Part shown: in pieces, positions 1-64,000 of the stretch
Layout of the letters: each line of letters opens with the position of its first letter
How positions within the stretch are numbered: position 1 is the stretch's first letter
Origin: Rhabdaerophilum calidifontis
GTDB taxonomy: Bacteria; Pseudomonadota; Alphaproteobacteria; Rhizobiales; Beijerinckiaceae
Assembly (NCBI RefSeq): GCF_008641065.1
Contig: NZ_VTRS01000001.1
Span: 868,001 to 932,000, forward strand
DNA: 64,000 nucleotides
Reading direction: 5' to 3'
The notes under the pieces: model-generated
What the model was told of the DNA's origin: nothing
The model's database searches: none
What the model saw: the letters and a program-made list of their open reading frames with translations, nothing else
Program-made: the position numbers and the translations under genes

Positions 1-68
1 AAAAGCGAAGAATCCCGGCCTAATGTCGCGCTCTCGCGGCTTCGGGCCGCCTGGACGGGATTTCGCGC

Positions 69-1544
69 ATGGCGATCGAGGCGATGGACGGTGATGCCCG
101 GGGGCTCGCGGCTGCCGGTCCGGTCGCGTCCTTTCTCGACCATGCCTCCAAGCAGAAGATCATCGGCCTCGTGCTGATCGCCGATCTTGCCGTGTTCGGC
201 GGCGCGGGCCTTGCGACCGCCTTCGCCGCGCTGCCGCCGCATGCGGGCGGCTGGGCGCTGACGGCAATGATCGTGGCGGCGGTGACCCTTTCCGCCATCA
301 CCATCCTGCAACGGCTGTGGTCCTACACGATCCCGGCGCTCGGCGGGCTGGCGCGGCAGGTTCGAGCGCTGCTCGCGGCGATCGGCGGCGCCTTCATGGT
401 GGTGACAGGGTTTTTGTTCCTTGCCGGCATCGACATCATGCCGTTCCGGCTCTGGCTGCTCGTCTGGCTTCTGGCGGCTCTGGTCGTGCTGGTGCCGTTC
501 CGCTTCGTCGTGGCGCGGGCGTTGTCGCGCGCCGAGGCGCGCGGCGCGCTTGCGCGGCGGGCGGTGATCGTCGGCGGCGGCAAGCCCTGCGAGGATCTGA
601 TCCTGCGGCTCGCGCGCTCGAATTCCAAGGCGATCCGCATTCTCGGCGTGTTCGACGATCGCAGCGACGAACGTTCGCCGGATACGATCGGCCTGTTCCG
701 CAAGATCGGCACCTTCGACGAGCTCGAACGCTATTGCCGCGAGCAATGGGTCGATCTCCTGATCATCGCGCTGCCGCCCAGCGCGGAGGAGCGCATCCTG
801 CACCTGATGCGCAAGCTCTGGGTGCTGCCGATCGATGTCCGGATCGCGGCGCATGCCTCGCGGCTCAAGCTCTCGAAGCGCGCCTATAGCTATATCGGCG
901 ACGTGCCCTTCCTCGCGGTGTTCGACAGGCCGCTCTCGGACTGGAACGCGGCGGTGAAGGCGGTGTTCGATCGGGTGGTGGCGGCGCTCGCGCTCGTTCT
1001 GCTTGCGCCGGTGATGCTCGCCACCGCCCTCGCCGTGAAGCTCGACTCGCGCGGGCCGGTGTTCTTCCGGCAGAAGCGGCACGGTTTCAACAACGAACTC
1101 ATCGAGGTGCTGAAATTCCGCTCGATGTATACCGAGATGGCCGATCTCAACGCCGCGCGCCAGGTGACGAAGGATGACCCGCGCGTGACCCGCGTCGGCC
1201 GCTTCATCCGCAAGACCTCGCTCGACGAATTGCCGCAGCTGATCAACGTGCTGCGGGGCGAATTGTCCCTGGTCGGCCCGCGCCCGCATGCCGTCGAGAC
1301 CAAGGCCGGCAACCGACTCTACCAGGATGTTGTGGACGGCTATTTCGCCCGCCACCGGATGAAACCCGGCATTACCGGCTGGGCGCAGGTGAACGGCTGG
1401 CGCGGCGAGACCGATACCGTCGAGAAGCTCGAAAGGCGGATCGAGCACGATCTCTATTATATCGAGAACTGGTCGTTGCCCTTCGATCTCTACATCCTCG
1501 CCATGACGCCGATCTCGCTTTTCAACACCCGCAACGCGTATTGA
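69..1544 (+). CDS. Undecaprenyl-phosphate sugar phosphotransferase (WcaJ/ExoY-type)
   Basis: A 491-residue membrane enzyme that would start an exopolysaccharide or capsule repeat unit by moving a sugar-1-phosphate from a UDP-sugar to undecaprenyl phosphate on the inner face of the inner membrane. About four hydrophobic segments fill residues 30-140, a Rossmann-like CoA_binding_3 region covers about 155-260, and a further hydrophobic segment near 300-325 leads into the catalytic domain. That domain shows family blocks KFRSMYTEM, RKTSLDELPQL, LVGPRPH and KPGITGWAQVNG. The length matches the long WcaJ/EpsE-type members, not the short ExoY type. No other polysaccharide genes lie beside it, though the window edge cuts off the upstream side. 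The sugar, glucose or galactose, cannot be read from the sequence. Confidence 0.92.
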   Translation: MAIEAMDGDARGLAAAGPVASFLDHASKQKIIGLVLIADLAVFGGAGLATAFAALPPHAGGWALTAMIVAAVTLSAITILQRLWSYTIPALGGLARQVRALLAAIGGAFMVVTGFLFLAGIDIMPFRLWLLVWLLAALVVLVPFRFVVARALSRAEARGALARRAVIVGGGKPCEDLILRLARSNSKAIRILGVFDDRSDERSPDTIGLFRKIGTFDELERYCREQWVDLLIIALPPSAEERILHLMRKLWVLPIDVRIAAHASRLKLSKRAYSYIGDVPFLAVFDRPLSDWNAAVKAVFDRVVAALALVLLAPVMLATALAVKLDSRGPVFFRQKRHGFNNELIEVLKFRSMYTEMADLNAARQVTKDDPRVTRVGRFIRKTSLDELPQLINVLRGELSLVGPRPHAVETKAGNRLYQDVVDGYFARHRMKPGITGWAQVNGWRGETDTVEKLERRIEHDLYYIENWSLPFDLYILAMTPISLFNTRNAY

Positions 1545-1631
1545 CACCGGCCCCGTGCGCCAGCGCACATTCCGCAGCGCCGGCCGATCATAGGTTCGTC
1601 GGTCTCGGTTCGCGGGTGCTGGGAGGAGAGC

Positions 1632-2450
1632 ATGGATGTCACGTTCTGGGGTGTCCGGGGCAGCTACCCGGCATCCGGCGCGGCTTTCGCCGAATTCGGG
1701 CACCACACGCCCTGCATCGCGGTCGGTGCCGGCGATCACCGCATCGTGATCGATGCCGGCTCCGGCGCGGCGGCGCTCGGCGCAGCGCTCGCGGCGGCTC
1801 CGGCGCGGCGGCTCGACCTGCTGCTGAGCCATTTTCATCTCGACCACATGATCGGCTTGCCCTTCCTGATCGCGGGGACGCGCAAGGCCGCCGAGCTCCA
1901 TGTCCATGCGGCGCTCGGCGCGGATCTCGATCTCGAAGGGCTGGTGCGGCGTTTCTGCGCGCCGCCCTATTTCCCCGACGAGGCGCGCGAGCTGTTCCGC
2001 GGTGTGCAGTTCCATGCCGTCGATCCCGGCGCGGCGATCGCGGCGAACGGGCACCGTATCCTGACGGCGCCGCTCACCCATCCCGGCGGCGCGACCGGCT
2101 TCCGCGTCGAGCATGACGGGCGGAGCCTCGTCGTCATCACCGATCACGAGGCGGGCGCGCGTCCCGATCCGCGCCTCGTGGCGCTCGCGCGCGATGCCGA
2201 TCTCCTCGTCCACGACACGATGTTCACCGAGGAGGAGGCGGCGCTCCGGGTCGGCTGGGGGCATTCCACCCTCGAAGCGGCGCTCGCGCTGACTACCGCC
2301 GCCGGGGTGCGGCGGCTTGCCGGCTTCCATCACAGTCCCGCGCATGATGATGCAACGCTTCGCGCGCGCGAGGCGCAGGGCAGGGCGCGCTTTGCATGCA
2401 TGACCTTTGCGCGCGAGGGCGAGACGATCCGCCTCCAGGGCGGACCCTGA
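1632..2450 (+). CDS. Metallo-beta-lactamase-fold hydrolase
   Basis: A 272-residue cytosolic metal-dependent hydrolase. The N-terminus carries WGVRGSYP, typical of the phosphodiesterase-like branch of the fold (PhnP / cyclic nucleotide PDE relatives). The metal-binding signature SHFHLDH lies near residues 73-79. Later ligands are visible as THPGG (about 140), DH in VITDHEAG and a C-terminal HHSPAHDD. A strong GGGAGGAG ribosome site precedes the ATG. The gene stands alone between the sugar transferase and a TRAP operon, so context gives no substrate. A cyclic-nucleotide or phospho-diester substrate is an inference from the N-terminal motif only. Confidence 0.82.
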   Translation: MDVTFWGVRGSYPASGAAFAEFGHHTPCIAVGAGDHRIVIDAGSGAAALGAALAAAPARRLDLLLSHFHLDHMIGLPFLIAGTRKAAELHVHAALGADLDLEGLVRRFCAPPYFPDEARELFRGVQFHAVDPGAAIAANGHRILTAPLTHPGGATGFRVEHDGRSLVVITDHEAGARPDPRLVALARDADLLVHDTMFTEEEAALRVGWGHSTLEAALALTTAAGVRRLAGFHHSPAHDDATLRAREAQGRARFACMTFAREGETIRLQGGP

Positions 2451-2699
2451 TCGGACCAACCCCATCCCGTTGACCGGAAGAACATGCTCCCGAGCGGTGG
2501 CCGCGGCTTTCCGCGCGTGCTCCGCGAGCGCATTTATTTTGCGGGCTTCTCATTCTCGTCCGGCCTTTGCAGAAGCGGACCGCCATCGCGCGTATGACCG
2601 CAAATTCTTCTTGCACCCCCCGATGGTTCGCGCTTGTCTTGCCCGCGGTCAGGCAGGCGTGCATGCCACGGTCACAAGAAAATGCGGGAGGTTTCTGCC

Positions 2700-3746
2700 A
2701 TGTTCGAACGTCGCCGGTTTCTCGGTCTTGTCGGTGCGGGCGTCGCGGCGCCGGCCATCCTGCGCGCGACCCGCGCCCATGCGGCCGAAGTTACGCTGAA
2801 ACTGCACCATTTCCTGCCGCCGGTCTCGAACGGCCATGCGAAGTTCCTCAAGCCCTGGGCCGACAAGATCGGGGCGGAATCCAATGGGCGCATCAAGATC
2901 GACATCTACCCCTCGATGCAGCTCGGCGGTGCTCCGCCGCAGCTCTTCGATCAGGCGCGTGACGGCGTCGCGGATATCGTCTGGACGCTGCCAGGCAATA
3001 CGCCGGGCCGGTTCCCCGGGATCGAAACCTTCGAACTGCCCTTCGTGCCGGCCAAGAAGGCGCTGCCGAATTCCAAGGCGCTCCAGGCCTTCGCGGAGGC
3101 CAATCTCAAGGACGAATTCAAGGATGTTCACCCGATCTGCTTCTGGGCGCATGATCACGGCCTGCTGCACACCAACAAGCCGGTGGCCAAGCTCGAGGAT
3201 CTCGCCGGGCTGAAGATCCGCTTCCCGACGCGGCTTGCGGGGGAGGCGCTGAAGGCGCTCGGCGCCACGGCGATCGGCATGCCGATTCCGCAGGTGCCGG
3301 AGAGCCTTGCCCAGCGCGTGATCGACGGCTGCGTCATTCCCTGGGAGGTGGTGCCGGCGGTGAAAGTGCATGAGCTGGTGAAGAACCATCTCGAATTCCC
3401 CGGTTCGCCGACCTTCTATACCGCGACCTTCGTGCTGGCGATGAACAAGGCCCGATACGCGGCGATGCCCGCCGATCTCCGCGCCATCCTCGACCGGAAT
3501 TCGGGCCAGGCTGCGGCGGAGATGGCCGGCAAGGTCTGGGACGATCAGGCTGTGGTGGTTGCCGACATGGTCAGGAAGCGCGGCAACGCCATCACCCAGC
3601 TTGCGCCGGACGAGCTCGCGCGCTGGCGCAAGGCCGTGGAGCCGGTGACCAATGCCTGGCTCGCAGCGATGAAGAGCCGCGGCCTCGACGGGGCCAAGCT
3701 GCTCGGCCATGCCGAGGCCTTGCTCGCGGCAGCCCAGAAGGCCTGA
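2700..3746 (+). CDS. dctP: TRAP transporter substrate-binding protein (DctP family)
   Basis: A 348-residue periplasmic binding protein of a tripartite TRAP transporter. I chose the ATG that follows GGGAGG and begins MFERRRFLG, because it gives a compact Tat-type signal with twin arginines and an AHA-AE cleavage site near residue 29; an upstream ATG would add 22 unrelated residues. The mature protein shows the DctP pattern: KLHHFLPP at the start, a WTLPGNTPGRF block, LAGLKIRFP with the conserved arginine that pairs with a substrate carboxylate, and the VIDG..PWE region. The two membrane subunits follow directly. The ligand is probably an organic acid, but which one cannot be told. Confidence 0.9.
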   Translation: MFERRRFLGLVGAGVAAPAILRATRAHAAEVTLKLHHFLPPVSNGHAKFLKPWADKIGAESNGRIKIDIYPSMQLGGAPPQLFDQARDGVADIVWTLPGNTPGRFPGIETFELPFVPAKKALPNSKALQAFAEANLKDEFKDVHPICFWAHDHGLLHTNKPVAKLEDLAGLKIRFPTRLAGEALKALGATAIGMPIPQVPESLAQRVIDGCVIPWEVVPAVKVHELVKNHLEFPGSPTFYTATFVLAMNKARYAAMPADLRAILDRNSGQAAAEMAGKVWDDQAVVVADMVRKRGNAITQLAPDELARWRKAVEPVTNAWLAAMKSRGLDGAKLLGHAEALLAAAQKA

Positions 3747-3749
3747 TCG

Positions 3750-4268
3750 GTGGTGGAAGGGACGAAAACGGCGCGGCCGGGACCGAGCGCGTTCATGCGT
3801 TTCGTGCGCGGTCTTGCGGTCGCGGGCGGGCTTGTCTCGCTCGGTGTCGCGCTGATGGTCGTGGCGAGTGTCGTGCTGCGTTCGGGGCTGGTCGGGCTCG
3901 CGGGCGTGCCTGGCGATTTCGAGCTGGTGCAGATGCTGACCGCGGTTTCCGTCTTCTGCTTCCTGCCGCTCTGCCAGGCGCGGGGCGGGCATGTCATCGT
4001 CGATGTGGCGACGCGCAGGCTGCCGGAGCGCGTCTGCCGGCGGATCGACGGGCTCTGGGAATTGGTCGCGGCGGCGGTGATGGGGCTCATCGCGGTGCAG
4101 CTTGCACAGGGCGCGTTCGGGATCGGCGCCTCGGGCACCCGGACCATGGTGCTCGGCCTGCCGGTGGCGCCGGCGGTCGGTGTCTGCGCCGCGCTGGCGC
4201 TGGTCCTGGCGGGAATCGCGCTGCGGCGCGGTATTCTCGGGTTCGGTGGCGGCCGCGCCGGAGAGTGA
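3750..4268 (+). CDS. dctQ: TRAP transporter small permease (DctQ family)
   Basis: A 172-residue membrane protein with four predicted hydrophobic segments (about residues 20-45, 55-75, 95-118 and 128-155), the standard DctQ layout. It joins the binding protein to the large permease and is required for Na+-driven uptake. The likely start is a GTG three bases after the binding-protein stop; a second GTG codon and a later ATG (MRFVRG) are alternatives. It ends one base before the next gene's ATG, so the three subunits are almost certainly one transcript. Confidence 0.87.
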   Translation: MVEGTKTARPGPSAFMRFVRGLAVAGGLVSLGVALMVVASVVLRSGLVGLAGVPGDFELVQMLTAVSVFCFLPLCQARGGHVIVDVATRRLPERVCRRIDGLWELVAAAVMGLIAVQLAQGAFGIGASGTRTMVLGLPVAPAVGVCAALALVLAGIALRRGILGFGGGRAGE

Positions 4269-4269
4269 G

Positions 4270-5589
4270 ATGAGCAACAACCTGTTCGCGCTTCTCGGCT
4301 TTGCCGGGATGCTGGTTCTCATCGCCCTGCGCATGCCGGTGGCCATGGCGATGCTCGTGACGGGGGCAGCCGGCTATGCCGGCTTCGTCGGCCTGCCGGT
4401 CTTCCTCAACTATATCAAGACGACGCCTTACTACCTGTTTTCGAACTACACGCTCTCGGTCATCCCGCTCTTCGTGCTGATGGGGGCCTTCGCCGAGCGA
4501 TCCGGCCTGTCGAACGGGCTGTTCCGGGCGATGTCGGGGCTGGTCGGGCATCTGCGCGGCGGCATGGGCATGGCGGTGATCGGCTCCTGCACCGCCTTCG
4601 GGGCGATCTGCGGCTCTTCCGTGGCGACCACGGCGACCTTCGGGCGCGCGGCGCTGCCGGAACTGGAAGCGGATGGCTACCGGCCGGGCATTGCGGCGGG
4701 GACGATCGCGGTCGGCGGCACGCTCGGCATCCTGATCCCGCCTTCGGTGATCCTGGTCGTCTACGCGATCTCGACCGAGCAGAACATCGTCAAGCTGTTC
4801 ATGGCCGCGCTGGTGCCGGGGCTGCTCGCGGCGCTGTTCTATGTGGCGGTGATCGGCTGGCTCGCGCGGCGCGATCCGGCGGGGATGCCGGTGCAGCCGG
4901 CGCTGCCCTGGGGCGAACGCCTGCGGCGGCTCGGCGCGGTGTGGCCATCGCTGCTCATCGCGTTCGTGGTGGTCGGCGGCATCTATGGTGGCGTGTTCAC
5001 GCCCACCGAGGCGGCGGCGGTCGGCGCGGTCGCGGTGCTGGTGGATGGCGTGGTCAGGCGGGCACTGCCCTGGGGTGCCTTCGTCGAGGCCCTGCGCCAG
5101 AGCGCCGAGACCTGCGGCATGATCTTCATGATCCTGCTCGGGGCGGAGGTGTTCAACGCCTTCCTGGCGCTCACGCAATTGCCGACCAATGCGGCGGAAT
5201 GGATCACCGGGTTCGGCCTGCCGCCCTATCTGGTGCTGGCGGCGCTGCTGGCCTTCTACGTGCTCCTCGGTGCGGTGATGGACGAACTGGCAATGATCCT
5301 GCTCACATTGCCGGTCTTCTTCCCGATCGTCACCGCGCTCGATTTCGGCATGTCCACGGACGAGGTGGCGATCTGGTTCGGCATCCTGGTGCTGATTGTG
5401 GTGGGGATCGGGCTTGTCGCGCCGCCGATCGGGCTTAATGTCTTTGTCATTGCGGCGATCGCGCGGCGGATTCCGGTAACGGACATCTATCGCGGCGTTC
5501 TGCCCTTCGTCGGCGCCGATCTCGCGCGGCTGCTGCTCGTTGTTTTGTTTCCGTCGCTCGCGCTCTGGCTCGTGCGGCTCCTGAGCTGA
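4270..5589 (+). CDS. dctM: TRAP transporter large permease (DctM family)
   Basis: A 439-residue inner-membrane protein with about 12 hydrophobic segments, the ion-coupled transport subunit of the TRAP system. Family blocks include MGAFAERSGLS near residue 72, the GSSVATTATFG loop, the GGTLGILIPPS motif and a repeat of the same fold with FTPTEAAAVGA. The open frame extends 56 codons upstream inside dctQ, but MSNNLFALLGF is the natural start: it has GAGAG just upstream and sits immediately after the dctQ stop. A rhodanese gene follows after 7 bases and may be co-transcribed. Confidence 0.92.
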   Translation: MSNNLFALLGFAGMLVLIALRMPVAMAMLVTGAAGYAGFVGLPVFLNYIKTTPYYLFSNYTLSVIPLFVLMGAFAERSGLSNGLFRAMSGLVGHLRGGMGMAVIGSCTAFGAICGSSVATTATFGRAALPELEADGYRPGIAAGTIAVGGTLGILIPPSVILVVYAISTEQNIVKLFMAALVPGLLAALFYVAVIGWLARRDPAGMPVQPALPWGERLRRLGAVWPSLLIAFVVVGGIYGGVFTPTEAAAVGAVAVLVDGVVRRALPWGAFVEALRQSAETCGMIFMILLGAEVFNAFLALTQLPTNAAEWITGFGLPPYLVLAALLAFYVLLGAVMDELAMILLTLPVFFPIVTALDFGMSTDEVAIWFGILVLIVVGIGLVAPPIGLNVFVIAAIARRIPVTDIYRGVLPFVGADLARLLLVVLFPSLALWLVRLLS

Positions 5590-5596
5590 GGTTTCA

Positions 5597-5920
5597 ATGC
5601 CCGGAATCGTCGATCTCGACCGTGATGCCGTGAAGGCGGGGCTCGCGGACGGCACCTTGATCCTCGTCGATGTGCGCGAGCCGCACGAATTCGCCGCCGG
5701 GCATATTCCGGGATCGCTCTCGCTGCCGCTGTCGCGGTTCGCGCCTTCCGAGCTGCCGCGGCTCCCGGGGCGGCGGGTGGTGCTCTCCTGCGTCGCGGGC
5801 GTACGATCCGCGCAGGCGCTGCTGATCGCCCAGGCGGCGGGAATCGATGTCGACAGCCATTATGGCGGCGGCTTCAAGGATTGGCTGATGGCCGGCGAGG
5901 CGGTCGAACAGGGCGGCTGA
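5597..5920 (+). CDS. Rhodanese-like domain protein
   Basis: A 107-residue single-domain rhodanese, cytosolic, predicted to carry sulfur as a persulfide. The VDVREPHEFAAGHIPG block (residues 25-39) is the N-terminal rhodanese signature. Cys65 in SCVAGVRS is the active-site cysteine with its arginine-containing loop. The C-terminus ends GGFKDWLMAG, as in PspE/GlpE-type proteins. It lies 7 bases after the TRAP large permease, so it may be the last gene of that operon, or a link to the molybdenum enzyme next door, where sulfur transfer to the cofactor is needed. Neither role can be proved here. Confidence 0.86.
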   Translation: MPGIVDLDRDAVKAGLADGTLILVDVREPHEFAAGHIPGSLSLPLSRFAPSELPRLPGRRVVLSCVAGVRSAQALLIAQAAGIDVDSHYGGGFKDWLMAGEAVEQGG

Positions 5921-6058
5921 GGGTGTGCCGGCGGCGCCACCGCGGCGGATTGTTCGCGCGATCCGCGGATTGACGGGTTGAAAGCCCGGGCCGGGGCCTT
6001 ATCCTCCCCCGGAAGCGCGGGTCTCCGCCACCCCCACCTCTCGATCGGGCTTTCCATC

Positions 6059-8353
6059 ATGCGACCAATGAAGTTCGGCCTGGGCCAGGCGCTGACGCGC
6101 GTCGAGGACCAGCGCTTCCTCACCGGCCAGGGCCGCTACGCGACCGATTGCCATGCGCGCGGCGAGTTGCACGGTTTCGTGCTGCGCGCCCCGCATGCCA
6201 GCGCGCGCTTCCGCTTCGGCGATCTCGCCGCCGCGCGGGCGATGCCGGGCGTGGCCGCCATCCTGACCCATGCGGAGGTCAGGCATCTGGGGGATCTGCC
6301 CTGCCAGGCGCTGGTGAAGAACGCCGACGGTTCGGACATGATTCGCACGTCCTATCCCGTCCTGCCGGCGGATCGTGTCCGCCATGTCGGCGAAGCGATC
6401 GCCTTCATCGTGGCGGAAACCCTCGATCAGGCGCGCGACGCGGCGGAGGCGATCCCCGTTTCCTGGACGCCGCTGCCCGTTGCTTCCGGCACGGCGGAGG
6501 CGCGCGCGCCGGGCGCGCCGGCGGTGCATCCGGAGGTGCCGGACAATGTCGCCTTCGCACATGTGCTCGGCGATCGCGAGAAGACCGACGCCATCTTCGC
6601 GCGCGCGGCGCGTGTCGTCGGGCTCGATCTCGTCAACAACCGCATCATCGCCAATTACATGGAACCGCGCTCGGTCCTGGCCGAGCCGAAGGGCGAGGGG
6701 CTGACGCTCACGCTCGGCACCCAGGGCAGCCACGGCATCCAGCAGACGCTCGCGCGCCACATCCTGCGCATGGACCCGGCCCGGATCCGCGTGATCACGC
6801 CGGATGTCGGCGGCGGCTTCGGCACCAAGGCGTTCATGTATCGCGAATATCCGCTCGCGGTGGAAGCGGCGCTGCGGCTCGGCCGGCCGGTGCGGTGGGA
6901 GAGCGAGCGCAGCGAGCATTTCTTCGCCTGTGCCCATGCCCGCGACAACCTGACCCGCGCCGAGATGGCGCTGGACGCCAAGGGCCGCTTCCTCGCCATG
7001 CGCGTGTTTCTCGACGCGAATATGGGCGCCTATCTCTCGCAATACGGGCCGTTCATCCCCTGGATCGGCTCGACCATGCTGACGGGCTGCTACGATATTC
7101 CCGCAGGCTACACGCTGATCCGCGGCCTCTATTCCAATTCCGTGCCCTTCGACGCCTATCGCGGCGCCGGGCGGCCGGAAGCGGCCTACGCGATCGAGCG
7201 CTTCGTCGATTACATCGCCGACGAGATCGGCATGGATCGCATCCGCCTGCGGCGGCTGAACCTCATCAAGCCGCGGCGCATGCCCTACCGGACCGCGACG
7301 GGGCGCGTCTATGACAGTGGCGAGTTCGAGGCGCACATGGATCGCGCCATGACATTGGCGGATTGGAAGGGCTTCCCGGCCCGGCTCAAGGCGGCACGGA
7401 AGGCCGGCCGGCTGCGCGGGATCGGGCTCGGAGTCTATATCGAGGCCTGCGGCGGCGGCTCCCCCGAGCCGGCCTATGTCGATCTCGAAAAGGACGGCAC
7501 GGTCACGGTGCGGATCGGCACGCAATCGAACGGGCAGGGCCACGAGACGGCCTATGCGCAGCTCGTTGCCGAGCATCTCGACCTGCCGCTGGAGCGCATC
7601 CGGGTCCGGCAGGGCGATACCAACGACACGCCGACCGGCGGCGGCACCGGCGGCTCGCGCTCGATCCCGGTCGGCGGCGCGGGGGTCGCCAAGGCGGCGG
7701 AACTGCTCGCGGCCAATCTGAGGACGCTGGCGGCCGAGGCGCTGGAGGCCGGTGCCGCCGATCTCGAAATCGCCGACGGCGCGGTGCGCATCGCCGGCAC
7801 CGACCGGCGCCTGACCTTCGCCGAAATCGCGGCCCTGCCGAAGGCGAATCGTAAGCTGCTCTCGACGACCGGCGAGTTCCGTCCGCCGGAGGCGACCTAT
7901 CCCAACGGCACGCATTCCTGCGAAATCGAGATCGACCCCGAGACCGGGGAAGCGCGGATTGTCAATTACGTGATCGTCGATGATTTCGGCGTGACGCTCA
8001 ACCCGCTGCTGCTCGCCGGCCAGATCCATGGCGGCGCGGCGCAGGGGATCGGCCAGGCGATGATCGAGCGCTTCGTGCAGGATGCGAACGGGCAGATCCT
8101 CACCGCGAGCTTCCTCGATTATGCGATGCCGCGTGCCGAGGATCTTCCGGCTTTCCGGTTCGAGACGCGCAATGTCCGCTGCGTCACCAACGCGCTCGGG
8201 ATCAAGGGCGCGGGCGAGGCCGGCACGATCGGCGCCGCGCCGGCGGTGATGAACGCCATCGTCGACGCGCTGCGCCGCGCGAAGGGCATCCGCCATCTCG
8301 ACATGCCGGCCAATGCCCAGGCGATCTGGGCGGCGCTGCATCGGGAAGTCTGA
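6059..8353 (+). CDS. CoxL-like molybdenum hydroxylase large subunit (form II type)
   Basis: A 764-residue molybdopterin-binding subunit of the xanthine dehydrogenase / CO dehydrogenase family. The N-terminal a/b hammerhead domain covers about residues 8-120. The cofactor domains contain GGGFGTKAF near 250, GQGHETAYA near 490-500 and the catalytic glutamate in KGAGEAGT (Glu720). The active-site loop reads AYRGAGR (366-372), the form II motif; true CO dehydrogenases carry AYXCSFR, so CO oxidation is unlikely. The usual FAD and [2Fe-2S] partner subunits are absent on both sides; instead two cytochromes c follow. ATG at 6059 or 6068 could be used. The substrate may be an aldehyde or N-heterocycle, which is inference. 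Confidence 0.88.
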   Translation: MRPMKFGLGQALTRVEDQRFLTGQGRYATDCHARGELHGFVLRAPHASARFRFGDLAAARAMPGVAAILTHAEVRHLGDLPCQALVKNADGSDMIRTSYPVLPADRVRHVGEAIAFIVAETLDQARDAAEAIPVSWTPLPVASGTAEARAPGAPAVHPEVPDNVAFAHVLGDREKTDAIFARAARVVGLDLVNNRIIANYMEPRSVLAEPKGEGLTLTLGTQGSHGIQQTLARHILRMDPARIRVITPDVGGGFGTKAFMYREYPLAVEAALRLGRPVRWESERSEHFFACAHARDNLTRAEMALDAKGRFLAMRVFLDANMGAYLSQYGPFIPWIGSTMLTGCYDIPAGYTLIRGLYSNSVPFDAYRGAGRPEAAYAIERFVDYIADEIGMDRIRLRRLNLIKPRRMPYRTATGRVYDSGEFEAHMDRAMTLADWKGFPARLKAARKAGRLRGIGLGVYIEACGGGSPEPAYVDLEKDGTVTVRIGTQSNGQGHETAYAQLVAEHLDLPLERIRVRQGDTNDTPTGGGTGGSRSIPVGGAGVAKAAELLAANLRTLAAEALEAGAADLEIADGAVRIAGTDRRLTFAEIAALPKANRKLLSTTGEFRPPEATYPNGTHSCEIEIDPETGEARIVNYVIVDDFGVTLNPLLLAGQIHGGAAQGIGQAMIERFVQDANGQILTASFLDYAMPRAEDLPAFRFETRNVRCVTNALGIKGAGEAGTIGAAPAVMNAIVDALRRAKGIRHLDMPANAQAIWAALHREV

Positions 8354-8391
8354 CAGGGAGATTGCGGTTCACGCGATCGTGATGGGAATGC

Positions 8392-8413
8392 TGCCTTGCG
8401 CGGACGCAAGGCA
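8392..8413. terminator. Hairpin between molybdenum subunit and cytochrome c' genes
   Basis: A perfect 9-bp stem (TGCCTTGCG, loop CGGA, CGCAAGGCA) about 40 bases after the molybdenum-subunit stop. There is no following T-run, so it is a weak terminator at best and may be an mRNA-processing or stabilising hairpin. A second, smaller hairpin (CCTGGAA-TCC-TTCCAGG) follows at 8440-8456. Confidence 0.4.
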
Positions 8414-8513
8414 CATGATCTCGACAGGTTGCGTTTCTGCCTGGAATCCTTCCAGGGTGAATCATCCGCCGGGCAGGACATGCGTCCCCGGCCTAGGGAA
8501 AGGACCCGATCCC

Positions 8514-8939
8514 ATGCGTCGTGCCGCCATTTTCGCTATGCTCGTTGCTCTCGGCGCCGGGGCGGCTTTCGCCCAGGATGCCATCGCGACCCGCAAGGCC
8601 CAAATGAAGGAGCTCGGCGCCGCCGCCGGCCCGCTCGCCAAGATGCTGCGGGGCGAGGACGGGTTCGATCTCGCGCGGGTCAAGACCTCGCTCGAAACCT
8701 TCGTCCGGGTCGCCAAGGCGCAGGGCGCGCTCTATCCCGACAATTCGAAGGACGGTGACACCAAGGCGCAGCCAGCGATCTGGGAGAACAGGGCGAAATT
8801 CAACAATCTTCTCGCCAAGTTCGAGGCGGAATCAGGGGCCGCGCTCGCCGCGATCCGGGATGAGGCGAGCTTCAAGGCCGAGATCGGCAAGGTGCTCGGC
8901 AATTGTGGCGGCTGCCACACGGATTTCCGCGCGAAATGA
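8514..8939 (+). CDS. Cytochrome c' (class II cytochrome c)
   Basis: A 141-residue exported haem protein. The signal peptide is residues 1-20 (MRRAAIFAML... AFA-QD). The single haem site is CGGCH at residues 131-135, close to the C-terminus, which defines class II cytochromes and cytochrome c'. The rest is helical, as in the four-helix bundle of this family. AGGGAAAGG precedes the ATG. It sits between the molybdenum hydroxylase and a dihaem cytochrome, so it could be an electron carrier for that enzyme; cytochromes c' also bind NO, so a protective role is possible. Confidence 0.88.
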   Translation: MRRAAIFAMLVALGAGAAFAQDAIATRKAQMKELGAAAGPLAKMLRGEDGFDLARVKTSLETFVRVAKAQGALYPDNSKDGDTKAQPAIWENRAKFNNLLAKFEAESGAALAAIRDEASFKAEIGKVLGNCGGCHTDFRAK

Positions 8940-9012
8940 ACCGGTCCCCGCAAGGGGGCAGGGTGCAGGCCGGGCATGCCGCCCGGCCTTTCCGGATCCC
9001 GGGGGAGGCGCG

Positions 9013-9948
9013 ATGCGCAAGCTTGTGGGCTGGTTGGGAGGGCTCGCCGCTCTCGGTCTGGTCGGCTTCCTGGTCGTGACGGACCCGGCCTTCCATCGGG
9101 TGCTTTTCGGCATCGGCCTGCCGCTGCCGGCGGCGCCGCCCGATCTCGCCAATGGCCGGGCGATGTTCTTCGCCGGCGGCTGTGCCTCCTGCCACGCGAC
9201 TCCCGGCCATGCGGATCGGCTGCGGCTCGGCGGCGGGCTGGCGCTGCATTCGCCGTTCGGGACATTCCACGCCCCCAATCTCTCGCCGCATCCCGCAGAC
9301 GGGATCGGGGGCTGGACGCTCGACCAGTTCATCCGCGCCATGCGCGAGGGCGTGGCACCGGACGGACGGCATTACTACCCCGCCTTCCCCTATGCGAGCT
9401 ACCAGCGCATGGGGGCGAAGGATCTCGCCGACCTGTTCGCCTTCCTGAAATCGCTGGCGCCGGTCGCGGGACGCGCGCCGGAACACGCGCTTGCCTTTCC
9501 GTTCCAGATCCGGCGGCTGGTGGGGGGCTGGAAGCTTCTCTACCTCGATGGGCGGGTGTTTGTGCCCGATCCCGGCCGCAGCGCGGCCTGGAACCGTGGC
9601 GCCTATCTGGTCGAGGGGCCGGGCCATTGCGCCGAATGCCATTCCCCGCGCGATGCGCTTGGCGGCATCGTGCAGGCGCGGCGCTATGCCGGCGGGCCCG
9701 ATCCCGAGAATCCGCGCAAGACGGTGCCGAACATCACCCCGCATCGCGACGGGATCGGCGATTGGTCGAAGGGCGACCACGCACAATTCCTCAAGACCGG
9801 CGAGAGCCCGGCCTTCGTCACCGCCGGCGGCTCCATGGCATCGGTGATCCGCAACATGGCGGAATTGTCCGATGACGACCGCGCCGCGATGGCGGAATTT
9901 CTCGTCACGCTGCCGCCGATCGCGGGGAAACTGCAGCCGGCGCGCTGA
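9013..9948 (+). CDS. Dihaem c-type cytochrome
   Basis: A 311-residue protein with an N-terminal membrane anchor or signal (residues 4-24) and two cytochrome c domains. Haem motifs are CASCH at 57-61 and CAECH at 206-210. It resembles the cytochrome subunits that accept electrons from periplasmic alcohol, aldehyde or nicotinate-type dehydrogenases. GGGGGAGGCGCG precedes the ATG. Placement after the CoxL-like gene suggests it carries electrons from that enzyme to the respiratory chain, in place of the missing FAD and Fe-S subunits; this pairing is inferred from order only. Confidence 0.88.
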   Translation: MRKLVGWLGGLAALGLVGFLVVTDPAFHRVLFGIGLPLPAAPPDLANGRAMFFAGGCASCHATPGHADRLRLGGGLALHSPFGTFHAPNLSPHPADGIGGWTLDQFIRAMREGVAPDGRHYYPAFPYASYQRMGAKDLADLFAFLKSLAPVAGRAPEHALAFPFQIRRLVGGWKLLYLDGRVFVPDPGRSAAWNRGAYLVEGPGHCAECHSPRDALGGIVQARRYAGGPDPENPRKTVPNITPHRDGIGDWSKGDHAQFLKTGESPAFVTAGGSMASVIRNMAELSDDDRAAMAEFLVTLPPIAGKLQPAR

Positions 9949-9951
9949 GCG

Positions 9952-10593
9952 TCATTCCATCACCGCCGCCTTGAGGATCACGACCATGATCGCATGGCCC
10001 GGCTCGCTGCCGACGCAGCGGATGATGTGCTGGCGATCGCAGCGGTAGCGCAGCGATTCCCCCGCGCGGGCGATCTTGGTCACGCCGCCGACCTCGACCT
10101 CGAACATGCCGGCGATCACCGAGAGGCTCTCGACCGAGCCGCGCTGATGCGCGTCGGAATCGAGCGCGCCGCCCGGCTCGGCCTGCACATCATACCATTG
10201 CAGCCATTCGACCGTCTTGAGCCAGCCGACGATGGCGAGGCGCATCTTGCCGTCGTCCGAGACGAGGATCGGGGTGTCGGCGCGGGTCGCGTGCTCGATG
10301 AAGGGCTCCTCGTCCGACGAGACCAGGAAGCGCTCGATCGAGACATCGAGCGCCTGCGAGAGCCGCCAGATGGTGGCGAGCGTCGGGTTGGTCTCGTTGC
10401 GCTCGATCTGGCTGATGATCGATTTCGCGACGCCCGATTGCTCGGCGAGTTCGGAGAGCGAGAGGTTGTAGGCCTTGCGCAGGCGCTGGATCGTCTTGCC
10501 GAGCTGGCCGGAAAGCGCCATGGCGCCGGCTTCGAGCTCGCGCGGCTTGTCCTTGTCCTGCATGGGTGGGTGCGCGTCCGTTTCGCCGGCCAA
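9952..10593 (-). CDS. XRE-family regulator with cupin domain
   Basis: A 213-residue DNA-binding protein. An XRE helix-turn-helix occupies about residues 33-87 (LSELAEQSGVAKSIISQIE is the recognition region), and a small cupin barrel fills about 135-205. This architecture is typical of repressors that sense a small metabolite (PuuR / SutR relatives). The longest frame starts at TTG; an in-frame ATG 30 bases further in (MQDKDK) is an equally good start, and neither has a strong ribosome site. It lies 75 bases downstream of the orphan TRAP binding protein in the same direction and convergent with the dihaem cytochrome gene, so its target is not clear. Confidence 0.87.
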   Translation of the reverse strand: MAGETDAHPPMQDKDKPRELEAGAMALSGQLGKTIQRLRKAYNLSLSELAEQSGVAKSIISQIERNETNPTLATIWRLSQALDVSIERFLVSSDEEPFIEHATRADTPILVSDDGKMRLAIVGWLKTVEWLQWYDVQAEPGGALDSDAHQRGSVESLSVIAGMFEVEVGGVTKIARAGESLRYRCDRQHIIRCVGSEPGHAIMVVILKAAVME

Positions 10594-10668
10594 ATGTTCG
10601 GATGATCGAACCCTCTTTTGCCCCAGCGCGAAGGGCGAGGCAAGCGTTCGCGCATCATCCCCCGGCGC

Positions 10669-11736
10669 TCATTCCGGCTGGAGCGCGAGCTGCCCGGCGA
10701 GCGTGACGCGCCGCCAGGCTGCGTTGCGCGCGCGATGCGCCTCCAGCGAGGCGAGGATGCGGCCGCCGAGCGGGGAGCGCGCGGCGAGTTCGCGCAGGAT
10801 CTCGTCGGCGGCGCGCCGGGCCGCGGCGAGAATGTCCGGCGGCAGGCGGCGCAATTGCACGCGGTGCTGGCCGACGAGTTCGAGCAGCGCGGCGGCGTTT
10901 TCCGCCTGCGCCTCGGCGAGCCCGCGCGCATGCGCCTCCAGCCCCACGGCCTCAAGGATCGCCCGGAACTCCTCCGGCAACGCCTCCCAGGCCGCAAGAT
11001 GGATGATCGCTTCCGCCGTGCCGTTCGGCTTGTTGAAGCCCGGCGCGTAGTAATAGGGGGCGGTCTTGTGGAGGCCGAGCGGCAAATCGTTGACCGGCGA
11101 GAGGAATTCCACCGCGTCGATCGTGCCGGAGGAGAGCGAGATCAGCAGATCGCCCGGCGCGATGGCGAGCGGCACGGCGCCGAGCCGCGCCCAGACCTCG
11201 CTGCCGAGGCCGACCGCGCGGATCTTCAGGCCGCGCACCTGATCGAGCCCGGCGATCTCGCGCTTGAACCAGCCGGCCATGCAGGGGCCGGTATTGCCCG
11301 CGACGAGCGGCTTCACCCCGAAGCCGCGGTAGAGTTCGTCCCACAGCGCCTGGCCGCCGCCGCGTTCGAGCCAGGCTTGATGCTCGATCGGGTCGGGGCC
11401 GAAGGGGATCGTGGTGAAGAAGTTCGTGGCCGGGTTCTTGCCCGTCCAGTAGAGGCTTGCGGTGTGCCCCATCTCGACCGTTCCGGTCGACACGGCATCC
11501 ATCACCTGGAGCGCGGGGACGATCTCCCCGGCGCCGAAGAGCTGGATCTCGAACCGCCCGCCGGACAATTCCCGCACGCGGCGGGCAATATGGGCGGCGG
11601 CCACGCCGGGGCCGGGCAGGTTCTTGGGCCAGGATGTCGCCATGCGCCAGCGGATCGGCGCCGCGGCATGGATCGCGGGTGCCGCAAGCGGCGCCGCAGC
11701 GAGGGCGAGGAGGGTCGAACGGCGCGTCGGGATCAT
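10669..11736 (-). CDS. Orphan TRAP binding protein, TakP-like
   Basis: A 355-residue periplasmic binding protein with signal MIPTRRSTLLALAAAPLAAP and cleavage near AIHA-AA. The blocks WRMATSWPKNLPGPG, FTTIPFGPDP, AGNTGPCMAGWF and FKREIAGLDQVRGLKIR match TakP-type TRAP proteins that bind 2-oxo acids. It begins 4 bases after the thiD stop, so it appears to be the last gene of the thiM-thiE-thiD operon under the TPP riboswitch. No small or large TRAP permease gene is nearby. Longer upstream starts would run into thiD and are rejected. Its ligand is unknown; a link to thiamine or its precursors would be new and is only suggested by position. Confidence 0.85.
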   Translation of the reverse strand: MIPTRRSTLLALAAAPLAAPAIHAAAPIRWRMATSWPKNLPGPGVAAAHIARRVRELSGGRFEIQLFGAGEIVPALQVMDAVSTGTVEMGHTASLYWTGKNPATNFFTTIPFGPDPIEHQAWLERGGGQALWDELYRGFGVKPLVAGNTGPCMAGWFKREIAGLDQVRGLKIRAVGLGSEVWARLGAVPLAIAPGDLLISLSSGTIDAVEFLSPVNDLPLGLHKTAPYYYAPGFNKPNGTAEAIIHLAAWEALPEEFRAILEAVGLEAHARGLAEAQAENAAALLELVGQHRVQLRRLPPDILAAARRAADEILRELAARSPLGGRILASLEAHRARNAAWRRVTLAGQLALQPE

Positions 11737-11740
11737 CGGG

Positions 11741-12535
11741 TCACCACCAGGCATGGAAATGATGCGTCGGGCCGTGGCCATGGCCGATCCGCAGCCGGTC
11801 GGCCGCGGCGATCGCGGCATGGGTATAGGTCTTGGCGGCTTGCACCGCCTCCGGCAGCGGCATCCCCTTCGCCAGCCCCGCCGCGATGGCGGAGGAGAGG
11901 GTGCAGCCGGTGCCGTGGCTGTTGCGCGAGGGGATGCGCGGCGCGGCAAGGCGCGTGATGCCGGCCGGGGTCACGAGCAGGTCGAGCGCTTCCGGCCCGG
12001 TGCCGTGGCCGCCCTTCACCAGCACCGCCTTCGGCCCGCGCGCGAGCAGCGCCCGGCCCTGCGCCGCCATTGCGGCCTCATCCGTCGCGATCGGCTCGCC
12101 AAGCAGCCGCGCCGCCTCGGGCAGGTTCGGCGTTAGCACATCCGCGCGGGGCAGGAGGCGCGCGACGAGGGTGCCGATCGCGGCCTCGGTGAGCAGGGGA
12201 TCGCCGCTCGCCGCGACCATCACCGGATCGAGCACCACCGGGCCGGAATAGGCCGCGAGCCCGGCGGCGACGGCTTCGATCGTCGCCGGAACCGAGAGCA
12301 TCCCGATCTTGACCGCGTCCACTGCGAGATCGCCGAGCACGCTCGCCATCTGCGCGGCGACGAAATCGGCGGGCACATCGTGGATGCCCTGGACGCCGCG
12401 CGTGTTCTGGGCCGTCAGCGCCGTGATCACGCTCGCGCCGTAGACGCCGAGCGCCGAGAAGGTCTTGAGATCGGCCTGGATGCCGGCGCCGCCGCCGGAA
12501 TCCGAGCCCGCGATGGTGAGCGCGATCGCGGTCAT
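11741..12535 (-). CDS. thiD: Hydroxymethylpyrimidine (phosphate) kinase ThiD
   Basis: A 264-residue ribokinase-family enzyme that phosphorylates HMP to HMP-P and then HMP-PP, the pyrimidine half of thiamine. The N-terminus [19 protein letters not shown] is the classic ThiD substrate-binding block (residues 7-25), and the anion-hole motif HGTGCTLS with its catalytic cysteine lies near 210. The start ATG overlaps the thiE stop (ATGA), showing translational coupling. Length is normal for the family. Confidence 0.95.
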
Positions 12536-13203
12536 GTGCGGGCGCCCCGCGCCGCGAGGGCGGCGTCGATCCGCGCGCGGAAGGCGCGCGCCTCGGCCGC
12601 GACATCCGGGGCGAGATAGAGCGCGGCGATCAGCGCCACCCCGTCGGCACCGGCGGCGATGCAGGGGGCGGCAGTCTCGAGATCGATGCCGGCAATGGCG
12701 CCGACCGGCAGCCCCGAGGCGGAGGCCGCCTGCCGGAGCCGCGCCAGTCCTGCGAGGCCGAGCGGCGGATCGGGGTTGTCCTTCGAGCCGGTAACGAAGA
12801 CGCCGCCGATGCAGCCGTAATCGACGAGGGCGGGGTCGAGCGCGGCGAGATCGCTCTCGTCCTTGATCGTCACGCCGATGATCGCGCGTGGGCCGAGCAG
12901 CCGCCTTGCATCCGCCGGCGCCATGTCCTCGCGGCCGAGATGCACGCCCGCGGCGCCCGCCGCGAGCGCGACATCGACCCGGTCGTTGACAAGGAGCGGC
13001 ACCGCATCGCCGGCGGCGGCGCGGATGGCGCGGGCGCGCGCGACCATCGCGCGGGTTCCGGCCTGCTTGTCGCGATATTGCAGCAGGGTCACGCCGCCGG
13101 CGACCGAAGCGGCGGCGAGCGCGGCGAGATCGCGGCCGGCGAGACGGTCGCCGTCGAGAATGCCGTTGAGGCGGAAATCCACCGGCACGGGTCGGTCACG
13201 CAT
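12532..13203 (-). CDS. thiE: Thiamine-phosphate synthase ThiE
   Basis: A 223-residue TIM-barrel enzyme that joins HMP-PP and hydroxyethylthiazole phosphate to make thiamine phosphate. Seen motifs: LQYRDKQAG (41-49), the pyrophosphate-binding LVNDRVDVA (71-79), GVHLGREDM (86-94), and [10 protein letters not shown] near 136-145. I chose ATG (MRDRPVPV), which overlaps the thiM end by 8 bases; the frame stays open 26 codons further but that part lies inside thiM. The stop overlaps the thiD start. Confidence 0.94.
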
Positions 13204-14002
13204 CCTGGGATCCTTCGGGTTGGAAAAGGTCAAGCCTGAGCCGCGATTCGATCGCGCCATCGTCGAGCGCGGCGAGCGCATCGAGCAGGCGCACGGCGAA
13301 GCTGCCGGGGCCGGGCGCGTCCTCGGCGGCGATCTCGGCGGCGATGGTGAGGATCGCGACGCCGGCGATCGCGGCGGCGAAGGGATCGGGCTCGACCGCG
13401 AGGCATCCGGCGAGGATCGCGCCGAGCAGGCAGCCGGTCGCGGTCACCTGGTCGAGGCGCGGCGTGCCGTTGGCAAGCTCTGCCATCCGCGCGCCGTGGC
13501 GCAACCGGTCGATCGCGCCGGTCACGAGCAGCGCGGTGCCCGGCGGGGTCAGCGGCGCGAAAACCGCAGCCTCGGCGGCGTTGACCTTGAGGATCGCCGG
13601 ACCGGCCGCCAGAAGTTCCTCGGCCAGGGCTCGCCGGCGCGGCGAACGCTCGGCCTTGACCGGATCGACGAGGAAGGGGATGCCGCGTGCGCGCGCCGTC
13701 GCCGCCGCGCGCGGCAGGGATTCGAAGCGCTCGCGGTCGAGCATGCCGAGATTGAGCAGGACGGCGTCGCTCACCCCGACGAGATCGGCGATCTCCTCCG
13801 GATTGCTGGTCATCGAGGGCTGGAGACCGAGCGCCAGCATGCCGTTGGCGCTCAGCGGCTGCGCGACCGGGCTCGTGATGACATGGATGCGCTTGCGGCC
13901 CCCGCGCATCGCCGCGAGGATTGCGGCAATTCTGCGCGCGGCGTGAGGGCGATCATAAACGTGATGAAAAGAGGCGGCACCGGCCGCCAATTCGTCCGAC
14001 AT
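13196..14002 (-). CDS. thiM: Hydroxyethylthiazole kinase ThiM
   Basis: A 268-residue ribokinase-fold enzyme that phosphorylates hydroxyethylthiazole, a salvage step. The blocks NGMLALGLQPSMTSNPEE (residues 51-68) and VTATGCLLGAI (about 195-205, containing the catalytic cysteine) are family signatures. With thiD and thiE it forms a thiamine salvage operon; thiC, thiG and thiO are not here, so de novo synthesis genes must lie elsewhere or be missing. The ATG is 8 bases downstream of the TPP riboswitch core, so control is likely at translation start. Confidence 0.94.
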   Translation of the reverse strand: MSDELAAGAASFHHVYDRPHAARRIAAILAAMRGGRKRIHVITSPVAQPLSANGMLALGLQPSMTSNPEEIADLVGVSDAVLLNLGMLDRERFESLPRAAATARARGIPFLVDPVKAERSPRRRALAEELLAAGPAILKVNAAEAAVFAPLTPPGTALLVTGAIDRLRHGARMAELANGTPRLDQVTATGCLLGAILAGCLAVEPDPFAAAIAGVAILTIAAEIAAEDAPGPGSFAVRLLDALAALDDGAIESRLRLDLFQPEGSQDA

Positions 14003-14010
14003 GGCTCCCG

Positions 14011-14106
14011 CTTCCCTCCGCCGGCATGACCCGGATCAGGTTCGATGGGTTGGCTCGCGCCTCTCAGCCCGCCTGCCGCTCGCGCGGCCGGCCGGGCACC
14101 CCAAGC
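14011..14106 (-). promoter_or_regulatory. TPP riboswitch (THI element)
   Basis: Read on the minus strand this stretch has the conserved TPP aptamer: GGGGTGC near the 5' end, GGCTGAGAGG in the pyrimidine-sensing arm, then GAACCTGATCCGGGTCATGC and CGGCGGAGGGAAG at the 3' end. Thiamine pyrophosphate binding would shut down thiM-thiE-thiD and the attached TRAP binding protein. The GGAGGG of the 3' strand lies very close to the thiM start, which favours blocking of ribosome access over transcription termination; no T-rich terminator is visible. Confidence 0.95.
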
Positions 14107-14152
14107 TTGGCTGACGGAGAGGTAGCGCGTGCCGCGGGCTTTGGCAAGCCGG

Positions 14153-15175
14153 CTAGACGGCACGCTGCGAGGAGGCCTCGCTCTGCCTGGCACGATCGAT
14201 GCCGAGCTGGCGCTCGCGCAGGATGACGAAGATGCCCGCTGCCGAGACGATCGCCGCGCCGATCAGGATCAGATCGTCCGGGATATCGGAGAACAGGAAA
14301 TAGCCCCAGGCGATGGCGAAGATCATGCCGGTATAATCGAAGGGCGCGACGAGCGAAGCCGGCGCCCGGCGATAGCTCTCGGTGAGAAAGATCTGCCCGA
14401 ACCCGCCCATGATCCCGGTCAGCACCAGCAGCAGCATTTCGCGCGCGCTCGGCGCCACCCAGGCCCATTTCGGATCGAACGCGCCGGCCAGCACCGAGAT
14501 CATGCCGAAGGTGGTGGTCATCAGCGAGAAATAGGTGACGATGGCGGCCGTGGTCTCGGTATTGGTCAGCCGCCGTACCTCGATCATCGCGAAGGCGGCG
14601 CAGATCGCGCCGGCCAGCGAGAAGAAGGCGCCGCGCGCCCGGATGTCGCTGCCGGAGATCGACAGCGCATCGGCCGAGAGATGCGGCCAGAGCATCACGA
14701 TCACGCCGCAGAAGCCGACCAGAACCGCCGTCCAGCGATAGAGGCGAACCACCTCGCCGAGCAGCAGCGCCGCCAGCACCACCGAGAAGAGCGGCGCGGC
14801 GAAGGAGATCGCGGTCGCATCCGGCAGCGGCAGGGTCGTCAGCCCCGCGAAGCCGAAGAACATGCCGAGCGAGCCGATCAGCCCGCGCTTGAGATGGCCG
14901 GCGCGATTGGTGGTGGCGAAGGCGGTGTTGAGCCGGCCGACCAGGGCGAGCCACACGAAAACCGGGATCAGTGCGAAGAAGGAGCGGCAGAACACCACCT
15001 GCCCGACCGGAAAGCCGGTATGGGATGCCGGGCTGGCGCCGAGGATCTTCACGATCGCCCCCATGCAGGAAAAGGCGAAGGCCGAGGCGAGCTTGAACAG
15101 GATGCCGATCAGCGGCCGCTGCGCGGGCAGGGCGTGCTCGATCTCGGATGCGGGAGGAGAATCAGGGGAGGACAT
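14153..15175 (-). CDS. DMT-superfamily (EamA) transporter
   Basis: A 340-residue inner-membrane protein with about ten hydrophobic helices arranged as two EamA repeats (roughly residues 25-160 and 170-315). Each repeat has the usual loop, such as GSLGMFFGFAGLTTLPLPDAT in the first and TGIMGGFGQIFLTESYRRAP in the second. The C-terminal 25 residues are charged and cytosolic. It lies upstream of the riboswitch, on the same strand, so it is not part of the thi operon but reads toward it. The substrate, export of an amino acid or metabolite, cannot be told from sequence. Confidence 0.87.
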   Translation of the reverse strand: MSSPDSPPASEIEHALPAQRPLIGILFKLASAFAFSCMGAIVKILGASPASHTGFPVGQVVFCRSFFALIPVFVWLALVGRLNTAFATTNRAGHLKRGLIGSLGMFFGFAGLTTLPLPDATAISFAAPLFSVVLAALLLGEVVRLYRWTAVLVGFCGVIVMLWPHLSADALSISGSDIRARGAFFSLAGAICAAFAMIEVRRLTNTETTAAIVTYFSLMTTTFGMISVLAGAFDPKWAWVAPSAREMLLLVLTGIMGGFGQIFLTESYRRAPASLVAPFDYTGMIFAIAWGYFLFSDIPDDLILIGAAIVSAAGIFVILRERQLGIDRARQSEASSQRAV

Positions 15176-15204
15176 CGGGCCGGCTGCGGTTGGCGAACCA
15201 GCAT

Positions 15205-15236
15205 AGGCGGTTCAGGCGCGAGAACAACCGCCTTTT
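15205..15236. terminator. Hairpin between cheZ-like and EamA genes
   Basis: An 8-bp stem (AGGCGGTT ... AACCGCCT) with a 13-base loop; the T-run follows on the plus strand only. Both flanking genes are on the minus strand, where an A-run precedes the stem, so as a terminator for the cheZ-like gene it is not ideal. Recorded as a structure, with function uncertain. Confidence 0.3.
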
Positions 15237-15248
15237 GCCTCCTGGTGA

Positions 15249-16223
15249 TCAGCGGAAGGCGCGGATCTTCGCTTCCGTCGCGAGATCGTCATAGGGGCTC
15301 GGCGCGGGCGCTTCGGCGGCAGCGGGCGCCGCGATAGCGGGCGCAGCTGCTTCGGTCTTTTCCGCCTTCGCCTTGCGACGCCGGGGGGCAGGCGCGGGGT
15401 CGGGCACGGCCATCTCGGCGAGGTCGAGAAGCTCGGCGCCCACCATGGTCGGCTCGATCGCCTCGGCCGGGGTGAAGAACTCGAAGGCGTCGTCGATCTC
15501 GGCCTGCGGCGCCTCGCTCATCCAGATATCCGAAGCGCGCTGGGTCGGGGCCGGGACGGGTTCACCCATCTCCTCGATCATCTTCTCGTCGGCCTGGAAA
15601 TCCTCGGCGAGGCCGGCGACCTCCAGCAGCGATTTCAGCCGTCCATCGAGGAAGCGCAAGGTTTCGACCACAGTGCGGATGCGCTGGGCGGTGAGATCCT
15701 GAAAGCCGCAGGCGGTGTAGATCTCGGTCGCGCAGCGGTCGAGAAGGTCGCATTCCTCCTCCTTGCCGTGGCGCTCGCGCATCTCCCAGGCGAATTCCTG
15801 GATGCGTTCGGCGGCGGAGAGGATCGACGATGTCGCCTGCTCGGTCGTCGCGACGACGGCGTCGAGTTCGTCCGAGGCCGAGACGAACTGCGTCTCGGCG
15901 ACGCCGTCGGGGCGGATCGCGCGGATTTCGCGCTCCGTGCGCGCGATGGCGCGCGCCATGTCCATGATATCGAATTGCAGCCGCTCGAGCGGCAGGATCG
16001 CGGGATGCGTCGGCGCCGCGGCAGGCTCGCTGAGATTGCCGCGCGCGGCGAGCGAATGCTGGAGTTTCTCGATCGCCTGGAGGATCGTCACCGTCTCGGC
16101 ATGGCGGTGGCGGCGGGCATATTCGGCGAGAAACCAGCGGCCGCGGCTCGTCTCCATCACGGCCGCCTCGATCATCTCGTAGGCATGCTCGTCATCGGAG
16201 GGTTTCATGATCAGCGATGACAT
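15249..16223 (-). CDS. cheZ: CheZ-family chemotaxis phosphatase-like protein
   Basis: A 324-residue mostly helical protein. The central region (about 80-200) resembles CheZ, and CGFQDLTAQRI at 172-182 matches the CheZ active-site helix; Asp176 and Gln180 correspond to the acidic residue and the catalytic glutamine that attack CheY-phosphate. The C-terminal third is acidic, then Ala/Pro/Lys-rich, ending in a short conserved-looking tail (EAKIRAFR), where CheZ proteins bind CheY. No other che gene is in the window, though flagellar genes are 17 kb away. Start could be MSSLIM or MKPSDD five codons later. The phosphatase role is inferred from the motif. Confidence 0.78.
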   Translation of the reverse strand: MSSLIMKPSDDEHAYEMIEAAVMETSRGRWFLAEYARRHRHAETVTILQAIEKLQHSLAARGNLSEPAAAPTHPAILPLERLQFDIMDMARAIARTEREIRAIRPDGVAETQFVSASDELDAVVATTEQATSSILSAAERIQEFAWEMRERHGKEEECDLLDRCATEIYTACGFQDLTAQRIRTVVETLRFLDGRLKSLLEVAGLAEDFQADEKMIEEMGEPVPAPTQRASDIWMSEAPQAEIDDAFEFFTPAEAIEPTMVGAELLDLAEMAVPDPAPAPRRRKAKAEKTEAAAPAIAAPAAAEAPAPSPYDDLATEAKIRAFR

Positions 16224-16388
16224 GGAGGGGCCTTGCCGGATCCATTCTGGGCATTCCGCCGAACGCTGCCTGAAAACGGTTAACACCCTGTTATGATCGC
16301 GGCCGCAGCATCCCTTTCCAGCGCTTGCGGGCGCGCGCGCGAAGGTGCTAGCTGGCGCGGCGCAGCGAACGGCGCGGGTGGAGCGGCG

Positions 16389-17522
16389 ATGGCGATACCG
16401 GCAGCGGCATGGCAGGGGGGCGAGCGCACAGGCGGACGTCTCGCCCTGACGGGCTCCTGGAACGCGGAGCACGCGGCCGCGCTCGAAGGCGTGGTGGCGG
16501 CGGCTTTGGCGAAATCCACGACCGCGGGACCTGTCGCGATCGAGTGCAGCGCGCTGGTCGGGTTCGACACGCTCGGCGCCTATCTCATCCACAAGCTGGC
16601 GACGGGGCTCGGTTCCGGCGGCCATCCGGTCGAGATTGTCGGATTGACGCCGGCGCAGCGGATCCTGCTCGACGAGGTTTCCGTCACGATCCGCCAGCCT
16701 GAGGCGCGGAGCGAGCTCGGCAACGCCTATCGCATCCTCTCCGATATCGGCGAGGGCGTCGTCGATGCCGGGCGCGATGTGGCCGGCGGCGTCAGCTTCT
16801 TCGGTTCCGTGGTGATCGCGCTCGGCCGGCTCTTCACGGGGCGGACGCGGCTGCGTTTTCCGGCGGTGGTTGCGCAGCTCGAACGGGTCGGGCTGCGCAG
16901 CGTCCCGATCATCGTGCTGATCTCGTTTCTGGTCGGCGCGATCATTTCCCAGCAATCGGTGTTCCAGCTCCGGCCCTATGGCACGGTGCAGTTCGTTGCG
17001 GACCTGATCGGCATCCTTTCCTTGCGTGAACTTGCGGTGCTGCTGACCTCGATCATGATCGCGGGCCGGTCCGGCTCCTCGTTCACGGCCGAACTCGGCT
17101 CGATGAAGATGCGCGAGGAGGTGGACGCGCTCGAAACCATGGGCATGGACCCGATCGAGGTTCTCGTACTGCCGCGGCTTCTGGCGCTGATCATCGCGAT
17201 GCCGCTCCTCACCTTCCTCTCGGCGATGGCCTCGATCGGCGGCGGCGCGCTGGTGGCGATGGTCTATGGCGGGGTGAGCGCGGACGTTTTCTTCAGCCGC
17301 CTGCAGAACGCGATCGCGCTCAACACCTTTCTGGTCGGCATGATCAAGGCGCCGTTCATGGCGCTGGTCATCGGCATCACCGCCTGCATCGAGGGATTCG
17401 CGGTGCGCGGCAGCGCCGAATCGCTCGGCACCCACACCACGGCCTCGGTCGTGAAGTCGATCTTCATGGTGATCGTGGTCGACGGGCTGTTCGCGATGTT
17501 CTTCGCGGCGATCGATTATTGA
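16389..17522 (+). CDS. mlaE: MlaE-family lipid ABC permease with fused STAS domain
   Basis: A 377-residue protein. Residues 1-95 form a STAS-like domain (GRLALTGSWNAEHAAALE, VAIECSALVGFDTLGAYL), the counterpart of MlaB, fused to an MlaE permease (about 120-377) with five to six membrane segments and family block AGRSGSSFTAELGSMKMREEVDALETMGMDP... shortened here to its key motif GSMKMREEVDAL. It would form the membrane channel of a phospholipid transport system that keeps outer-membrane asymmetry. I used the ATG that gives MAIPAAAW; upstream frame is unlikely to be coding. The ATPase gene follows after 7 bases. Confidence 0.92.
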   Translation: MAIPAAAWQGGERTGGRLALTGSWNAEHAAALEGVVAAALAKSTTAGPVAIECSALVGFDTLGAYLIHKLATGLGSGGHPVEIVGLTPAQRILLDEVSVTIRQPEARSELGNAYRILSDIGEGVVDAGRDVAGGVSFFGSVVIALGRLFTGRTRLRFPAVVAQLERVGLRSVPIIVLISFLVGAIISQQSVFQLRPYGTVQFVADLIGILSLRELAVLLTSIMIAGRSGSSFTAELGSMKMREEVDALETMGMDPIEVLVLPRLLALIIAMPLLTFLSAMASIGGGALVAMVYGGVSADVFFSRLQNAIALNTFLVGMIKAPFMALVIGITACIEGFAVRGSAESLGTHTTASVVKSIFMVIVVDGLFAMFFAAIDY

Positions 17523-17529
17523 GGCGCGG

Positions 17530-18363
17530 ATGGCGGAGCGGAACGGCCATGACAGGGATGACGATCCGCCCGGCACGCGGCAGCCGGGCGGGACGATCAT
17601 CGAGGTGCGCGACCTCGCGGTGGGGTTCGGCGAGCGGCTGATCATGGACGGGCTCGATCTCGACGTGCGGCGCGGCGAGATCCTCGGCGTGGTCGGCGCC
17701 TCGGGCACCGGCAAATCCGTGCTGCTCAGGACGATCATCGGCCTCATCCGTCAGCGCCGCGGCCAGATCCGCGTGTTCGGCCACGATATGGGCACGATCG
17801 GCGAGCGGCGCCGGCGCTTGATCGAACAGCGCTGGGGCATCCTGTTCCAGCACGGGGCGCTGTTCTCCTCGCTCACCGTCAAGCAGAACATCCAGTTCCC
17901 GATGCGGGAATATCTCAAGCTCTCGGAGCCGCTGCTCGACGAGATGGCCATGGTGAAGCTGCATCTCGTGGGGCTCAAGCCCGAGGCGGCGGAGCGCTAT
18001 CCGTCCGAATTGTCGGGCGGCATGATCAAGCGCGCCGCGCTCGCGCGCGCGCTGGCGCTCGATCCGGAGATCGTGTTTCTCGACGAGCCGACCTCCGGCC
18101 TCGATCCGATTGGCGCGGCGGATTTCGACGAACTGATCGCCACGCTCCAGAAGACTTTGGGGCTCACGGTTTTCATGGTAACCCACGATCTCGACTCCCT
18201 CGCGGGGATCTGCGACCGGATCGCTGCGCTCGGTGACGGCAAGGTGCTCCACGAGGGGACGATCGACGAGATGAAACAGCAGCGCCATCCCTGGCTTCAG
18301 GCCTATTTCAACGGACCGCGGGCGCGGGCGAGCCATGTGCACACCCGAAGCCGGGGCGCGTAG
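17530..18363 (+). CDS. mlaF: Lipid-transport ABC ATPase (MlaF-type)
   Basis: A 277-residue cytosolic ATPase. Walker A is GASGTGKS (56-63), the signature is LSGGMIKRAALARALAL (from 161), and Walker B is IVFLDEPTSGLDP (from 181), followed by the H-loop THDLDSL. Sequence style matches MlaF/TrgD-type importers paired with MlaE permeases. It lies between mlaE and mlaD in one operon with short gaps, so it drives the same lipid transporter. Confidence 0.93.
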   Translation: MAERNGHDRDDDPPGTRQPGGTIIEVRDLAVGFGERLIMDGLDLDVRRGEILGVVGASGTGKSVLLRTIIGLIRQRRGQIRVFGHDMGTIGERRRRLIEQRWGILFQHGALFSSLTVKQNIQFPMREYLKLSEPLLDEMAMVKLHLVGLKPEAAERYPSELSGGMIKRAALARALALDPEIVFLDEPTSGLDPIGAADFDELIATLQKTLGLTVFMVTHDLDSLAGICDRIAALGDGKVLHEGTIDEMKQQRHPWLQAYFNGPRARASHVHTRSRGA

Positions 18364-18377
18364 AGGACGTCGAGAGC

Positions 18378-19700
18378 ATGGAAAACCGCGCCAATTACGC
18401 CCTTGTCGGGGTTTTCACGCTCGCAGTGATCGCGGCGGCGTTCGGCTTCGTCTACTGGTTCAAGCGCAGCGCCGAGAACGGCGACCGCCAGGCCTTTCGG
18501 GTGGTGTTCACCGGCTCGGTCTCGGGCCTGTCGCGCGGTTCGGTCGTGCGGTTCAACGGCCTGCGCGTCGGCGAGGTGACGGCGATCGAGATCATGCGCT
18601 CCGACCCCGGAAAGGTGGTCGCGACCATCGAGGTCGAACGACACACGCCGATGAAGACCGATACGCGCGCGCGGCTCGAATCGCAGGGGCTCACCGGCGT
18701 TTCCTCCATCCAGCTCTCCGGCGGCACCGCCGATGCGCCCGATCTCGTCTCGCCCGATCCGGCTGGCCGGCCGGTGATCTTCGCCGACCGCTCCGATTAC
18801 CAGGACATCCTCGAAACGGTGCAGCGGCTCTCCGGCAAGGTCGATTCCGTGCTGACCCGCGCCGACACCCTGCTCGCGCAGAGCGAAGGCTCGATCCTGT
18901 CCACGGTCAAGAATGTCGAGGCCTTCTCGCAGGCGCTCGCCGACAATTCCTCCGGCATCAACGCCTTCCTCGCCAATATCGGCGAGATGAGCCAGAAGGT
19001 CGGCAGCCTCTCGGGCCGCATCGAGCGCTTCGTCGACGAGGCGGAAGCGACCCTGCGGGCGATCGACAGCGCCGGGATCAACCGCGCGGTCAACAATGTC
19101 GCGGATTTCTCCGACGCGCTCGCGAAAAACCGCGCCAATATCGACGCGATGCTGAGCGATGCCGCGCAGCTCGCCAAGAGCCTCAATGCCAGCACCGGCC
19201 GGCTCGATTCCGCCCTCGACGAGATTGCCCGCGTCGCCCGCGCGCTTGACGATCGCAAGATCGCCGGCATCGTCGATGGCGGCCAGAAATTCGCCGAGAC
19301 GCTCGGGCGCAACGCCGAGGCGCTCGACCGCTCCTTCCGCGACGTCTCCGACATCACCGCCAAGGTTAGCCAGGCGGCGAACCGGCTCGACAATGTGCTT
19401 GCCGGCGCGGAGAAATTCCTCGGCTCCGGGGATGATGGCCAGGCGCAGGGCATGATGGCCGAAATCTCCGAGACCGCGCGGGCGATCCGCACGCTCGCCG
19501 CCAATCTCGACAAGCGCACCGGCGAGATCACCGCCGGAATCAACCGCTTCACGGGGCCCGGCCTGCGCGACCTCGAGGCACTGGTGGCGGAAACGAAAAA
19601 GACGGTCGGCGATCTCGGCCGCACGGCGCGCTCGCTTGAGCGCAACCCGCAGCAATTGCTCTTCGGCGGCCGATCCAATATTCCCGAATATCGCAGGTGA
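18378..19700 (+). CDS. mlaD: MCE-domain lipid-binding protein (MlaD-type)
   Basis: A 440-residue protein anchored by one N-terminal helix (residues 8-28). The MCE domain (about 38-118) shows VSGLSRGSVVRFNGLRVGEV, then a long helical region (150-430) with many heptad-like stretches, longer than E. coli MlaD (about 180 residues) and closer to the alphaproteobacterial and plant TGD2 type. It would sit in the periplasm as a ring on the MlaE/F complex and pass lipid. The next gene starts directly after its stop. Confidence 0.91.
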   Translation: MENRANYALVGVFTLAVIAAAFGFVYWFKRSAENGDRQAFRVVFTGSVSGLSRGSVVRFNGLRVGEVTAIEIMRSDPGKVVATIEVERHTPMKTDTRARLESQGLTGVSSIQLSGGTADAPDLVSPDPAGRPVIFADRSDYQDILETVQRLSGKVDSVLTRADTLLAQSEGSILSTVKNVEAFSQALADNSSGINAFLANIGEMSQKVGSLSGRIERFVDEAEATLRAIDSAGINRAVNNVADFSDALAKNRANIDAMLSDAAQLAKSLNASTGRLDSALDEIARVARALDDRKIAGIVDGGQKFAETLGRNAEALDRSFRDVSDITAKVSQAANRLDNVLAGAEKFLGSGDDGQAQGMMAEISETARAIRTLAANLDKRTGEITAGINRFTGPGLRDLEALVAETKKTVGDLGRTARSLERNPQQLLFGGRSNIPEYRR

Positions 19701-20342
19701 ATGGGGAGTTCGGGCTTGGGACCGGCCATGCGTGATCGTCGGAAGAAAGCGGCACCCCGGCGCCGCGGCATTGTCTGCGCGGGCTTCGCGCTCGGCCTCG
19801 CGGCCCTGCTCGGCGGCTGCGCCTCCGGCGCGGCGCCGACAACCTATGACCTCACCGCCCCGCGCGAGGCTCTCTCCGCCCGGCGGAGCGGGGCTTTGCT
19901 CGTCGTCGCCGAGCCGCAGACCCTCCAGGCTTTCGATTCGGACCGTGTCATCGTCCGCACCCGCGAGGGCGGCATCGCCGCGCTGCCGGAGATGCAATGG
20001 GCCGACCGGCTGCCGCGCCTGATCCAGACCCGGCTGATCCAGACCTTCGAGAATGCGAGCCGCATCACCGCGATCGGGCGGCCGGGAGACCGGCTGGTGC
20101 CGGCGGCGCAGCTCAATTCCGAGATCCGCACCTTCGCGCTCGACGAGCGCACCGGCGAGGCGGTGGTCGAGATCAGCGTCAAGATCGTCAACGATCGTTC
20201 GGGCCGCATCCTTGCCGGGCAGGTTTTCACGAGCCGCGTGCCGGCCGGTGCGGGCAGCGGCGCCGCGGTGCCGGCGGCGCTCGATCTCGCGACGCAGGCC
20301 CTGCTGCGCGACGTGGTGCGCTGGACTTCGGCGCGTATCTGA
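19701..20342 (+). CDS. ABC-transport auxiliary lipoprotein
   Basis: A 213-residue predicted outer-membrane or periplasmic lipoprotein. The lipobox LLGGC places the lipidated cysteine at residue 40 of the longest frame; a start at MRDRRKK (residue 10) gives a more usual signal length. The body (ALSARRSGALLVVAEPQ..., WADRLPRLIQTRLIQTFEN) matches the family of auxiliary lipoproteins attached to MCE/Mla-type or PqiC-like transporters. It takes the last place of the mla operon. No MlaC-like soluble carrier is present in this window. Confidence 0.85.
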   Translation: MGSSGLGPAMRDRRKKAAPRRRGIVCAGFALGLAALLGGCASGAAPTTYDLTAPREALSARRSGALLVVAEPQTLQAFDSDRVIVRTREGGIAALPEMQWADRLPRLIQTRLIQTFENASRITAIGRPGDRLVPAAQLNSEIRTFALDERTGEAVVEISVKIVNDRSGRILAGQVFTSRVPAGAGSGAAVPAALDLATQALLRDVVRWTSARI

Positions 20343-20353
20343 AGCAGTGAACG

Positions 20354-20372
20354 GGGCGGCCGGAAGCCGCCC
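20354..20372. terminator. Hairpin between convergent lipoprotein and coiled-coil genes
   Basis: Stem GGGCGGC, loop CGGAA, GCCGCCC, 7 bp, in the 74-base gap between the end of the mla operon and the end of the coiled-coil gene. No long T-run; likely a shared weak terminator. Confidence 0.4.
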
Positions 20373-20416
20373 AGTCCTGTCCCGTTATCATCGCGCCGTC
20401 TGGGGCCGAGCCCCGC

Positions 20417-23400
20417 TCAGTCGAACCGGCCGGCGGCGTGGGCGAGCATCGTGTAGACCTTGCCGGTCTCCGAGGTGAGATAGGTCCGCGCGATCATCGA
20501 ATCGCGGTCATCGCCCGCCACCTCGGTCAGCAGCCGCTCGAACTGGCCGATATAGGCGTCCACGGTCTTGCGGAACTCGTCGTCGCGGCGGTAGCGGCGG
20601 CGGATATCGTCATAGGTCTCCTGCCCCTGGAGCGTGTAGAGCCGACGTGTGAAGACGTTGCGCTCGCCGCGACGGTATCGGTCCCACAATTCCACTGCCG
20701 CCTCGTGGTCGATCATCCGGGCAATGTCGACCGACAGCGAATCGAGCGATTCGATCCGGTTGGCGGAGGGCTGTTCCGCCGGCCGGCCGCGCCCGGCCGG
20801 GGGGAGGGGGCCGCTCGCATCCGAGGCCCGTTCGAGCAGGCCGCTGAGCCAGGAGGTGCCGCCGCCCGCCTGCTGGCGCGCGGCGGGTTGTGGCGCGGGC
20901 GTTGCCGGGCGCGCCGGGCGGGACGCGGGCTGCGGCGGCTCGAAGCGCGGTGCCGGTTCCGCCGCCGGCCGGAAGCTCGCCGCGCGGGCGGGCTCGGCCT
21001 CGGTGGCGCGGCGGGGCTGGGCGACATCGAGCGCCGGACCGGAGCGACCGATGATCTCGTTGAGCTCGTTCAGCGCCCGCATCTGGTCGGTGACCACGCG
21101 GCGCAGGTTCTGCGCCGCGTCGCGGGCCTCGCGCGGGATCTCGAGCCCGCCGGCGGCCAGCGTCTGGCGCGTGCTTTCCAGTTCGGAGAGCACCTCATGC
21201 GAGGCGCGGCGGAGCTGGTCGGCCGTGTTCGAGAACCCTTCCAGTGCGCGCTGGAACAGCGAGGTCATCTCGGCATTCGCCTGATCATAGGCCGCGCGCA
21301 GCGAGGCCGCAGTCCGCTCGCGCTCCTTGCCCGTCTCGATGCGAACGCGCTCGAACTGGGTGCCGATCGCGTTGGCGGCGTTTTCCGCGGTCTCGTGGAC
21401 GAGGGCGCTGGTTTCGCGCGCCTTCGCCTCGGCGCTGCGCAATTGCTCGTCGACGAGCGCGGAGAAGGAGCGGAGCATCGATTCGATGTCCTCGACCCGG
21501 CCCTGGAGCGTGCCGGCGAGGCGCTCGAAGGCCTCCTGCCTTTCGCCGAGCAGACGGTTGACCTCGCCCTGCGTCGCCCCGAGCCGGGCCGCGAGATCGT
21601 GCAGCGCGGCGGTGCGGGTTTCGAGTTCCTTCGACATCGTGTCCGAATGCGAGAGCACGTCGCCGGAGGCGGCGCGGATCGCCTCGACCCGCTGGGCCAG
21701 CGTGTCCGAGCCCTCGCGCGAGGCGGAGATAATGGCGGCCAGGGTCGCCTCCAGCCCGCGGACACGCTCGCCCATCCGGCTTTCGACCTCGGCGAGGCTC
21801 TTGGAGGCCGAGCCGACAATGGCGTTGAGAAGCTGGTTGGCGTCGCCAAGCCGGCCGAGCAGCGCGGCCACCTCGTTGCGCAGCTTCTCGTTCGCCTCGA
21901 CGAGATTGCCGAGTGAGGCAGCCGAGCCGGATTCGATGACGCTGTTGAGTTCGGTCAGCGCCGCGGTGACGCGCGCGGTGAGTTCGGCCGTCGAATCCTC
22001 AAGGCCCTGAACCATGGCGCGGCCGCGTGAATCGAGCGCGGCGAGGAAATTCGCGCCGCGGGTATCGAAGACCTGGGCGATCTCGTCGGTTTTCGCGGCA
22101 AGCCCGGTCGAGAGCGCCTCGGCCTTCGCCATCAGCTCGCCGCCGACCTCGCGGCTCATGCTGATCAGGCTGCGCTCGACCTTGGTTGCGCGCAGCGTCA
22201 GCGCCTCGCCGGTCTGGTCGAGGCGGTTGCCGATCTTGGCCACGGCTTCCTCGGCCTTGGCATCGAGCGCGGCGACATGCTGGGAGAGCGGCTCAACCAC
22301 CTTCGCGGCGAAGTTCTGGACGCGGGATTCGAGCGCGCCGAGCAATTCCTTGCCGCTGTCGCCGACGACCCGCGAGAATTCCAGCGTGCGCAGCGCCACC
22401 GTGTCGCCGAGCGTCTTGGCGCGGCTGTCGAGCCCGGTCTCGATGCGGTTGAGCAGGCTTTCGAGCGTGGCCGTGACCTCGCCGGTGCGCTGCTGGAGCG
22501 TCTCGGTGAGGGCGGCGGAGCGGGTGACGACCGTCTCTTCCAGCGAATCCGACTTGCCGACGAAGACACGCTCGAAATTCTCGAACTTCTCGGTCAGGCC
22601 GGCGGTGCGCTCGGTCACGGTTTCGGAGAGCTTCAGCGCATTGGCGGCCAGCGCGTCATTGACGCGCGCGCCATGGGCGCTGATCGCCTGCACGACCTCG
22701 CGGCCGGAATGGGCGAGCTTCTCGGTCGCGGCGCCGGCCTGATCCATCAGCGCCGCGCCGAGCGCGTCGATCTCGTCCTTGAGCCCGGCGCTGGCGGCGC
22801 GGGTCTGCTCGGCGATCAGCATGCCGAGGCTTTCGCCCGCGATGCCGAACGCCTCGTTGGCCTGCGCGATCCGGGTCGAAATGAGATCGGCGAGGGAGAG
22901 GCCGCGCTCGGCGAGATGCGCCTCGAGCACCTCGGTCTGGTTGCGCAGCGTCTGCTCGATCGTCGTCACGGTGCGTTCGAGGCCGGCGGCGAGCAGGTCG
23001 CCATGGCCGCTGAACAGGGCTTCGAGCCGCCCTGTGCCGCCTTCGAGATGCCGCTCGACGAGGTCCGCCTTCTGCTGCAGCGTCTCGCCGAGGATGTCGG
23101 TGGCGCCGGTGAGGCTGCGGGACAGCGCATCGGCCTGCGCGGTGAGGAGATCGGCGAGGCGGGCGGTGCCGGAATCGAGATTGGTCTCGATCAGCCCGGC
23201 GCTGGCCCGCAGGGTATTCTCCAGCGCTCCGGCCTGGGTGACGATGCGCTCGGCGAGTTCCGCGCCCTTGGCGGTGATCTCCTCGGCGATGCGGCCGCCG
23301 CGCTCCTCGATCAGGCGACTGGTTTCGAGGCCGCGGGCTTCCATCGCCTCGATCAGGTCGCTCGAGGTCGAGCGCATGGCGTCGTTGATCTCGATCGCGC

Positions 23401-25087
23401 GGGCGCCGACCGCTTCCATGATCGAGCGGCCGTTCTCGGCGAAGGCGGCATTGACGACCGAAGCCGTCTCGTCGAACTCGGCCTTGAGCGTCTGGCCGGC
23501 CTCGCGGAACGCTGCGGTCGAGGCTTCGAGGCTGCCGGAAATGGCGCTCGAGGCTTCCGCCGCCACGCTCTCGAAGCGGCGCGTCGCCTCGTCGGCCGCG
23601 AGCGCGAAGGCGTCGCTTGCGCCGGCGCCGGCATCGGCGAGGCGGCGGATCGTGTCCTCGCCGGTATCGCGCAGCGCCATGGTGGTGGCGTGGGTCGTGT
23701 CCTGGAGCGTGCGCGTCGTGGTCTCGGCGAGATCGCCGAGGGTGCGGATCGTGAGATCGCTGGCCTCCTGGAACCGGCCGACCAGGGTCGAACTCGCACC
23801 TTCGAGCGCCTCGGCGGCGCGCGCGCTGGCCGCTTCGATGGCCTCGGCCGTAAAGCGGCCATTGGCGGCGATGCCCTCGATCGTCTCGCGGCCGACGCCG
23901 GAGAGACGCTCGGCGAGGTCCTTGCTGCGCAGGTCGATCAATTCCGCGAGATGGGCGGCGGTGCGGTCAAGTGTTGCGACCATCTCGTCCTGCTTGCCGC
24001 CGATCAGGAAGCTTACCCGGCCGCCGGCATCGTCGATGGCCGAGGAGATTGACGAGGAGGCCTTGCCGATATCGGCGGAGAAGCCCTGATGGGCGGCCTC
24101 GATCGTCTGGCGGATGCGCTCGGCGGTCGCCATGATCGCCTCGCGCTCGGCGGCGAGTTCGGTCACGAGGCCGCGCATCTTGTATTCGTTGTCGGCATAG
24201 GAGCGTTCGAGCGCCGCGACCTCGCCATGGACGAGGCTTTCAAGTTCGCTTGCGCGGGCCACCGCCCGTTCGATTCCGTCCCCGATCGAGGACACTTCTC
24301 GGCGCACCGCCTGGCCGAGGGTGAACACGGTTTCGGAGCCCGCGACCTCGGGCTCGGCGAGGCGCGCGGCGACCTCTGCCATCACCCGCGCGGTGTTGCG
24401 CATCTCGCGCGAACGACGCTGGAGCGCCGCCATCGAATAGAAGAACATTACCGGCGCGACGAGCGCCAGCACGGCCAGCAGCGCATTGCCCTCGCCGCCG
24501 GCTCGCAAGCTCCCCTCCGGATCGAGCAGCAGCCCGCCCGGCCGCGAGAACACGAACGCGCCCGCCGCGAGCCAGAGCGCGGAGAGGATCGTCGCGAACA
24601 GGAACGGCCCGTTGGAAGCCGGGGCGGCAAGCGGAGCGAGAAGATCCGCGACGCTCGCGCGCGTGTCGTCGTTCGCCGGCAGGACTGGCGTGCGGGCAGG
24701 GCGCGGCGGCTCGGGCTGGCGCGGGGGCTCGACTGGCCGTTCGGCGGCCGGCGCGGGATCGGGGCGCTTCCGGGCATTCTGCGGCGGCAGCGGCGGAACC
24801 GCCGGCGCGGAGGGGGGCGTCGTCGTGGCGGTCGGCGCCGGGCCGCGCTCGGCCGTAAGCCCCGCGCCGGGGCGCGGTTCGGCGGAGGCCGGCTTGAAGA
24901 TGTCGATATCCTCGACGCGCGGCAGGCGCGGCTCGGGGCTCTCGCTCCGGCTCGCCTCGCCCTTGCCGGCGGCAGGCTTGGCGGCGCCGGCTTGCGGGGC
25001 GGGGGGCGGATCCGACATTCCGAGTGCTTCCTCGATCGCCGACAATGCGGCTTCCGAAGGATCCTTGCCCTTTTTCTGCGTGGCCAT
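20417..25087 (-). CDS. Giant membrane-anchored coiled-coil protein (1556 aa)
   Basis: A very long protein. Residues 1-155 are Pro/Ala/charge-rich and probably cytosolic. Two hydrophobic helices (about 161-181 and 201-220) form a hairpin anchor. Residues about 225-1400 are an almost unbroken alpha-helical region rich in Ala, Glu, Thr and Ser with repeated units such as T..L..T that resemble apolipoprotein or methyl-accepting helices. A Pro-rich linker (1390-1450) leads to a compact C-terminal domain (about 1455-1556) with DSLSVDIARMIDHEA, WDRYRRGERNVFTRRLY and SETGKVYTML. Similar uncharacterised proteins are known in Hyphomicrobiales; function is unknown, perhaps a cell-envelope or polarity scaffold. 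GTGAGG precedes the chosen ATG. Confidence 0.82.
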   Translation of the reverse strand: MATQKKGKDPSEAALSAIEEALGMSDPPPAPQAGAAKPAAGKGEASRSESPEPRLPRVEDIDIFKPASAEPRPGAGLTAERGPAPTATTTPPSAPAVPPLPPQNARKRPDPAPAAERPVEPPRQPEPPRPARTPVLPANDDTRASVADLLAPLAAPASNGPFLFATILSALWLAAGAFVFSRPGGLLLDPEGSLRAGGEGNALLAVLALVAPVMFFYSMAALQRRSREMRNTARVMAEVAARLAEPEVAGSETVFTLGQAVRREVSSIGDGIERAVARASELESLVHGEVAALERSYADNEYKMRGLVTELAAEREAIMATAERIRQTIEAAHQGFSADIGKASSSISSAIDDAGGRVSFLIGGKQDEMVATLDRTAAHLAELIDLRSKDLAERLSGVGRETIEGIAANGRFTAEAIEAASARAAEALEGASSTLVGRFQEASDLTIRTLGDLAETTTRTLQDTTHATTMALRDTGEDTIRRLADAGAGASDAFALAADEATRRFESVAAEASSAISGSLEASTAAFREAGQTLKAEFDETASVVNAAFAENGRSIMEAVGARAIEINDAMRSTSSDLIEAMEARGLETSRLIEERGGRIAEEITAKGAELAERIVTQAGALENTLRASAGLIETNLDSGTARLADLLTAQADALSRSLTGATDILGETLQQKADLVERHLEGGTGRLEALFSGHGDLLAAGLERTVTTIEQTLRNQTEVLEAHLAERGLSLADLISTRIAQANEAFGIAGESLGMLIAEQTRAASAGLKDEIDALGAALMDQAGAATEKLAHSGREVVQAISAHGARVNDALAANALKLSETVTERTAGLTEKFENFERVFVGKSDSLEETVVTRSAALTETLQQRTGEVTATLESLLNRIETGLDSRAKTLGDTVALRTLEFSRVVGDSGKELLGALESRVQNFAAKVVEPLSQHVAALDAKAEEAVAKIGNRLDQTGEALTLRATKVERSLISMSREVGGELMAKAEALSTGLAAKTDEIAQVFDTRGANFLAALDSRGRAMVQGLEDSTAELTARVTAALTELNSVIESGSAASLGNLVEANEKLRNEVAALLGRLGDANQLLNAIVGSASKSLAEVESRMGERVRGLEATLAAIISASREGSDTLAQRVEAIRAASGDVLSHSDTMSKELETRTAALHDLAARLGATQGEVNRLLGERQEAFERLAGTLQGRVEDIESMLRSFSALVDEQLRSAEAKARETSALVHETAENAANAIGTQFERVRIETGKERERTAASLRAAYDQANAEMTSLFQRALEGFSNTADQLRRASHEVLSELESTRQTLAAGGLEIPREARDAAQNLRRVVTDQMRALNELNEIIGRSGPALDVAQPRRATEAEPARAASFRPAAEPAPRFEPPQPASRPARPATPAPQPAARQQAGGGTSWLSGLLERASDASGPLPPAGRGRPAEQPSANRIESLDSLSVDIARMIDHEAAVELWDRYRRGERNVFTRRLYTLQGQETYDDIRRRYRRDDEFRKTVDAYIGQFERLLTEVAGDDRDSMIARTYLTSETGKVYTMLAHAAGRFD

Positions 25088-26196
<1,109 letters not shown>

Positions 26197-26279
26197 GCGC
26201 CGCGTTGACGCAGCCGTGACTTGCGGGTGAGCCGGCTTCGCGGCCTGATCGATTCCCTGAAGGCTTCGCGGGGGCGATC

Positions 26280-27002
26280 ATGCAGACCTATTTCCTTTCG
26301 ATGCTCGCCGGGGCGCTGACCACGCTCAATCCCTGCGTGCTGCCGATGATTCCCTTCGTGCTCGCCACGGCGCTGCGCGCCGGGCGCTGGGGTCCGCTCG
26401 CGCTGATGGCCGGCATGAGCGTGACCTTCACCCTGTTCGGCACGCTCGTCGCGGCGCTCGGCCCGGCGGTCGGGCTCTCCACGGATGTCATCCGCACCGC
26501 CGGTGCGCTCGTGATGCTGGTGATCGGCGCGCTGATGCTGGTCCCGCAATCCCAGGCCGTCTTCGTGGCCGGGCTCGGCCCGCTCGCCGATCGCGCCTCG
26601 GGCACGCTGGATCGGCTGGCCCTTGGCGGCAATGGCGGCCAGTTCGTCACCGGCCTTCTGCTCGGCGCGGTATGGTCGCCTTGCGCGGGACCGAGCCTGT
26701 TCGCCGCGATCGGGCTCGCGGCGCAGACCGGAACAGTCGCGCAAGCCGCGCTCGCGATGGCCTTCTTCTCGTTCGGCGCGGCGGCGGTGATGCTCGCCCT
26801 CGCCTATGGCACCCGCGAAGCGCTCGGCCGGCGCAAGGCGGCGCTGATGGCGATCGCGGAATCCGGCAGGGGCAAGCTCGTCTTCGCCGCAATCTTCATC
26901 GCGATGGGGCTGATGATCCTCCTCGGCATCGACAAGGCGATCGAGGCGGCGATCGTCGCCATCATGCCCGACTGGCTCGTCGATTTCACGACGCGGTTCT
27001 GA
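26280..27002 (+). CDS. CcdA-like thiol:disulfide transmembrane protein
   Basis: A 240-residue inner-membrane protein with six hydrophobic helices and the two redox cysteines of the CcdA/DsbD transmembrane family: Cys19 in TLNPCVLPM and Cys135 in VWSPCAGPS. It would move electrons from cytosolic thioredoxin to the periplasm, for cytochrome c maturation or disulfide reduction. The window carries two c-type cytochromes, but about 17 kb away. No thioredoxin-like partner is adjacent. Confidence 0.9.
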   Translation: MQTYFLSMLAGALTTLNPCVLPMIPFVLATALRAGRWGPLALMAGMSVTFTLFGTLVAALGPAVGLSTDVIRTAGALVMLVIGALMLVPQSQAVFVAGLGPLADRASGTLDRLALGGNGGQFVTGLLLGAVWSPCAGPSLFAAIGLAAQTGTVAQAALAMAFFSFGAAAVMLALAYGTREALGRRKAALMAIAESGRGKLVFAAIFIAMGLMILLGIDKAIEAAIVAIMPDWLVDFTTRF

Positions 27003-27029
27003 GCCTACGGCTCGGCCGCGCGGCGCGCA

Positions 27030-28259
27030 TCATTCCGCCGCGGCGGGGCTCGGATTGCGGACCAGAACGGTTTCGTTCCCCGGTCCCGGATGACGCGGCA
27101 CGAGGAAGGAGAGCGCGAGCGAGGTCGTCGCGATTGCCGCGCCAAGCATGAAGACGAAACTCGGGTTCTTGAGCCAGAGCAGGCCGAAGGTCACCGGGAT
27201 GACCACGGCGGCGATGTGGTTGATGGTGAAGGCGCAAGCGGCGGTGGGCGCCATGTCGGCGGGATCACCGATCTTCTGGATATAGGTCTTCTGCGCGAGG
27301 ACGAGGATCGAGAACACGCCGTCCGCCACATAGAGCCCCGCTGCAACCCAGCCATTGGTGACGAAGGCATAGCCGAGGAAGATCAGGATCAGCGAGATGT
27401 TCTCGAACGCGATCGTGCGGCGTTCGCCCCAGCGCCCGACCAGCGCGCCGAGGCGCGGCGCGGCATAGGTGTTGAGCGCGGCGGTCGCGAGCATCAGCAA
27501 CGCGATATCCGGCACCTTGAAGCCGAATTTCTCGACGAGCAGGAATCCGGCAAAGGCGGAGAAGATCTGCCGGCGCGCGCCGTTCATGAAGGTCAGGGCG
27601 TAATAGAGCCAGTAGCGCGGGCGGATGACGATCGTCTTGACCTGCGCCACCGTGCCGTCGAAGCGCGCGAAGAAGACGAAGGCGGCGAGCGTCAGCACGA
27701 TGCAGGCCAGGCCGATGATCGCGAACAGCGTGCCGTAATCGGTCAGACCGCTCCACCACAGCAGCGCGATCCCGGAATAGACGAGGAACTGCGCCGCGGC
27801 ATTGGCGCTCGCCACCCGGCCGAGCAGGCGCGGCGCTTCCTTCTTCGGGAAGAGCTGCAGCGAGAGCGACTGGTTGACGGTCTCGAAATAATGAAACCCG
27901 ACCGACATGATGAAGGTGGTGACGAGAAGCCCGGTCAGGCTCGGGAAATAGCCGGTGATCGCGAGCCCGCCGCCGAGCACGATCAGCGCCAGATAGCCGA
28001 AGGTCTGCTCGCGCAGCACCAGGAAGAAATAGATCGCCGTGAAGGCGAGGAAGCCGGGGATTTCCCGCACCGTCTGCGCGAGGCCGATATCGGCGCCGGT
28101 GAAGCCGGCCGCCTCCTTGGCGAAATTGTTGAACAGCGTCGTCCAGCCGGCGAAGCCGAGGAAATTGACGAAGGACATCGCCATCAGGAAATAGACCGGT
28201 TCCGAGCGGATCCGGGAGAGCAGCGGCGCGCCGGTGGCCGGCGGGGGAGTAACGGGCAT
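27030..28259 (-). CDS. MFS transporter
   Basis: A 409-residue inner-membrane protein with about 12 hydrophobic segments and a major-facilitator layout: two six-helix halves with a cytosolic loop near residue 190-210 (FARFDGTVAQVKTIVIRPRYW). The ATG giving MPVTPPPATG is preferred; the frame stays open 34 codons upstream without similarity. The gene ends about 28 bases from the convergent ccdA-like gene. The substrate is unknown. Confidence 0.87.
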   Translation of the reverse strand: MPVTPPPATGAPLLSRIRSEPVYFLMAMSFVNFLGFAGWTTLFNNFAKEAAGFTGADIGLAQTVREIPGFLAFTAIYFFLVLREQTFGYLALIVLGGGLAITGYFPSLTGLLVTTFIMSVGFHYFETVNQSLSLQLFPKKEAPRLLGRVASANAAAQFLVYSGIALLWWSGLTDYGTLFAIIGLACIVLTLAAFVFFARFDGTVAQVKTIVIRPRYWLYYALTFMNGARRQIFSAFAGFLLVEKFGFKVPDIALLMLATAALNTYAAPRLGALVGRWGERRTIAFENISLILIFLGYAFVTNGWVAAGLYVADGVFSILVLAQKTYIQKIGDPADMAPTAACAFTINHIAAVVIPVTFGLLWLKNPSFVFMLGAAIATTSLALSFLVPRHPGPGNETVLVRNPSPAAAE

Positions 28260-28433
28260 CGGGACGCTTTCGCAAGGGAAAGCGCATCCTTCCCGCGCGC
28301 ATCCGCCGGCGTCAAACGGAAAATGGCGGCGGTATTCCGCGGCCGGCTTGATCTTGAGCAAGGTTTCCGGGCGCGCGCCGGCCTAGTATCATGACGTGAG
28401 CCGCGAGGCGGCGAGAGAGCGAAAGGACGTCCG

Positions 28434-28868
28434 ATGTTCAAGAAGCTTCTGGTTCCGGTCGATCTCAGCGACATGAAGCTGTCGAAGGTCGCGCTCGACA
28501 AGGCGAGGGCGCTTGCCGAGAGCTGGGGCGCCGAATTGCGGCTCGTCAACGTGATGCCGATCGTGCCCTCGACCTATCTCGAATATGTTCCCGTCGGCTT
28601 CGAGGCCGGCGAGAAGGCGCGCGTCGAGGCGGAGATGCAGGCGATCGCTGACGGGCTCGGCCTGCCCGCCGGCCGGGCGACGATCGCCGTGCGCTCAGGC
28701 GGCGTCTATCACGAGGTTCTGGCCGAGGCCGAGGCGAGCAAGGCCGATCTCATCGTCTGCGGCTCGCATTGGCCGACGCTCGCCACCTATCTGATCGGCA
28801 GCCACGCGACGAATATCGTCCGGCACGCCAATTGCTCTGTGCTCGTCGTCCGGGGCGAGGGATCCTGA
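28434..28868 (+). CDS. Universal stress protein (UspA family)
   Basis: A 144-residue single Usp domain. The N-terminal KKLLVPVDLSDMKLSKVALDKA and C-terminal NCSVLVVRG are family blocks. The nucleotide loop reads GSHWPTLATYLIGS: the second glycine of the G-x2-G-x9-G(S/T) ATP motif is replaced by Trp and the loop is one residue short, so ATP binding is uncertain. AAAGGACG precedes the ATG. Confidence 0.9.
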   Translation: MFKKLLVPVDLSDMKLSKVALDKARALAESWGAELRLVNVMPIVPSTYLEYVPVGFEAGEKARVEAEMQAIADGLGLPAGRATIAVRSGGVYHEVLAEAEASKADLIVCGSHWPTLATYLIGSHATNIVRHANCSVLVVRGEGS

Positions 28869-28882
28869 GGCTTCGCCTCAGG
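28864..28882. terminator. Hairpin at the end of the uspA gene
   Basis: Stem CCTGAGGC, loop TTC, GCCTCAGG, containing the uspA stop codon and reaching the convergent neighbour's end. It could serve both genes; there is no T-run. Confidence 0.4.
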
Positions 28883-29492
28883 GCGCGGGCAGCACACCCT
28901 CGGGTGGAACCTCGGGGGTGAAGCTCCGGGGGCGGTTGCGGATCAGGAAATCCCGCAGCCAGAACCCGAGATAGGCGGCGAGGCCGATCGCGAACAGCAT
29001 CACCAGCGCCGAGCCCTTGCCCGCCGCGATCACGGCGGCGGCGATGAGCGCGAGCACCAGCCCGGCGCCGAAGACCAGCATCAGCCGGTGGCGGAGGCGC
29101 GTCACCCCCGCTTCCAGCCGGGTCGCCGGGTTCGCAGCCCGGGCGCGTGCGGCGAGCGCCAGAACGAAGGCGCGGAAATCGCGGTCGAGCCGTTCGGTCT
29201 CGATCAGCGATTTCCACGAGAGATTGTCGAACCGGACGCTGCGCCCGTCGGCGGCCCTGACCTCGCAGGTGAAGGCGAGGCGCGCGGTGTTGCGTGGCGT
29301 GAAGGCGAGGCGGATGCGCTCGATCCGGTCGAGCGCGAAGACCTGGCGCGAGCGGCCGCGCTCGGCGATGAGGCTCCCGGTATCGAGGGTGAGCTGCGTT
29401 TCCGCCGAATAGGGCTTGCCCCGATGGGCATAGGCGAGGGGCTCGGGGTCTGGCATCCGCGTCATCCAGGCTGCGATGGCGCTTCCTTGCAT
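28878..29492 (-). CDS. Conserved membrane protein of unknown function
   Basis: A 204-residue protein, not recognised. Residues 25-130 are soluble and beta-rich (TLDTGSLIAERGRSRQVFALDRIERIRL, then DGRSVRFDNLSWKSLIE), looking like a PH-like or bacterial PH domain. Two hydrophobic helices follow at about 143-166 and 169-190, then a short tail. It runs divergently from the SixA-like gene with 52 bases between them. An in-frame ATG at MPDPEP is an alternative start. Confidence 0.7.
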   Translation of the reverse strand: MQGSAIAAWMTRMPDPEPLAYAHRGKPYSAETQLTLDTGSLIAERGRSRQVFALDRIERIRLAFTPRNTARLAFTCEVRAADGRSVRFDNLSWKSLIETERLDRDFRAFVLALAARARAANPATRLEAGVTRLRHRLMLVFGAGLVLALIAAAVIAAGKGSALVMLFAIGLAAYLGFWLRDFLIRNRPRSFTPEVPPEGVLPAP

Positions 29493-29544
29493 GTTCGCGC
29501 GCCCCGCGTCAAAGAAGCGGCGAAGATCGCGCGAGGGGGATCGC

Positions 29545-30072
29545 ATGCGGCGGCTGTTTCTGCTCCGGCACGGCAAATCGGCATGGCCGGACAGCGTTCC
29601 CGATCATGCCCGGCCGCTCGCGCCGCGCGGCGAGGCCGCGGTGCCGCTGGTCGCGCGGCGGCTGGCCGCGATCGCCGGGCGGATCGATCATGTGCTGGTC
29701 TCGGATTCAAGGCGCACCCGCGAGACCTTCGCCCGGCTGGAGGGGAGTTTCCCCGGTCTTGCGATGCATCTGGAGCCGCGCATCTACGAGGCGCGGCCCT
29801 CGGTGCTGATCGACGTGATCCGCACCCTGCCGGATCGGGCCAAGCAGGTGCTGATGATCGGCCATAACCCCGGCATGCAATCGGTTGCACTCCATCTCGC
29901 GGAGCCGGGGCGATCCGATGCCGATGCCCTGGCGCGGCTTGAGCGCAAGTTCCCCACCGCGGGGCTGGCCGTTCTCGAATTCGAGGGCGACTGGGCCGCC
30001 GCCGACCGCGATGGCGCGCGCCTTTCGGCCTTCATCACCCCGGCGATGCTGGGCGGCACCGACGAGGATTGA
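29545..30072 (+). CDS. SixA-like histidine phosphatase
   Basis: A 175-residue phosphoglycerate-mutase-superfamily protein of the SixA branch. The catalytic motif is LLRHGKSAW with His9, the second histidine lies in GHNPGMQ near residue 108, and SRRTRETFARL provides the conserved arginine. E. coli SixA removes phosphate from phosphohistidine proteins. GAGGGGG precedes the ATG. It is followed by ycjX-ycjF, possibly in one operon. Confidence 0.88.
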   Translation: MRRLFLLRHGKSAWPDSVPDHARPLAPRGEAAVPLVARRLAAIAGRIDHVLVSDSRRTRETFARLEGSFPGLAMHLEPRIYEARPSVLIDVIRTLPDRAKQVLMIGHNPGMQSVALHLAEPGRSDADALARLERKFPTAGLAVLEFEGDWAAADRDGARLSAFITPAMLGGTDED

Positions 30073-30131
30073 TCGGGCGCGGATTGACCGGACCGCTTGC
30101 AAGTTCGGGCAGCGATCGCCATTCCTTGGCC

Positions 30132-31610
30132 ATGACCTCGCCCCCCACGGTGCCTCAAGGCACGCTCTGGCAGCAGATCCGCGCCGGCACGGCCAATCTC
30201 GGCGCCTATCTCGGCGCGATGGGGCAGCCGAACCTGCGGCTGGGGGTGACGGGCCTCTCGCGCGCGGGCAAGACCGTGTTCATCACCGGGCTCGTGCATG
30301 CGCTGGTCGCGGGCGGGCGGCTGCCTGCTTTCGCGCTGATGGCGGAGGGGCGGCTCGCGGGCGCGCGCATCGTCGAGCACCCCGACGATTCGCTGCCGCG
30401 CTTCGCTTACGAGGACCATCTCGCGATGCTGACGGCACCGGATCGCGCCTGGCCGGATTCAACCCGGCAGATCTCGGCACTGAGCCTCGAACTCGATTAC
30501 CAGAGCCGCCGGCGCTATCTCGGCGGCCTGATCGGGCCCGCTGGCTGGATCGGCGGGGGCCTCTCGCGGCTGGGGCTCGATATCGTCGATTATCCCGGCG
30601 AATGGCTGCTCGACCTGCCGCTGCTCGCGAAGAGCTATCGCGAATTCTCGGCCGAGACGCTGGTGCGCGCCGCAATCGGGCGCCGCGCCGCGCCCTTTGC
30701 CGGCTTCCTCGCGGCCCTGACGGAGATCGCGCCGGAGACGCCGCCCTCCGAGCCCGAGATCCGGCGCCTCGCGGAGGGCTTCGCCGCCGCCCTGCGCGCC
30801 TGCCGCGCCGAGGGGCGCGATCTCTCGGCGCTCGCGCCCGGTCGCTTCCTGATGCCGGGCGATCTCGAAGGCGCGCCGGCGCTGACCTTCGCGCCGCTCA
30901 GATTGCCGGAGGCGGGGAGCGCGCCGCCCGGATCGCTCTGGGCGTTGATGGAGCGACGCTACGAGGCCTACAAGGCACGTATCGTCCGGCCCTTTTTCAC
31001 CGATCATTTCAGCCGGATCGACCGCCAGATCGTGCTGGTCGACGTGCTCGGCGCGCTCAATGGCGGCGCCGAGGCGCTCGCTGATCTCGAATCGGCGCTG
31101 GCCGACATCCTCGCGGCCTTCCGCGTCGGCGCCAATTCGCTGCTTTCGTCGCTGTTCGCGCCGCGGATCGACCGCATCCTCTTCGCGGTGACGAAGGCCG
31201 ACCATCTCCACCACCGCAACCATGACCGGCTCGAAGCCATCCTGCGCCTCATCGTCCGCCGGGCGCAACACCGCGCGCGGGGCGCGGGCGTGGCGAGCGA
31301 AAGCCTCGCGCTCGCCGCGATCCGTGCGACCCGCGAGGTGACCGCGCGCGAGAACGGCGCGATGCTGCCCTGCGTCGCCGGCATCCCCATCGCCGGCGAA
31401 ACGCTCGACGGCTTGTTGTTCGACGGCCGGCGCGAGGCGGCGCTGTTCCCCGGCGATCTGCCGGAACGGGCGGAGACGGTGTTCGCCAACCCGCCACCCC
31501 TGCGCTTCCTGCGCTTCCGGCCACCCTTGCCGCCGGAAGGCGAACCCGGCCTGCCGCATATCCGCCTCGACCGTGCGCTGGAATTCCTGATCGGAGACCT
31601 CGTCGCATGA
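30132..31610 (+). CDS. ycjX: YcjX-family GTPase-like protein
   Basis: A 492-residue P-loop protein. The Walker A motif is GLSRAGKT (41-48) in the family block LGVTGLSRAGKTVFITGLVHAL; IDYPGEWLLDL style motif appears as IVDYPGEWLLDLPL, and a late block reads LPCVAGIPIAGETL. YcjX proteins are conserved companions of YcjF and of stress systems, with a dynamin-like or Ras-like GTPase fold. Its stop overlaps the ycjF start by 4 bases. Confidence 0.93.
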   Translation: MTSPPTVPQGTLWQQIRAGTANLGAYLGAMGQPNLRLGVTGLSRAGKTVFITGLVHALVAGGRLPAFALMAEGRLAGARIVEHPDDSLPRFAYEDHLAMLTAPDRAWPDSTRQISALSLELDYQSRRRYLGGLIGPAGWIGGGLSRLGLDIVDYPGEWLLDLPLLAKSYREFSAETLVRAAIGRRAAPFAGFLAALTEIAPETPPSEPEIRRLAEGFAAALRACRAEGRDLSALAPGRFLMPGDLEGAPALTFAPLRLPEAGSAPPGSLWALMERRYEAYKARIVRPFFTDHFSRIDRQIVLVDVLGALNGGAEALADLESALADILAAFRVGANSLLSSLFAPRIDRILFAVTKADHLHHRNHDRLEAILRLIVRRAQHRARGAGVASESLALAAIRATREVTARENGAMLPCVAGIPIAGETLDGLLFDGRREAALFPGDLPERAETVFANPPPLRFLRFRPPLPPEGEPGLPHIRLDRALEFLIGDLVA

Positions 31611-32653
31611 GTGATGCGCCCCATCCCCCGCGCGCCATGCCGCTGCCGCCATCCCCGGCCGCCGCGCCGCGCGGGCCGCGCGCCTTCATGCTGGGGGAGG
31701 GCGCGGAGCCGGGCCATGCGGCGATCGAGCATCAGCCGGATTTCACCGCCGCCCCGCCGCCGGCTCCGGCTCCGGCCGCGCGGCGCGGCTGGCTTGGCGG
31801 GTTCATCCTTTCGGCGCTGGCGGGGCTGCTGGTGCTGGCGGCGCTCGATTCGCTCTGGGCACTGGCGGTTTCGCTGGAGGCCAAGGCGCCCTGGCTCGGG
31901 CGCGCAGCGCTCGTGCTCGCCGGGCTCGCTGCGGCAGGGATCGCGGCCTTCCTCGCCGCGGAGGCGATCGCGCTGCTGCGCCTGCGCCGCGCCGAGGCGC
32001 TTCGCCGTCAGGCAGCAGAATTTGCCGGGGCGCCGGACCCGGCGAAGGCGGCGGCGCTGCTGCGCCGGCTCGACCGCTTCTATGCCGACGATCCCGGCAG
32101 CACTGCCGCCCGTGCCGAAATCCGCCGCGCGCTCGGCGAGATCCACGATCCCTTGACCCTGGTCGCGATTGCCGAGCGCGCCCTGTTCCGGGCCAAGGAC
32201 GCTGCGGCGCGGCAGGCGATCGCCGAGGCGGCGAGCCGCGTCTCGATCGTCACCGCGCTTTCCCCGCGCGCACTTGTCGATGTCGCTTTCGTGCTGTTCC
32301 AGAGCATCCGGCTGGTGCGGGCGCTGTCGGCGATCTATGGCGGCAGGGCGAGCGGCCTGGGGCTTCTCCGGCTTGCGGCGCGGGTGTTCGGGCATCTCGC
32401 CATCACCGGCGGGGTGGCGATGGCAGACCAACTCGTGAGCCAGTTCGTCGGCGCCGGCCTTGCGGCGCGGATCTCCGCCAAGCTCGGCGAAGGGGTGCTC
32501 AACGGCATTCTGACCGCACGGATCGGCCTCGCCGCGCTCGATCTGTGCCGGCCGCTCCCCTTCATGGCTTGCGAACCTGTAATTCTATCTGAAGTTGTAA
32601 AAAACACCATAAAACAAGAAAAAGTTGCGGAAAATCCTGCCGCGCAAACCTGA
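31607..32653 (+). CDS. ycjF: YcjF-family membrane protein (DUF697)
   Basis: A 348-residue protein with a Pro-rich N-terminus, two hydrophobic helices (about 62-85 and 95-120) and a C-terminal DUF697 region (GLLRLAARVFGHLAITGG, GLAALDLCRPLPF). It is the usual partner of YcjX. The last 27 residues are unlike the rest: the DNA (about 32575-32650) is AT-rich in a very GC-rich genome and encodes a Lys/Val-rich tail. This may overlap the upstream control region of the next gene or reflect a join. Confidence 0.88.
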   Translation: MSDAPHPPRAMPLPPSPAAAPRGPRAFMLGEGAEPGHAAIEHQPDFTAAPPPAPAPAARRGWLGGFILSALAGLLVLAALDSLWALAVSLEAKAPWLGRAALVLAGLAAAGIAAFLAAEAIALLRLRRAEALRRQAAEFAGAPDPAKAAALLRRLDRFYADDPGSTAARAEIRRALGEIHDPLTLVAIAERALFRAKDAAARQAIAEAASRVSIVTALSPRALVDVAFVLFQSIRLVRALSAIYGGRASGLGLLRLAARVFGHLAITGGVAMADQLVSQFVGAGLAARISAKLGEGVLNGILTARIGLAALDLCRPLPFMACEPVILSEVVKNTIKQEKVAENPAAQT

Positions 32654-32727
32654 AATCCGGCGAAAACTGCCAGCAACTCTGGCGTGTTGTCCGTTTTAAC
32701 TATCTGAAATATCTCGATCTCATCGCG

Positions 32728-32743
32728 TGGCACGGGCCTTGCC
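32728..32743 (+). promoter_or_regulatory. Sigma-54 promoter of flgE (first copy)
   Basis: TGGCACG-GGCC-TTGCC matches the sigma-54 consensus TGGCACG-N4-TTGC at every position, with the required GG/GC spacing, 90 bases before the hook gene ATG. Hook genes of Caulobacter and relatives are read by sigma-54 RNA polymerase with FlbD. Confidence 0.85.
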
Positions 32744-32832
32744 AACTTCGATTGGCAGGCAGGGGCCTAGTGAAGTCTCGCGTTCGGGCGCTTGCCACCC
32801 GTTTCTTCTGACAGCGATCGAGGTTCGCGTTC

Positions 32833-34176
32833 ATGGGTATCTTCGGTGCAATGACCACGGCGATCTCGGGCCTCAACGCCCAGAGCTTCGCCCTTGAGAA
32901 CATCTCCGGCAACATCGCGAACTCGCGGACGACGGGCTTCAAGCGCGTTGACACCTCGTTCGCGGATCTGATCCCGGACCTGCCGCCCCGCCGGGAGATT
33001 TCCGGCTCGGTCGGCGCCTTCTCCCGCAACACGGCCACCATTGCCGGTGACGTGCAGGGCAGCCAGATCGCCACCAACATGGCGGTTTCCGGCCAGGGCT
33101 TCTTCATCGTCAAGCAGCAGAGCGGCGGCGCCTCGGGGCAGCCGGTCTTCACCGGCCAGAACTACTATACCCGCCGCGGCGATTTCGATCTCGACCGCAA
33201 CGGCTACCTCACCAACGGCACCGGCTATTACCTGATGGGATATCCGGTCAACGCCTCGACCGGCGCGGTTTCGGGTGCGCTTCAGGTGCTGCGCGTTTCG
33301 TCGGACAACCTGCCGGCGCGCGCCACAACCAGCATCGATTACAACGCCAACCTGCCGAAATATCCGCTGACGGCGAATGCCGATCCCGCGGTGGCGGGCT
33401 CGGAACTCCTGACCGGCGCGCTCTATACGGGCGCGACCATTGCGGCGGTGGACGAGCAGGGCTTCCTCAACCGCACGATCGCGGGCCAGACGGTGACGGT
33501 CTATGACGCCGCCGGTTCGCCGATCACGCTTCAGATGCGCTGGGGCAAGACCACCAACGCGGCGCCGGAGACCTGGAGCCTCTATTATCTCTCGGATTCC
33601 AACGCCGTCGGCGCGGCGCCGAAATGGACCCGCGTGTCGAACACGGTCCAGTTCAACGCCTCCGGTCAGATGACCTCGCCGGCCTCCGGCGTGATCACCG
33701 GCACCTATACGGTCAACGGCGTCACCAGCGGCACGATCGATCTCAATTTTGGCACCAGCGGGCTGACCCAGTTCGCCGATCCGAACGGGCAGGAGACGCC
33801 GAATTTCATCGGCCAGAACGGCTACCCGACCGGCTCGCTGCAATCGGTCCGCGCGACCGATGGCGGCCTGATCACCGGCACGTACTCGAACGGCCAGACG
33901 GTGACGCTCGCCCAGGTGCCGCTCGCGCAGTTCCCGGCCGACAACCTGCTCAAGCGCAACGATGGCGGCGTTTTCGAGGAAACGCTCGAATCCGGCCAGG
34001 CGCTGATCACGGCCGGCGGATCCAACATCGTCGGGTCTTCGACGGAGGCCTCGAACGCCGACATCGCGGACGAGTTCTCCAAGATGATCGTCACCCAGCA
34101 GGCCTATTCCGCGAATACCCGCGTCGTCACCACCGCGCAGCAGATGCTGCAGGACGTGATCAACATCATCCGCTAA
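32833..34176 (+). CDS. flgE: Flagellar hook protein FlgE (copy 1)
   Basis: A 447-residue hook subunit, exported through the flagellar type III system. The N-terminal rod/hook signature SGLNAQSFALENISGNIANSRTTGFK (key motif NIANSRTTGFK) and the C-terminal block TQQAYSANTRVVTTAQQML form the axial D0 coiled coil. The middle is the variable D1/D2 surface domain. A near-copy follows 311 bases downstream. It is preceded by its own sigma-54 promoter. Confidence 0.95.
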   Translation: MGIFGAMTTAISGLNAQSFALENISGNIANSRTTGFKRVDTSFADLIPDLPPRREISGSVGAFSRNTATIAGDVQGSQIATNMAVSGQGFFIVKQQSGGASGQPVFTGQNYYTRRGDFDLDRNGYLTNGTGYYLMGYPVNASTGAVSGALQVLRVSSDNLPARATTSIDYNANLPKYPLTANADPAVAGSELLTGALYTGATIAAVDEQGFLNRTIAGQTVTVYDAAGSPITLQMRWGKTTNAAPETWSLYYLSDSNAVGAAPKWTRVSNTVQFNASGQMTSPASGVITGTYTVNGVTSGTIDLNFGTSGLTQFADPNGQETPNFIGQNGYPTGSLQSVRATDGGLITGTYSNGQTVTLAQVPLAQFPADNLLKRNDGGVFEETLESGQALITAGGSNIVGSSTEASNADIADEFSKMIVTQQAYSANTRVVTTAQQMLQDVINIIR

Positions 34177-34487
34177 CCTGAAGGGTGCCCGATCTCCGGG
34201 CTGATCCGATGGCCGAGTGTCTCGCAGCGTATCGCGACGAAGCTCCGGAGGGCCCCGCCCTCCGGCGCGGCGCCTCGGCGGCGATGCCCGGCAAGCTTTG
34301 CCGCCCGCCCGGCAAGGGACGCCGCTCCGGACGAGGGCGAAACAATCAACACAACCATAAGTTGATGATATTTAACAAACGCAACTCTGGCATGGTTCCT
34401 GCCGGGGGAAGCCTGCGGCCGGCCCGCGACGCGTGGTGCGTCACGGGCGCGGCCGGGTTTTTCCCGCTGCCAGACGAGGTTGCGTCC
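34177..34487. promoter_or_regulatory. Intergenic region between the two flgE genes
   Basis: A 311-base gap. A strong hairpin CCGGAGGGC-CCC-GCCCTCCGG at about 34250-34270 may end the first hook transcript. An AT-rich stretch follows (34345-34382) with TTAACAAAC at 34372-34380, then the sigma-54 promoter of the second copy. No gene was recognised. Confidence 0.6.
34388..34402 (+). promoter_or_regulatory. Sigma-54-like promoter of flgE (second copy)
   Basis: TGGCATG-GTTC-CTGC: both invariant dinucleotides (GG and GC) and their spacing are kept, with two changes from the consensus. It lies 86 bases before the ATG, as in the first copy. Confidence 0.65.
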
Positions 34488-35837
34488 ATGGGTATCTTCG
34501 GTGCGATGACCACCGCCGTCTCCGGGCTCAATGCCCAGAGCTACGCGCTCGAGAACATTTCCGGCAATATCGCCAACAGCCGCACGACCGGGTTCAAGCG
34601 GGTCGACACGACCTTCTCGACCCTGGTGCCCGACCTGCCCGAGCGCCGGGCGCTCGCGGGATCGGTCTCGAGCTTCAGCCGCGGCACCAACACGGTGCAG
34701 GGCGATTTCATCGCGAGCCAGATCCAGACGCATGTCGCGCTCTCGGGCGAGGGGTTCTTCGCGGTCAAGCAGCGCACGTCCTTCGTCGATGGCGCGCCGG
34801 TCTTCGCCGGTGCCAACGCCTATACCCGGCGCGGTGATTTCGAGCTTTCGAACAACGGCTATCTCGTCAACGGTGCCGGATACTATCTGATGGGCTATCC
34901 GATCGACCCGAATACCGGGTCGGCGAGCGGCTCGGCGCTCCAGATTCTGCGCATCGCCAGCGACAACCTGCCGGCCCGCACCACGCAGCAGATCGAATAT
35001 CGCGGCAACCTGCCGAGCTATCCGCTGACCGCGCAGGCGGATGCGCAGGTCGCTGGTTCGGAGCTGCTCTCCGGCGCCGCCTATACCGGTGCGACGATTG
35101 CCGCGAGTGACGAGGCCGTGTTCCTCGACCGCACGATCGCCGGGCAATCGCTGACGATCTACAACGCGATCGGTAACCCGATCGACATCCAGCTTCGCTG
35201 GGGCAAGACCTCCAACATCTCCGGCGCCGAGACCTGGAGCCTTTACTACCAGTCTGATTCCGCCGCCACCGGCGCGGCGCCGAAATGGACCCGGGTCTCC
35301 AATGCCGTGACCTTCGATTCCAGCGGTCGCATGACCGCGCCGGCCTCCGGCGCGCTGAGCCAGGTCTTCACGGTCAACGGCGCAACGAGCGGCACCATCA
35401 GCCTGAATTTCGGCCTGACGGGGCTCACCCAATTCGCCGATGCCAGCGGCACGATCAATGTCAACACTCTCAACCAGGACGGCTTCCCCTCCGGCACGCG
35501 CACCAGCGTGCAGATCGGCGAGGGGGGGCGGCTGATGGGCGTGTTCTCGAACGGCCGGACGGTCGCGCTGGCGCAGATCCCGATCACGCAATTCGCCGCC
35601 GATTCCCTGCTCAAGCGCCGCGATGGCGGCGTGTTCGAGGAAACGCTGGAATCCGGCCAGCCGATCTTCTCGGATGCCGGGCGCAATCTCGTCGGCGGCA
35701 CGCTCGAGAACTCGAATGCCGATGTCGCCGACGAATTCTCGAAGATGATCGTCACGCAGCAGGCCTACTCGGCCAACACGCGGATCATCACCACCGCGCA
35801 GCAGATGCTGCAGGACGTGATCAACATTATCCGGTGA
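34488..35837 (+). CDS. flgE: Flagellar hook protein FlgE (copy 2)
   Basis: A 449-residue paralogue of the upstream hook protein, same length and layout: MGIFGAMTTAVSGLNAQS at the start, TQQAYSANTRIITTAQQML at the end, with divergent surface domains. The frame is open 101 codons upstream, but MGIFGAM aligns exactly with copy 1 and is the real start. It carries its own sigma-54-like promoter, so two hook subunits may be made together or in alternative filaments. The flgK gene follows after 43 bases. Confidence 0.94.
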   Translation: MGIFGAMTTAVSGLNAQSYALENISGNIANSRTTGFKRVDTTFSTLVPDLPERRALAGSVSSFSRGTNTVQGDFIASQIQTHVALSGEGFFAVKQRTSFVDGAPVFAGANAYTRRGDFELSNNGYLVNGAGYYLMGYPIDPNTGSASGSALQILRIASDNLPARTTQQIEYRGNLPSYPLTAQADAQVAGSELLSGAAYTGATIAASDEAVFLDRTIAGQSLTIYNAIGNPIDIQLRWGKTSNISGAETWSLYYQSDSAATGAAPKWTRVSNAVTFDSSGRMTAPASGALSQVFTVNGATSGTISLNFGLTGLTQFADASGTINVNTLNQDGFPSGTRTSVQIGEGGRLMGVFSNGRTVALAQIPITQFAADSLLKRRDGGVFEETLESGQPIFSDAGRNLVGGTLENSNADVADEFSKMIVTQQAYSANTRIITTAQQMLQDVINIIR

Positions 35838-35880
35838 GGACGGCGAGACCGCGGGACCGGCGCGGCGGATGGAGGATGGA

Positions 35881-37776
35881 ATGGGACTTTTCGCTTCCCT
35901 GCACAACGCAGTCTCGGGGCTGACGGTGAATCAGTCGCAGATGGGCCTCGTCTCGCGCAACATCGCGAATGCGGGCACGGTCGGCTATTCACGGCGGGTG
36001 CTCAACGTCAAGGAAACGAGCGCGCTCGGCATCACCGCCGGCGCGGTCCGCGAGGTCAGCGTCGACCGCGTGCTCGACGAATTGCTGCAGAAGCAGCTGC
36101 GCACCGAGGCCGCCGGTGCGGCCTATACCTCGGTCAAGGCCGATTACCTCCAGCGGGTCGATTCGCTGTTCGGCCAGCCCGGCAGCGCCGCCGGGCTCAA
36201 CACGATCTACGGGAATTTCTCGACCGCCATCCAGCAGCTCGCGGCCGACCCGGCCTCGCCGACGACGCGCCAGAACGCGCTCGCCTCGGCGCAGAGCCTC
36301 GCCGCGACGCTGAACTCGCTCTCCGAGAACATCCAGCTCATGCGCGGCGAGATCGAGGCGAAGATCGCCGACGAGGTGCAATATGTGAATGGCCTGCTCG
36401 AAGGCATCGAGCTGACGACCAAGAAGCTCAACGAGATCCAGGATTCCGCGACCCGCCAGGGCCTGCTCGACCAGCGCGACAAGTATATCGACGAGCTTTC
36501 CGGCTATTTCGACCTGCGGACCTTCGATTCCGGCACCGGAAACTTCAACATCTATACGACGGCCGGCGGGCCGCTCTTCGTCGAGGGGCGGCGGCTGCGC
36601 CTCCAGTTCGATGAACGCTTCGCGGTCTCGGCCAACGCGCTCTATGACCCGAATCCCGCGCTGAGCGGGCTCGGCTCGCTGTCGATCGCCGATCCGATCG
36701 GCGGTGCGATCGCGCTTTCGAGCCAGGGGCTGGTCCGCTCCGGCTCGTTCGGCGCGCTGTTCGACCTGCGCGACAAGCTGCTCGTCGAGACTCAGGCACA
36801 TCTCGACGAATTCGCCGCCGCCCTGACCACCTCGCTCGGCGACCGGACGGTTGCCGGAACGGCCGCGACCGTCGGCCTCCAGCAGGGCTTCGATCTCGAT
36901 CTCAACGCGCTCCAGAGCGGCAATGTCGTGACGCTCGAATATACCGAGCAGCCGGCCGGCACTCGGCACAAGGTTTCGCTCATCGCCGTCAACAATCCGG
37001 CCGCGCTGCCCTTGCCGGCCGCTTCGACCGCCGATCCCAACGATATCGAATTCGGCATCGATTTCTCCGGCGGCATGGGGCCGGCGATCGCGGCGATCGG
37101 CGCTGCGCTCGCCACCGTGCCGGGCGGCGCGGCCTTCACGGTCAACAATCTCGGCGCCGGCGTGGTGCAGATCCTCGATGACGGCGGCGCCAATACGCTC
37201 GACGTCAACGCGCTCTCGGCGCGTGCGACCGTGACGGCGCTGACCGATCAGGGGCTGGCGCTGCCGTTCTTCGTCGACGGCAATTCCGGTTCGCAGATCT
37301 ATACCGGGAGCCTGGATCTCGGGTCGCAGAAGCGCGGCTTCTCGAACGGCATCAAGGTCAACCCGGCGCTGCTCGCCGATCCGAGCCGGCTCGTCGTCTA
37401 CCAGACGGTGCCGACCACGACCGCGATCGGCGATCCGGCGCGCCCGAGCTTCCTGCGCGACCAGATCCAGTCCTGGGAGACGGATTTTACCCCGGCGATC
37501 TCGCTCACGGGGTCGACCTCCATCTATCGCGGCACGTCCGGTCAGTTCCTCGACCGCGTAATCGCGACGCAATCGCAGGCGGCGAGCAACGCCCAGGCGC
37601 TGGCCGAGGGACAGGAAGTCGTCATCTCGACCTTGCGCGAGCGCTTCGCCGAGATTTCCGGGGTCAATACCGATCAGGAAATGTCCGATCTGATCGCGAT
37701 CCAGAACATCTATTCCGCCAATGCGCGCATCGTCTCCGCCGTGCGCGACATGTTCGATGCCCTTCTGAGGATCTGA
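35881..37776 (+). CDS. flgK: Flagellar hook-associated protein 1, FlgK
   Basis: A 631-residue junction protein between hook and filament. The N-terminal block SGLTVNQSQMGLVSRNIANAGTVGYSRR and C-terminal GVNTDQEMSDLIAIQNIYSANARIVSAV (key parts SRNIAN and IYSANARIV) are FlgK/FlgE-like axial regions. GGAGG sits 6 bases before the chosen ATG (MGLFASLHNAV); an ATG four codons earlier is possible. It lies between flgE and flgL. Confidence 0.93.
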   Translation: MGLFASLHNAVSGLTVNQSQMGLVSRNIANAGTVGYSRRVLNVKETSALGITAGAVREVSVDRVLDELLQKQLRTEAAGAAYTSVKADYLQRVDSLFGQPGSAAGLNTIYGNFSTAIQQLAADPASPTTRQNALASAQSLAATLNSLSENIQLMRGEIEAKIADEVQYVNGLLEGIELTTKKLNEIQDSATRQGLLDQRDKYIDELSGYFDLRTFDSGTGNFNIYTTAGGPLFVEGRRLRLQFDERFAVSANALYDPNPALSGLGSLSIADPIGGAIALSSQGLVRSGSFGALFDLRDKLLVETQAHLDEFAAALTTSLGDRTVAGTAATVGLQQGFDLDLNALQSGNVVTLEYTEQPAGTRHKVSLIAVNNPAALPLPAASTADPNDIEFGIDFSGGMGPAIAAIGAALATVPGGAAFTVNNLGAGVVQILDDGGANTLDVNALSARATVTALTDQGLALPFFVDGNSGSQIYTGSLDLGSQKRGFSNGIKVNPALLADPSRLVVYQTVPTTTAIGDPARPSFLRDQIQSWETDFTPAISLTGSTSIYRGTSGQFLDRVIATQSQAASNAQALAEGQEVVISTLRERFAEISGVNTDQEMSDLIAIQNIYSANARIVSAVRDMFDALLRI

Positions 37777-37779
37777 GCC

Positions 37780-39309
37780 ATGCCCTTCTTCAACAAGCTT
37801 TATCCGTTCGCGGCCGGCACGATCCGGTCTCAGCAGAACGCCGCGTCGCTCGTTTCCATGCGGGCGCAGCTCGACGATTACGCGCGCCAGCTCGCGAGCA
37901 AGCGCAAATCCGAGACCTATGGCGGGCTCGGCAACGAGCGCGTCAGTTCGCTGACTTTCCGCAACCAGCTCGGCGTGACCGAAGGCTACAAGAGCGTCGC
38001 GGATCTCACTGCCATCCGCCTCAAGGTCTATGACCAGAGCACCAACGAATTGCGCAAGATCGTCACCGATGCGCGCTCGGCGATGCTCAACACCCGCGGA
38101 ACCGGCGGTTACCCGGAGATCACTGCGGCGGTGAAGCAGGTGCAGGCACAGTTCGAGCAGATGCTGACTTCGCTCAATGCCCAGCACGAGGGGCTCTATC
38201 TCTATTCCGGGCGCACGCGCGATGTCCGGCCGGTGGTCGATGCCAATACCCTGATGTGGGGCGACGGCACCAATGCCGGCCTGCGTCAGGTGGTCGACGA
38301 GCGCCGGCAGGCCGATCTCGGCGTGACCGGTCTCGGCCGCATGACCCTGGGCATCGCCGCTTCGACCGTGACCCTGTCTGAGGATGCGGTCGGCAATCCG
38401 TTCGGGATCAAGCTCGTCCCCGGTTCCGCGGGCGGCAGCATGTCGAATGTCACCGTCACCGGCCCCGCCGGCGCCCCGGTCAATATCAGCTTCAACTTCA
38501 CCGGCCAGCCGAATTCCGGCGAGCGCCTGACCTTCACGGTGACGCTGCCGGACGGCAAGACGATGAATCTCGGCTTCGCCGTCGATACCGCCGGAACCGC
38601 GGAGGATACGGTCTTCGCGCTTGGCGCCACCCCGGCCGCGACGGCCGCCAACCTCCAGGCGGCCATCCAATCGCGGCTGAGCTCGATCGCCGGGGGCGAA
38701 TTGCGCGCGGCCTCAGGCCTCGTCGCGGCCCGGGAATTCTTCTCGGGCTCCGCGAGCACCCCGGTTCCGCGCGTCGCCGGCCCGCCCTTCAACACTTCGA
38801 CCACCTATGCCGCGCCCGGCACCCGCCCGACCGTGATCTGGTATCGGGGCGACGACGATGTCAGCGTGGCCGCCCGGGACACGCAACGCGCCGAGATCGA
38901 CAACGGCACTTCCGTCAGCATCGGTGCCCGTGCCAATGAGGTTGCGCTTCGCGATTCGCTCGTCGCGCTCGGCATGTTCCTCGCCGATGATTATCCGCCG
39001 GGCATGCCCTCGACGCAGGACCGGTTCGACGCCGCCTCGGGCCGCGCGATCACGACCTTCGCCTCGACCGGCGGGCCGGACGCCATCCTTGAACTCAATG
39101 CCGATTTCGGGCGCGCCGCCGCGCAGGTCGAGGCGTCGAAAACCCGGCATGATGACCGGAAGCTGTTCCTCAACGGGCTGCTGACCGAGATCGAGGGCGT
39201 CAACACGGAAGAGGTCGCGGTGCTGCTCACCACGCTCCAGACGCGGCTCGAGGCGAGCTATCAGACGACCTCGACCCTCAACCGGCTCTCGCTGGTCAAT
39301 TACCTCTGA
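37780..39309 (+). CDS. flgL: Flagellar hook-associated protein 3, FlgL
   Basis: A 509-residue flagellin-like junction protein, starting 3 bases after flgK. The N-terminal helices (residues 15-140: VSMRAQLDDYARQLASKRK, LRKIVTDARSAML) and C-terminal helices (about 425-509: AALLTEIEGVNTEEVAVLLTTLQT-type block ending STLNRLSLVNYL) resemble flagellin D0/D1. It is longer than enterobacterial FlgL (317) because of a large middle domain. It ends the plus-strand flagellar operon. Confidence 0.9.
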   Translation: MPFFNKLYPFAAGTIRSQQNAASLVSMRAQLDDYARQLASKRKSETYGGLGNERVSSLTFRNQLGVTEGYKSVADLTAIRLKVYDQSTNELRKIVTDARSAMLNTRGTGGYPEITAAVKQVQAQFEQMLTSLNAQHEGLYLYSGRTRDVRPVVDANTLMWGDGTNAGLRQVVDERRQADLGVTGLGRMTLGIAASTVTLSEDAVGNPFGIKLVPGSAGGSMSNVTVTGPAGAPVNISFNFTGQPNSGERLTFTVTLPDGKTMNLGFAVDTAGTAEDTVFALGATPAATAANLQAAIQSRLSSIAGGELRAASGLVAAREFFSGSASTPVPRVAGPPFNTSTTYAAPGTRPTVIWYRGDDDVSVAARDTQRAEIDNGTSVSIGARANEVALRDSLVALGMFLADDYPPGMPSTQDRFDAASGRAITTFASTGGPDAILELNADFGRAAAQVEASKTRHDDRKLFLNGLLTEIEGVNTEEVAVLLTTLQTRLEASYQTTSTLNRLSLVNYL

Positions 39310-39334
39310 CATCGCGTCGAGACTGCCGGATTTC

Positions 39335-39360
39335 CGGGGCGCCCTGCGGGGCGCCCTTTC
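39335..39360 (+). terminator. Terminator after flgL
   Basis: GGGGCGCCC, loop TGC, GGGGCGCCC-type stem followed by TTTCTG, 27 bases after the flgL stop: a likely rho-independent terminator for the hook operon. Confidence 0.6.
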
Positions 39361-39412
39361 TGTTGGTGCGTCGGGTTGCGGCCGCCGGGGCCCGGAGGCG
39401 CCCCAAAGCAAA

Positions 39413-39433
39413 CCGGCGCCCGAGGGGCGCCGG
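39413..39433 (-). terminator. Terminator after flaF
   Basis: Stem CCGGCGCC, loop CGAG, GGCGCCGG, in the gap between convergent operons. Read on the minus strand it lies about 25 bases after the flaF stop and is followed by GGTTTGCTTT. Confidence 0.5.
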
Positions 39434-39458
39434 CGAGACGGGAGAATGGGGAAATATC

Positions 39459-39902
39459 TCAGGACGCCGCGGCGACCGGTGCCTGGCTGGCGGGCAATCG
39501 CGGCGGCATCTGTTCCGATGACGGGGCGCCGAGCGGACCAGCATTGCCGCGCAGACCGGCGGCCACATGCTGGTTGATCTCGATCAGCAGATCGAGCTTG
39601 GTCACATCCGGCTCGAACAGGATCCGCATGCACTGGTTGATGACGAAGCGGGAGAGACCGATGATGTTCTTGCGCATTTCCGGCGGCATCGGACAATCGT
39701 CCTCGGTCGCCGATGCCAGAAAAATCGCCCAGACCTTGCGGTTATGCGCAAGCGGATCCTCGATCACGGCGATGCTCGGATCCCAGTTCTCCTTCAGCGC
39801 CTGGAGCCGGCTCGCGGCCTTCAGGAGCGCGCGGGCCTCGAGTTCACGCTGGCTGAGCGCGAGGGACTGGGTTTTCGCGTAGGCTTGAATTCCCGGCTGC
39901 AT
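39459..39902 (-). CDS. flaF: Flagellin regulator / secretion chaperone FlaF
   Basis: A 147-residue protein of the alphaproteobacterial FlaF family. The N-terminus MQPGIQAYAKTQ and the block KVWAIFLASATEDDCPMPPEMRKNIIGLS are family features. In Caulobacter FlaF works with FlbT to balance flagellin translation and assists flagellin export. The ATG is placed after TTGAGC; the gene begins inside the end of flbT (59-base overlap), so the two are coupled. The C-terminal 30 residues are Pro/Ala-rich and variable. Confidence 0.92.
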   Translation of the reverse strand: MQPGIQAYAKTQSLALSQRELEARALLKAASRLQALKENWDPSIAVIEDPLAHNRKVWAIFLASATEDDCPMPPEMRKNIIGLSRFVINQCMRILFEPDVTKLDLLIEINQHVAAGLRGNAGPLGAPSSEQMPPRLPASQAPVAAAS

Positions 39903-40278
39903 GCTCAAGTAACTTCCTCTCGTACGCCAGAAGCTGTTTCGCTTCCTTGAGGGCTTTGTAGAATTCTGCGTTTAAGATATGGTTGTGGATGGCCATAAGA
40001 ATTCTGGTTGAGCTGGGCACGGCCTCCTGAAAATCTGACATTAATTTGTTGTATGTCCCGATATTGTCGGCAACGCGTCCGTCAATATACATCAATTGTA
40101 TCGCGAGATAGATCAGCTTCGCCGGCGTATCCGCCGATTTCGGGCTGAGAATGTCCTTCTCGCGCAGGATGGGGGCGTGGCCCTCGATGACGAGACTGGT
40201 CCGCTGGTCACCATTCCTCACCACGGCGGTGCCGATGATGATCCGTTCGTTGGGCTTCAACTCAACCTTGAGGGCCAC
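39844..40278 (-). CDS. flbT: Flagellin mRNA regulator FlbT
   Basis: A 144-residue protein; FlbT binds flagellin mRNA leaders in Caulobacter and acts as a negative or positive regulator of flagellin translation. Family blocks: LKPNERIIIGTAVVRNG near the start, IDGRVADNIGTYNKLMSDFQEAVPS in the middle (key parts DNIGTYN), and YKALKEAKQLLAYE. The start is GTG behind a perfect AAGGAGG site. It lies at the end of the flagellin-sugar island and overlaps flaF. Confidence 0.94.
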   Translation of the reverse strand: MALKVELKPNERIIIGTAVVRNGDQRTSLVIEGHAPILREKDILSPKSADTPAKLIYLAIQLMYIDGRVADNIGTYNKLMSDFQEAVPSSTRILMAIHNHILNAEFYKALKEAKQLLAYERKLLEHAAGNSSLRENPVPRAQPA

Positions 40279-40446
40279 GATCGGCCTCCTTCCTGCGCCC
40301 CGCAGTTCATCATGCGGGAGTAAACATCCCGTTGCCGACAGCAGGGGCTACTGCCGAATCATCCTTATGATACAACCTGAAATAGAAAATGAAATATGGT
40401 ATTCATCCTGCGTGCCGCGGGGCGCGGGGGAGGAATCGGGCCGCGC

Positions 40447-41226
40447 TTACGCAACCCGTTTCAGGAAGCCGTCGGCGCAGACCGAGACCATCAGCTTGCC
40501 CTCGATCGCTTTGTCGATCGCGAATTCGGGATGCCGCGTGAGGTATTCGCGCAGAGCGGTCTTCGGATTGTTTCCGGGCGCCCAGGGCCGGTCGGGGAAG
40601 AGGTCGGCCGGCATATCCTCGACGAAGCTGTCGAACACCACGCAATAGCTGTCGCGGCTCACCAGCGGCGCATAGGCTTCGAGTTCGGCCAGGACATGGG
40701 CATGGGTGTGCATCGAATCGAGGAAGACCATCACGCGGCGGTGCCCTTGCGCGGCGGCCCTGACGGTCTCGACCGTTTCCGGGGCGATGCTCGAGCCTTC
40801 GACCAGCGTCAGCAGCGGGCGCAGGGGATGCGCGTCGAGCGCGGCGCGGTTATGCGGCCGGATGTCGATATCGATGCCGATGACCTTGCGCGTCGATTGG
40901 CGGGGATCGAGCGGTGCGCCCGTCTCCATCGCCTCGCAATAATCGAGCATGGCGAGGATCGAGGCGGAGAGGATCAGCGAGCCGCCATGCGCGATGCCGG
41001 TCTCGATCACGAGATCTGGCTTCACGGTCCAGATCAGCTCCTGGACCGCCCACATATCCTGCGGATACTGGATTATCGGCCGACCGAGCCAGTCGAAATT
41101 GTAGACGTATTTCTTCCGCATCGAGGCTTCGAGGAAATCGCGCGAGAGCCTGCGGAAACCGGCATCCTCGGCATAGGCGGCAAGGCGCTCCTCACGCTCG
41201 GCGGCGAATTGCTTGACCGGGTCCAT
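40447..41226 (-). CDS. CmcI-like methyltransferase (cephalosporin hydroxylase / rhamnosyl O-methyltransferase family)
   Basis: A 259-residue Rossmann-fold protein. The block DLVIETGIAHGGSLILSAS is the SAM-binding region (about residues 72-90), IGIDIDIRPHNR the acidic loop, and VMVFLDSMHTHAHVLAELEAY the metal/substrate region (key parts LDSMHTH). Family members methylate sugar hydroxyls (rhamnosyl O-methyltransferase) or antibiotics. It is the last gene of the sugar operon, 12 bases after the epimerase stop, and so probably O-methylates the same sugar. It contains a long N-terminal arm (1-60). Confidence 0.85.
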   Translation of the reverse strand: MDPVKQFAAEREERLAAYAEDAGFRRLSRDFLEASMRKKYVYNFDWLGRPIIQYPQDMWAVQELIWTVKPDLVIETGIAHGGSLILSASILAMLDYCEAMETGAPLDPRQSTRKVIGIDIDIRPHNRAALDAHPLRPLLTLVEGSSIAPETVETVRAAAQGHRRVMVFLDSMHTHAHVLAELEAYAPLVSRDSYCVVFDSFVEDMPADLFPDRPWAPGNNPKTALREYLTRHPEFAIDKAIEGKLMVSVCADGFLKRVA

Positions 41227-41238
41227 CCGATCCTCCGT

Positions 41239-42075
41239 TCACTGGGTTTTCGGGGTCGTCAGGCGCGAATCGGTGTTGATCCCGCCGAAGACGGATTTGA
41301 GCACGTCGCGCGGGGCGAAGCGGAATTCCTGGCGGATGCGGCCGATATCGATCGCCGGAAATTCGACGCGCGGGGCGTTGGGCATGACCTCGATGCGGCA
41401 GCCGGTCTTGGCCGCGAGCCAGTAGGTCCATTCGCGATGGCTGATCTTGCGGCCGCTCGCGAGGTTGTAGAGGCGGTGGCGACCTTGGGTCGCGATTTCC
41501 GGCAGCAGCGTCAGCACATCCTCGATATGGACGTAATCCTTCGCCGAATCCGGCGCGGTGCGCAGCGTCACCGTTCCGGTCCGCGCCTCGCGGATCAGCG
41601 AGGGCAGGAAGTTCTGCGAATCGGGATCGTCGGCGCCGATCACGTTGGAGAGCCGCACCGCGCGGATCGTGCCGCGCCCGGCATGCAGGCACAGGCTCTC
41701 GCCCATCAGCTTCGACAGGTCGTAGAGATCCGAAGCGGCATTGGGGTTGACGAGGAGGGCGCTGTCCTCGTCCACGCGCGAATCCGCCGGCAGGCCGCCA
41801 TAGACCCGGGTCGAGGAGAGATAGGTCAGGCTCTCGAACTCCGCGCGCGCGATGAGTTCGCGCAGCACGCAGACATGCGCCTCGACCGTTTCGAGCGGCC
41901 GGGTCCGGAAATCGGCGGTGATACCGATCGCATAGATCGCATGCCCGAGGGGGCGGGCGTGGATGCCGGGATCGCCGCGTGTGGGCGCATAGACCTCGTG
42001 CCCGGCCGTGGCCAGCCGCGAGACCAGCCGCCGGCCGATCGTGCCCGAGGCACCGAGGACGGTGAACATCGTCAT
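41239..42075 (-). CDS. NAD-dependent sugar epimerase/dehydratase or 4-ketoreductase
   Basis: A 278-residue extended SDR enzyme. The nucleotide-binding motif GASGTIG is at residues 8-14, the active-site tyrosine-lysine pair is YDLSK near 145-149, and STRVYGG supplies the catalytic Ser/Thr. In this operon it is likely to reduce the 4-keto group left by the dehydratase, or to epimerise the sugar. Its start overlaps the acyltransferase stop (ATGA). No paired dehydratase for the 3-deoxy pathway (RfbH) is present. Confidence 0.85.
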   Translation of the reverse strand: MTMFTVLGASGTIGRRLVSRLATAGHEVYAPTRGDPGIHARPLGHAIYAIGITADFRTRPLETVEAHVCVLRELIARAEFESLTYLSSTRVYGGLPADSRVDEDSALLVNPNAASDLYDLSKLMGESLCLHAGRGTIRAVRLSNVIGADDPDSQNFLPSLIREARTGTVTLRTAPDSAKDYVHIEDVLTLLPEIATQGRHRLYNLASGRKISHREWTYWLAAKTGCRIEVMPNAPRVEFPAIDIGRIRQEFRFAPRDVLKSVFGGINTDSRLTTPKTQ

Positions 42076-42560
42076 TGCCGCCGCCCGATCTCGCGCAGCG
42101 GCGTCCCGGCATAGACGGTATAGGCTGCCAGTTCGCCCTTGATCACCGATCCGGCGCCGACGACGGAACCCCGGCGCAGGATGGCGCCGTCAAGCAGCAC
42201 GCAATTGGCGCCGATCCAGACATCGTCCTCCACGATGATGCCACCCTTGCCCGGCAGGAACCCCTGTTCGCGGATCAGCCGCGCGGCATCCCTGTAGGCG
42301 TGGTTGACCGGCGCGAAGGTGCAGTTCGCCGCGATGGCCACGGAATTGCCGATGCGGATTCCCTGGCCCGTATAGAGCACACAGCCGGAATTGATGGTCA
42401 CATGCTCGCCGATGACGAGATCGCCCATGCCGCCGGCCGGCTTGATCTTCACGAAACTGTCGATCACCGAATGCGCGCCGATCTCGATCCGCGTGCCGCG
42501 GGTCGAATCCTCGATATCGGCGAGCGCCGAGACGCGCGCGGTCTCGTGGATGACGATCAC
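42072..42560 (-). CDS. Hexapeptide-repeat acyltransferase
   Basis: A 162-residue left-handed beta-helix protein with hexapeptide turns such as IEIGAH, VIGEHV, IRIGNS and VWIGAN, and the catalytic histidine region APVNHAYRD near 85-93. Such enzymes add acetyl or other acyl groups to sugars. The start is GTG overlapping the methyltransferase stop (GTGA). A deoxysugar O- or N-acyl step in the same pathway is expected. Confidence 0.88.
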   Translation of the reverse strand: MIVIHETARVSALADIEDSTRGTRIEIGAHSVIDSFVKIKPAGGMGDLVIGEHVTINSGCVLYTGQGIRIGNSVAIAANCTFAPVNHAYRDAARLIREQGFLPGKGGIIVEDDVWIGANCVLLDGAILRRGSVVGAGSVIKGELAAYTVYAGTPLREIGRRQ

Positions 42561-43783
42561 AGAACCTCCAGCTTCGGCACGGCGACCACGAATTTCGCGC
42601 CCCAGCCCCGGGCTTCCTCCAGCTGCCCCATCACCTCGGCCTTCAGGTTCCAGGGCAGGATGACGATGCGGTCCGGCCGGTCGGCAAGCAGATGCGCCTC
42701 GCCGACGATCGGGATGCGGCTTCCGGGCATGAATTTTCCCTGCTTCGCCGGGTTCCTGTCCACCACATAGGGGAGGAGGTCGGGGCGGATGCCGGCGAAG
42801 TTCATTAGCGTGTTGCCCTTGGCGGCCGCGCCATAGGCGCCGACCCGCAGGCCCTGCCGCTTCGCCTCGATCAGGAAGGCGACGAAATCGTCCTTGACCC
42901 GCTCCGCCGCGCGCTGGAAGCCGGCGTAGTAATCCGGGCCGGCCATGCCGAGCCCCGCCTCGCGCGCCAGCATCGCCGTCACCGCTTCGGAAACTGCGCG
43001 CCGCCCGGTATCGGCGCGCTGCGCGAAGACGCGGAGCGAGCCGCCATGGGTCGGCAATTCCTCGACATCGAAGACGGCGAGGCCGTTCCCGGCGAAGATC
43101 CGGCGGACTGCCGTGAGCGAGAGATACGAATAATGCTCGTGATAGGCGGTATCGAACTGGTTCTCGGCGACCATCCGCATCAGATGCGGGAATTCGAAGG
43201 TCGCGACGCCCTCCGGCTTGAGCAGCGCCGCAAAGCCGCCGACGAAATCGTTGATATCCGGCACATGGGCGAGCACGTTGTTGGCGGCGGTGAGATCCGC
43301 CGCCTTGCCCGCCGCCGCGAGCCGGCGCCCGAGCGCGACGCCGAAGAATTCCTCGATCGTCTCGATGCCCTTGGCGCGTGCGGCCGCTGCGGTGCTGCGC
43401 GTCGGTTCGATGCCGGTGCAGGGAATGCCGGCCGCCTGCACGAATTGCAGGAGATAGCCGTCATTCGAGGCGACCTCGACGACATGGCTCGCCGGCCCGA
43501 GGCCGAGCCTGGCGATCATCTGTTCGACATAGGCTTGCGAATGCGCGAGCCACGAGGCCGAGAAGGAGGAGAAATAGGCATAATCCTCGGTGAACAGCGC
43601 TTCGCGGCCGGCATAATCCTCGGTCTGCACCAGCCAGCAGCGCTCGCAGGCCATCAGCCGCAGCGGGAACCAGGTTTCCGGCGCGCGCAGCGCCTCGGCG
43701 CCGAGATAGGCGTTCGAGGGCGGCGCGGCGCCGAGATCGAGGAAGGTGAGGCGCAGCGGTGCCCCGCAATGCCGGCATGTCAC
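42557..43783 (-). CDS. Sugar C-methyltransferase (TylC3/NovU-like)
   Basis: A 408-residue three-domain enzyme. The N-terminus holds a zinc-binding region with CRHCGAPL (3-10) and MACERCWLVQ (about 44-53). The SAM domain contains VVEVASNDGYLLQF (about 97-110) and EYTPLAHV-type metal region seen as NNVLAHVPDIN. The C-terminal domain (about 260-400) is the C-methyltransferase C-terminal fold (VGAYGAAAKGNTLMNF, PGSRIPIV). Such enzymes methylate C-3 of 4-keto-6-deoxy sugars. The GTG at the chosen start has a perfect AAGGAG 7 bases upstream; longer starts are unlikely. Confidence 0.9.
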   Translation of the reverse strand: MTCRHCGAPLRLTFLDLGAAPPSNAYLGAEALRAPETWFPLRLMACERCWLVQTEDYAGREALFTEDYAYFSSFSASWLAHSQAYVEQMIARLGLGPASHVVEVASNDGYLLQFVQAAGIPCTGIEPTRSTAAAARAKGIETIEEFFGVALGRRLAAAGKAADLTAANNVLAHVPDINDFVGGFAALLKPEGVATFEFPHLMRMVAENQFDTAYHEHYSYLSLTAVRRIFAGNGLAVFDVEELPTHGGSLRVFAQRADTGRRAVSEAVTAMLAREAGLGMAGPDYYAGFQRAAERVKDDFVAFLIEAKRQGLRVGAYGAAAKGNTLMNFAGIRPDLLPYVVDRNPAKQGKFMPGSRIPIVGEAHLLADRPDRIVILPWNLKAEVMGQLEEARGWGAKFVVAVPKLEVL

Positions 43784-43886
43784 GGCAAATCTCCTTGCAT
43801 GGTCCTCGGCATGGTCTTCGGCGCATTCTCCAGCCCTCATAGGGTGATTCTCGGCGCGAAAGCAGCCTTTCCTGCATTGCTCGCGG

Positions 43887-44963
43887 CTATCGGCCATCCT
43901 CGAACGCCGCAATCTCGGCCGAGCAGAGGGCGGCGGCATCGGCGCCGCCCGCCTCTTCCCGATACCAGCGGATCGTGCGTTCGACGCTCTCGCGCAGGGC
44001 CCAGCGCGGGCCGAGGCCGAGTGCGGTGCGCACCTTGGCGACTTCGAGCGCAAGCCAGTTGGCCTCGTGCGGGCCGCGCGAGCCGTCGCCATAGCGGACC
44101 TCGCCGCCGCCCCAGATGCTCCGGGCGAGGTCCACCACGTCGCGGACGGTCGAGGCCTCATGGGTGGGGGGGCCGAAATTGTAGGCGCCGGCCAGGGCCG
44201 GCAGGCCCGCCATCGCCTCGGCAAGGACAAGATAGCCGCAGAGCGGTTCGAGCACGTGCTGCCAGGGTCGGATCGCGGCCGGTCGGCGGATCTCGAGCAC
44301 GTCCCCCGCCAGCCAGGCGCGGACCGCGTCCGGGATCAGCCGGTCCTCGGCCCAATCGCCGCCGCCAATCACGTTGCCGGCGCGGGCGCTCGCCACCGCC
44401 ATTCCCTGCGCGCGCAGGAAGGAATCGCGGTAGCTCGCGATGACGATCTCGCTCGCGGCCTTGGAGGCGGAATAGGGATCGTGCCCGCCGAGCGCGTCGT
44501 CCTCGCGGTAGGGATAGGGCCATTCGCGGTTGTGATAGACCTTGTCGGTGGTGATCATCACCGCGACACGCGCGCTTGCGAGATCGCGCAGCGCATCCAG
44601 CAGATGCGCGGTGCCCATCACATTGGCGGCGAAGGTCGCGACCGGCTCGCGATAGCTCGCCCGGACGAGCGGCTGCGCGGCGAGATGGAAGACAATCTCC
44701 GGCGCCGCTTCCCGCACCAGGCGGGCGAGGCCGGCGCCGTCGCGGATGTCGTGGAAATGGCTCGCCGCGCAATGCCCGGCGATTCCGGCCCGTTCGAACA
44801 GGCTCGGCGTGGTGTTGGGCGGCAGGGCGATGCCGGTCACCGCCGCGCCCATCCGCGCGAGCCAGAGCGTCAGCCAGCCGCCCTTGAACCCGGTATGACC
44901 TGTGACGAGGACATTCCGGCCGCGCCAGAACGCGGGATCGGGGCGTCTCACCAGATTTTCCAT
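43887..44963 (-). CDS. rfbG: CDP-glucose 4,6-dehydratase (RfbG)
   Basis: A 358-residue extended [13 protein letters not shown] (residues 22-31) is the NAD-binding block typical of CDP-glucose dehydratases, [11 protein letters not shown] contains the active-site Asp/Lys, and [11 protein letters not shown] is the Tyr-Lys catalytic pair. Product is CDP-4-keto-6-deoxyglucose. It starts inside the end of rfbF (16-base overlap) with GGGAAGG upstream. A 103-base gap separates it from the C-methyltransferase. Confidence 0.94.
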
Positions 44964-45718
44964 GGCGCCTTCCCGGAGGCCCAGAGATCCTCGAGGAGGT
45001 TCTTCTCGCGCAAGGTATCCATCGGCTGCCAGAACCCGTCATGGACGAAGGCATGCAACTCGCCTTCGGCCGCGAGGCTCTTCATCGGCTCCTGCTCCCA
45101 GCTCGTCGCGTCGCCCTCGATGCGGTCGATCACTTTCGGGGAGAGGACGAAGAAGCCGCCATTAATGAAACCGCCTTCGCCGCGCGGCTTCTCGACGAAG
45201 CCCTTCACCGCGTCGCCCTTCATGGAAAGCACGCCGAACCGTCCCGGCGGCAGCACCGCCGTGACCGTGGCGAGCCGGCCATGCGCCTTGTGGAAGGCGA
45301 TGGCGGCGGTGATGTCGACATTCGAGACGCCGTCGCCATAGGTGAAGCAGAAGGCTTCCTCGTCGCGCAGGTATTTCCCGACGCGCTTGAGCCGGCCGCC
45401 GGTCATCGTGTCCTCGCCGGTATCGATCAGCGTCACCCGCCAGGGTTCGGCCTGCTCGCGATGCACCTCCATGCGGTTCTTCGTCATGTCGAAGGTGATG
45501 TCCGACATGTGCAGGAAGTAGTTCGCGAAATATTCCTTGATGACATAGCCCTTGTATCCGCAGCAGATGATGAATTCATTCACCCCGTGCGCGGAATACA
45601 TCTTCATGATGTGCCAGAGGATCGGCTTGCCGCCGATCTCGATCATCGGCTTGGGCCGCAGATGCGTTTCTTCCGAAATGCGGGTTCCGAGCCCGCCGGC
45701 GAGGATGACGGCTTTCAT
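44948..45718 (-). CDS. rfbF: Glucose-1-phosphate cytidylyltransferase (RfbF)
   Basis: A 256-residue nucleotidyltransferase making CDP-glucose from CTP and glucose-1-phosphate. The nucleotide loop [19 protein letters not shown] (residues 7-25) and [15 protein letters not shown] are RfbF signatures, and [11 protein letters not shown] carries the metal-binding aspartate. Its ATG overlaps the stop of the TPR-glycosyltransferase by one base (TGATG), tying sugar supply to transfer. The frame is open upstream but inside that gene. Confidence 0.95.
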
Positions 45719-47679
45719 CAGCGTTGCTCGTTGTAGCGCCGGACCATCTCCATATAGCCCGCCTCGAGCGCGCGGGTGCGCCCCTGGAAGTCGAAGAAGG
45801 GGCTGTTCTCCATCATCGGCCGCAGCTTCTGGCGGATCTCGGCGAGGGCGGGAATATCGGATGCCATCTGAACCGCCTTCTCGACGAATTGCTCCTCGGT
45901 GTCGACAACCCAATCGCCGAGGCCGAGCGGAGACAGGACCATGTCGGAAAGCCGGCCAACCGAGACGCGGTCGCGCTTGGAGATCACGGGCACGCCCGAG
46001 AACAGCGCCTCGAACGTCGTCGTGCCGGCATTGTGCGGCCAGCAATCAAGCGCGATGTCGAACTCGTGGTAGCCGTTCCAGTGTTCGAGCGTGCTGGTGA
46101 GCTCCACCCTGTCGCGGCTATAGCCGAGGCTTTCCAGGCGCCGGTAGAAGCGCTCGATCGTTTCTGGATCCTCGAAGGTTTTCTGGTCGAAGCGGAGTTT
46201 GCTGCCCGGCACGCGGTCGAGGATCTGTTTCCAGACCGAGAGCAGGCGGTTGTTCAGGCGGATCATCCGCGTCATCGTGCCGAAGGTGACGTAGCCCTTG
46301 CGCATGGCGGGCGGCTCGCAGACGTCAGGGGTGCGGTGACGCGGCGGGTTGTAAGCATAGACCGGCGCTTCGATTTGGAGAAGCTTTTCCGAGAAGTACG
46401 GCTCGCTGCCCGTCGGCGTGAAGTTCTTGTCACCGATGAAATAGTCGATCTCGTCGAGACCGGTCGTATAGCCAAATCCGAGATAGGTCGCCTGGATCGG
46501 CGCGGGCTTCATCGAAAGCGCAGAAAGGCGGTTGCCGAAGGTATGCCCTGCAAGATCTACCACGATATCGATGCCATCGTTATAGATCTGCTCCGCCATT
46601 TCTTCGTCATTCATCTGGGTAACATCGACCCATTTGTCGAAATACCGTCTGAGATACATTGTGTGCTCGTCCGGCTTGATGACGTTGGCGTAGGCGACGA
46701 GCTCGAATCGCGACCTATTGTGGTTGCGGAGAATCGGGTCAATAAAGAAGGAAACCACGTGCGTGTAAAGATCCGGCGATGAATAGGCGAGTCTGATGCG
46801 GCGATTTTCTATTTTTGCACGCTTTTCGTGATTATAGATTTTGGAGTTTTTGGATATAACCTTTGCGTGCTTGCGGTATTCTTGAAACACGTCTTCAGAA
46901 GTCTTGCGGTCGTCGTAGTTGATGGTGAAGAGATAGGCTGTTCCGGTAACGACGTTATTCGGGTTGATGGCGCGTGATTTCTCGTAATACGCCATCGCCT
47001 CTTCCAGCTCGCCCAGCACCACATGGGTGGTCGCAACAGCATTGAGCGCATCGTCCGAGGCGGCCTTGCTGGCTTCTACTGCTGCGTAGGCGTGCTCCAG
47101 GGCCTTCACATATTTCATCGTTTCCTGGTAGGAGCTGCACAGCATCTGATGTACGAGCGCATTATCTGGCTGCTTCTCGACGATGCTCTTGAGCATCTCG
47201 ATGGATTCCTCGACATTCATCTTCTTGAGGCGACGCACGTTTGCGAAATTCATTCGTGCGGTTGTGTTGCGAGGATCGAGCGTCATCGCCCGCCAGAATT
47301 GCTGTTCGGCCTCGTCGAGCTTGTTGTCATGGACGAGCAATACGCCATTGTTGACGATCGCGTCCGGATAATGCGGCTCGATCGCGAGGGCGGCGTCGTT
47401 GAATTCCTTCGCTTCCTCCCAGTGTTTCTCGGCGAGGCGGATATTCGCGAGCGTCGTGAGCGCGGAGAAGTTCTGCGGATTGGCACGCACCGCGCGCCGG
47501 AGCATCTGCTCGGCGATCGCAACCTGCCCGTCCTTCTTCACGAGAACCGCGAGATTGCCGAGCACCTCCGATGCATCCGGGTGGCGCCGCAGGAGCCGCT
47601 TGTAGAGATCCTTGGCCTCATCGGGCCGGCCATTGAGCTGGGCGTCGACGGCCTTCGCGAACATCACGGCGGATTGCAT
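45718..47679 (-). CDS. TPR-GT41 protein O-glycosyltransferase (OGT / FlmG-like), probable flagellin glycosyltransferase
   Basis: A 653-residue cytosolic enzyme. Residues about 4-245 hold six to seven TPR-like helical repeats. Residues about 295-640 form a GT41 (OGT/SPINDLY) GT-B domain, with an ungapped match to human OGT blocks: [13 protein letters not shown] (His307 where OGT has its active-site histidine), [29 protein letters not shown] and [14 protein letters not shown]. The position of the OGT nucleotide lysine (Lys842) is Arg474. Caulobacter FlmG has the same TPR-plus-GT layout and glycosylates flagellin. GGAGC lies 6 bases before the chosen ATG. It sits between two flagellin genes and its own sugar pathway. 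Confidence 0.88.
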
Positions 47680-47836
47680 TCTGTGCTCCGGAACCTTGAT
47701 CTGGGTTCTGCTCCGCCGGACGGCGGAGACGGCTTCTGCCTGCCGCGGCGCGTATCGTTCCCGGAAACCCGGCATGGATGCCGGATTCGGAAGCCGCCGC
47801 CTCCGCGCGGTCCTGAGCAAGATTTGGTATAGGAAG

Positions 47837-47849
47837 ATGGTTAACAAAC
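47837..47849 (-). promoter_or_regulatory. CtrA-like TTAACCAT box upstream of the glycosyltransferase
   Basis: On the minus strand the site reads GTTTGTTAACCAT, about 160 bases before the ATG. TTAACCAT is the CtrA half-site found in many alphaproteobacteria. The 11-mer GTTTGTTAACC recurs exactly upstream of flagellin 2. Confidence 0.4.
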
Positions 47850-47892
47850 GCGAAATGGCAGCTGGTTCCGCCCCGAGCCGTGCCCCATAACG

Positions 47893-47925
47893 AAAAAGGC
47901 GGCGGGTTGCCCCGCCGCCTCGTTT
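47893..47925. terminator. Bidirectional-looking terminator after flagellin 1
   Basis: Stem GGCGGCGGG, loop TTGC, CCCGCCGCC with an A-run on the left and GTTTTT on the right. Read on the minus strand it lies about 30 bases after the flagellin stop and is followed by TTTTT. Confidence 0.8.
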
Positions 47926-47946
47926 TTCGTTCCGCGTTCCGGCCGA

Positions 47947-49530
47947 TCAGCCGAGCAGGCGGAGGAGCGACTGCGCATTCGCAGAGCCGGCCGAGAAGGC
48001 CTGGACCGCGAACTGCTGCTGAGTCTGGAGCGCCGTCAGCTTCGCCGATTCCTCGGCGATGTCGGCGCTGACGAGGTCGTCGCCCAGCGTCTTCATGTTG
48101 GTCGCGAACTCGGCGTTGATGTCGTAGCGATCCTGAATGAAGGACGCATAGTTGCCGAACTGCGCCTGGAGCGTGTTGATAATCGACTGCGCCGTCTGAA
48201 CCTCACCCAGCGCCGTCTGGATGTTGCCGGTGGTGGTCCAAGCCGTGCCGAGCGTGGTCAGGGCGAGGTTGCCGGTCACGCTCGTGTTCACGCCGTTGAT
48301 CTGGATCGGGTTCGCAGCGAACTCGTTCAGGATCACGTTCATGCCTTCGCCGCGGAGCAGGTTGCGGCCGGCCTGGACAACGTTGTTGTTGATCACGTTC
48401 GTGATTTCAGTCTTGTAGGACTCATACTGCGTGCCGAGCTCGAGACGCCGCGCGTTGTTCGTGGAACCCAGGATCGGGTTGCCCTGAACGACCGGGACGC
48501 CCGAGGCCGCGTTGAAGCGCGCCGCGCCGGAGACCGAGTCGAACGTGCCGGTGCCGTTGAGGACCGTAACCGCGTTGCCAGACAGGTTGCGCAGGCCGAT
48601 GCGGAACTGACCCGTGGCGGACTGCACGAACTCGGCCTTGACGCCCGCATTGAGCGCGTTGATCTCGGAGATGACCGCGTCGAGGTTCTTCACGGTCGTG
48701 GTGGACCAGGTGCGAGCCACGCCGTCCGCGCCGAGGAAGGTCAGCGAGGAGCCGGCGGCGACCGACGAACCGGCGAAGGTCGAGGCCGTCCGAAGCATGC
48801 CGCCGGTGCCGAAGCGCAGACCCATCGGGTTCGAGCCGCCGAAGCCGGTCGGCATCGAGGTGCCGTTGACGAACCTCGAGGCGGCGTAGGTGCCATCGTA
48901 GCCCGAGTTGATGCCGGTCAGGTCATCGACGACCTGCTGCGAGGACGAACCGTCGATGGTGAAGCCGGTCTTGCCGTCGGTCGATTCCAGAACCAGGCGG
49001 CTGCCGGTGCCGTTGACCTCGAAGCGCATCGTGACGCCGATATTGGCGTTGTTGAGCGCCTGGGCAACCTGGCCCCAGGTCGTCGCGCTGGTCGCGCCCG
49101 AGAAAGTATAGGTGAAGTTCTTGCCGTTGTCGGAGGTGATCGACAGGCGGTGGCCGGTCGAGGCGCCGACGACCGAGGAGGTCTCGGCGAGGTTGGCGGT
49201 CGGGGTTGCGGCGACGGTGGTCTGCGAGCCGGCGTTCAGCGCATCGGTCGCCATATCGTTCATCTGCGAAAGCAGATTGCGGATCTGCTTCAGCGCGAGA
49301 TCGGTCGACTCGAGGGTCTTCAGCGCGGTCGAGATGTTGTTGTTGACGCGGTTGATGTTCTTGGCACGCGCCAGCATCGTCTCCGACATGCCGTACTTCG
49401 TGGCGTCATCCGCGGCGCCGAAGATCGACTTGCCGGTGGCAACGCGCTTCTGGGAGATCTGGAAAAGCTTGTTGGTCTGCTGGAGAACGGTGACGTTGGC
49501 CGCGGTGGCGGCATTGAAAACGACAGACAT
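47947..49530 (-). CDS. fliC: Flagellin (copy 1)
   Basis: A 527-residue filament subunit. The N-terminal D0/D1 helices (about 1-150: SQKRVATGKSIFGAADDATKY, NINRVNNNISTALKTLES) and C-terminal helices (about 430-527, ending QQQFAVQAFSAGSANAQSLLRLLG) are flagellin signatures. The central 150-430 region is rich in Thr, Ser, Gly and Asn, and is the expected surface for O-glycosylation. It is longer than Caulobacter flagellins (about 270). The start is preceded by AGAAGG; the leader has an AT-rich upstream region. Confidence 0.94.
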   Translation of the reverse strand: MSVVFNAATAANVTVLQQTNKLFQISQKRVATGKSIFGAADDATKYGMSETMLARAKNINRVNNNISTALKTLESTDLALKQIRNLLSQMNDMATDALNAGSQTTVAATPTANLAETSSVVGASTGHRLSITSDNGKNFTYTFSGATSATTWGQVAQALNNANIGVTMRFEVNGTGSRLVLESTDGKTGFTIDGSSSQQVVDDLTGINSGYDGTYAASRFVNGTSMPTGFGGSNPMGLRFGTGGMLRTASTFAGSSVAAGSSLTFLGADGVARTWSTTTVKNLDAVISEINALNAGVKAEFVQSATGQFRIGLRNLSGNAVTVLNGTGTFDSVSGAARFNAASGVPVVQGNPILGSTNNARRLELGTQYESYKTEITNVINNNVVQAGRNLLRGEGMNVILNEFAANPIQINGVNTSVTGNLALTTLGTAWTTTGNIQTALGEVQTAQSIINTLQAQFGNYASFIQDRYDINAEFATNMKTLGDDLVSADIAEESAKLTALQTQQQFAVQAFSAGSANAQSLLRLLG

Positions 49531-49727
49531 GGTTGCACCTTCTGTTGCAAGGGATCGGGCCATCCTGGCCCGTAAACGTTCAGAGCCGCTCCGTGCTGCT
49601 CGTCACGTCCCGCAAGGTGCCGTCGCAGATATAAATGAGAGTTAAATGTTGCTCGCAGGCTGAGGCAGCCTGAAATCAAGGTTAATTGATTCAAAATATG
49701 TATCGTTAATGAAAAATAAAACAAAAA

Positions 49728-49743
49728 AGAGGCCGAAGCCTCT
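49728..49743 (-). terminator. Terminator after flagellin 2
   Basis: Minus-strand hairpin AGAGGC-TTCG-GCCTCT followed by a T-run (TTTTTTG...), about 24 bases after the flagellin 2 stop: a clear rho-independent terminator. Confidence 0.9.
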
Positions 49744-49766
49744 CTTTTTATTCTGATGGTGCCTGC

Positions 49767-51338
49767 TTACTGCCCGAGCAGGCGCAGCATCGATTGGGCG
49801 TTCTGGTTGCTGATCGCGATCGCCTGAACCGCGAAATCCTGACGGGTCCGAAGTGCGGTCAGCTTCGCGCTTTCCTCAGTCACATCCGCCGCCACCAGTT
49901 CGTCGCCCTGAGTTTTCGCCTCGGTCTGGTAGGCCTTGTTCAGGTCGTAGCGCGAGCGGATGTAATTGTTGAAGGTTGCGAACTGGGCCTGGAGTTCGAG
50001 CAGGATCTTCTGCGCCTCGCGCGCTTGCTGCGCCGAGATCTGGATGTTCTGGTCGTTGACCCAGGATGCGCCGGCCTGCGCCATCGTCAGCGTTCCGGCG
50101 GCGGTAACGAGTACGCCGGCGATCTTCAGCGGCGTGCCGGCAAATTCGGAGAGCGGCACGCTGATATTCTCGCCCTGGAGCAGGTTCCGCCCTTTCGGCA
50201 CCGGATTATTGGCGACGAGCTGGTCGAGATTCTCGATGATCGCGTCATATTGCTGGCCATAGGCCAGACGGAGCGCGTTGTTCGGTGCCAGCGGCGCCGC
50301 GAAACCGGTGTTGATTCCACCCATGCCGAGCGCGCCGGCAGGCGCGAAATCGCCCGACGCGGCGACAATCTTCATATTGCCGCCATTCATGTTGCGCAGG
50401 CGGATCTGCATCGGGCCGCCGGCGCCGCCGGTCTGGTTCACGAGTTCGGCGCGCGTTCCCGCCCCCATTGCCGTGACATCCGCGATGAATTGCGCGACCG
50501 TCGTCGCGACGCCGTAATTCAGCGTACGGAACTGGCCGTTTCCGTCTTCGAAGACGATGGAAGAGCCGGCCGCGATCGGCGTGGCAAGGGTCACGCCAGC
50601 GCCCGTGCCGGTCAGTTGTCCGCCGAAGGCCACCGTGAATCCGGTCTCTCCGGCAGCGGGTGCGGCGACGCCGTTGGCGAAAAGGTTGTTGGGATTGAAG
50701 ACCTGACCGGTCGGGCTCGTCAGGCCAGCAAGATCATCCATCGCGTTCTGGTCGCTGATGGCGTCGAAGGTGAAATCCTCGCCATTCGTCGAGCGGAAGC
50801 GGAGATTGGTCTGCCCGGCGACGGTCGACGGGATGAACTCGGCGATCACGCCGATATTGGCGGCGTTGAGGGCATTGGCGATCTCGCCCCAGGTCACGGA
50901 GAGCGAGTTGAACGTGTAGGTGAAATTCTTGCCGCCGTCGGAGGTGATCGAAAACCGTGAGCCGATCGAGACGCCGCTCACCACCGAGGTTTCGTCGAGA
51001 TTGGCGGTCGTGGCGGCGTTGCGGGTGCCGACGCCGCCCTCGTTCTGCGCCTTGCTGGCGAGATCGATCGCCGATTCGACGAGGCCGAGCATGCTCTTCA
51101 GCGTCTTGTCGGTGGTTTCGAGCGTCGCGAGGCCGACGGAGATGTTGTTGTTGATGTCCGAGAGCTGGCCCGAGCGGCCGAGCAGCGTCTCGCTGACCCG
51201 GTAGCGGGTGGTGTCGTCGGCGGCGGAGAAGATGCTCTTGCCGGAGGCGACCCGCTTCTGGGTGATGCCGAACAGCTCGTTCGTGCGGGTGAGGATCGAG
51301 ACACTGACGCTGGTCGCGTCGTTCATGAGGATGGACAT
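49767..51338 (-). CDS. fliC: Flagellin (copy 2)
   Basis: A 523-residue paralogue of the neighbouring flagellin. It shares ITQKRVASGKSIFSAADDTTRY near residue 25 and the C-terminal ESAKLTALRTRQDFAVQAIAISNQNAQSMLRLLG-type end, with a diverged central region. It has its own terminator downstream and an upstream region with TTAACC boxes, so it is an independent transcription unit rather than part of an operon with copy 1. Confidence 0.94.
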   Translation of the reverse strand: MSILMNDATSVSVSILTRTNELFGITQKRVASGKSIFSAADDTTRYRVSETLLGRSGQLSDINNNISVGLATLETTDKTLKSMLGLVESAIDLASKAQNEGGVGTRNAATTANLDETSVVSGVSIGSRFSITSDGGKNFTYTFNSLSVTWGEIANALNAANIGVIAEFIPSTVAGQTNLRFRSTNGEDFTFDAISDQNAMDDLAGLTSPTGQVFNPNNLFANGVAAPAAGETGFTVAFGGQLTGTGAGVTLATPIAAGSSIVFEDGNGQFRTLNYGVATTVAQFIADVTAMGAGTRAELVNQTGGAGGPMQIRLRNMNGGNMKIVAASGDFAPAGALGMGGINTGFAAPLAPNNALRLAYGQQYDAIIENLDQLVANNPVPKGRNLLQGENISVPLSEFAGTPLKIAGVLVTAAGTLTMAQAGASWVNDQNIQISAQQAREAQKILLELQAQFATFNNYIRSRYDLNKAYQTEAKTQGDELVAADVTEESAKLTALRTRQDFAVQAIAISNQNAQSMLRLLGQ

Positions 51339-51504
51339 GCGTCACCTTCTGTGCGGCTGTCGCGGCCCCTCCGGCCCGCCGGCTTTCTCGCCGGGTGTTC
51401 GGGTCGGATTTCCGGGCCTTCGCGGCTTCTCGGGAGGGACGATGCCGGGCAGGGACTAAGGCTTGGTTAAATTCGGTAACCTTAACCGAAAAGAACTTTT
51501 CATG

Positions 51505-51520
51505 GTTAGCGGCCGGTTAA
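51505..51520 (-). promoter_or_regulatory. CtrA-like box upstream of flagellin 2
   Basis: Minus strand: TTAA-CCGGCCG-CTAAC, one mismatch from the CtrA consensus TTAA-N7-TTAAC. Further TTAACC(AT) boxes lie on both sides within 51470-51540, in an AT-rich patch about 170 bases before the flagellin ATG. Confidence 0.45.
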
Positions 51521-51569
51521 CAAACATGGTTAACGAATTCCTGCCGCAAAGAGCGGGGCACGCACGCCC

Positions 51570-51602
51570 CGGTCTTGGCCTGGTCTTGGCCCGGTCTTGG
51601 CC
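51570..51602. repeat. Three 11-bp tandem repeats
   Basis: Three head-to-tail copies of (C/T)GGTCTTGGCC, with only the first base varying, directly after the flaG stop region and next to a hairpin GGGGC-ACGCAC-GCCCC at 51555-51570. Confidence 0.75.
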
Positions 51603-51606
51603 TGGG

Positions 51607-51954
51607 TCAGCGCTCGGAGCCGCCTTCCGCCTGCTGGAGATAGGCGCGGAGCTTGAGCACCGCCTCATAGGGGTATTGCGAGACGACGGCGCGCGATTCC
51701 GGGTCGATCACCTGGTAGACGAGATCGCCGGTTTCGCGGTCGGTCGTCACCGAACTCTCGTGGCGAACCATATCGCCGCCGGGGGCATCCCGGCGCGCGT
51801 TTCGGGAGAACCGCGCCTGCTCGGCGCCGGCCTGGGCGGCGACGGCCTGCGGCGGGGCAAGGTCGGTGCGAACGGCGTTGCGCACCGGCGCCGCTTCGGG
51901 GCGGGCGGGCGCGAGCGACGGATACGGCACCGAATTGGTCAGGCGGGTGTCCAT
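51607..51954 (-). CDS. flaG: FlaG-like flagellar protein
   Basis: A 115-residue protein. The first 60 residues are low-complexity (Ala/Pro/Arg), and the conserved FlaG domain lies at about 68-108: TGDLVYQVIDPESRAVVSQYPYEAV. FlaG proteins limit flagellar filament length or help filament formation. I used the ATG giving MDTRLTN; an upstream start adds eight residues. Context (flagellins on one side, FlgN/FlgJ/FlgI on the other) supports a flagellar role. Confidence 0.82.
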   Translation of the reverse strand: MDTRLTNSVPYPSLAPARPEAAPVRNAVRTDLAPPQAVAAQAGAEQARFSRNARRDAPGGDMVRHESSVTTDRETGDLVYQVIDPESRAVVSQYPYEAVLKLRAYLQQAEGGSER

Positions 51955-52098
51955 GGCTTTCTCGCTTCCGGCAGGCATCCATGTCCTGCCTGTGCGGGAA
52001 AATATCGCCGCCGTCTTTACGTCCCGTTCAGAAAGATGGTTGAGGCGAGCTAAATCAGGGCGCGAGAATTCGGCTTGAATTAACGTCTTTGTTGCAGC

Positions 52099-52119
52099 CG
52101 CGGCCGAATCACGGCCGCG
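52099..52119 (-). terminator. Hairpin after the FlgN-like gene
   Basis: Stem CGCGGCCG, loop AATCA, CGGCCGCG about 30 bases after the stop, read on the minus strand; no T-run, so strength is uncertain. Confidence 0.45.
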
Positions 52120-52146
52120 TCTGGACGGAACCGTGCCGGTCTGTGC

Positions 52147-52629
52147 TCAACTCACCTTGGACAGGGCGAGCGGCGCGGTGCCCGGCTTGCGGTCGATCCC
52201 GTCGCGCCGATAGGTCTTCGGCGTCGCGTTCTTGCCGACAGCATCGGCGAGATCGCGCAGCAGCCCCTCAGAAACCGTGCGCGCGGTGGCGACCACGGCG
52301 AGGTTCAGCGACATCAACCCGGAAAAGGCCTCGTGACGGTCCCGCAGGGCATCGAGCCCTTCCGGCTGGAACCGCCCGATCGCGATCGCGTTGGTTTTCA
52401 GCGTTTCGAGGCAGCGGGTATAGTCCTGCGCCGCCGCGTTCTTGGTGATCGCCAGCCCCAGCGCCTCTCGCACCTTGCCCGCCTTGAACAGGGCGGTTTC
52501 GTCGCGGATCACCGGTTCGAGCCGGTCGAGGGCGGCGAGGGCGGATGCGACGAGTTCGGCCGCCTCCTCGGGCTTGCTCACGCGCGGGCGGGTGTCGGCG
52601 CGATTAGCGGTTTGGGCTTTGGGCCGCAT
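52147..52629 (-). CDS. FlgN-like flagellar chaperone
   Basis: A 160-residue helical protein, with helices at about 20-60 (AAELVASALAALDRLEPVIRDETALFKAGKV) and 60-125. The layout matches FlgN-type chaperones that escort hook-associated proteins FlgK and FlgL. It overlaps the upstream flgJ-like gene by 26 bases, so it belongs to the flgI operon. Similarity is modest, and FlgN is inferred from position and helical pattern. Confidence 0.65.
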   Translation of the reverse strand: MRPKAQTANRADTRPRVSKPEEAAELVASALAALDRLEPVIRDETALFKAGKVREALGLAITKNAAAQDYTRCLETLKTNAIAIGRFQPEGLDALRDRHEAFSGLMSLNLAVVATARTVSEGLLRDLADAVGKNATPKTYRRDGIDRKPGTAPLALSKVS

Positions 52630-52960
52630 GGACAGGGGACTCCTGGTTACGCAACATGGACCGGTAGATCTGCGGCGCGAGGCCGATGCCGCCCGTGGCG
52701 GAGAGCGCCTTGCCGTATTCGCCGAGCAGCATCCCGCGCCAGGTATCCTGGCCGGTGGCGGCGTCGCCGAGCAGGCCCTCGCCCTTCACGCCTTCGAACA
52801 TGGCGCCGAGCAGGGTCTGGAATACGTTGGCCTCGAGGGCCTGGGCCGTCTCCCAGGCCTTGCGGTTCTGGGGGATGTTCTTCGGAAGGTCGCCGCGGGC
52901 GATGGCCTTGCGGATGTCGATGGCGAAATTCGGGTTGGGCGTGATCGCGTTGATGCTCAT
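52604..52960 (-). CDS. flgJ: Rod-binding protein (FlgJ N-terminal / CheL type)
   Basis: A 118-residue protein made of the rod-binding domain alone: FQTLLGAMFEGVKGEGLLG (about 48-66) and WRGMLLGEYGKALSATGG (key part MLLGEYGKAL). It lacks the muramidase half of enterobacterial FlgJ, as in Caulobacter CheL. Its ATG overlaps the flgI stop (TGATG); a GTG one codon upstream is possible. It helps assemble the flagellar rod through the cell wall. Confidence 0.9.
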   Translation of the reverse strand: MSINAITPNPNFAIDIRKAIARGDLPKNIPQNRKAWETAQALEANVFQTLLGAMFEGVKGEGLLGDAATGQDTWRGMLLGEYGKALSATGGIGLAPQIYRSMLRNQESPVHAAQSPNR

Positions 52961-54114
52961 CACATCACCTCGATATCGGCCTGGAGGGCGCCGGCGGTCT
53001 TGATCGCCTGCAGGATCGAGATCAGGTCGCGGGGGCCGACCCCGAGGGCGTTGAGACCGTCGACCAGTTCGCGCAGCGAGACCGAGTCCTTGACGATCGC
53101 GAGCTTCTTCTTGTCGTCGGTATCGACCCGGATGCCGGTGCGCGGCACGATCACGGTCTGGCCGTTGGAGAAGGGCTCGGGCTGCGAGACCTCGGGCTGC
53201 TCGGTGATGGTCACGGTCAGGTTGCCCTGGGCCACCGCGACCTGGCTCACGCGCACGTCCTTGCCCATCACGATGATGCCGGAGCGCTCGTCGATGACGA
53301 CGCGGGCGCGCTGATCGGGCTCGACGCGCAATTGCTCCACCTCGGTCAGCAGCCGGATCATGTTGCCCTGGTAATTGCGCGGCACCTGCACCGAGACGGT
53401 GGAGGGGTCGGTGGGCTCGGCCGAATCGGCGCCGAGAAAATCGTTGATCGCCGCGGCGATGCGGCGTGCGGTGGTGAAATCCGGGTTGCGCAGCGAAAGG
53501 CGCAGGTTCTGGAGATGGTTCAGCCGGAAATCGACCTCGCGCTCGATCAGCGCGCCGTTGGCGATGCGCCCCACGGTCGGCACGCCGCGGGTCACTTTCG
53601 CGGCCTCACCCTCGGCGGCGAAGCCCGAGATGGCGAGCGAGCCTTGCGCCACCGCGTAGACCTCGCCGTCGGCGCCGAGCAGCGGGGTGGCGAGCAGGGT
53701 CGCGCCCTGGAGCGATTTCGCGTCGCACATCGCCGAGACGGTGACGTCGAGCCGGGTGCCCTGCGTCGCGAAGGCGGCGAGGTTCGCCGTCACCATCACC
53801 GCCGCCATGTTCGACGTGCGCATGTTGGCGCCGCGGGTGTTGACGCCGAGGCGCTCCATCATCGCCTGCAGCGACTGGCGGGTCATCGGGCAGTTGTTGA
53901 GCGTGTCGCCGGTGCCGTTGAGGCCGGTGACGAGCCCATATCCGACGAGCTGGTTCTCGCGCACGCCCTCGATGGCGGCGAGATCCTTGATCCGGGACAG
54001 GGCAGCGGCGTCGCCGGTGCCGAGCGCGCTCATCGCGGCGAGCCCCAATCCGCAGGCAAGCGCGATGTCGCGCATCCGGCTCGTGACGTCGGGGATCCAG
54101 GCCTTCATGGTCAT
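52960..54114 (-). CDS. flgI: Flagellar P-ring protein FlgI
   Basis: A 384-residue periplasmic ring protein with a Sec signal (residues about 13-35, MRDIALACGLGLAAMSALGTGDAAA-type). Family blocks: SRIKDLAAIEGVRENQLVGYGLVTGLNGTGD shown here by VGYGLVTGLNGTGD, MLERLGVN-type MMERLGVNT, and ERSGIIVMGKDVRV. It forms the P-ring in the peptidoglycan layer. MTMKAW or MKAW are candidate starts; GGGAG lies upstream of the first. It begins the minus-strand flagellar operon. Confidence 0.94.
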   Translation of the reverse strand: MTMKAWIPDVTSRMRDIALACGLGLAAMSALGTGDAAALSRIKDLAAIEGVRENQLVGYGLVTGLNGTGDTLNNCPMTRQSLQAMMERLGVNTRGANMRTSNMAAVMVTANLAAFATQGTRLDVTVSAMCDAKSLQGATLLATPLLGADGEVYAVAQGSLAISGFAAEGEAAKVTRGVPTVGRIANGALIEREVDFRLNHLQNLRLSLRNPDFTTARRIAAAINDFLGADSAEPTDPSTVSVQVPRNYQGNMIRLLTEVEQLRVEPDQRARVVIDERSGIIVMGKDVRVSQVAVAQGNLTVTITEQPEVSQPEPFSNGQTVIVPRTGIRVDTDDKKKLAIVKDSVSLRELVDGLNALGVGPRDLISILQAIKTAGALQADIEVM

Positions 54115-54417
54115 CGTTCGGGTGCTCCCAGGGCCGCTCGCGGCATTCTTCCGGATCGAAAACAGGTGAACGCACGCGAGACAGGAGCCGTTCGCCAACC
54201 TTCTAGCGAAGGGCATGCCAAGCGGTTCTCCTGATTAAGTCCCTGAAATACCAGAATTCGGTGTGAGATCGGAACCTGCCTGACGCGCGGGCGGCCCGGT
54301 CAGAACTGCCGACCCGGCAATTTTGTCCCGGTATGGTTACCCATGCTTAACCAGCTTCGCGCAACATCGCGGGGTTGAAGGCCGCCGCGCCGGAAGAAGG
54401 GACGGGAAACGCCTCGC
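54115..54417. promoter_or_regulatory. Divergent flgI / fliX control region
   Basis: A 303-base gap between divergent flgI and fliX. It holds a sigma-54-like site for flgI, TTAA-containing patches near 54234 and 54350 (CTTAACC), and no recognised gene. In Caulobacter fliX and flgI are also divergent neighbours. Confidence 0.6.
54206..54220 (-). promoter_or_regulatory. Sigma-54-like promoter of flgI
   Basis: Minus strand: TGGCATG-CCCT-TCGC. The GG and GC dinucleotides and their spacing match sigma-54, and TGGCATG is the same variant as in the second flgE promoter; the -12 box is imperfect. About 90 bases before the ATG. Confidence 0.5.
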
Positions 54418-54855
54418 ATGCGCATCGTGGATCAGAAATCGGTCGGTTCGGTGAGCGGCACTCGCAACGCCCGCGGCGCGGGGCGTGCCGGCGGCGCGCG
54501 GTTCACGCTCGATTCGGGCGGCGCACTCCAGCGCGCGGAAAGCCAGGCGCCCATCTCGATCCTCGGCGGGCTCGAGGCGCTGATCGCGATCCAGAGCGAG
54601 GATACCACGCGCGAGCGCCGGCGCCGCTCGGCCCGGCGGGGGCAGGGGATGCTCGACATCCTCGACGAGCTGAAGCTCGCGCTGCTCGCCGGCCGTGTTC
54701 CGCCCGAACTCCAGGCGCGGCTCGGCGCGGCCTTGCGCGATGCAATTCCGAGCGGCGATCCGCGACTTGACGGAATCGTCGATGCGATCGAGCTGCGCGC
54801 CGAGGTCGAGCTTGCGAAGCTCAAGCGCGCGGGGCGCCGGGAAACGGGCGGCTGA
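54418..54855 (+). CDS. fliX: Flagellar assembly regulator FliX
   Basis: A 145-residue alphaproteobacterial protein. The conserved region LGGLEALIAIQSEDTTRERRRRSARRGQGMLDILDELKLALL (key parts GLEALIAIQ and MLDILDELK) covers about 48-95. FliX couples early flagellar assembly to the sigma-54 activator FlbD in Caulobacter. Its neighbours flgI and dksA fit that setting. GGACGGGAAA precedes the ATG. Confidence 0.92.
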   Translation: MRIVDQKSVGSVSGTRNARGAGRAGGARFTLDSGGALQRAESQAPISILGGLEALIAIQSEDTTRERRRRSARRGQGMLDILDELKLALLAGRVPPELQARLGAALRDAIPSGDPRLDGIVDAIELRAEVELAKLKRAGRRETGG

Positions 54856-55039
54856 TTCGTCCGAACCGGCAATTTTCCGCCGCCGCGCGCCGGCTGCGGG
54901 TATTTTTGTTGCCGGCCATGCCGAAGCGAGGCCGTTCTCTCGGCAGCCATGCGATTTTCCGAGCCGTCGAGATTGTTTCGTCATTCGGGGGCGGCTATAC
55001 CCCGCGCCATATCTTTCGGCTCCGTAAAGAGGCGAGGCG

Positions 55040-55480
55040 ATGTCGAAACTACTGGACGACAAGCAGGTGATCGCGCTCGAAACCGGCTATCGGCCGAGTG
55101 ACGGCGAGCCGTTCATGAACGACCGTCAGCGCGAATATTTCCGACGCAAGCTCAGGGCCTGGAAGGAAGAGATCATCCGCGACGCGGAACTCACCCTCAA
55201 CGCCATGCAGGCCGATACCGATGCCCATCCCGATCTTGTCGATCGGGCATCCTCGGAAGGCGACCGCGCGATCGAGCTCCGCGCGCGCGACCGGCAGCGA
55301 AAGCTCATCGCCAAGATCGACGCGGCGCTCGCGCGCATCGATGACGGCACCTACGGCTATTGCGAGGAGACGGGCGAGCCGATCTCGCTCGCCCGGCTCG
55401 ATGCCCGGCCGATCGCGACGCTGTCGATCGAGGCCCAGGAGCGCCACGAGCGGCGCGAGAAGATCTACCGCGACGATTGA
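55040..55480 (+). CDS. dksA: RNA polymerase-binding transcription factor DksA
   Basis: A 146-residue coiled-coil factor that acts with ppGpp on RNA polymerase. The coiled-coil (about 30-105) has DLVDRASSEGDRAIELRARDR at its tip, including the acidic DxxDxA motif. The zinc-finger region reads YGYCEETGEPISLARLDARPIATLSIEAQE: only one cysteine remains of the four in E. coli DksA, as in other alphaproteobacterial forms, so it cannot bind zinc in the usual way. Confidence 0.95.
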   Translation: MSKLLDDKQVIALETGYRPSDGEPFMNDRQREYFRRKLRAWKEEIIRDAELTLNAMQADTDAHPDLVDRASSEGDRAIELRARDRQRKLIAKIDAALARIDDGTYGYCEETGEPISLARLDARPIATLSIEAQERHERREKIYRDD

Positions 55481-55502
55481 TCGCCCCGGCCACCGCTGTC
55501 CC

Positions 55503-56984
55503 TCAGGCAGCCGCGGCCACCGTCGCGCGCGCGCTATCCCGGAACAGGGCTGCGAGCGCAGCGAGAACCGGCCCGGTGAAGCGGGGATCGGCCGGCAGAT
55601 CGACGCCGAAGATCTCCGGCATGCCGAGCAGGGCCCGGCCGAGCGTCTCCGGGTTGGGGCCCGTTCGGGCGACGATCTCGGCGAACCGGCTGGCGAGCGG
55701 ATCACGGATATCGATCGGCCGGCCCGCCTCGTCGATGCCGGCGACGTAGCGCATCCAGCCCGCCACCGCGAGCGCGGGGCGTTCCACCGGCGCGCCGGCC
55801 GCAAGCCGCTCGCGGATCATGCCCAGCAGGCGCTGCGGCAGCTTCTGCGAACCGTCCATCGCGATCTGCCAGGTGCGGTGGCGCAGGGCGGGGTTTTTGA
55901 AGCGCTCGATCAGCCGATCCTTGTAGGCGCCGAGATCATGGCCCGGCGGCATGTGCAGGGTGGGCGTGATGTCCGCGTCCATCTGCCGGCGCACCAGCCG
56001 CGCGAAGGCCGGGTCGGCCATGGTTTCGGCGATGGTCTCGTAGCCGGCGAGATAGCCGAGATAGGCGAGCGTCGAATGCGAGCCGTTGAGCAGCCGGAGC
56101 TTCATGTGCTCGAAGGGCGTGACATCGGCGACCATCTCCGCGCCCGAGGCGGCGAGGTCCGGCCGCCCGAGCGGGAAATGATCCTCCACGACCCATTGGG
56201 AGAACGGCTCTGTCACCACCGGCCAGCGATCCTCCATGCCGAGCGCCGCCGAAATCCGGGCGCGGTCCTCGTCGGTGGTGGCGGGGACGATACGGTCGAC
56301 CATGCTTGCGGGGCAGGCGACCTGATCCGCGACCCAATGGCCGAAATCCGCGTCGAGAAGCGCCGCGAACCGATCGATCACCCGTTTCACCGTGCGGCCA
56401 TTGGCGGGGAGATTGTCGCAGGTCAGCACCGTGAACGGCCGCAGCCCCGCCATGCGGCGCATCCGCAGCGCTGCGGCGAGCAGGCCGATCGCGCTTTTCG
56501 GCCGCTCCGGATGCGCGAGATCGTGGAGGATGTCCGGATGCGCCTCGTTGAGCGTTCCGCTCGCGGGATCATGGCAATAGCCCTTCTCGGTCACGGTCAG
56601 CGAGACGATGCGTGTTTCGGGCCGCGCCATCCGCGCGAGAAGCCGGGCGGGATCCTCCGGGGCGACGAGGCTCTCGCGGATCGCGCCGATGACACGCAGC
56701 GCCTCGCCGCCGGGCCCGCGCACCGCGAGCGTGTAGAGCCCGTCCTGCGGCGCCAGCGCGTCCCGCGTTTCCGGCGAGCGCAGGCTCGCGCCGGCGATCG
56801 CCCAGCCGCTCTCGCCGCGTTCGAGGCAATCCTCGATCATCGCCGCCTGATGCGCGCGGTGGAAGGCGCCGAGCCCGAGATGCACGATGCCGATCGCGGC
56901 CGCCGTCCAGTCGTAGCCGGGGCGGCGGACCGGGGCCGGCAGCTTCGGAAGCGTCGCGGCGGCGAGGCGCGGAAGGGTGGGCAT
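55503..56984 (-). CDS. uxuB: D-mannonate oxidoreductase / fructuronate reductase (UxuB)
   Basis: A 493-residue polyol-dehydrogenase-family enzyme. It resembles E. coli UxuB closely: GIVHLGLGAFHRAHQA near the NAD site, SLTVTEKGYCHDPASG, KLPQRLL and the active-site block KLRLLNGSHS, giving Lys295, Asn300 and His303 as in characterised mannitol dehydrogenases. It would convert D-fructuronate to D-mannonate (or tagaturonate to altronate). AGGAG lies 6 bases before the chosen ATG. It is divergent from the GntR-type regulator with a palindromic operator between. Confidence 0.93.
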   Translation of the reverse strand: MPTLPRLAAATLPKLPAPVRRPGYDWTAAAIGIVHLGLGAFHRAHQAAMIEDCLERGESGWAIAGASLRSPETRDALAPQDGLYTLAVRGPGGEALRVIGAIRESLVAPEDPARLLARMARPETRIVSLTVTEKGYCHDPASGTLNEAHPDILHDLAHPERPKSAIGLLAAALRMRRMAGLRPFTVLTCDNLPANGRTVKRVIDRFAALLDADFGHWVADQVACPASMVDRIVPATTDEDRARISAALGMEDRWPVVTEPFSQWVVEDHFPLGRPDLAASGAEMVADVTPFEHMKLRLLNGSHSTLAYLGYLAGYETIAETMADPAFARLVRRQMDADITPTLHMPPGHDLGAYKDRLIERFKNPALRHRTWQIAMDGSQKLPQRLLGMIRERLAAGAPVERPALAVAGWMRYVAGIDEAGRPIDIRDPLASRFAEIVARTGPNPETLGRALLGMPEIFGVDLPADPRFTGPVLAALAALFRDSARATVAAAA

Positions 56985-57025
56985 CGGCAACTCCTGGAAG
57001 GCGGAACGAACCGCAGGCCGGTTTG

Positions 57026-57054
57026 TTGACACGCGAGGTAGGCTCGGTCAATCT
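57026..57054 (+). promoter_or_regulatory. Candidate sigma-70 promoter of the regulator gene
   Basis: TTGACA at 57026-57031, a 17-base spacer and CAATCT at 57049-57054. The -35 box is perfect, the -10 box poor. It lies just before the palindromic operator. Confidence 0.35.
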
Positions 57055-57060
57055 TGGCTC

Positions 57061-57075
57061 ATTGGTCTGACCAAT
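57061..57075. promoter_or_regulatory. Palindromic operator ATTGGTCTGACCAAT (uxuB / regulator)
   Basis: A perfect 15-bp palindrome (ATTGGTC-T-GACCAAT) between divergent uxuB and the regulator gene. It resembles the ExuR/UxuR operator of enterobacteria (ATTGGTATACCAAT) and is repeated with one change upstream of the altronate dehydratase gene. Confidence 0.85.
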
Positions 57076-57119
57076 TTCACGGCAGTCAACAGCCGGGATC
57101 AGGGACGAGGCGAGGGTAC

Positions 57120-57878
57120 GTGGCGCTGGAGGCGATCGAACCGCGCAGGCTCTACCGGCAGGTCGCGGACCAGATCCGGATCTATCTCGATTCGTCCGGC
57201 ATTCCCGCCGGCGGCAGGCTGCCGACCGAACGCGAACTGGCCGAGCGGCTCGGCGTGTCGCGGCCGACGATCCGCGAGGCGCTGATCGCGCTGGAGGTGG
57301 AGGGGCGCGTGCGCATCCGCGTCGGATCCGGGATCTATGTGGCGGAAGGACCGGCGGCGGGCGCGCCGGCGGCGCTGCGCGGGGAGCATGAGGGGCCGTT
57401 CGAGCTGCTCTCGGCCCGCGCCTTCTTCGAGGGCGCGATCGCTGCCGAGGCGGCGGGGCGCATCCGCCCCGATCATATTGCCCGGCTCGACGAATGGATC
57501 GGGCGGATGGAGGCGGCGCTCGGTCCCAACCCCGAGACCATCGCGCTCGATTGCGAATTTCATGCCGCGATCGCGGCCGTGCTCGGCAACGCCGTCATCG
57601 AGCGCACCGTGCGCGACCTGTTCAACCAGCGCATGAGCCCGTATTTCGGCCGGCTCGCCGCCTATTTCGAGGATGAGGCGAGTTGGCGCGAGGCTATTCT
57701 CGAACATCGCGCGATCCGCAACGCGTTGGCGGCGCGCGATCCGGCGCTGGCGCGCGACGCCGTGCGCCGGCATCTCGAACGCTCGCAGGAGCGGTTCTCG
57801 CGCAGTTTCGGCGACGGGGAGGGTGAGGAGCCTCCGGTTGCCGGCAAGACCCGGCATCGAGCGCTCGGCCCGGCCTGA
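57120..57878 (+). CDS. GntR/FadR-family transcriptional regulator (ExuR/UxuR-like)
   Basis: A 252-residue repressor-type protein. The winged helix-turn-helix is residues about 8-75 (GGRLPTERELAERLGVSRPTIREALIALEVEGRVRIR), and the rest is an FCD ligand domain (about 95-225) with conserved metal or ligand histidines (ALDCEFHAAIAA, HRAIRNALAARD). The GTG start follows GAGGCGAGGG and leaves the palindrome in non-coding DNA; an ATG 66 bases upstream would put the operator inside the gene. It is expected to sense a hexuronate intermediate. Confidence 0.88.
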   Translation: MALEAIEPRRLYRQVADQIRIYLDSSGIPAGGRLPTERELAERLGVSRPTIREALIALEVEGRVRIRVGSGIYVAEGPAAGAPAALRGEHEGPFELLSARAFFEGAIAAEAAGRIRPDHIARLDEWIGRMEAALGPNPETIALDCEFHAAIAAVLGNAVIERTVRDLFNQRMSPYFGRLAAYFEDEASWREAILEHRAIRNALAARDPALARDAVRRHLERSQERFSRSFGDGEGEEPPVAGKTRHRALGPA

Positions 57879-57905
57879 AACGACAACAATCCGAGGGAGG
57901 ATATC

Positions 57906-58883
57906 ATGACGAAAACGACAGTGACGAAACTGCTTCTCGCAGGGGCCGCGAGCCTGCTTGCCTTGGCGGGCGCGAACGCGCAAACCAAGCTCAAATGGGC
58001 GCATGTCTACGAGACGAGCGAGCCCTTCCACACCGAAAGCGTGTGGGCGGCGCAGGAATTCGCCAAGCGCACCAACAACAAATACCAGATCGAGGTGTTT
58101 CCCGCCTCGCAACTCGGCAAGGAGACCGACATCAATCAGGGGCTCAGCCTCGGTTCGGTCGACATCATCATTTCGGGGTCGAGCTTCGCGGCCCGCTCCT
58201 TCCCGCCGATCGGGGTGACGTATTATCCCTTCACCTTCCGCGACGCGGATCATCTGCTCGCCTATACGAAGAGCGACATCTACAAGGAACTCACCAAGGG
58301 CTACGAGGACAAGACCGGTCATGTCATCACCGCCACGACCTATTACGGCGTGCGGCACACCACCTCGAACCGGCCGTTCAAGTCCTGCGCGGAGATGAAG
58401 GGGCTCAAGATCCGCGTGCCGGACGTGCCGGCCTATCTCGCCATGCCGCGTTCCTGCGGCGCGAACACGACGCCGATCGCCTTCGCCGAAGTCTATCTCG
58501 CGCTCCAGAACGGCACGGTCGAGGCGCAGGAGAACCCGCTGACGACGATCGAGGCCAAGAAATTCTACGAGGTGCAGAAGCACATCGTGCTCACCGGGCA
58601 TATCGTCGATCATCTCAACACGATCGTTGCCAAGGGCACATGGGCCAAGTTCTCGGACGAGGACAGGAAAACCTGGATCGCGGTGAGCCAGGAGGCGGCT
58701 GCGCGGGCGACGCGGCAGATCCAGGCGAGCGAGCAGAAGCTCGTCCAGTTCTTCAAGGACAAGGGCCTGACCGTGACCGAGATCGACCGCAAGGAATATC
58801 TCGACGCGGTGTTCAAGAACACGACCTTCGAGCAATTCGGCTACCGCAAGGCGGATTGGGAGAGGATCCAGGCCATCAAGTGA
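57906..58883 (+). CDS. dctP: TRAP binding protein, probable hexuronate type
   Basis: A 325-residue periplasmic protein with a Sec signal (about 1-25, ALAGANA-QT). DctP features: KWAHVYETSEPFHTES, IEVFPASQLGKETDINQGL, and the carboxylate-binding arginine region MKGLKIRVPDVP. GAGGGAGG precedes the ATG. Position in the uxuB-uxaA locus makes glucuronate or galacturonate the likely ligand. Confidence 0.9.
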   Translation: MTKTTVTKLLLAGAASLLALAGANAQTKLKWAHVYETSEPFHTESVWAAQEFAKRTNNKYQIEVFPASQLGKETDINQGLSLGSVDIIISGSSFAARSFPPIGVTYYPFTFRDADHLLAYTKSDIYKELTKGYEDKTGHVITATTYYGVRHTTSNRPFKSCAEMKGLKIRVPDVPAYLAMPRSCGANTTPIAFAEVYLALQNGTVEAQENPLTTIEAKKFYEVQKHIVLTGHIVDHLNTIVAKGTWAKFSDEDRKTWIAVSQEAAARATRQIQASEQKLVQFFKDKGLTVTEIDRKEYLDAVFKNTTFEQFGYRKADWERIQAIK

Positions 58884-58967
58884 TCGCCTGACCGCTTCCG
58901 AACTGCGGCGCGCTCCGTTCTCCCCGGGGCGCGCCGCAATTTCCCCCCGCGAGGATGTTTTGCTGCC

Positions 58968-59576
58968 ATGCAGGCCGAACCCGAGATCCATACCCCGATC
59001 AGCTCCGACGAAATCGCCCGCACCTTCGACGAGGAGGTCGCGCCGGTCGATCTCTCGGGGCACGGAATCGAGGATTGGGCGACGCTTGTCATCTTCTGGC
59101 TGATGTGCGCGGCTGTCTTCGCGCAATTCTTCACCCGTTACGTGCTCAACAATTCCTTCGCCTGGACCGAGGAGATCGCGATCTATTGCCTGGTGGCGGT
59201 GGTGTTTCTCGGCTCGGCGATGTGCACGCGGCTGTCGCGGCACATCCATGTCGATTTCCTCTACCGCTCCCTCGGGCACCGCGCCGGACGGATGCTGGCG
59301 AGCTTCGTCGATCTCGTGCGGATCGGGGTCTTCGCCTATCTCGCTTGGCTGGTCTGGCGCTATTCGGAGATCATCTCCGACGAGCGGATGACGACCATCG
59401 ATTTTCCCAAGCAGCCGGTCTTCCTTGTCGTTTTCGCGGCCTTCGTGCTGATGGCGCTGCGCGGCGCGCAGGTCATGGCCGGCAATCTCCGGCGCGGGTA
59501 TTCGGTGCTCGAACGGCCCGGCGCTTTCGACGGCTCCGAGGCCGAGGCGGTGGCCCGGGCCGGCAAGGAGGGCTGA
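58968..59576 (+). CDS. dctQ: TRAP small permease (DctQ family)
   Basis: A 202-residue protein. After a soluble N-terminus of about 45 residues, four hydrophobic helices lie at about 46-66, 72-95, 110-132 and 150-172, with NSFAWTEEIAIY as the family loop. It follows the binding protein by 84 bases and precedes the large permease by 3 bases. Confidence 0.88.
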   Translation: MQAEPEIHTPISSDEIARTFDEEVAPVDLSGHGIEDWATLVIFWLMCAAVFAQFFTRYVLNNSFAWTEEIAIYCLVAVVFLGSAMCTRLSRHIHVDFLYRSLGHRAGRMLASFVDLVRIGVFAYLAWLVWRYSEIISDERMTTIDFPKQPVFLVVFAAFVLMALRGAQVMAGNLRRGYSVLERPGAFDGSEAEAVARAGKEG

Positions 59577-59579
59577 GCC

Positions 59580-60986
59580 ATGCTGGTCCTGCTTGGTTCC
59601 TTCCTGCTGCTGATGGTGCTCGGCGTGCCGGTCGCCATTGCGATGGCTTCGGCCTCGCTGCTCTATCTTGCGGCCTATGGCGGCGCGCCGGACGTGATCG
59701 TCGCGCAGCGGATGATTGCCGGCGTCGAATCCTTCCCGCTGCTCGCGGTGCCGTTCTTCATCCTCGCCGGCAACCTGATGAACATCGCCGGGGTGACGGG
59801 GCGGATCTACGCCTTTGCCGTGGCGCTCGTCGGCTGGATGCGCGGCGGGCTCGCGCAGGTGAACATCATCGGCTCGGTGATCTTCTCCGGCATGAGCGGC
59901 ACCGCGATCGCGGATGCGGCCGGCATCGGCACCATCGAGATCAAGGCGATGAAGGACCACGGCTATCCGGTCGAGGTGGCGGTGGGCGTGACCGCCGCCT
60001 CCGCGACACTGGGGCCGATCATCCCGCCGAGCCTGCCCTTCGTGATCTACGGCATGATGGCCAATGTCTCGATCGGCTCGCTGTTCCTCGGCGGTGTGAT
60101 CCCCGGCGTGATGATGACGCTGTTGATGATGATCACGGTTGCGGTCTTCGCGCGGCTCCGGGGCTGGGGGTCGGATGCGCCGTTCGAACTCGGCAAGATC
60201 GCGCGGGCCTTCGTCGAGATCATCGTCGTCTTCGCCTTTCCGGTGGCGGTGGTGATCCTGGAGCGGCTTGGTGTCGCGCAGAACGCGGCGATCTTCCTGG
60301 CGCTCGGGGCGGTGCTGCTGCTCGATTATCTTTTCAAGTTCTCCGCCGTGATGGCGCTGATGACGCCGATCATCCTGATCGGCGGCATGACGCTCGGCTG
60401 GTTCACGCCGACGGAGGCCGCGGTGGCGGCGGTGATGTGGTCGCTGTTCCTCGGTCTCGTCCGCTATCGCTCGATGACGCTGCGCACCCTCGCCAAGGCG
60501 ACCTTCGACACGGTGGAGACCACGGCGAGCGTGCTGTTCATCGTCACGGCGGCGTCGATCTTCGCCTGGCTCCTCACCGTCAGCCAGGCGGCGCAACTCC
60601 TGTCCGACGCCATTCTCTCGCTCACCCAGAACAAATGGGTGTTCCTGATCCTCGTCAACCTGCTGATGCTGTTCGTCGGCTGCTTCCTCGACACAATCGC
60701 CGCGATCAGCATCCTGGTGCCGATCCTGCTGCCGATCGTGCTCAAGCTCGGCATTGATCCCGTTCATTTCGGGCTGATCATGACGCTCAACCTGATGATC
60801 GGGCTGCTGCATCCGCCGCTCGGCATGGTGCTGTTCGTGCTGAGCCGGGTGGCGAAGCTTTCGGTGGAGCGCACGACCATGGCGATCCTGCCCTGGCTTG
60901 TGCCGCTCTTCGCGGCGCTGATCGCGATCACCTTCATTCCCGAGATCACGCTCTGGCTGCCGCGCTATCTCGGGGTGATGAAATAG
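59580..60986 (+). CDS. dctM: TRAP large permease (DctM family)
   Basis: A 468-residue membrane protein with about 12 to 13 helices. Blocks FFILAGNLMNIAGVTGRIY, GMSGTAIADAAGIGTIEIKAMK, TLGPIIPPSLPF and GWFTPTEAAVAAV (each shown in part) are family signatures. It completes the transporter that supplies the uxuB/uxaA pathway. Confidence 0.92.
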   Translation: MLVLLGSFLLLMVLGVPVAIAMASASLLYLAAYGGAPDVIVAQRMIAGVESFPLLAVPFFILAGNLMNIAGVTGRIYAFAVALVGWMRGGLAQVNIIGSVIFSGMSGTAIADAAGIGTIEIKAMKDHGYPVEVAVGVTAASATLGPIIPPSLPFVIYGMMANVSIGSLFLGGVIPGVMMTLLMMITVAVFARLRGWGSDAPFELGKIARAFVEIIVVFAFPVAVVILERLGVAQNAAIFLALGAVLLLDYLFKFSAVMALMTPIILIGGMTLGWFTPTEAAVAAVMWSLFLGLVRYRSMTLRTLAKATFDTVETTASVLFIVTAASIFAWLLTVSQAAQLLSDAILSLTQNKWVFLILVNLLMLFVGCFLDTIAAISILVPILLPIVLKLGIDPVHFGLIMTLNLMIGLLHPPLGMVLFVLSRVAKLSVERTTMAILPWLVPLFAALIAITFIPEITLWLPRYLGVMK

Positions 60987-61007
60987 CCCGGCCGGGCGGG
61001 CGGCGCC

Positions 61008-62531
61008 TCACATCGTGGCGCCGATCGTCCAGGGCACGAATTCGGCGTCGCCATAGCCGAGCTGCTCGGATTTGGAGCGGGCGCCGCTTGCGATCCGGAG
61101 CAGCGTATCGAAGATCTCGCGGCCCTTGGCCTCGATCGACACGCCGTCGAGGATATCGCCGCAATTGATGTCCATGTCGTCGATCATATGGGTGTAGATC
61201 GCCGAATTGGTCGCGAGCTTGATCGAGGGCGTCGGCTTGCAGCCATAGGCCGAGCCGCGGCCAGTGGTGAAGGCGAGGATGTTCGCCCCGCCCGCCACCT
61301 GGCCGGTGGCGGCCACGGGGTCGTAGCCGGGCGTATCCATGAAGACCATGCCCTTCGCCTCCACCCGCTCGGCATATTCGTAGACCGCGGTCAGCGCGGT
61401 GGTGCCGCCCTTGGCCGCGGCACCGAGCGATTTCTCGAGAATGGTCGTGAGGCCGCCGAGCTTGTTGCCGGGGGAGGGGTTGTTGTTCATCTCCATGCGG
61501 TTGCGCCGGGTGTAATCCTCCCACCAGCGGATGCGCGCGACGAGCTTCTCGCCGATCTCGCGGCTGGCGGCGCGGCGGGTCAGCAGGTGCTCGGCGCCGT
61601 AGATTTCCGGCGTCTCGGAGAGGATCGCCGTGCCGCCCTCGGCGACCAGCAGATCGACCGCCGCGCCGAGCGCCGGGTTGGCGGTGATGCCGGAATAGCC
61701 GTCCGAGCCGCCGCATTGCAGCGCGAGCACGAGTTCGGCGGCCGGAGCCGGGCTGCGGCGGGCGCGGTTCGCTGCCGGCAGCATCTCGCGGATCGCCGCC
61801 ACGCCCTTCATCACGGTTTTCTTGGTGCCGCCGACCTCCTGGATCGTCATCGAGCGGAAGGTCTCGCTCTCCGTGATGCCGTAGGCCTCCTTCCAGCGTC
61901 CGATCTGGAAGCCTTCGCAGCCGAGGCCGACCATCAGCACCGCGCCCATATTGGGGTTGGTGGCATAGCCCCATTGGGTGCGCTTGAGCACCTCGTAGCC
62001 CTCGCCCTTGACGTCGAGCGCGCAACCGCCGCCATGGACGAGCGGGATCACGCCGTCCACCTCGGGATAATCCGCGAGGATGCCCGAACGCTCGATCTCC
62101 CTGGCGATGAAGGTCGCGACCGAGGCCGAGCAGTTCACGCTGGTCAGGATGCCGATGTAATTGCGCGTGCCGACCCGGCCATCGGCGCGGCGATAGCCGA
62201 GAAAGGTGGCGCGTTCCGGCTCGGGGCGCATCGCCGTCGGGCGATATTCGGCGCCGAAGGCGTAATCGCGGGTGAAGTCGCGCATCTCGACATTGTGCTC
62301 GTGCAGCCAGGCGCCGGGTGGCACGGCCTCCTTCGCGAAGCCGATGATCTGCCCGAATTTCATCACCGCGGCGCCGGCGGGGATCGCCGCGGCGGCGATC
62401 TTGTGGCCGCGCGGCACACGGTCGACGGCGATGACCCCGTCCGGCAGGGCGGCGCCGGGCTCGATCACGTCGAGCGCGACGAGGACATTGTCCTGGGCGT
62501 GGAGGCGGAGCGTGCGGGCGGCGGCTGGCAT
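61008..62531 (-). CDS. uxaA: Altronate dehydratase (UxaA)
   Basis: A 507-residue enzyme converting D-altronate to 2-keto-3-deoxygluconate. The N-terminal SAF domain is about 10-85, and the main domain (about 120-500) shows GRVGTRNYIGILTSVNCSAS, GLGCEGFQIG, LQCGGSDGYSGITANPALG and NPSPGNKLGGLTTILEKSLG (key parts only). UxaA pairs with UxaB; here it is present with UxuB, so the locus may serve both branches or UxuB may act on tagaturonate. An ExuR/UxuR-type palindrome lies just upstream. Confidence 0.93.
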   Translation of the reverse strand: MPAAARTLRLHAQDNVLVALDVIEPGAALPDGVIAVDRVPRGHKIAAAAIPAGAAVMKFGQIIGFAKEAVPPGAWLHEHNVEMRDFTRDYAFGAEYRPTAMRPEPERATFLGYRRADGRVGTRNYIGILTSVNCSASVATFIAREIERSGILADYPEVDGVIPLVHGGGCALDVKGEGYEVLKRTQWGYATNPNMGAVLMVGLGCEGFQIGRWKEAYGITESETFRSMTIQEVGGTKKTVMKGVAAIREMLPAANRARRSPAPAAELVLALQCGGSDGYSGITANPALGAAVDLLVAEGGTAILSETPEIYGAEHLLTRRAASREIGEKLVARIRWWEDYTRRNRMEMNNNPSPGNKLGGLTTILEKSLGAAAKGGTTALTAVYEYAERVEAKGMVFMDTPGYDPVAATGQVAGGANILAFTTGRGSAYGCKPTPSIKLATNSAIYTHMIDDMDINCGDILDGVSIEAKGREIFDTLLRIASGARSKSEQLGYGDAEFVPWTIGATM

Positions 62532-62567
62532 GGCGGACCTGTCTCGGGCTTGGTTCTTGGGCGCTGG

Positions 62568-62584
62568 AATTGGTCAGGCCAATT
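62568..62584. promoter_or_regulatory. Palindromic operator AATTGGTCAGGCCAATT (uxaA)
   Basis: A 17-bp near-palindrome 37 bases before the uxaA ATG. It matches the uxuB/regulator palindrome at 14 of 15 core positions apart from the central base, so the same regulator should bind it. Confidence 0.85.
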
Positions 62585-62622
62585 GACAATGGCGGCGGAA
62601 ACGACGTCCCGCAAGTCCCCGT

Positions 62623-63513
62623 TCAGCGGGCGGGCAGAAAGGCGTGGCGCTGCGCCTGCGTTTCTGCGACGAGATGATCGACCACGGCGCGGATCCGGCC
62701 CAGGGCGCGGACATCCTCGTGGATCACCAGCCAATAGGTGCGGACGGCGCGACGCTCGGGCAGGACGGGTTCGAGCCCGGGCATGCGGCGGGCGATGAAC
62801 TGGTGCAGCACGCCGAGGCCGAGGCCGCCGCGCACCGCTTCGACCTGTCCGACGGCGCTCGCGCAATCGAAGCTGGTCCGGGCGCCGCCGAACAGGTCGG
62901 CGATGTAGTTCAGCGCCGTGGAATAGGCATAGGTCTCGACATAGCCGATCAGCCGGTGGCGGGCGAGGTCATCGACCCGCTCCGGCCGGCCGTGGCGGTC
63001 GAGATAGCGCGTCGCGCCGAAAATGCCGAGTTCGTAATCCGTGAGCCGGCGCGCGACCACGCGGCCGGCCGCGGGTTCGTCAAGCGTGACGGCGATATCG
63101 ACCTCGCGCCGGGCGAGGCTCGCGGCGAGCGGCATCGGCACGAGCTGGATCTCGATGCCGGGATGACGCTCGACGAGCCCGCGCAGCGCATCGACGAGGA
63201 AATAGGTGGTGAAACCATCCGGTGCGCCGATCCGTACCGCGCCGGACAGCGCGACATCCTTGCGGCGGAGATCGGCCTCGGCCTGAAGCATCTCGCTCTC
63301 CATCCGCTCGGCATGGATGAGCAGCGCCCGGCCGGATTCGGTGAGCTGCACGCCACTGGTCGAACGCTCGAACAGCGTCGTCTCAAGGCTGGCCTCCAGC
63401 GCGACGATGCGGCGCGCGGCGGTTGCCTGGTTGATCCGCAGCGCCCGCGCGCCGCCAAGGAACTGGCCGCGGCGGGCAACGGCGAGGAACACGCGGACAT
63501 CATCCCAATCCAT
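62623..63513 (-). CDS. LysR-family transcriptional regulator
   Basis: A 296-residue regulator. The N-terminal winged helix (about 1-60) is MDWDDVRVFLAVARRGQFLGGARALRINQATAARRIVALE (only partly conserved to the standard LysR pattern) and the periplasmic-binding-like ligand domain covers about 90-290. The frame is open 148 codons upstream, but the HTH starts at the chosen ATG. It is divergent from a nitronate monooxygenase gene, the likely target. Confidence 0.9.
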   Translation of the reverse strand: MDWDDVRVFLAVARRGQFLGGARALRINQATAARRIVALEASLETTLFERSTSGVQLTESGRALLIHAERMESEMLQAEADLRRKDVALSGAVRIGAPDGFTTYFLVDALRGLVERHPGIEIQLVPMPLAASLARREVDIAVTLDEPAAGRVVARRLTDYELGIFGATRYLDRHGRPERVDDLARHRLIGYVETYAYSTALNYIADLFGGARTSFDCASAVGQVEAVRGGLGLGVLHQFIARRMPGLEPVLPERRAVRTYWLVIHEDVRALGRIRAVVDHLVAETQAQRHAFLPAR

Positions 63514-63630
63514 ATGTTTAAATTCGCAGAACGGAGACGCGGATGCAAGGATTGAGATGCGCAAATGCATGTGCGACGACATCCGGCAGGACCAGCGGCC
63601 CGTCAATGCGGGCATCGCGGAGGGCAGGCC

Positions 63631-64000
63631 ATGTTCGGCGCCGAGATTCCGATCATCCAGGGGCCCATGCTTGGCGCCTCGACCCCAGCCATGGCGATCG
63701 CCGCTTCGACAGCCGGGGCGATCGGCGCCATCGGCGCGGCGGGCCTCGCGCCGGCGGCGCTCGGGCAGACGATTGGCGAGATCCGGGAGGCGGTGGGGGA
63801 TAAACCCTTCATCGTCAACCTGTTCGTGCTCGACCCCGCGGCGCCGGACCCGGCGGAGGTTTCCCGCGCCATGGCGGCGCTGGCGCCGTGGCGTGCCGAA
63901 CTCGGCCTGCCGGAGCAGGCGATCCCCAACAAATGGGCCGAGGATTTCGCCGCGCAATTCGCCGTGCTGGTCGAGACGGCGCCGCCGGTGGCGAGCTTCA
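63631..64000 (+). CDS. Nitronate monooxygenase (partial, cut by the window end)
   Basis: The first 123 codons of a 2-nitropropane dioxygenase-like TIM-barrel enzyme: PIIQGPMLGASTPAMAIAASTAGAIGAIGAAGL at the start (key part IIQGPM) and KPFIVNLFV later are family signatures. These FMN enzymes oxidise alkyl nitronates. GGAGGGC precedes the ATG. The frame is still open at the window edge. Confidence 0.9.
   Translation, partial: MFGAEIPIIQGPMLGASTPAMAIAASTAGAIGAIGAAGLAPAALGQTIGEIREAVGDKPFIVNLFVLDPAAPDPAEVSRAMAALAPWRAELGLPEQAIPNKWAEDFAAQFAVLVETAPPVASF

Follow-up and report, generated by a model that had tools for sequence, protein, structure and literature searches.

Among the closest described counterparts of the system reported here is Caulobacter FlmG, which joins N-terminal TPRs to a C-terminal GT-B domain, is required for flagellin modification and, in the available part of that report, goes with a pseudaminic-type (nonulosonic) pathway (PMC7591256). 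In the flagellin islands of Enterobacteriaceae, GT41 genes lie beside flagellin and four strains (type 23) carry genes for CDP-4-keto-6-deoxyglucose, according to the accessible text (PMC4875605). Likewise, a flagellar island of Clostridium butyricum holds CDP-paratose genes predicted to feed flagellin glycosylation, as its accessible portion describes (PMC13317340). Genomic predictions of CDP-sugar genes, and of GT41 enzymes, in islands for flagellar glycosylation have already been published, as far as the available parts of both papers go. As for the enzyme family, the GT41 O-fucosyltransferase SPINDLY of Arabidopsis uses a GDP-sugar and depends on an essential lysine, K665, in the accessible excerpts of two studies (PMC9715652, PMC10027727). 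The literature examined assigned no CDP-sugar donor to any GT41, and no report of the flagellin-GT41-CDP-sugar system described below was found in the literature searched, a scope outside which most subscription journals fall.

We found that in Rhabdaerophilum calidifontis a TPR-GT41 gene lies between flagellin genes and a sugar operon at whose end flbT and flaF are placed, as the original prediction had read it, and Pfam and NCBIfam profiles confirmed the gene identities first proposed. The features of the window (the whole stretch of 64,000 nucleotides that was analysed) are as follows.

49767..51338, minus strand: flagellin FliC1, 523 aa, probable glycan acceptor; PF00669 over cut-off at C11:918994-919323 (window 50994-51323)
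47947..49530, minus strand: flagellin FliC2, 527 aa, probable glycan acceptor; PF00669 over cut-off at C11:917189-917515 (window 49189-49515)
45718..47679, minus strand: TPR-GT41 glycosyltransferase (GT), 653 aa from an ATG; PF13844 (E 1e-37) and TPRs, scanned with Pfam in the longer 709-aa reading of the ORF
44948..45718, minus strand: rfbF, glucose-1-phosphate cytidylyltransferase, with an ATG start taken from the translation; TIGR02623, 473 bits (cut-off 300)
43887..44963, minus strand: rfbG, CDP-glucose 4,6-dehydratase; TIGR02622, 466 bits (cut-off 278); TDK and YSASK fit the [ST]DK..Yx3K pattern (PMC8987622)
43784..43886, minus strand: 103-bp gap, the site of an RmlC-like epimerase gene (186 aa) in relatives
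42557..43783, minus strand: sugar 3-C-methyltransferase (CMT), likely starting with GTG at 43783; PF08421 and PF08484
42072..42560, minus strand: left-handed-beta-helix (hexapeptide) acyltransferase, probably an O-acetyltransferase; PF00132, with hexapeptide acetyltransferases among the solved matches
41239..42075, minus strand: SDR, probable 4-ketoreductase; PF01370 and a weak match to GDP-6-deoxy-mannose reductase 6x3b
40447..41226, minus strand: CmcI/rhamnosyl-O-methyltransferase family protein, probable sugar O-methyltransferase; PF04989, 304 bits, and a weak match to CmcI 2bm8 (E 0.009)
39844..40278, minus strand: flbT; NF009432, 162 bits
39459..39908, minus strand: flaF; NF009435, 101 bits

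The flagellins, the GT, the sugar genes, flbT and flaF thus share one strand, with both flagellins upstream of the GT. Overlaps join most adjacent genes: 1 bp between GT and rfbF, 16 bp between rfbF and rfbG, and 4 bp both between CMT and the acyltransferase and between the acyltransferase and SDR. This is in keeping with the overlapping seven-gene operon initially described; however, the sugar genes number six, or seven with the GT, and three gaps separate rfbG from CMT (103 bp), SDR from CmcI (12 bp) and CmcI from flbT (168 bp). Both rfbF and rfbG occur in a single copy over cut-off in the genome, at this locus. The closest solved relative of the CMT is the D-mycarose 3-C-methyltransferase 4rv9 (E 2e-67), the sugar 3-C-methyltransferase 5t64 also being matched, and its YHEH segment is kept in the alignment with solved 3-C-methyltransferases.

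The PF13844 catalytic domain, the TPR superhelix and the SPINDLY match in both sequence and fold place the GT in GT41: plant SPINDLY is its nearest solved sequence (E 6e-66), and SPINDLY 8dti_A is the best PDB match of its AlphaFold model (pLDDT 94.3; TM 0.83/0.86). Three matches to the GT occur within its own genome; the best two are the protein's self-match and one confined to the TPRs, and the third is weaker. The Pfam domains, the model and the fold match also bear out the FlmG-like TPR-plus-GT layout first suggested, insofar as the accessible part of PMC7591256 describes that of FlmG. The likeness, which extends to a flagellated alphaproteobacterial host and a link to flagellin, is one of described layout, and the two systems differ in their linked pathways, nonulosonic for FlmG and derived from CDP-glucose here; no nonulosonic pathway proteins were found among the operon proteins scanned with Pfam and NCBIfam.

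Like SPINDLY, the GT combines TPRs with a GT-B fold and mostly retains the ribose contacts. On the other hand, it lacks the essential lysine, K665 being aligned with R474, and besides this branch-defining residue five further pocket features differ together from SPINDLY: N662 is replaced by R471, K689 by D498, Y744 by H549 and T747 by G552, and the base-contact loop is shorter. The resulting R-type donor site comprises R471, R474, D498, H549 and G552, while the base-stacking His728 of SPINDLY is retained as His in this GT, as opposed to Pro in 48 of the 77 domains of its branch. At the K665 position, 148 aligned GT41 domains (matches below 80 bits were excluded before the set was built) carry Arg in 77 cases, Lys in 71 and no other residue; L159 was counted as R-type despite an Asn at 471. 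Judged from the alignment, the exchange is a branch-level substitution inside GT41 and no sign of a different fold, and the GT is assigned to a branch with a rebuilt donor pocket. Since the phosphate and base contacts of SPINDLY are altered and the ribose contacts mostly kept, the pocket would fit an NDP-sugar donor.

Copies of the entire block, with proteins 55-86% identical, are present in one Beijerinckiaceae MAG and three MAGs of Methylobacterium (L092, L094-L096), the L096 copy being without the acyltransferase, and beta- and gammaproteobacteria have the block rearranged. The flagellar locus of a Hyphomicrobiales MAG (L093) holds a partial block of GT, rfbF, acyltransferase and CmcI, and matches to rfbG, CMT and SDR are found together elsewhere in that organism (L194), along with an ORF judged by eye to be epimerase-like. 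Overall, rfbF lies at most 2 kb downstream of a GT41 at 27 loci across alpha-, beta- and gammaproteobacteria, 26 with R-type GTs only and one (L144) with both types, in a collection whose R-type query favours close kin having the same operon. The fetched flanks of 21 of these 27 loci contain a flagellin-family ORF (flagellin or FlgL), compared with 0 of 18 rfbG loci without a GT match (L072-L089), controls that are of unequal lengths and whose hosts may or may not be flagellated. Ten flagellin-family ORFs were named, nine from eight GT41-rfbF loci and one from L186; nine fit best as flagellin and one as FlgL. The conserved linkage to flagellin that the original prediction proposed to look for in other genomes was therefore found, and its flagellin-linked TPR-GT41 with a CDP-sugar pathway of its own, single-copy for rfbF and rfbG here, is conserved across proteobacterial classes. 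The GT41-rfbF-flagellin linkage is not due to chance. With GT and sugar genes among flagellar genes in a conserved linkage, the locus has the make-up of a flagellin glycosylation island.

The 26 loci in which partner genes were counted (L055 was omitted, its rfbF being cut by a contig end) contain rfbG in 25, the epimerase in 24, CMT in 22, CmcI in 19, SDR in 14 and the acyltransferase in 12. In G072 rfbF is cut at the contig end and rfbG is not over cut-off, and in the same-genus genome G082 the GT found only weak matches, the best at E 6e-5, while no rfbG passed the cut-off, a result that speaks against the reading preferred below. GT41s on Azospirillum plasmids were considered as members and rejected, no rfbF or rfbG annotation being present near the GT in the two regions inspected, out of 132 matching records, in an incomplete gene table.

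Based on these findings, we consider it likely that flagellin is O-glycosylated in the cytoplasm and that the sugar is a 6-deoxy-3-C-methyl-hexose, CDP-activated and probably bearing O-methyl and O-acyl groups. RfbF would form CDP-glucose and RfbG would convert it to CDP-4-keto-6-deoxyglucose; the CMT would then add a methyl group, presumably at C3, the SDR may reduce C4, the CmcI-type enzyme may O-methylate the sugar, probably at O2, and the hexapeptide enzyme may O-acylate it. The TPR superhelix of the GT would grip flagellin, and the sugar would pass from CDP to Ser/Thr before export. We infer this order and these positions, and likewise which donor and acceptor are used and when transfer takes place. 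The predicted 3-C-methylated 6-deoxyhexose, probably O-methylated and O-acylated, is more specific than the CDP-derived deoxysugar first proposed and distinguishes the locus from the Enterobacteriaceae islands, for which the accessible text describes neither a 3-C-methyl set nor the donor-site branch (PMC4875605), and from the C. butyricum island, where the pathway leads to a 3,6-dideoxyhexose (RfbH, RfbS) with no C-methyl set in the portion available (PMC13317340). No epimerase matched within the window at E 1e-3, the cluster thus being without the 3,5-epimerase expected for an L sugar; in L092, L094, L095 and L096 an RmlC-like epimerase gene sits between rfbG and CMT. Two PF00908 genes occur elsewhere in the genome, with one PF00908 gene on contig C13; one of the two shares 50% identity with the epimerase of G232 along 158 residues, and an RmlC-like epimerase encoded outside the cluster may set the L configuration.

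It is unlikely, in our judgement, that the CDP-sugar genes instead feed LPS or another surface glycan while the GT adds a different sugar, such as a nonulosonic acid, to flagellin. The rfbFG pair is known best from O-antigen pathways, and among the 20 genomes with rfbG over cut-off (of 101 in the order) the GT adjoins it only in G000 and G093, in the stretches inspected; nevertheless, GT, rfbF and rfbG stay together with overlapping ends beside flagellar genes from alpha- to gammaproteobacteria, and the single-copy status and flagellin linkage of rfbFG weaken a plain LPS role. Two NeuB genes make another donor possible, but both lie on a different contig (C17), where the surroundings resemble a polysaccharide locus on visual inspection, with none in the operon, and the retained ribose contacts beside altered phosphate and base contacts would suit an NDP-sugar. 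Maf (PF01973) had no match in the genome, with a model that matched four control genomes, all of them archaeal, and that may miss bacterial Maf.

Slightly less probable still is that the GT transfers an early intermediate (e.g. CDP-6-deoxyhexose or CDP-glucose) and that methyl and acyl groups are put on the protein-bound sugar. A late action of the CmcI-type and hexapeptide enzymes is conceivable, and only these accompany GT and rfbF at the L093 flagellar locus; however, the L194 matches show the pathway still present in that organism, and 3-C-methylation by the CMT family requires a 4-keto nucleotide sugar. We regard it as very improbable that the GT acts as a regulator or that its target is a protein other than flagellin (FlbT, FlaF or hook proteins): although flbT-flaF terminate the operon and the GT41 proteins OGT and SPINDLY modify many proteins, the beta- and gammaproteobacterial GT-rfbF loci mostly adjoin flagellin or FlgL, with flbT and flaF unmatched by tblastn.

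Returning to flagellin glycosylation with a branched CDP-sugar, a parallel is offered by CDP-vinelose from Azotobacter vinelandii, a CDP-activated 6-deoxy-3-C-methyl-2-O-methyl hexose. To our knowledge, CDP-vinelose is an orphan metabolite and branched CDP-sugars have no known role; the literature searched yielded nothing on vinelose. The families of a vinelose-type set (RfbF, RfbG, 3-C-methyltransferase, 4-ketoreductase and O-methyltransferase) are all represented at our locus, the SDR and CmcI-type protein being the putative enzymes of the last two steps. The window differs in having no adjacent epimerase gene and in its acyltransferase, which vinelose itself does not explain. A genome with a matching gene set beside flagellin is, we infer, that of A. 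vinelandii, and its only GT41 lacks the branch-marking Arg. This exception, the missing epimerase gene of the window and the two NeuB genes of its genome tell against too simple an account. We tentatively propose, as a possibility somewhat short of even, that the donor site of a distinct GT41 branch has changed over to CDP-sugars and that CDP-vinelose and its relatives serve as flagellin O-glycosylation donors across Pseudomonadota. If true, this would add a nucleotide class with a clear residue set to the OGT/SPINDLY family, give branched CDP-sugars a function, and predict an unusual C-methyl sugar on the flagella of Methylobacterium, Achromobacter, Undibacterium, Pseudomonas and Azotobacter relatives.

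Among the fetched GT domains, rfbF is directly downstream of 32 of 76 R-type but only 1 of 71 K-type (Lys) domains. At the genome level (78 of 80 loci, L118 and L139 being left out as they share genomes with L117 and L133), rfbG is present in 48 of 52 genomes with R-type GTs as against 11 of 25 with K-type GTs (Fisher p 8e-6, kinship ignored). The R/K state changes twice on the GT tree, essentially one split, and the rfbF association is therefore clade-level; when Arg474 was compared with the presence of rfbF/rfbG by independent pairs, only two pairs were available, too few to reach significance. In G232 and G194 the same kind of CDP-sugar set adjoins flagellin with K-type GT41s only. Arg474 is thus not required for the association with CDP-sugar genes, and we rejected it as a strict indicator that CDP is used. 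The G232 GT is a fusion of GT41 and GT2, so that in this genome it may be the GT2 half that uses the sugar.

We found that the glycosyltransferase gene of the window (GT), encoding TPRs and a GT41 domain, lies between the flagellin genes and a sugar operon ending at flbT-flaF, and the gene order bears out the original prediction on this point. The upstream part of the block is arranged as follows:

49767-51338, minus strand, flagellin gene at the upstream end of the block
47947-49530, minus strand, second flagellin gene
45718-47679, minus strand, TPR-GT41 glycosyltransferase gene, after the flagellins

Behind the GT gene, on the same strand, come rfbF, rfbG, a sugar C-methyltransferase gene (CMT, likely starting at the GTG at 43783), and genes for a hexapeptide acyltransferase, an SDR and a CmcI-family methyltransferase, then flbT and flaF. 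Since a terminator-like, G+C-rich inverted repeat followed by T's (about 47890-47922; identified by eye and unscored) lies between the second flagellin gene and the GT gene, the latter seems to start its own transcript. Both rfbF and rfbG passed their NCBIfam equivalog cut-offs, and neither has a second copy above that threshold in the 3.09 Mb genome. A search of this genome with GT gave three matches; the two listed are GT itself and a TPR-only match, and the third is weaker than these. Contig C1 of the same genome holds a further flagellin gene, shorter than the other two (402 aa; L071:10101-11309), with no obvious flagellar neighbour in the 20 kb inspected by eye.

The best solved match of GT, by sequence and by fold, is Arabidopsis SPINDLY (AlphaFold model: pLDDT 94.3, pTM 0.89, 32-row alignment). 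In SPINDLY, K665 and N662 contact the phosphates, K689 the guanine, Y744 and T747 the sugar, and T748 and E752 the ribose, while H728 stacks on the base (PMC9715652, PMC10027727); the Y744 position has been argued to set donor choice in GT41 enzymes (PMC9715652). We sorted 148 aligned GT41 domains (the window's and 147 fetched) by the K665 position, which is Arg in 77, by definition the window's branch (R-type; Arg474 in the window), and Lys in 71 (K-type). Unlike SPINDLY, the R-type domains carry R471 in place of N662 (76/77), D or N498 in place of K689 (74/77), H549 in place of Y744 (73/77) and G552 in place of T747 (75/77). Moreover, the 524-541 segment has 18 residues in 70 of the 77 R-type domains and 21-23 in all 71 K-type ones. 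The base-stacking His is replaced by Pro in 48/77, although the window retains it, and the ribose contacts are largely conserved (T553 in 63/77, E557 in 70/77). A base and sugar pocket rebuilt on a retained nucleotide scaffold would fit a different NDP-sugar. We propose that this donor is a CDP-sugar, CDP being the candidate nucleotide because of the linked sugar genes.

The linkage to flagellin, which the original prediction had proposed to survey in neighbouring genomes, is conserved: of the 27 loci where rfbF immediately follows a GT41 gene (GT-rfbF loci), 21 have flagellin-family ORFs in the flanking DNA retrieved, versus none of 18 control loci (L072-L089, fetched for rfbG and without a GT match), in stretches of unequal length, with controls taken irrespective of whether the organisms are flagellated and with a flagellin-built HMM that also picks up FlgL. 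When ten of these ORFs were named with NCBIfam (nine from eight GT-rfbF loci, one from locus L186), flagellin was the top-scoring family for nine, and FlgL for the remaining one, which is the first of two in the Pseudomonas locus L097; the single such ORF of locus L098 may also be FlgL. Of the 76 fetched R-type domains, 32 are followed by a co-directional rfbF gene no more than 2 kb downstream, versus 1/71 K-type domains. Similarly, rfbG is over cut-off in 48/52 genomes with R-type GTs versus 11/25 with K-type (Fisher p 8e-6, kinship ignored, in a sampling that began from an R-type query). Of the four genomes with R-type GTs that lack an rfbG over cut-off, two (those of loci L124 and L129) measure no more than 1.7 and 2.0 Mb. 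On a FastTree tree of the GT domains, signature columns excluded, GT-rfbF adjacency requires 12 changes and the R/K split only 2, and therefore the R-type association is a property of one branch rather than of many independent events.

RfbF and RfbG together produce CDP-4-keto-6-deoxyglucose by an established pathway. Among solved structures the CMT comes closest to D-mycarose 3-C-methyltransferase and further sugar 3-C-methyltransferases, and it keeps the YHEH segment, which has a catalytic role. The SDR shows weak similarity to a 4-keto-hexose reductase, the CmcI protein is a member of the rhamnosyl O-methyltransferase/CmcI family, and the small protein of the operon is of the hexapeptide acetyltransferase type. 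RfbG carries both the TDK and the YxxxK motif given for CDP-glucose dehydratases in PMC8987622. From these family assignments we infer that the product would be a CDP-6-deoxy-3-C-methyl-hexose that also bears a single O-methyl and a single O-acyl group. The residue masses expected from elemental formulae are 146.06, then 160.07 with the C-methyl, 174.09 with the O-methyl and 216.10 with an acetyl group. The window's own genome also encodes two NeuB-type synthases (contig C17, ~28-54 kb; L177, L178) in an apparent large polysaccharide locus.

A nucleotide sugar of this type, CDP-vinelose (6-deoxy-3-C-methyl-2-O-methyl-hexose), has been obtained from A. vinelandii. Among 398 genomes of the family of the Pseudomonas locus L108, seven match a model of the Fe-only nitrogenase with E values of 1e-100 or lower, four of them over cut-off. 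One, G232, has two matches on one contig, the second below cut-off and read as the vanadium enzyme, and we infer that G232 is A. vinelandii. G232 has one rfbG; apart from G232 and G194, the other five nitrogenase genomes gave no rfbG match. The G232 proteins are 79% (rfbF), 72% (rfbG), 72% (CMT), 78% (acyltransferase), 53% (SDR) and 61% (CmcI) identical to those of the window, and its rfbG locus also holds an RmlC-like epimerase. This set adjoins flagellin, a TPR-GT41-GT2 fusion, TylF- and PhyH-family genes, FlaG and a sigma factor. The fusion (L187:136-3909) places TPRs, then GT41 and GT2 domains, in a single 1257-aa protein beside flagellin. In G194, a GT41 and a flagellin lie close to rfbF, rfbG, an epimerase gene, CMT and a CmcI-like gene. 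At the level of gene content, both genomes support a vinelose-type sugar and its probable flagellar use. Since the sole GT-domain match in each is K-type, they give no support to Arg474 as a requirement.

An RmlC-like gene is present in 24 of the 26 scored GT-rfbF loci; in the nearest (L092, L094-L096) it lies between rfbG and CMT and is 60-61% identical to the G232 protein. In the window no epimerase match was found at E 1e-3, and the rfbG-CMT position holds 103 bp. Two PF00908 genes occur in this genome: that on contig C18 has rmlA/rmlB-like neighbours by eye, and that on contig C13 has none and is 50% identical to the G232 epimerase. Either the C13 gene serves the pathway, or the window's sugar stays in the D configuration. 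The pathway can be split, since the organism of L093 (a Hyphomicrobiales MAG) carries its rfbG, CMT and SDR matches at a separate locus (L194), where an epimerase-like ORF was also recognized by eye.

Prior studies have described flagellin islands with GT41 enzymes, with CDP-4-keto-6-deoxyglucose genes in four strains (PMC4875605), a Clostridium flagellar island with CDP-paratose genes (PMC13317340), and FlmG (PMC7591256). A review from 2014 on the flagellar glycans of Gram-negative bacteria does not use the term CDP in its main text (PMC3958885), and in the literature passages searched the C-methyl set is nowhere described together with a GT41. The core of the original prediction, the proposed GT41-mediated transfer of a CDP-derived deoxysugar to flagellin, remains the best reading of the sequence data. 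We can now name the predicted sugar, delimit the enzyme branch and point to organisms for testing.

Relatives were taken from a scan of GTDB genomes (best 80 of 494 confirmed stretches) and from 101 genomes of the order, and mapped with the window proteins. Among the loci mapped, synteny extends over the full block in a Beijerinckiaceae MAG (L092) and two Methylobacterium MAGs (L094, L095), whereas a third Methylobacterium MAG (L096) lacks only the acyltransferase. The set of seven sugar genes, epimerase included, recurs, its order changed or partly changed, in Achromobacter (L102, L109, L140), Undibacterium (L130, L134) and Maritalea (L135). In Pseudomonas (L097, L106, L108) and Atopomonas (L112), FlgK and flagellin genes flank a GT-rfbF-rfbG-CMT cluster. 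Within the window's genus the distribution of the system seems uneven: a same-genus genome (G082) gave only weak GT matches, the best at E 6e-5, and lacks an rfbG that passes the cut-off. A complete seven-gene CDP-sugar set with epimerase lies beside an RTX-like repeat protein (by eye) in genome G100 (L087:5387-11128 and L087:2982-5312), with no GT41 match within the 20 kb, and this sugar may be used on something other than flagellin. Finally, arrays of four or five GT41 matches in one locus occur at L136 and L171, and L146:2-12799 is a very long open frame of 4266 aa with several GT41 matches.
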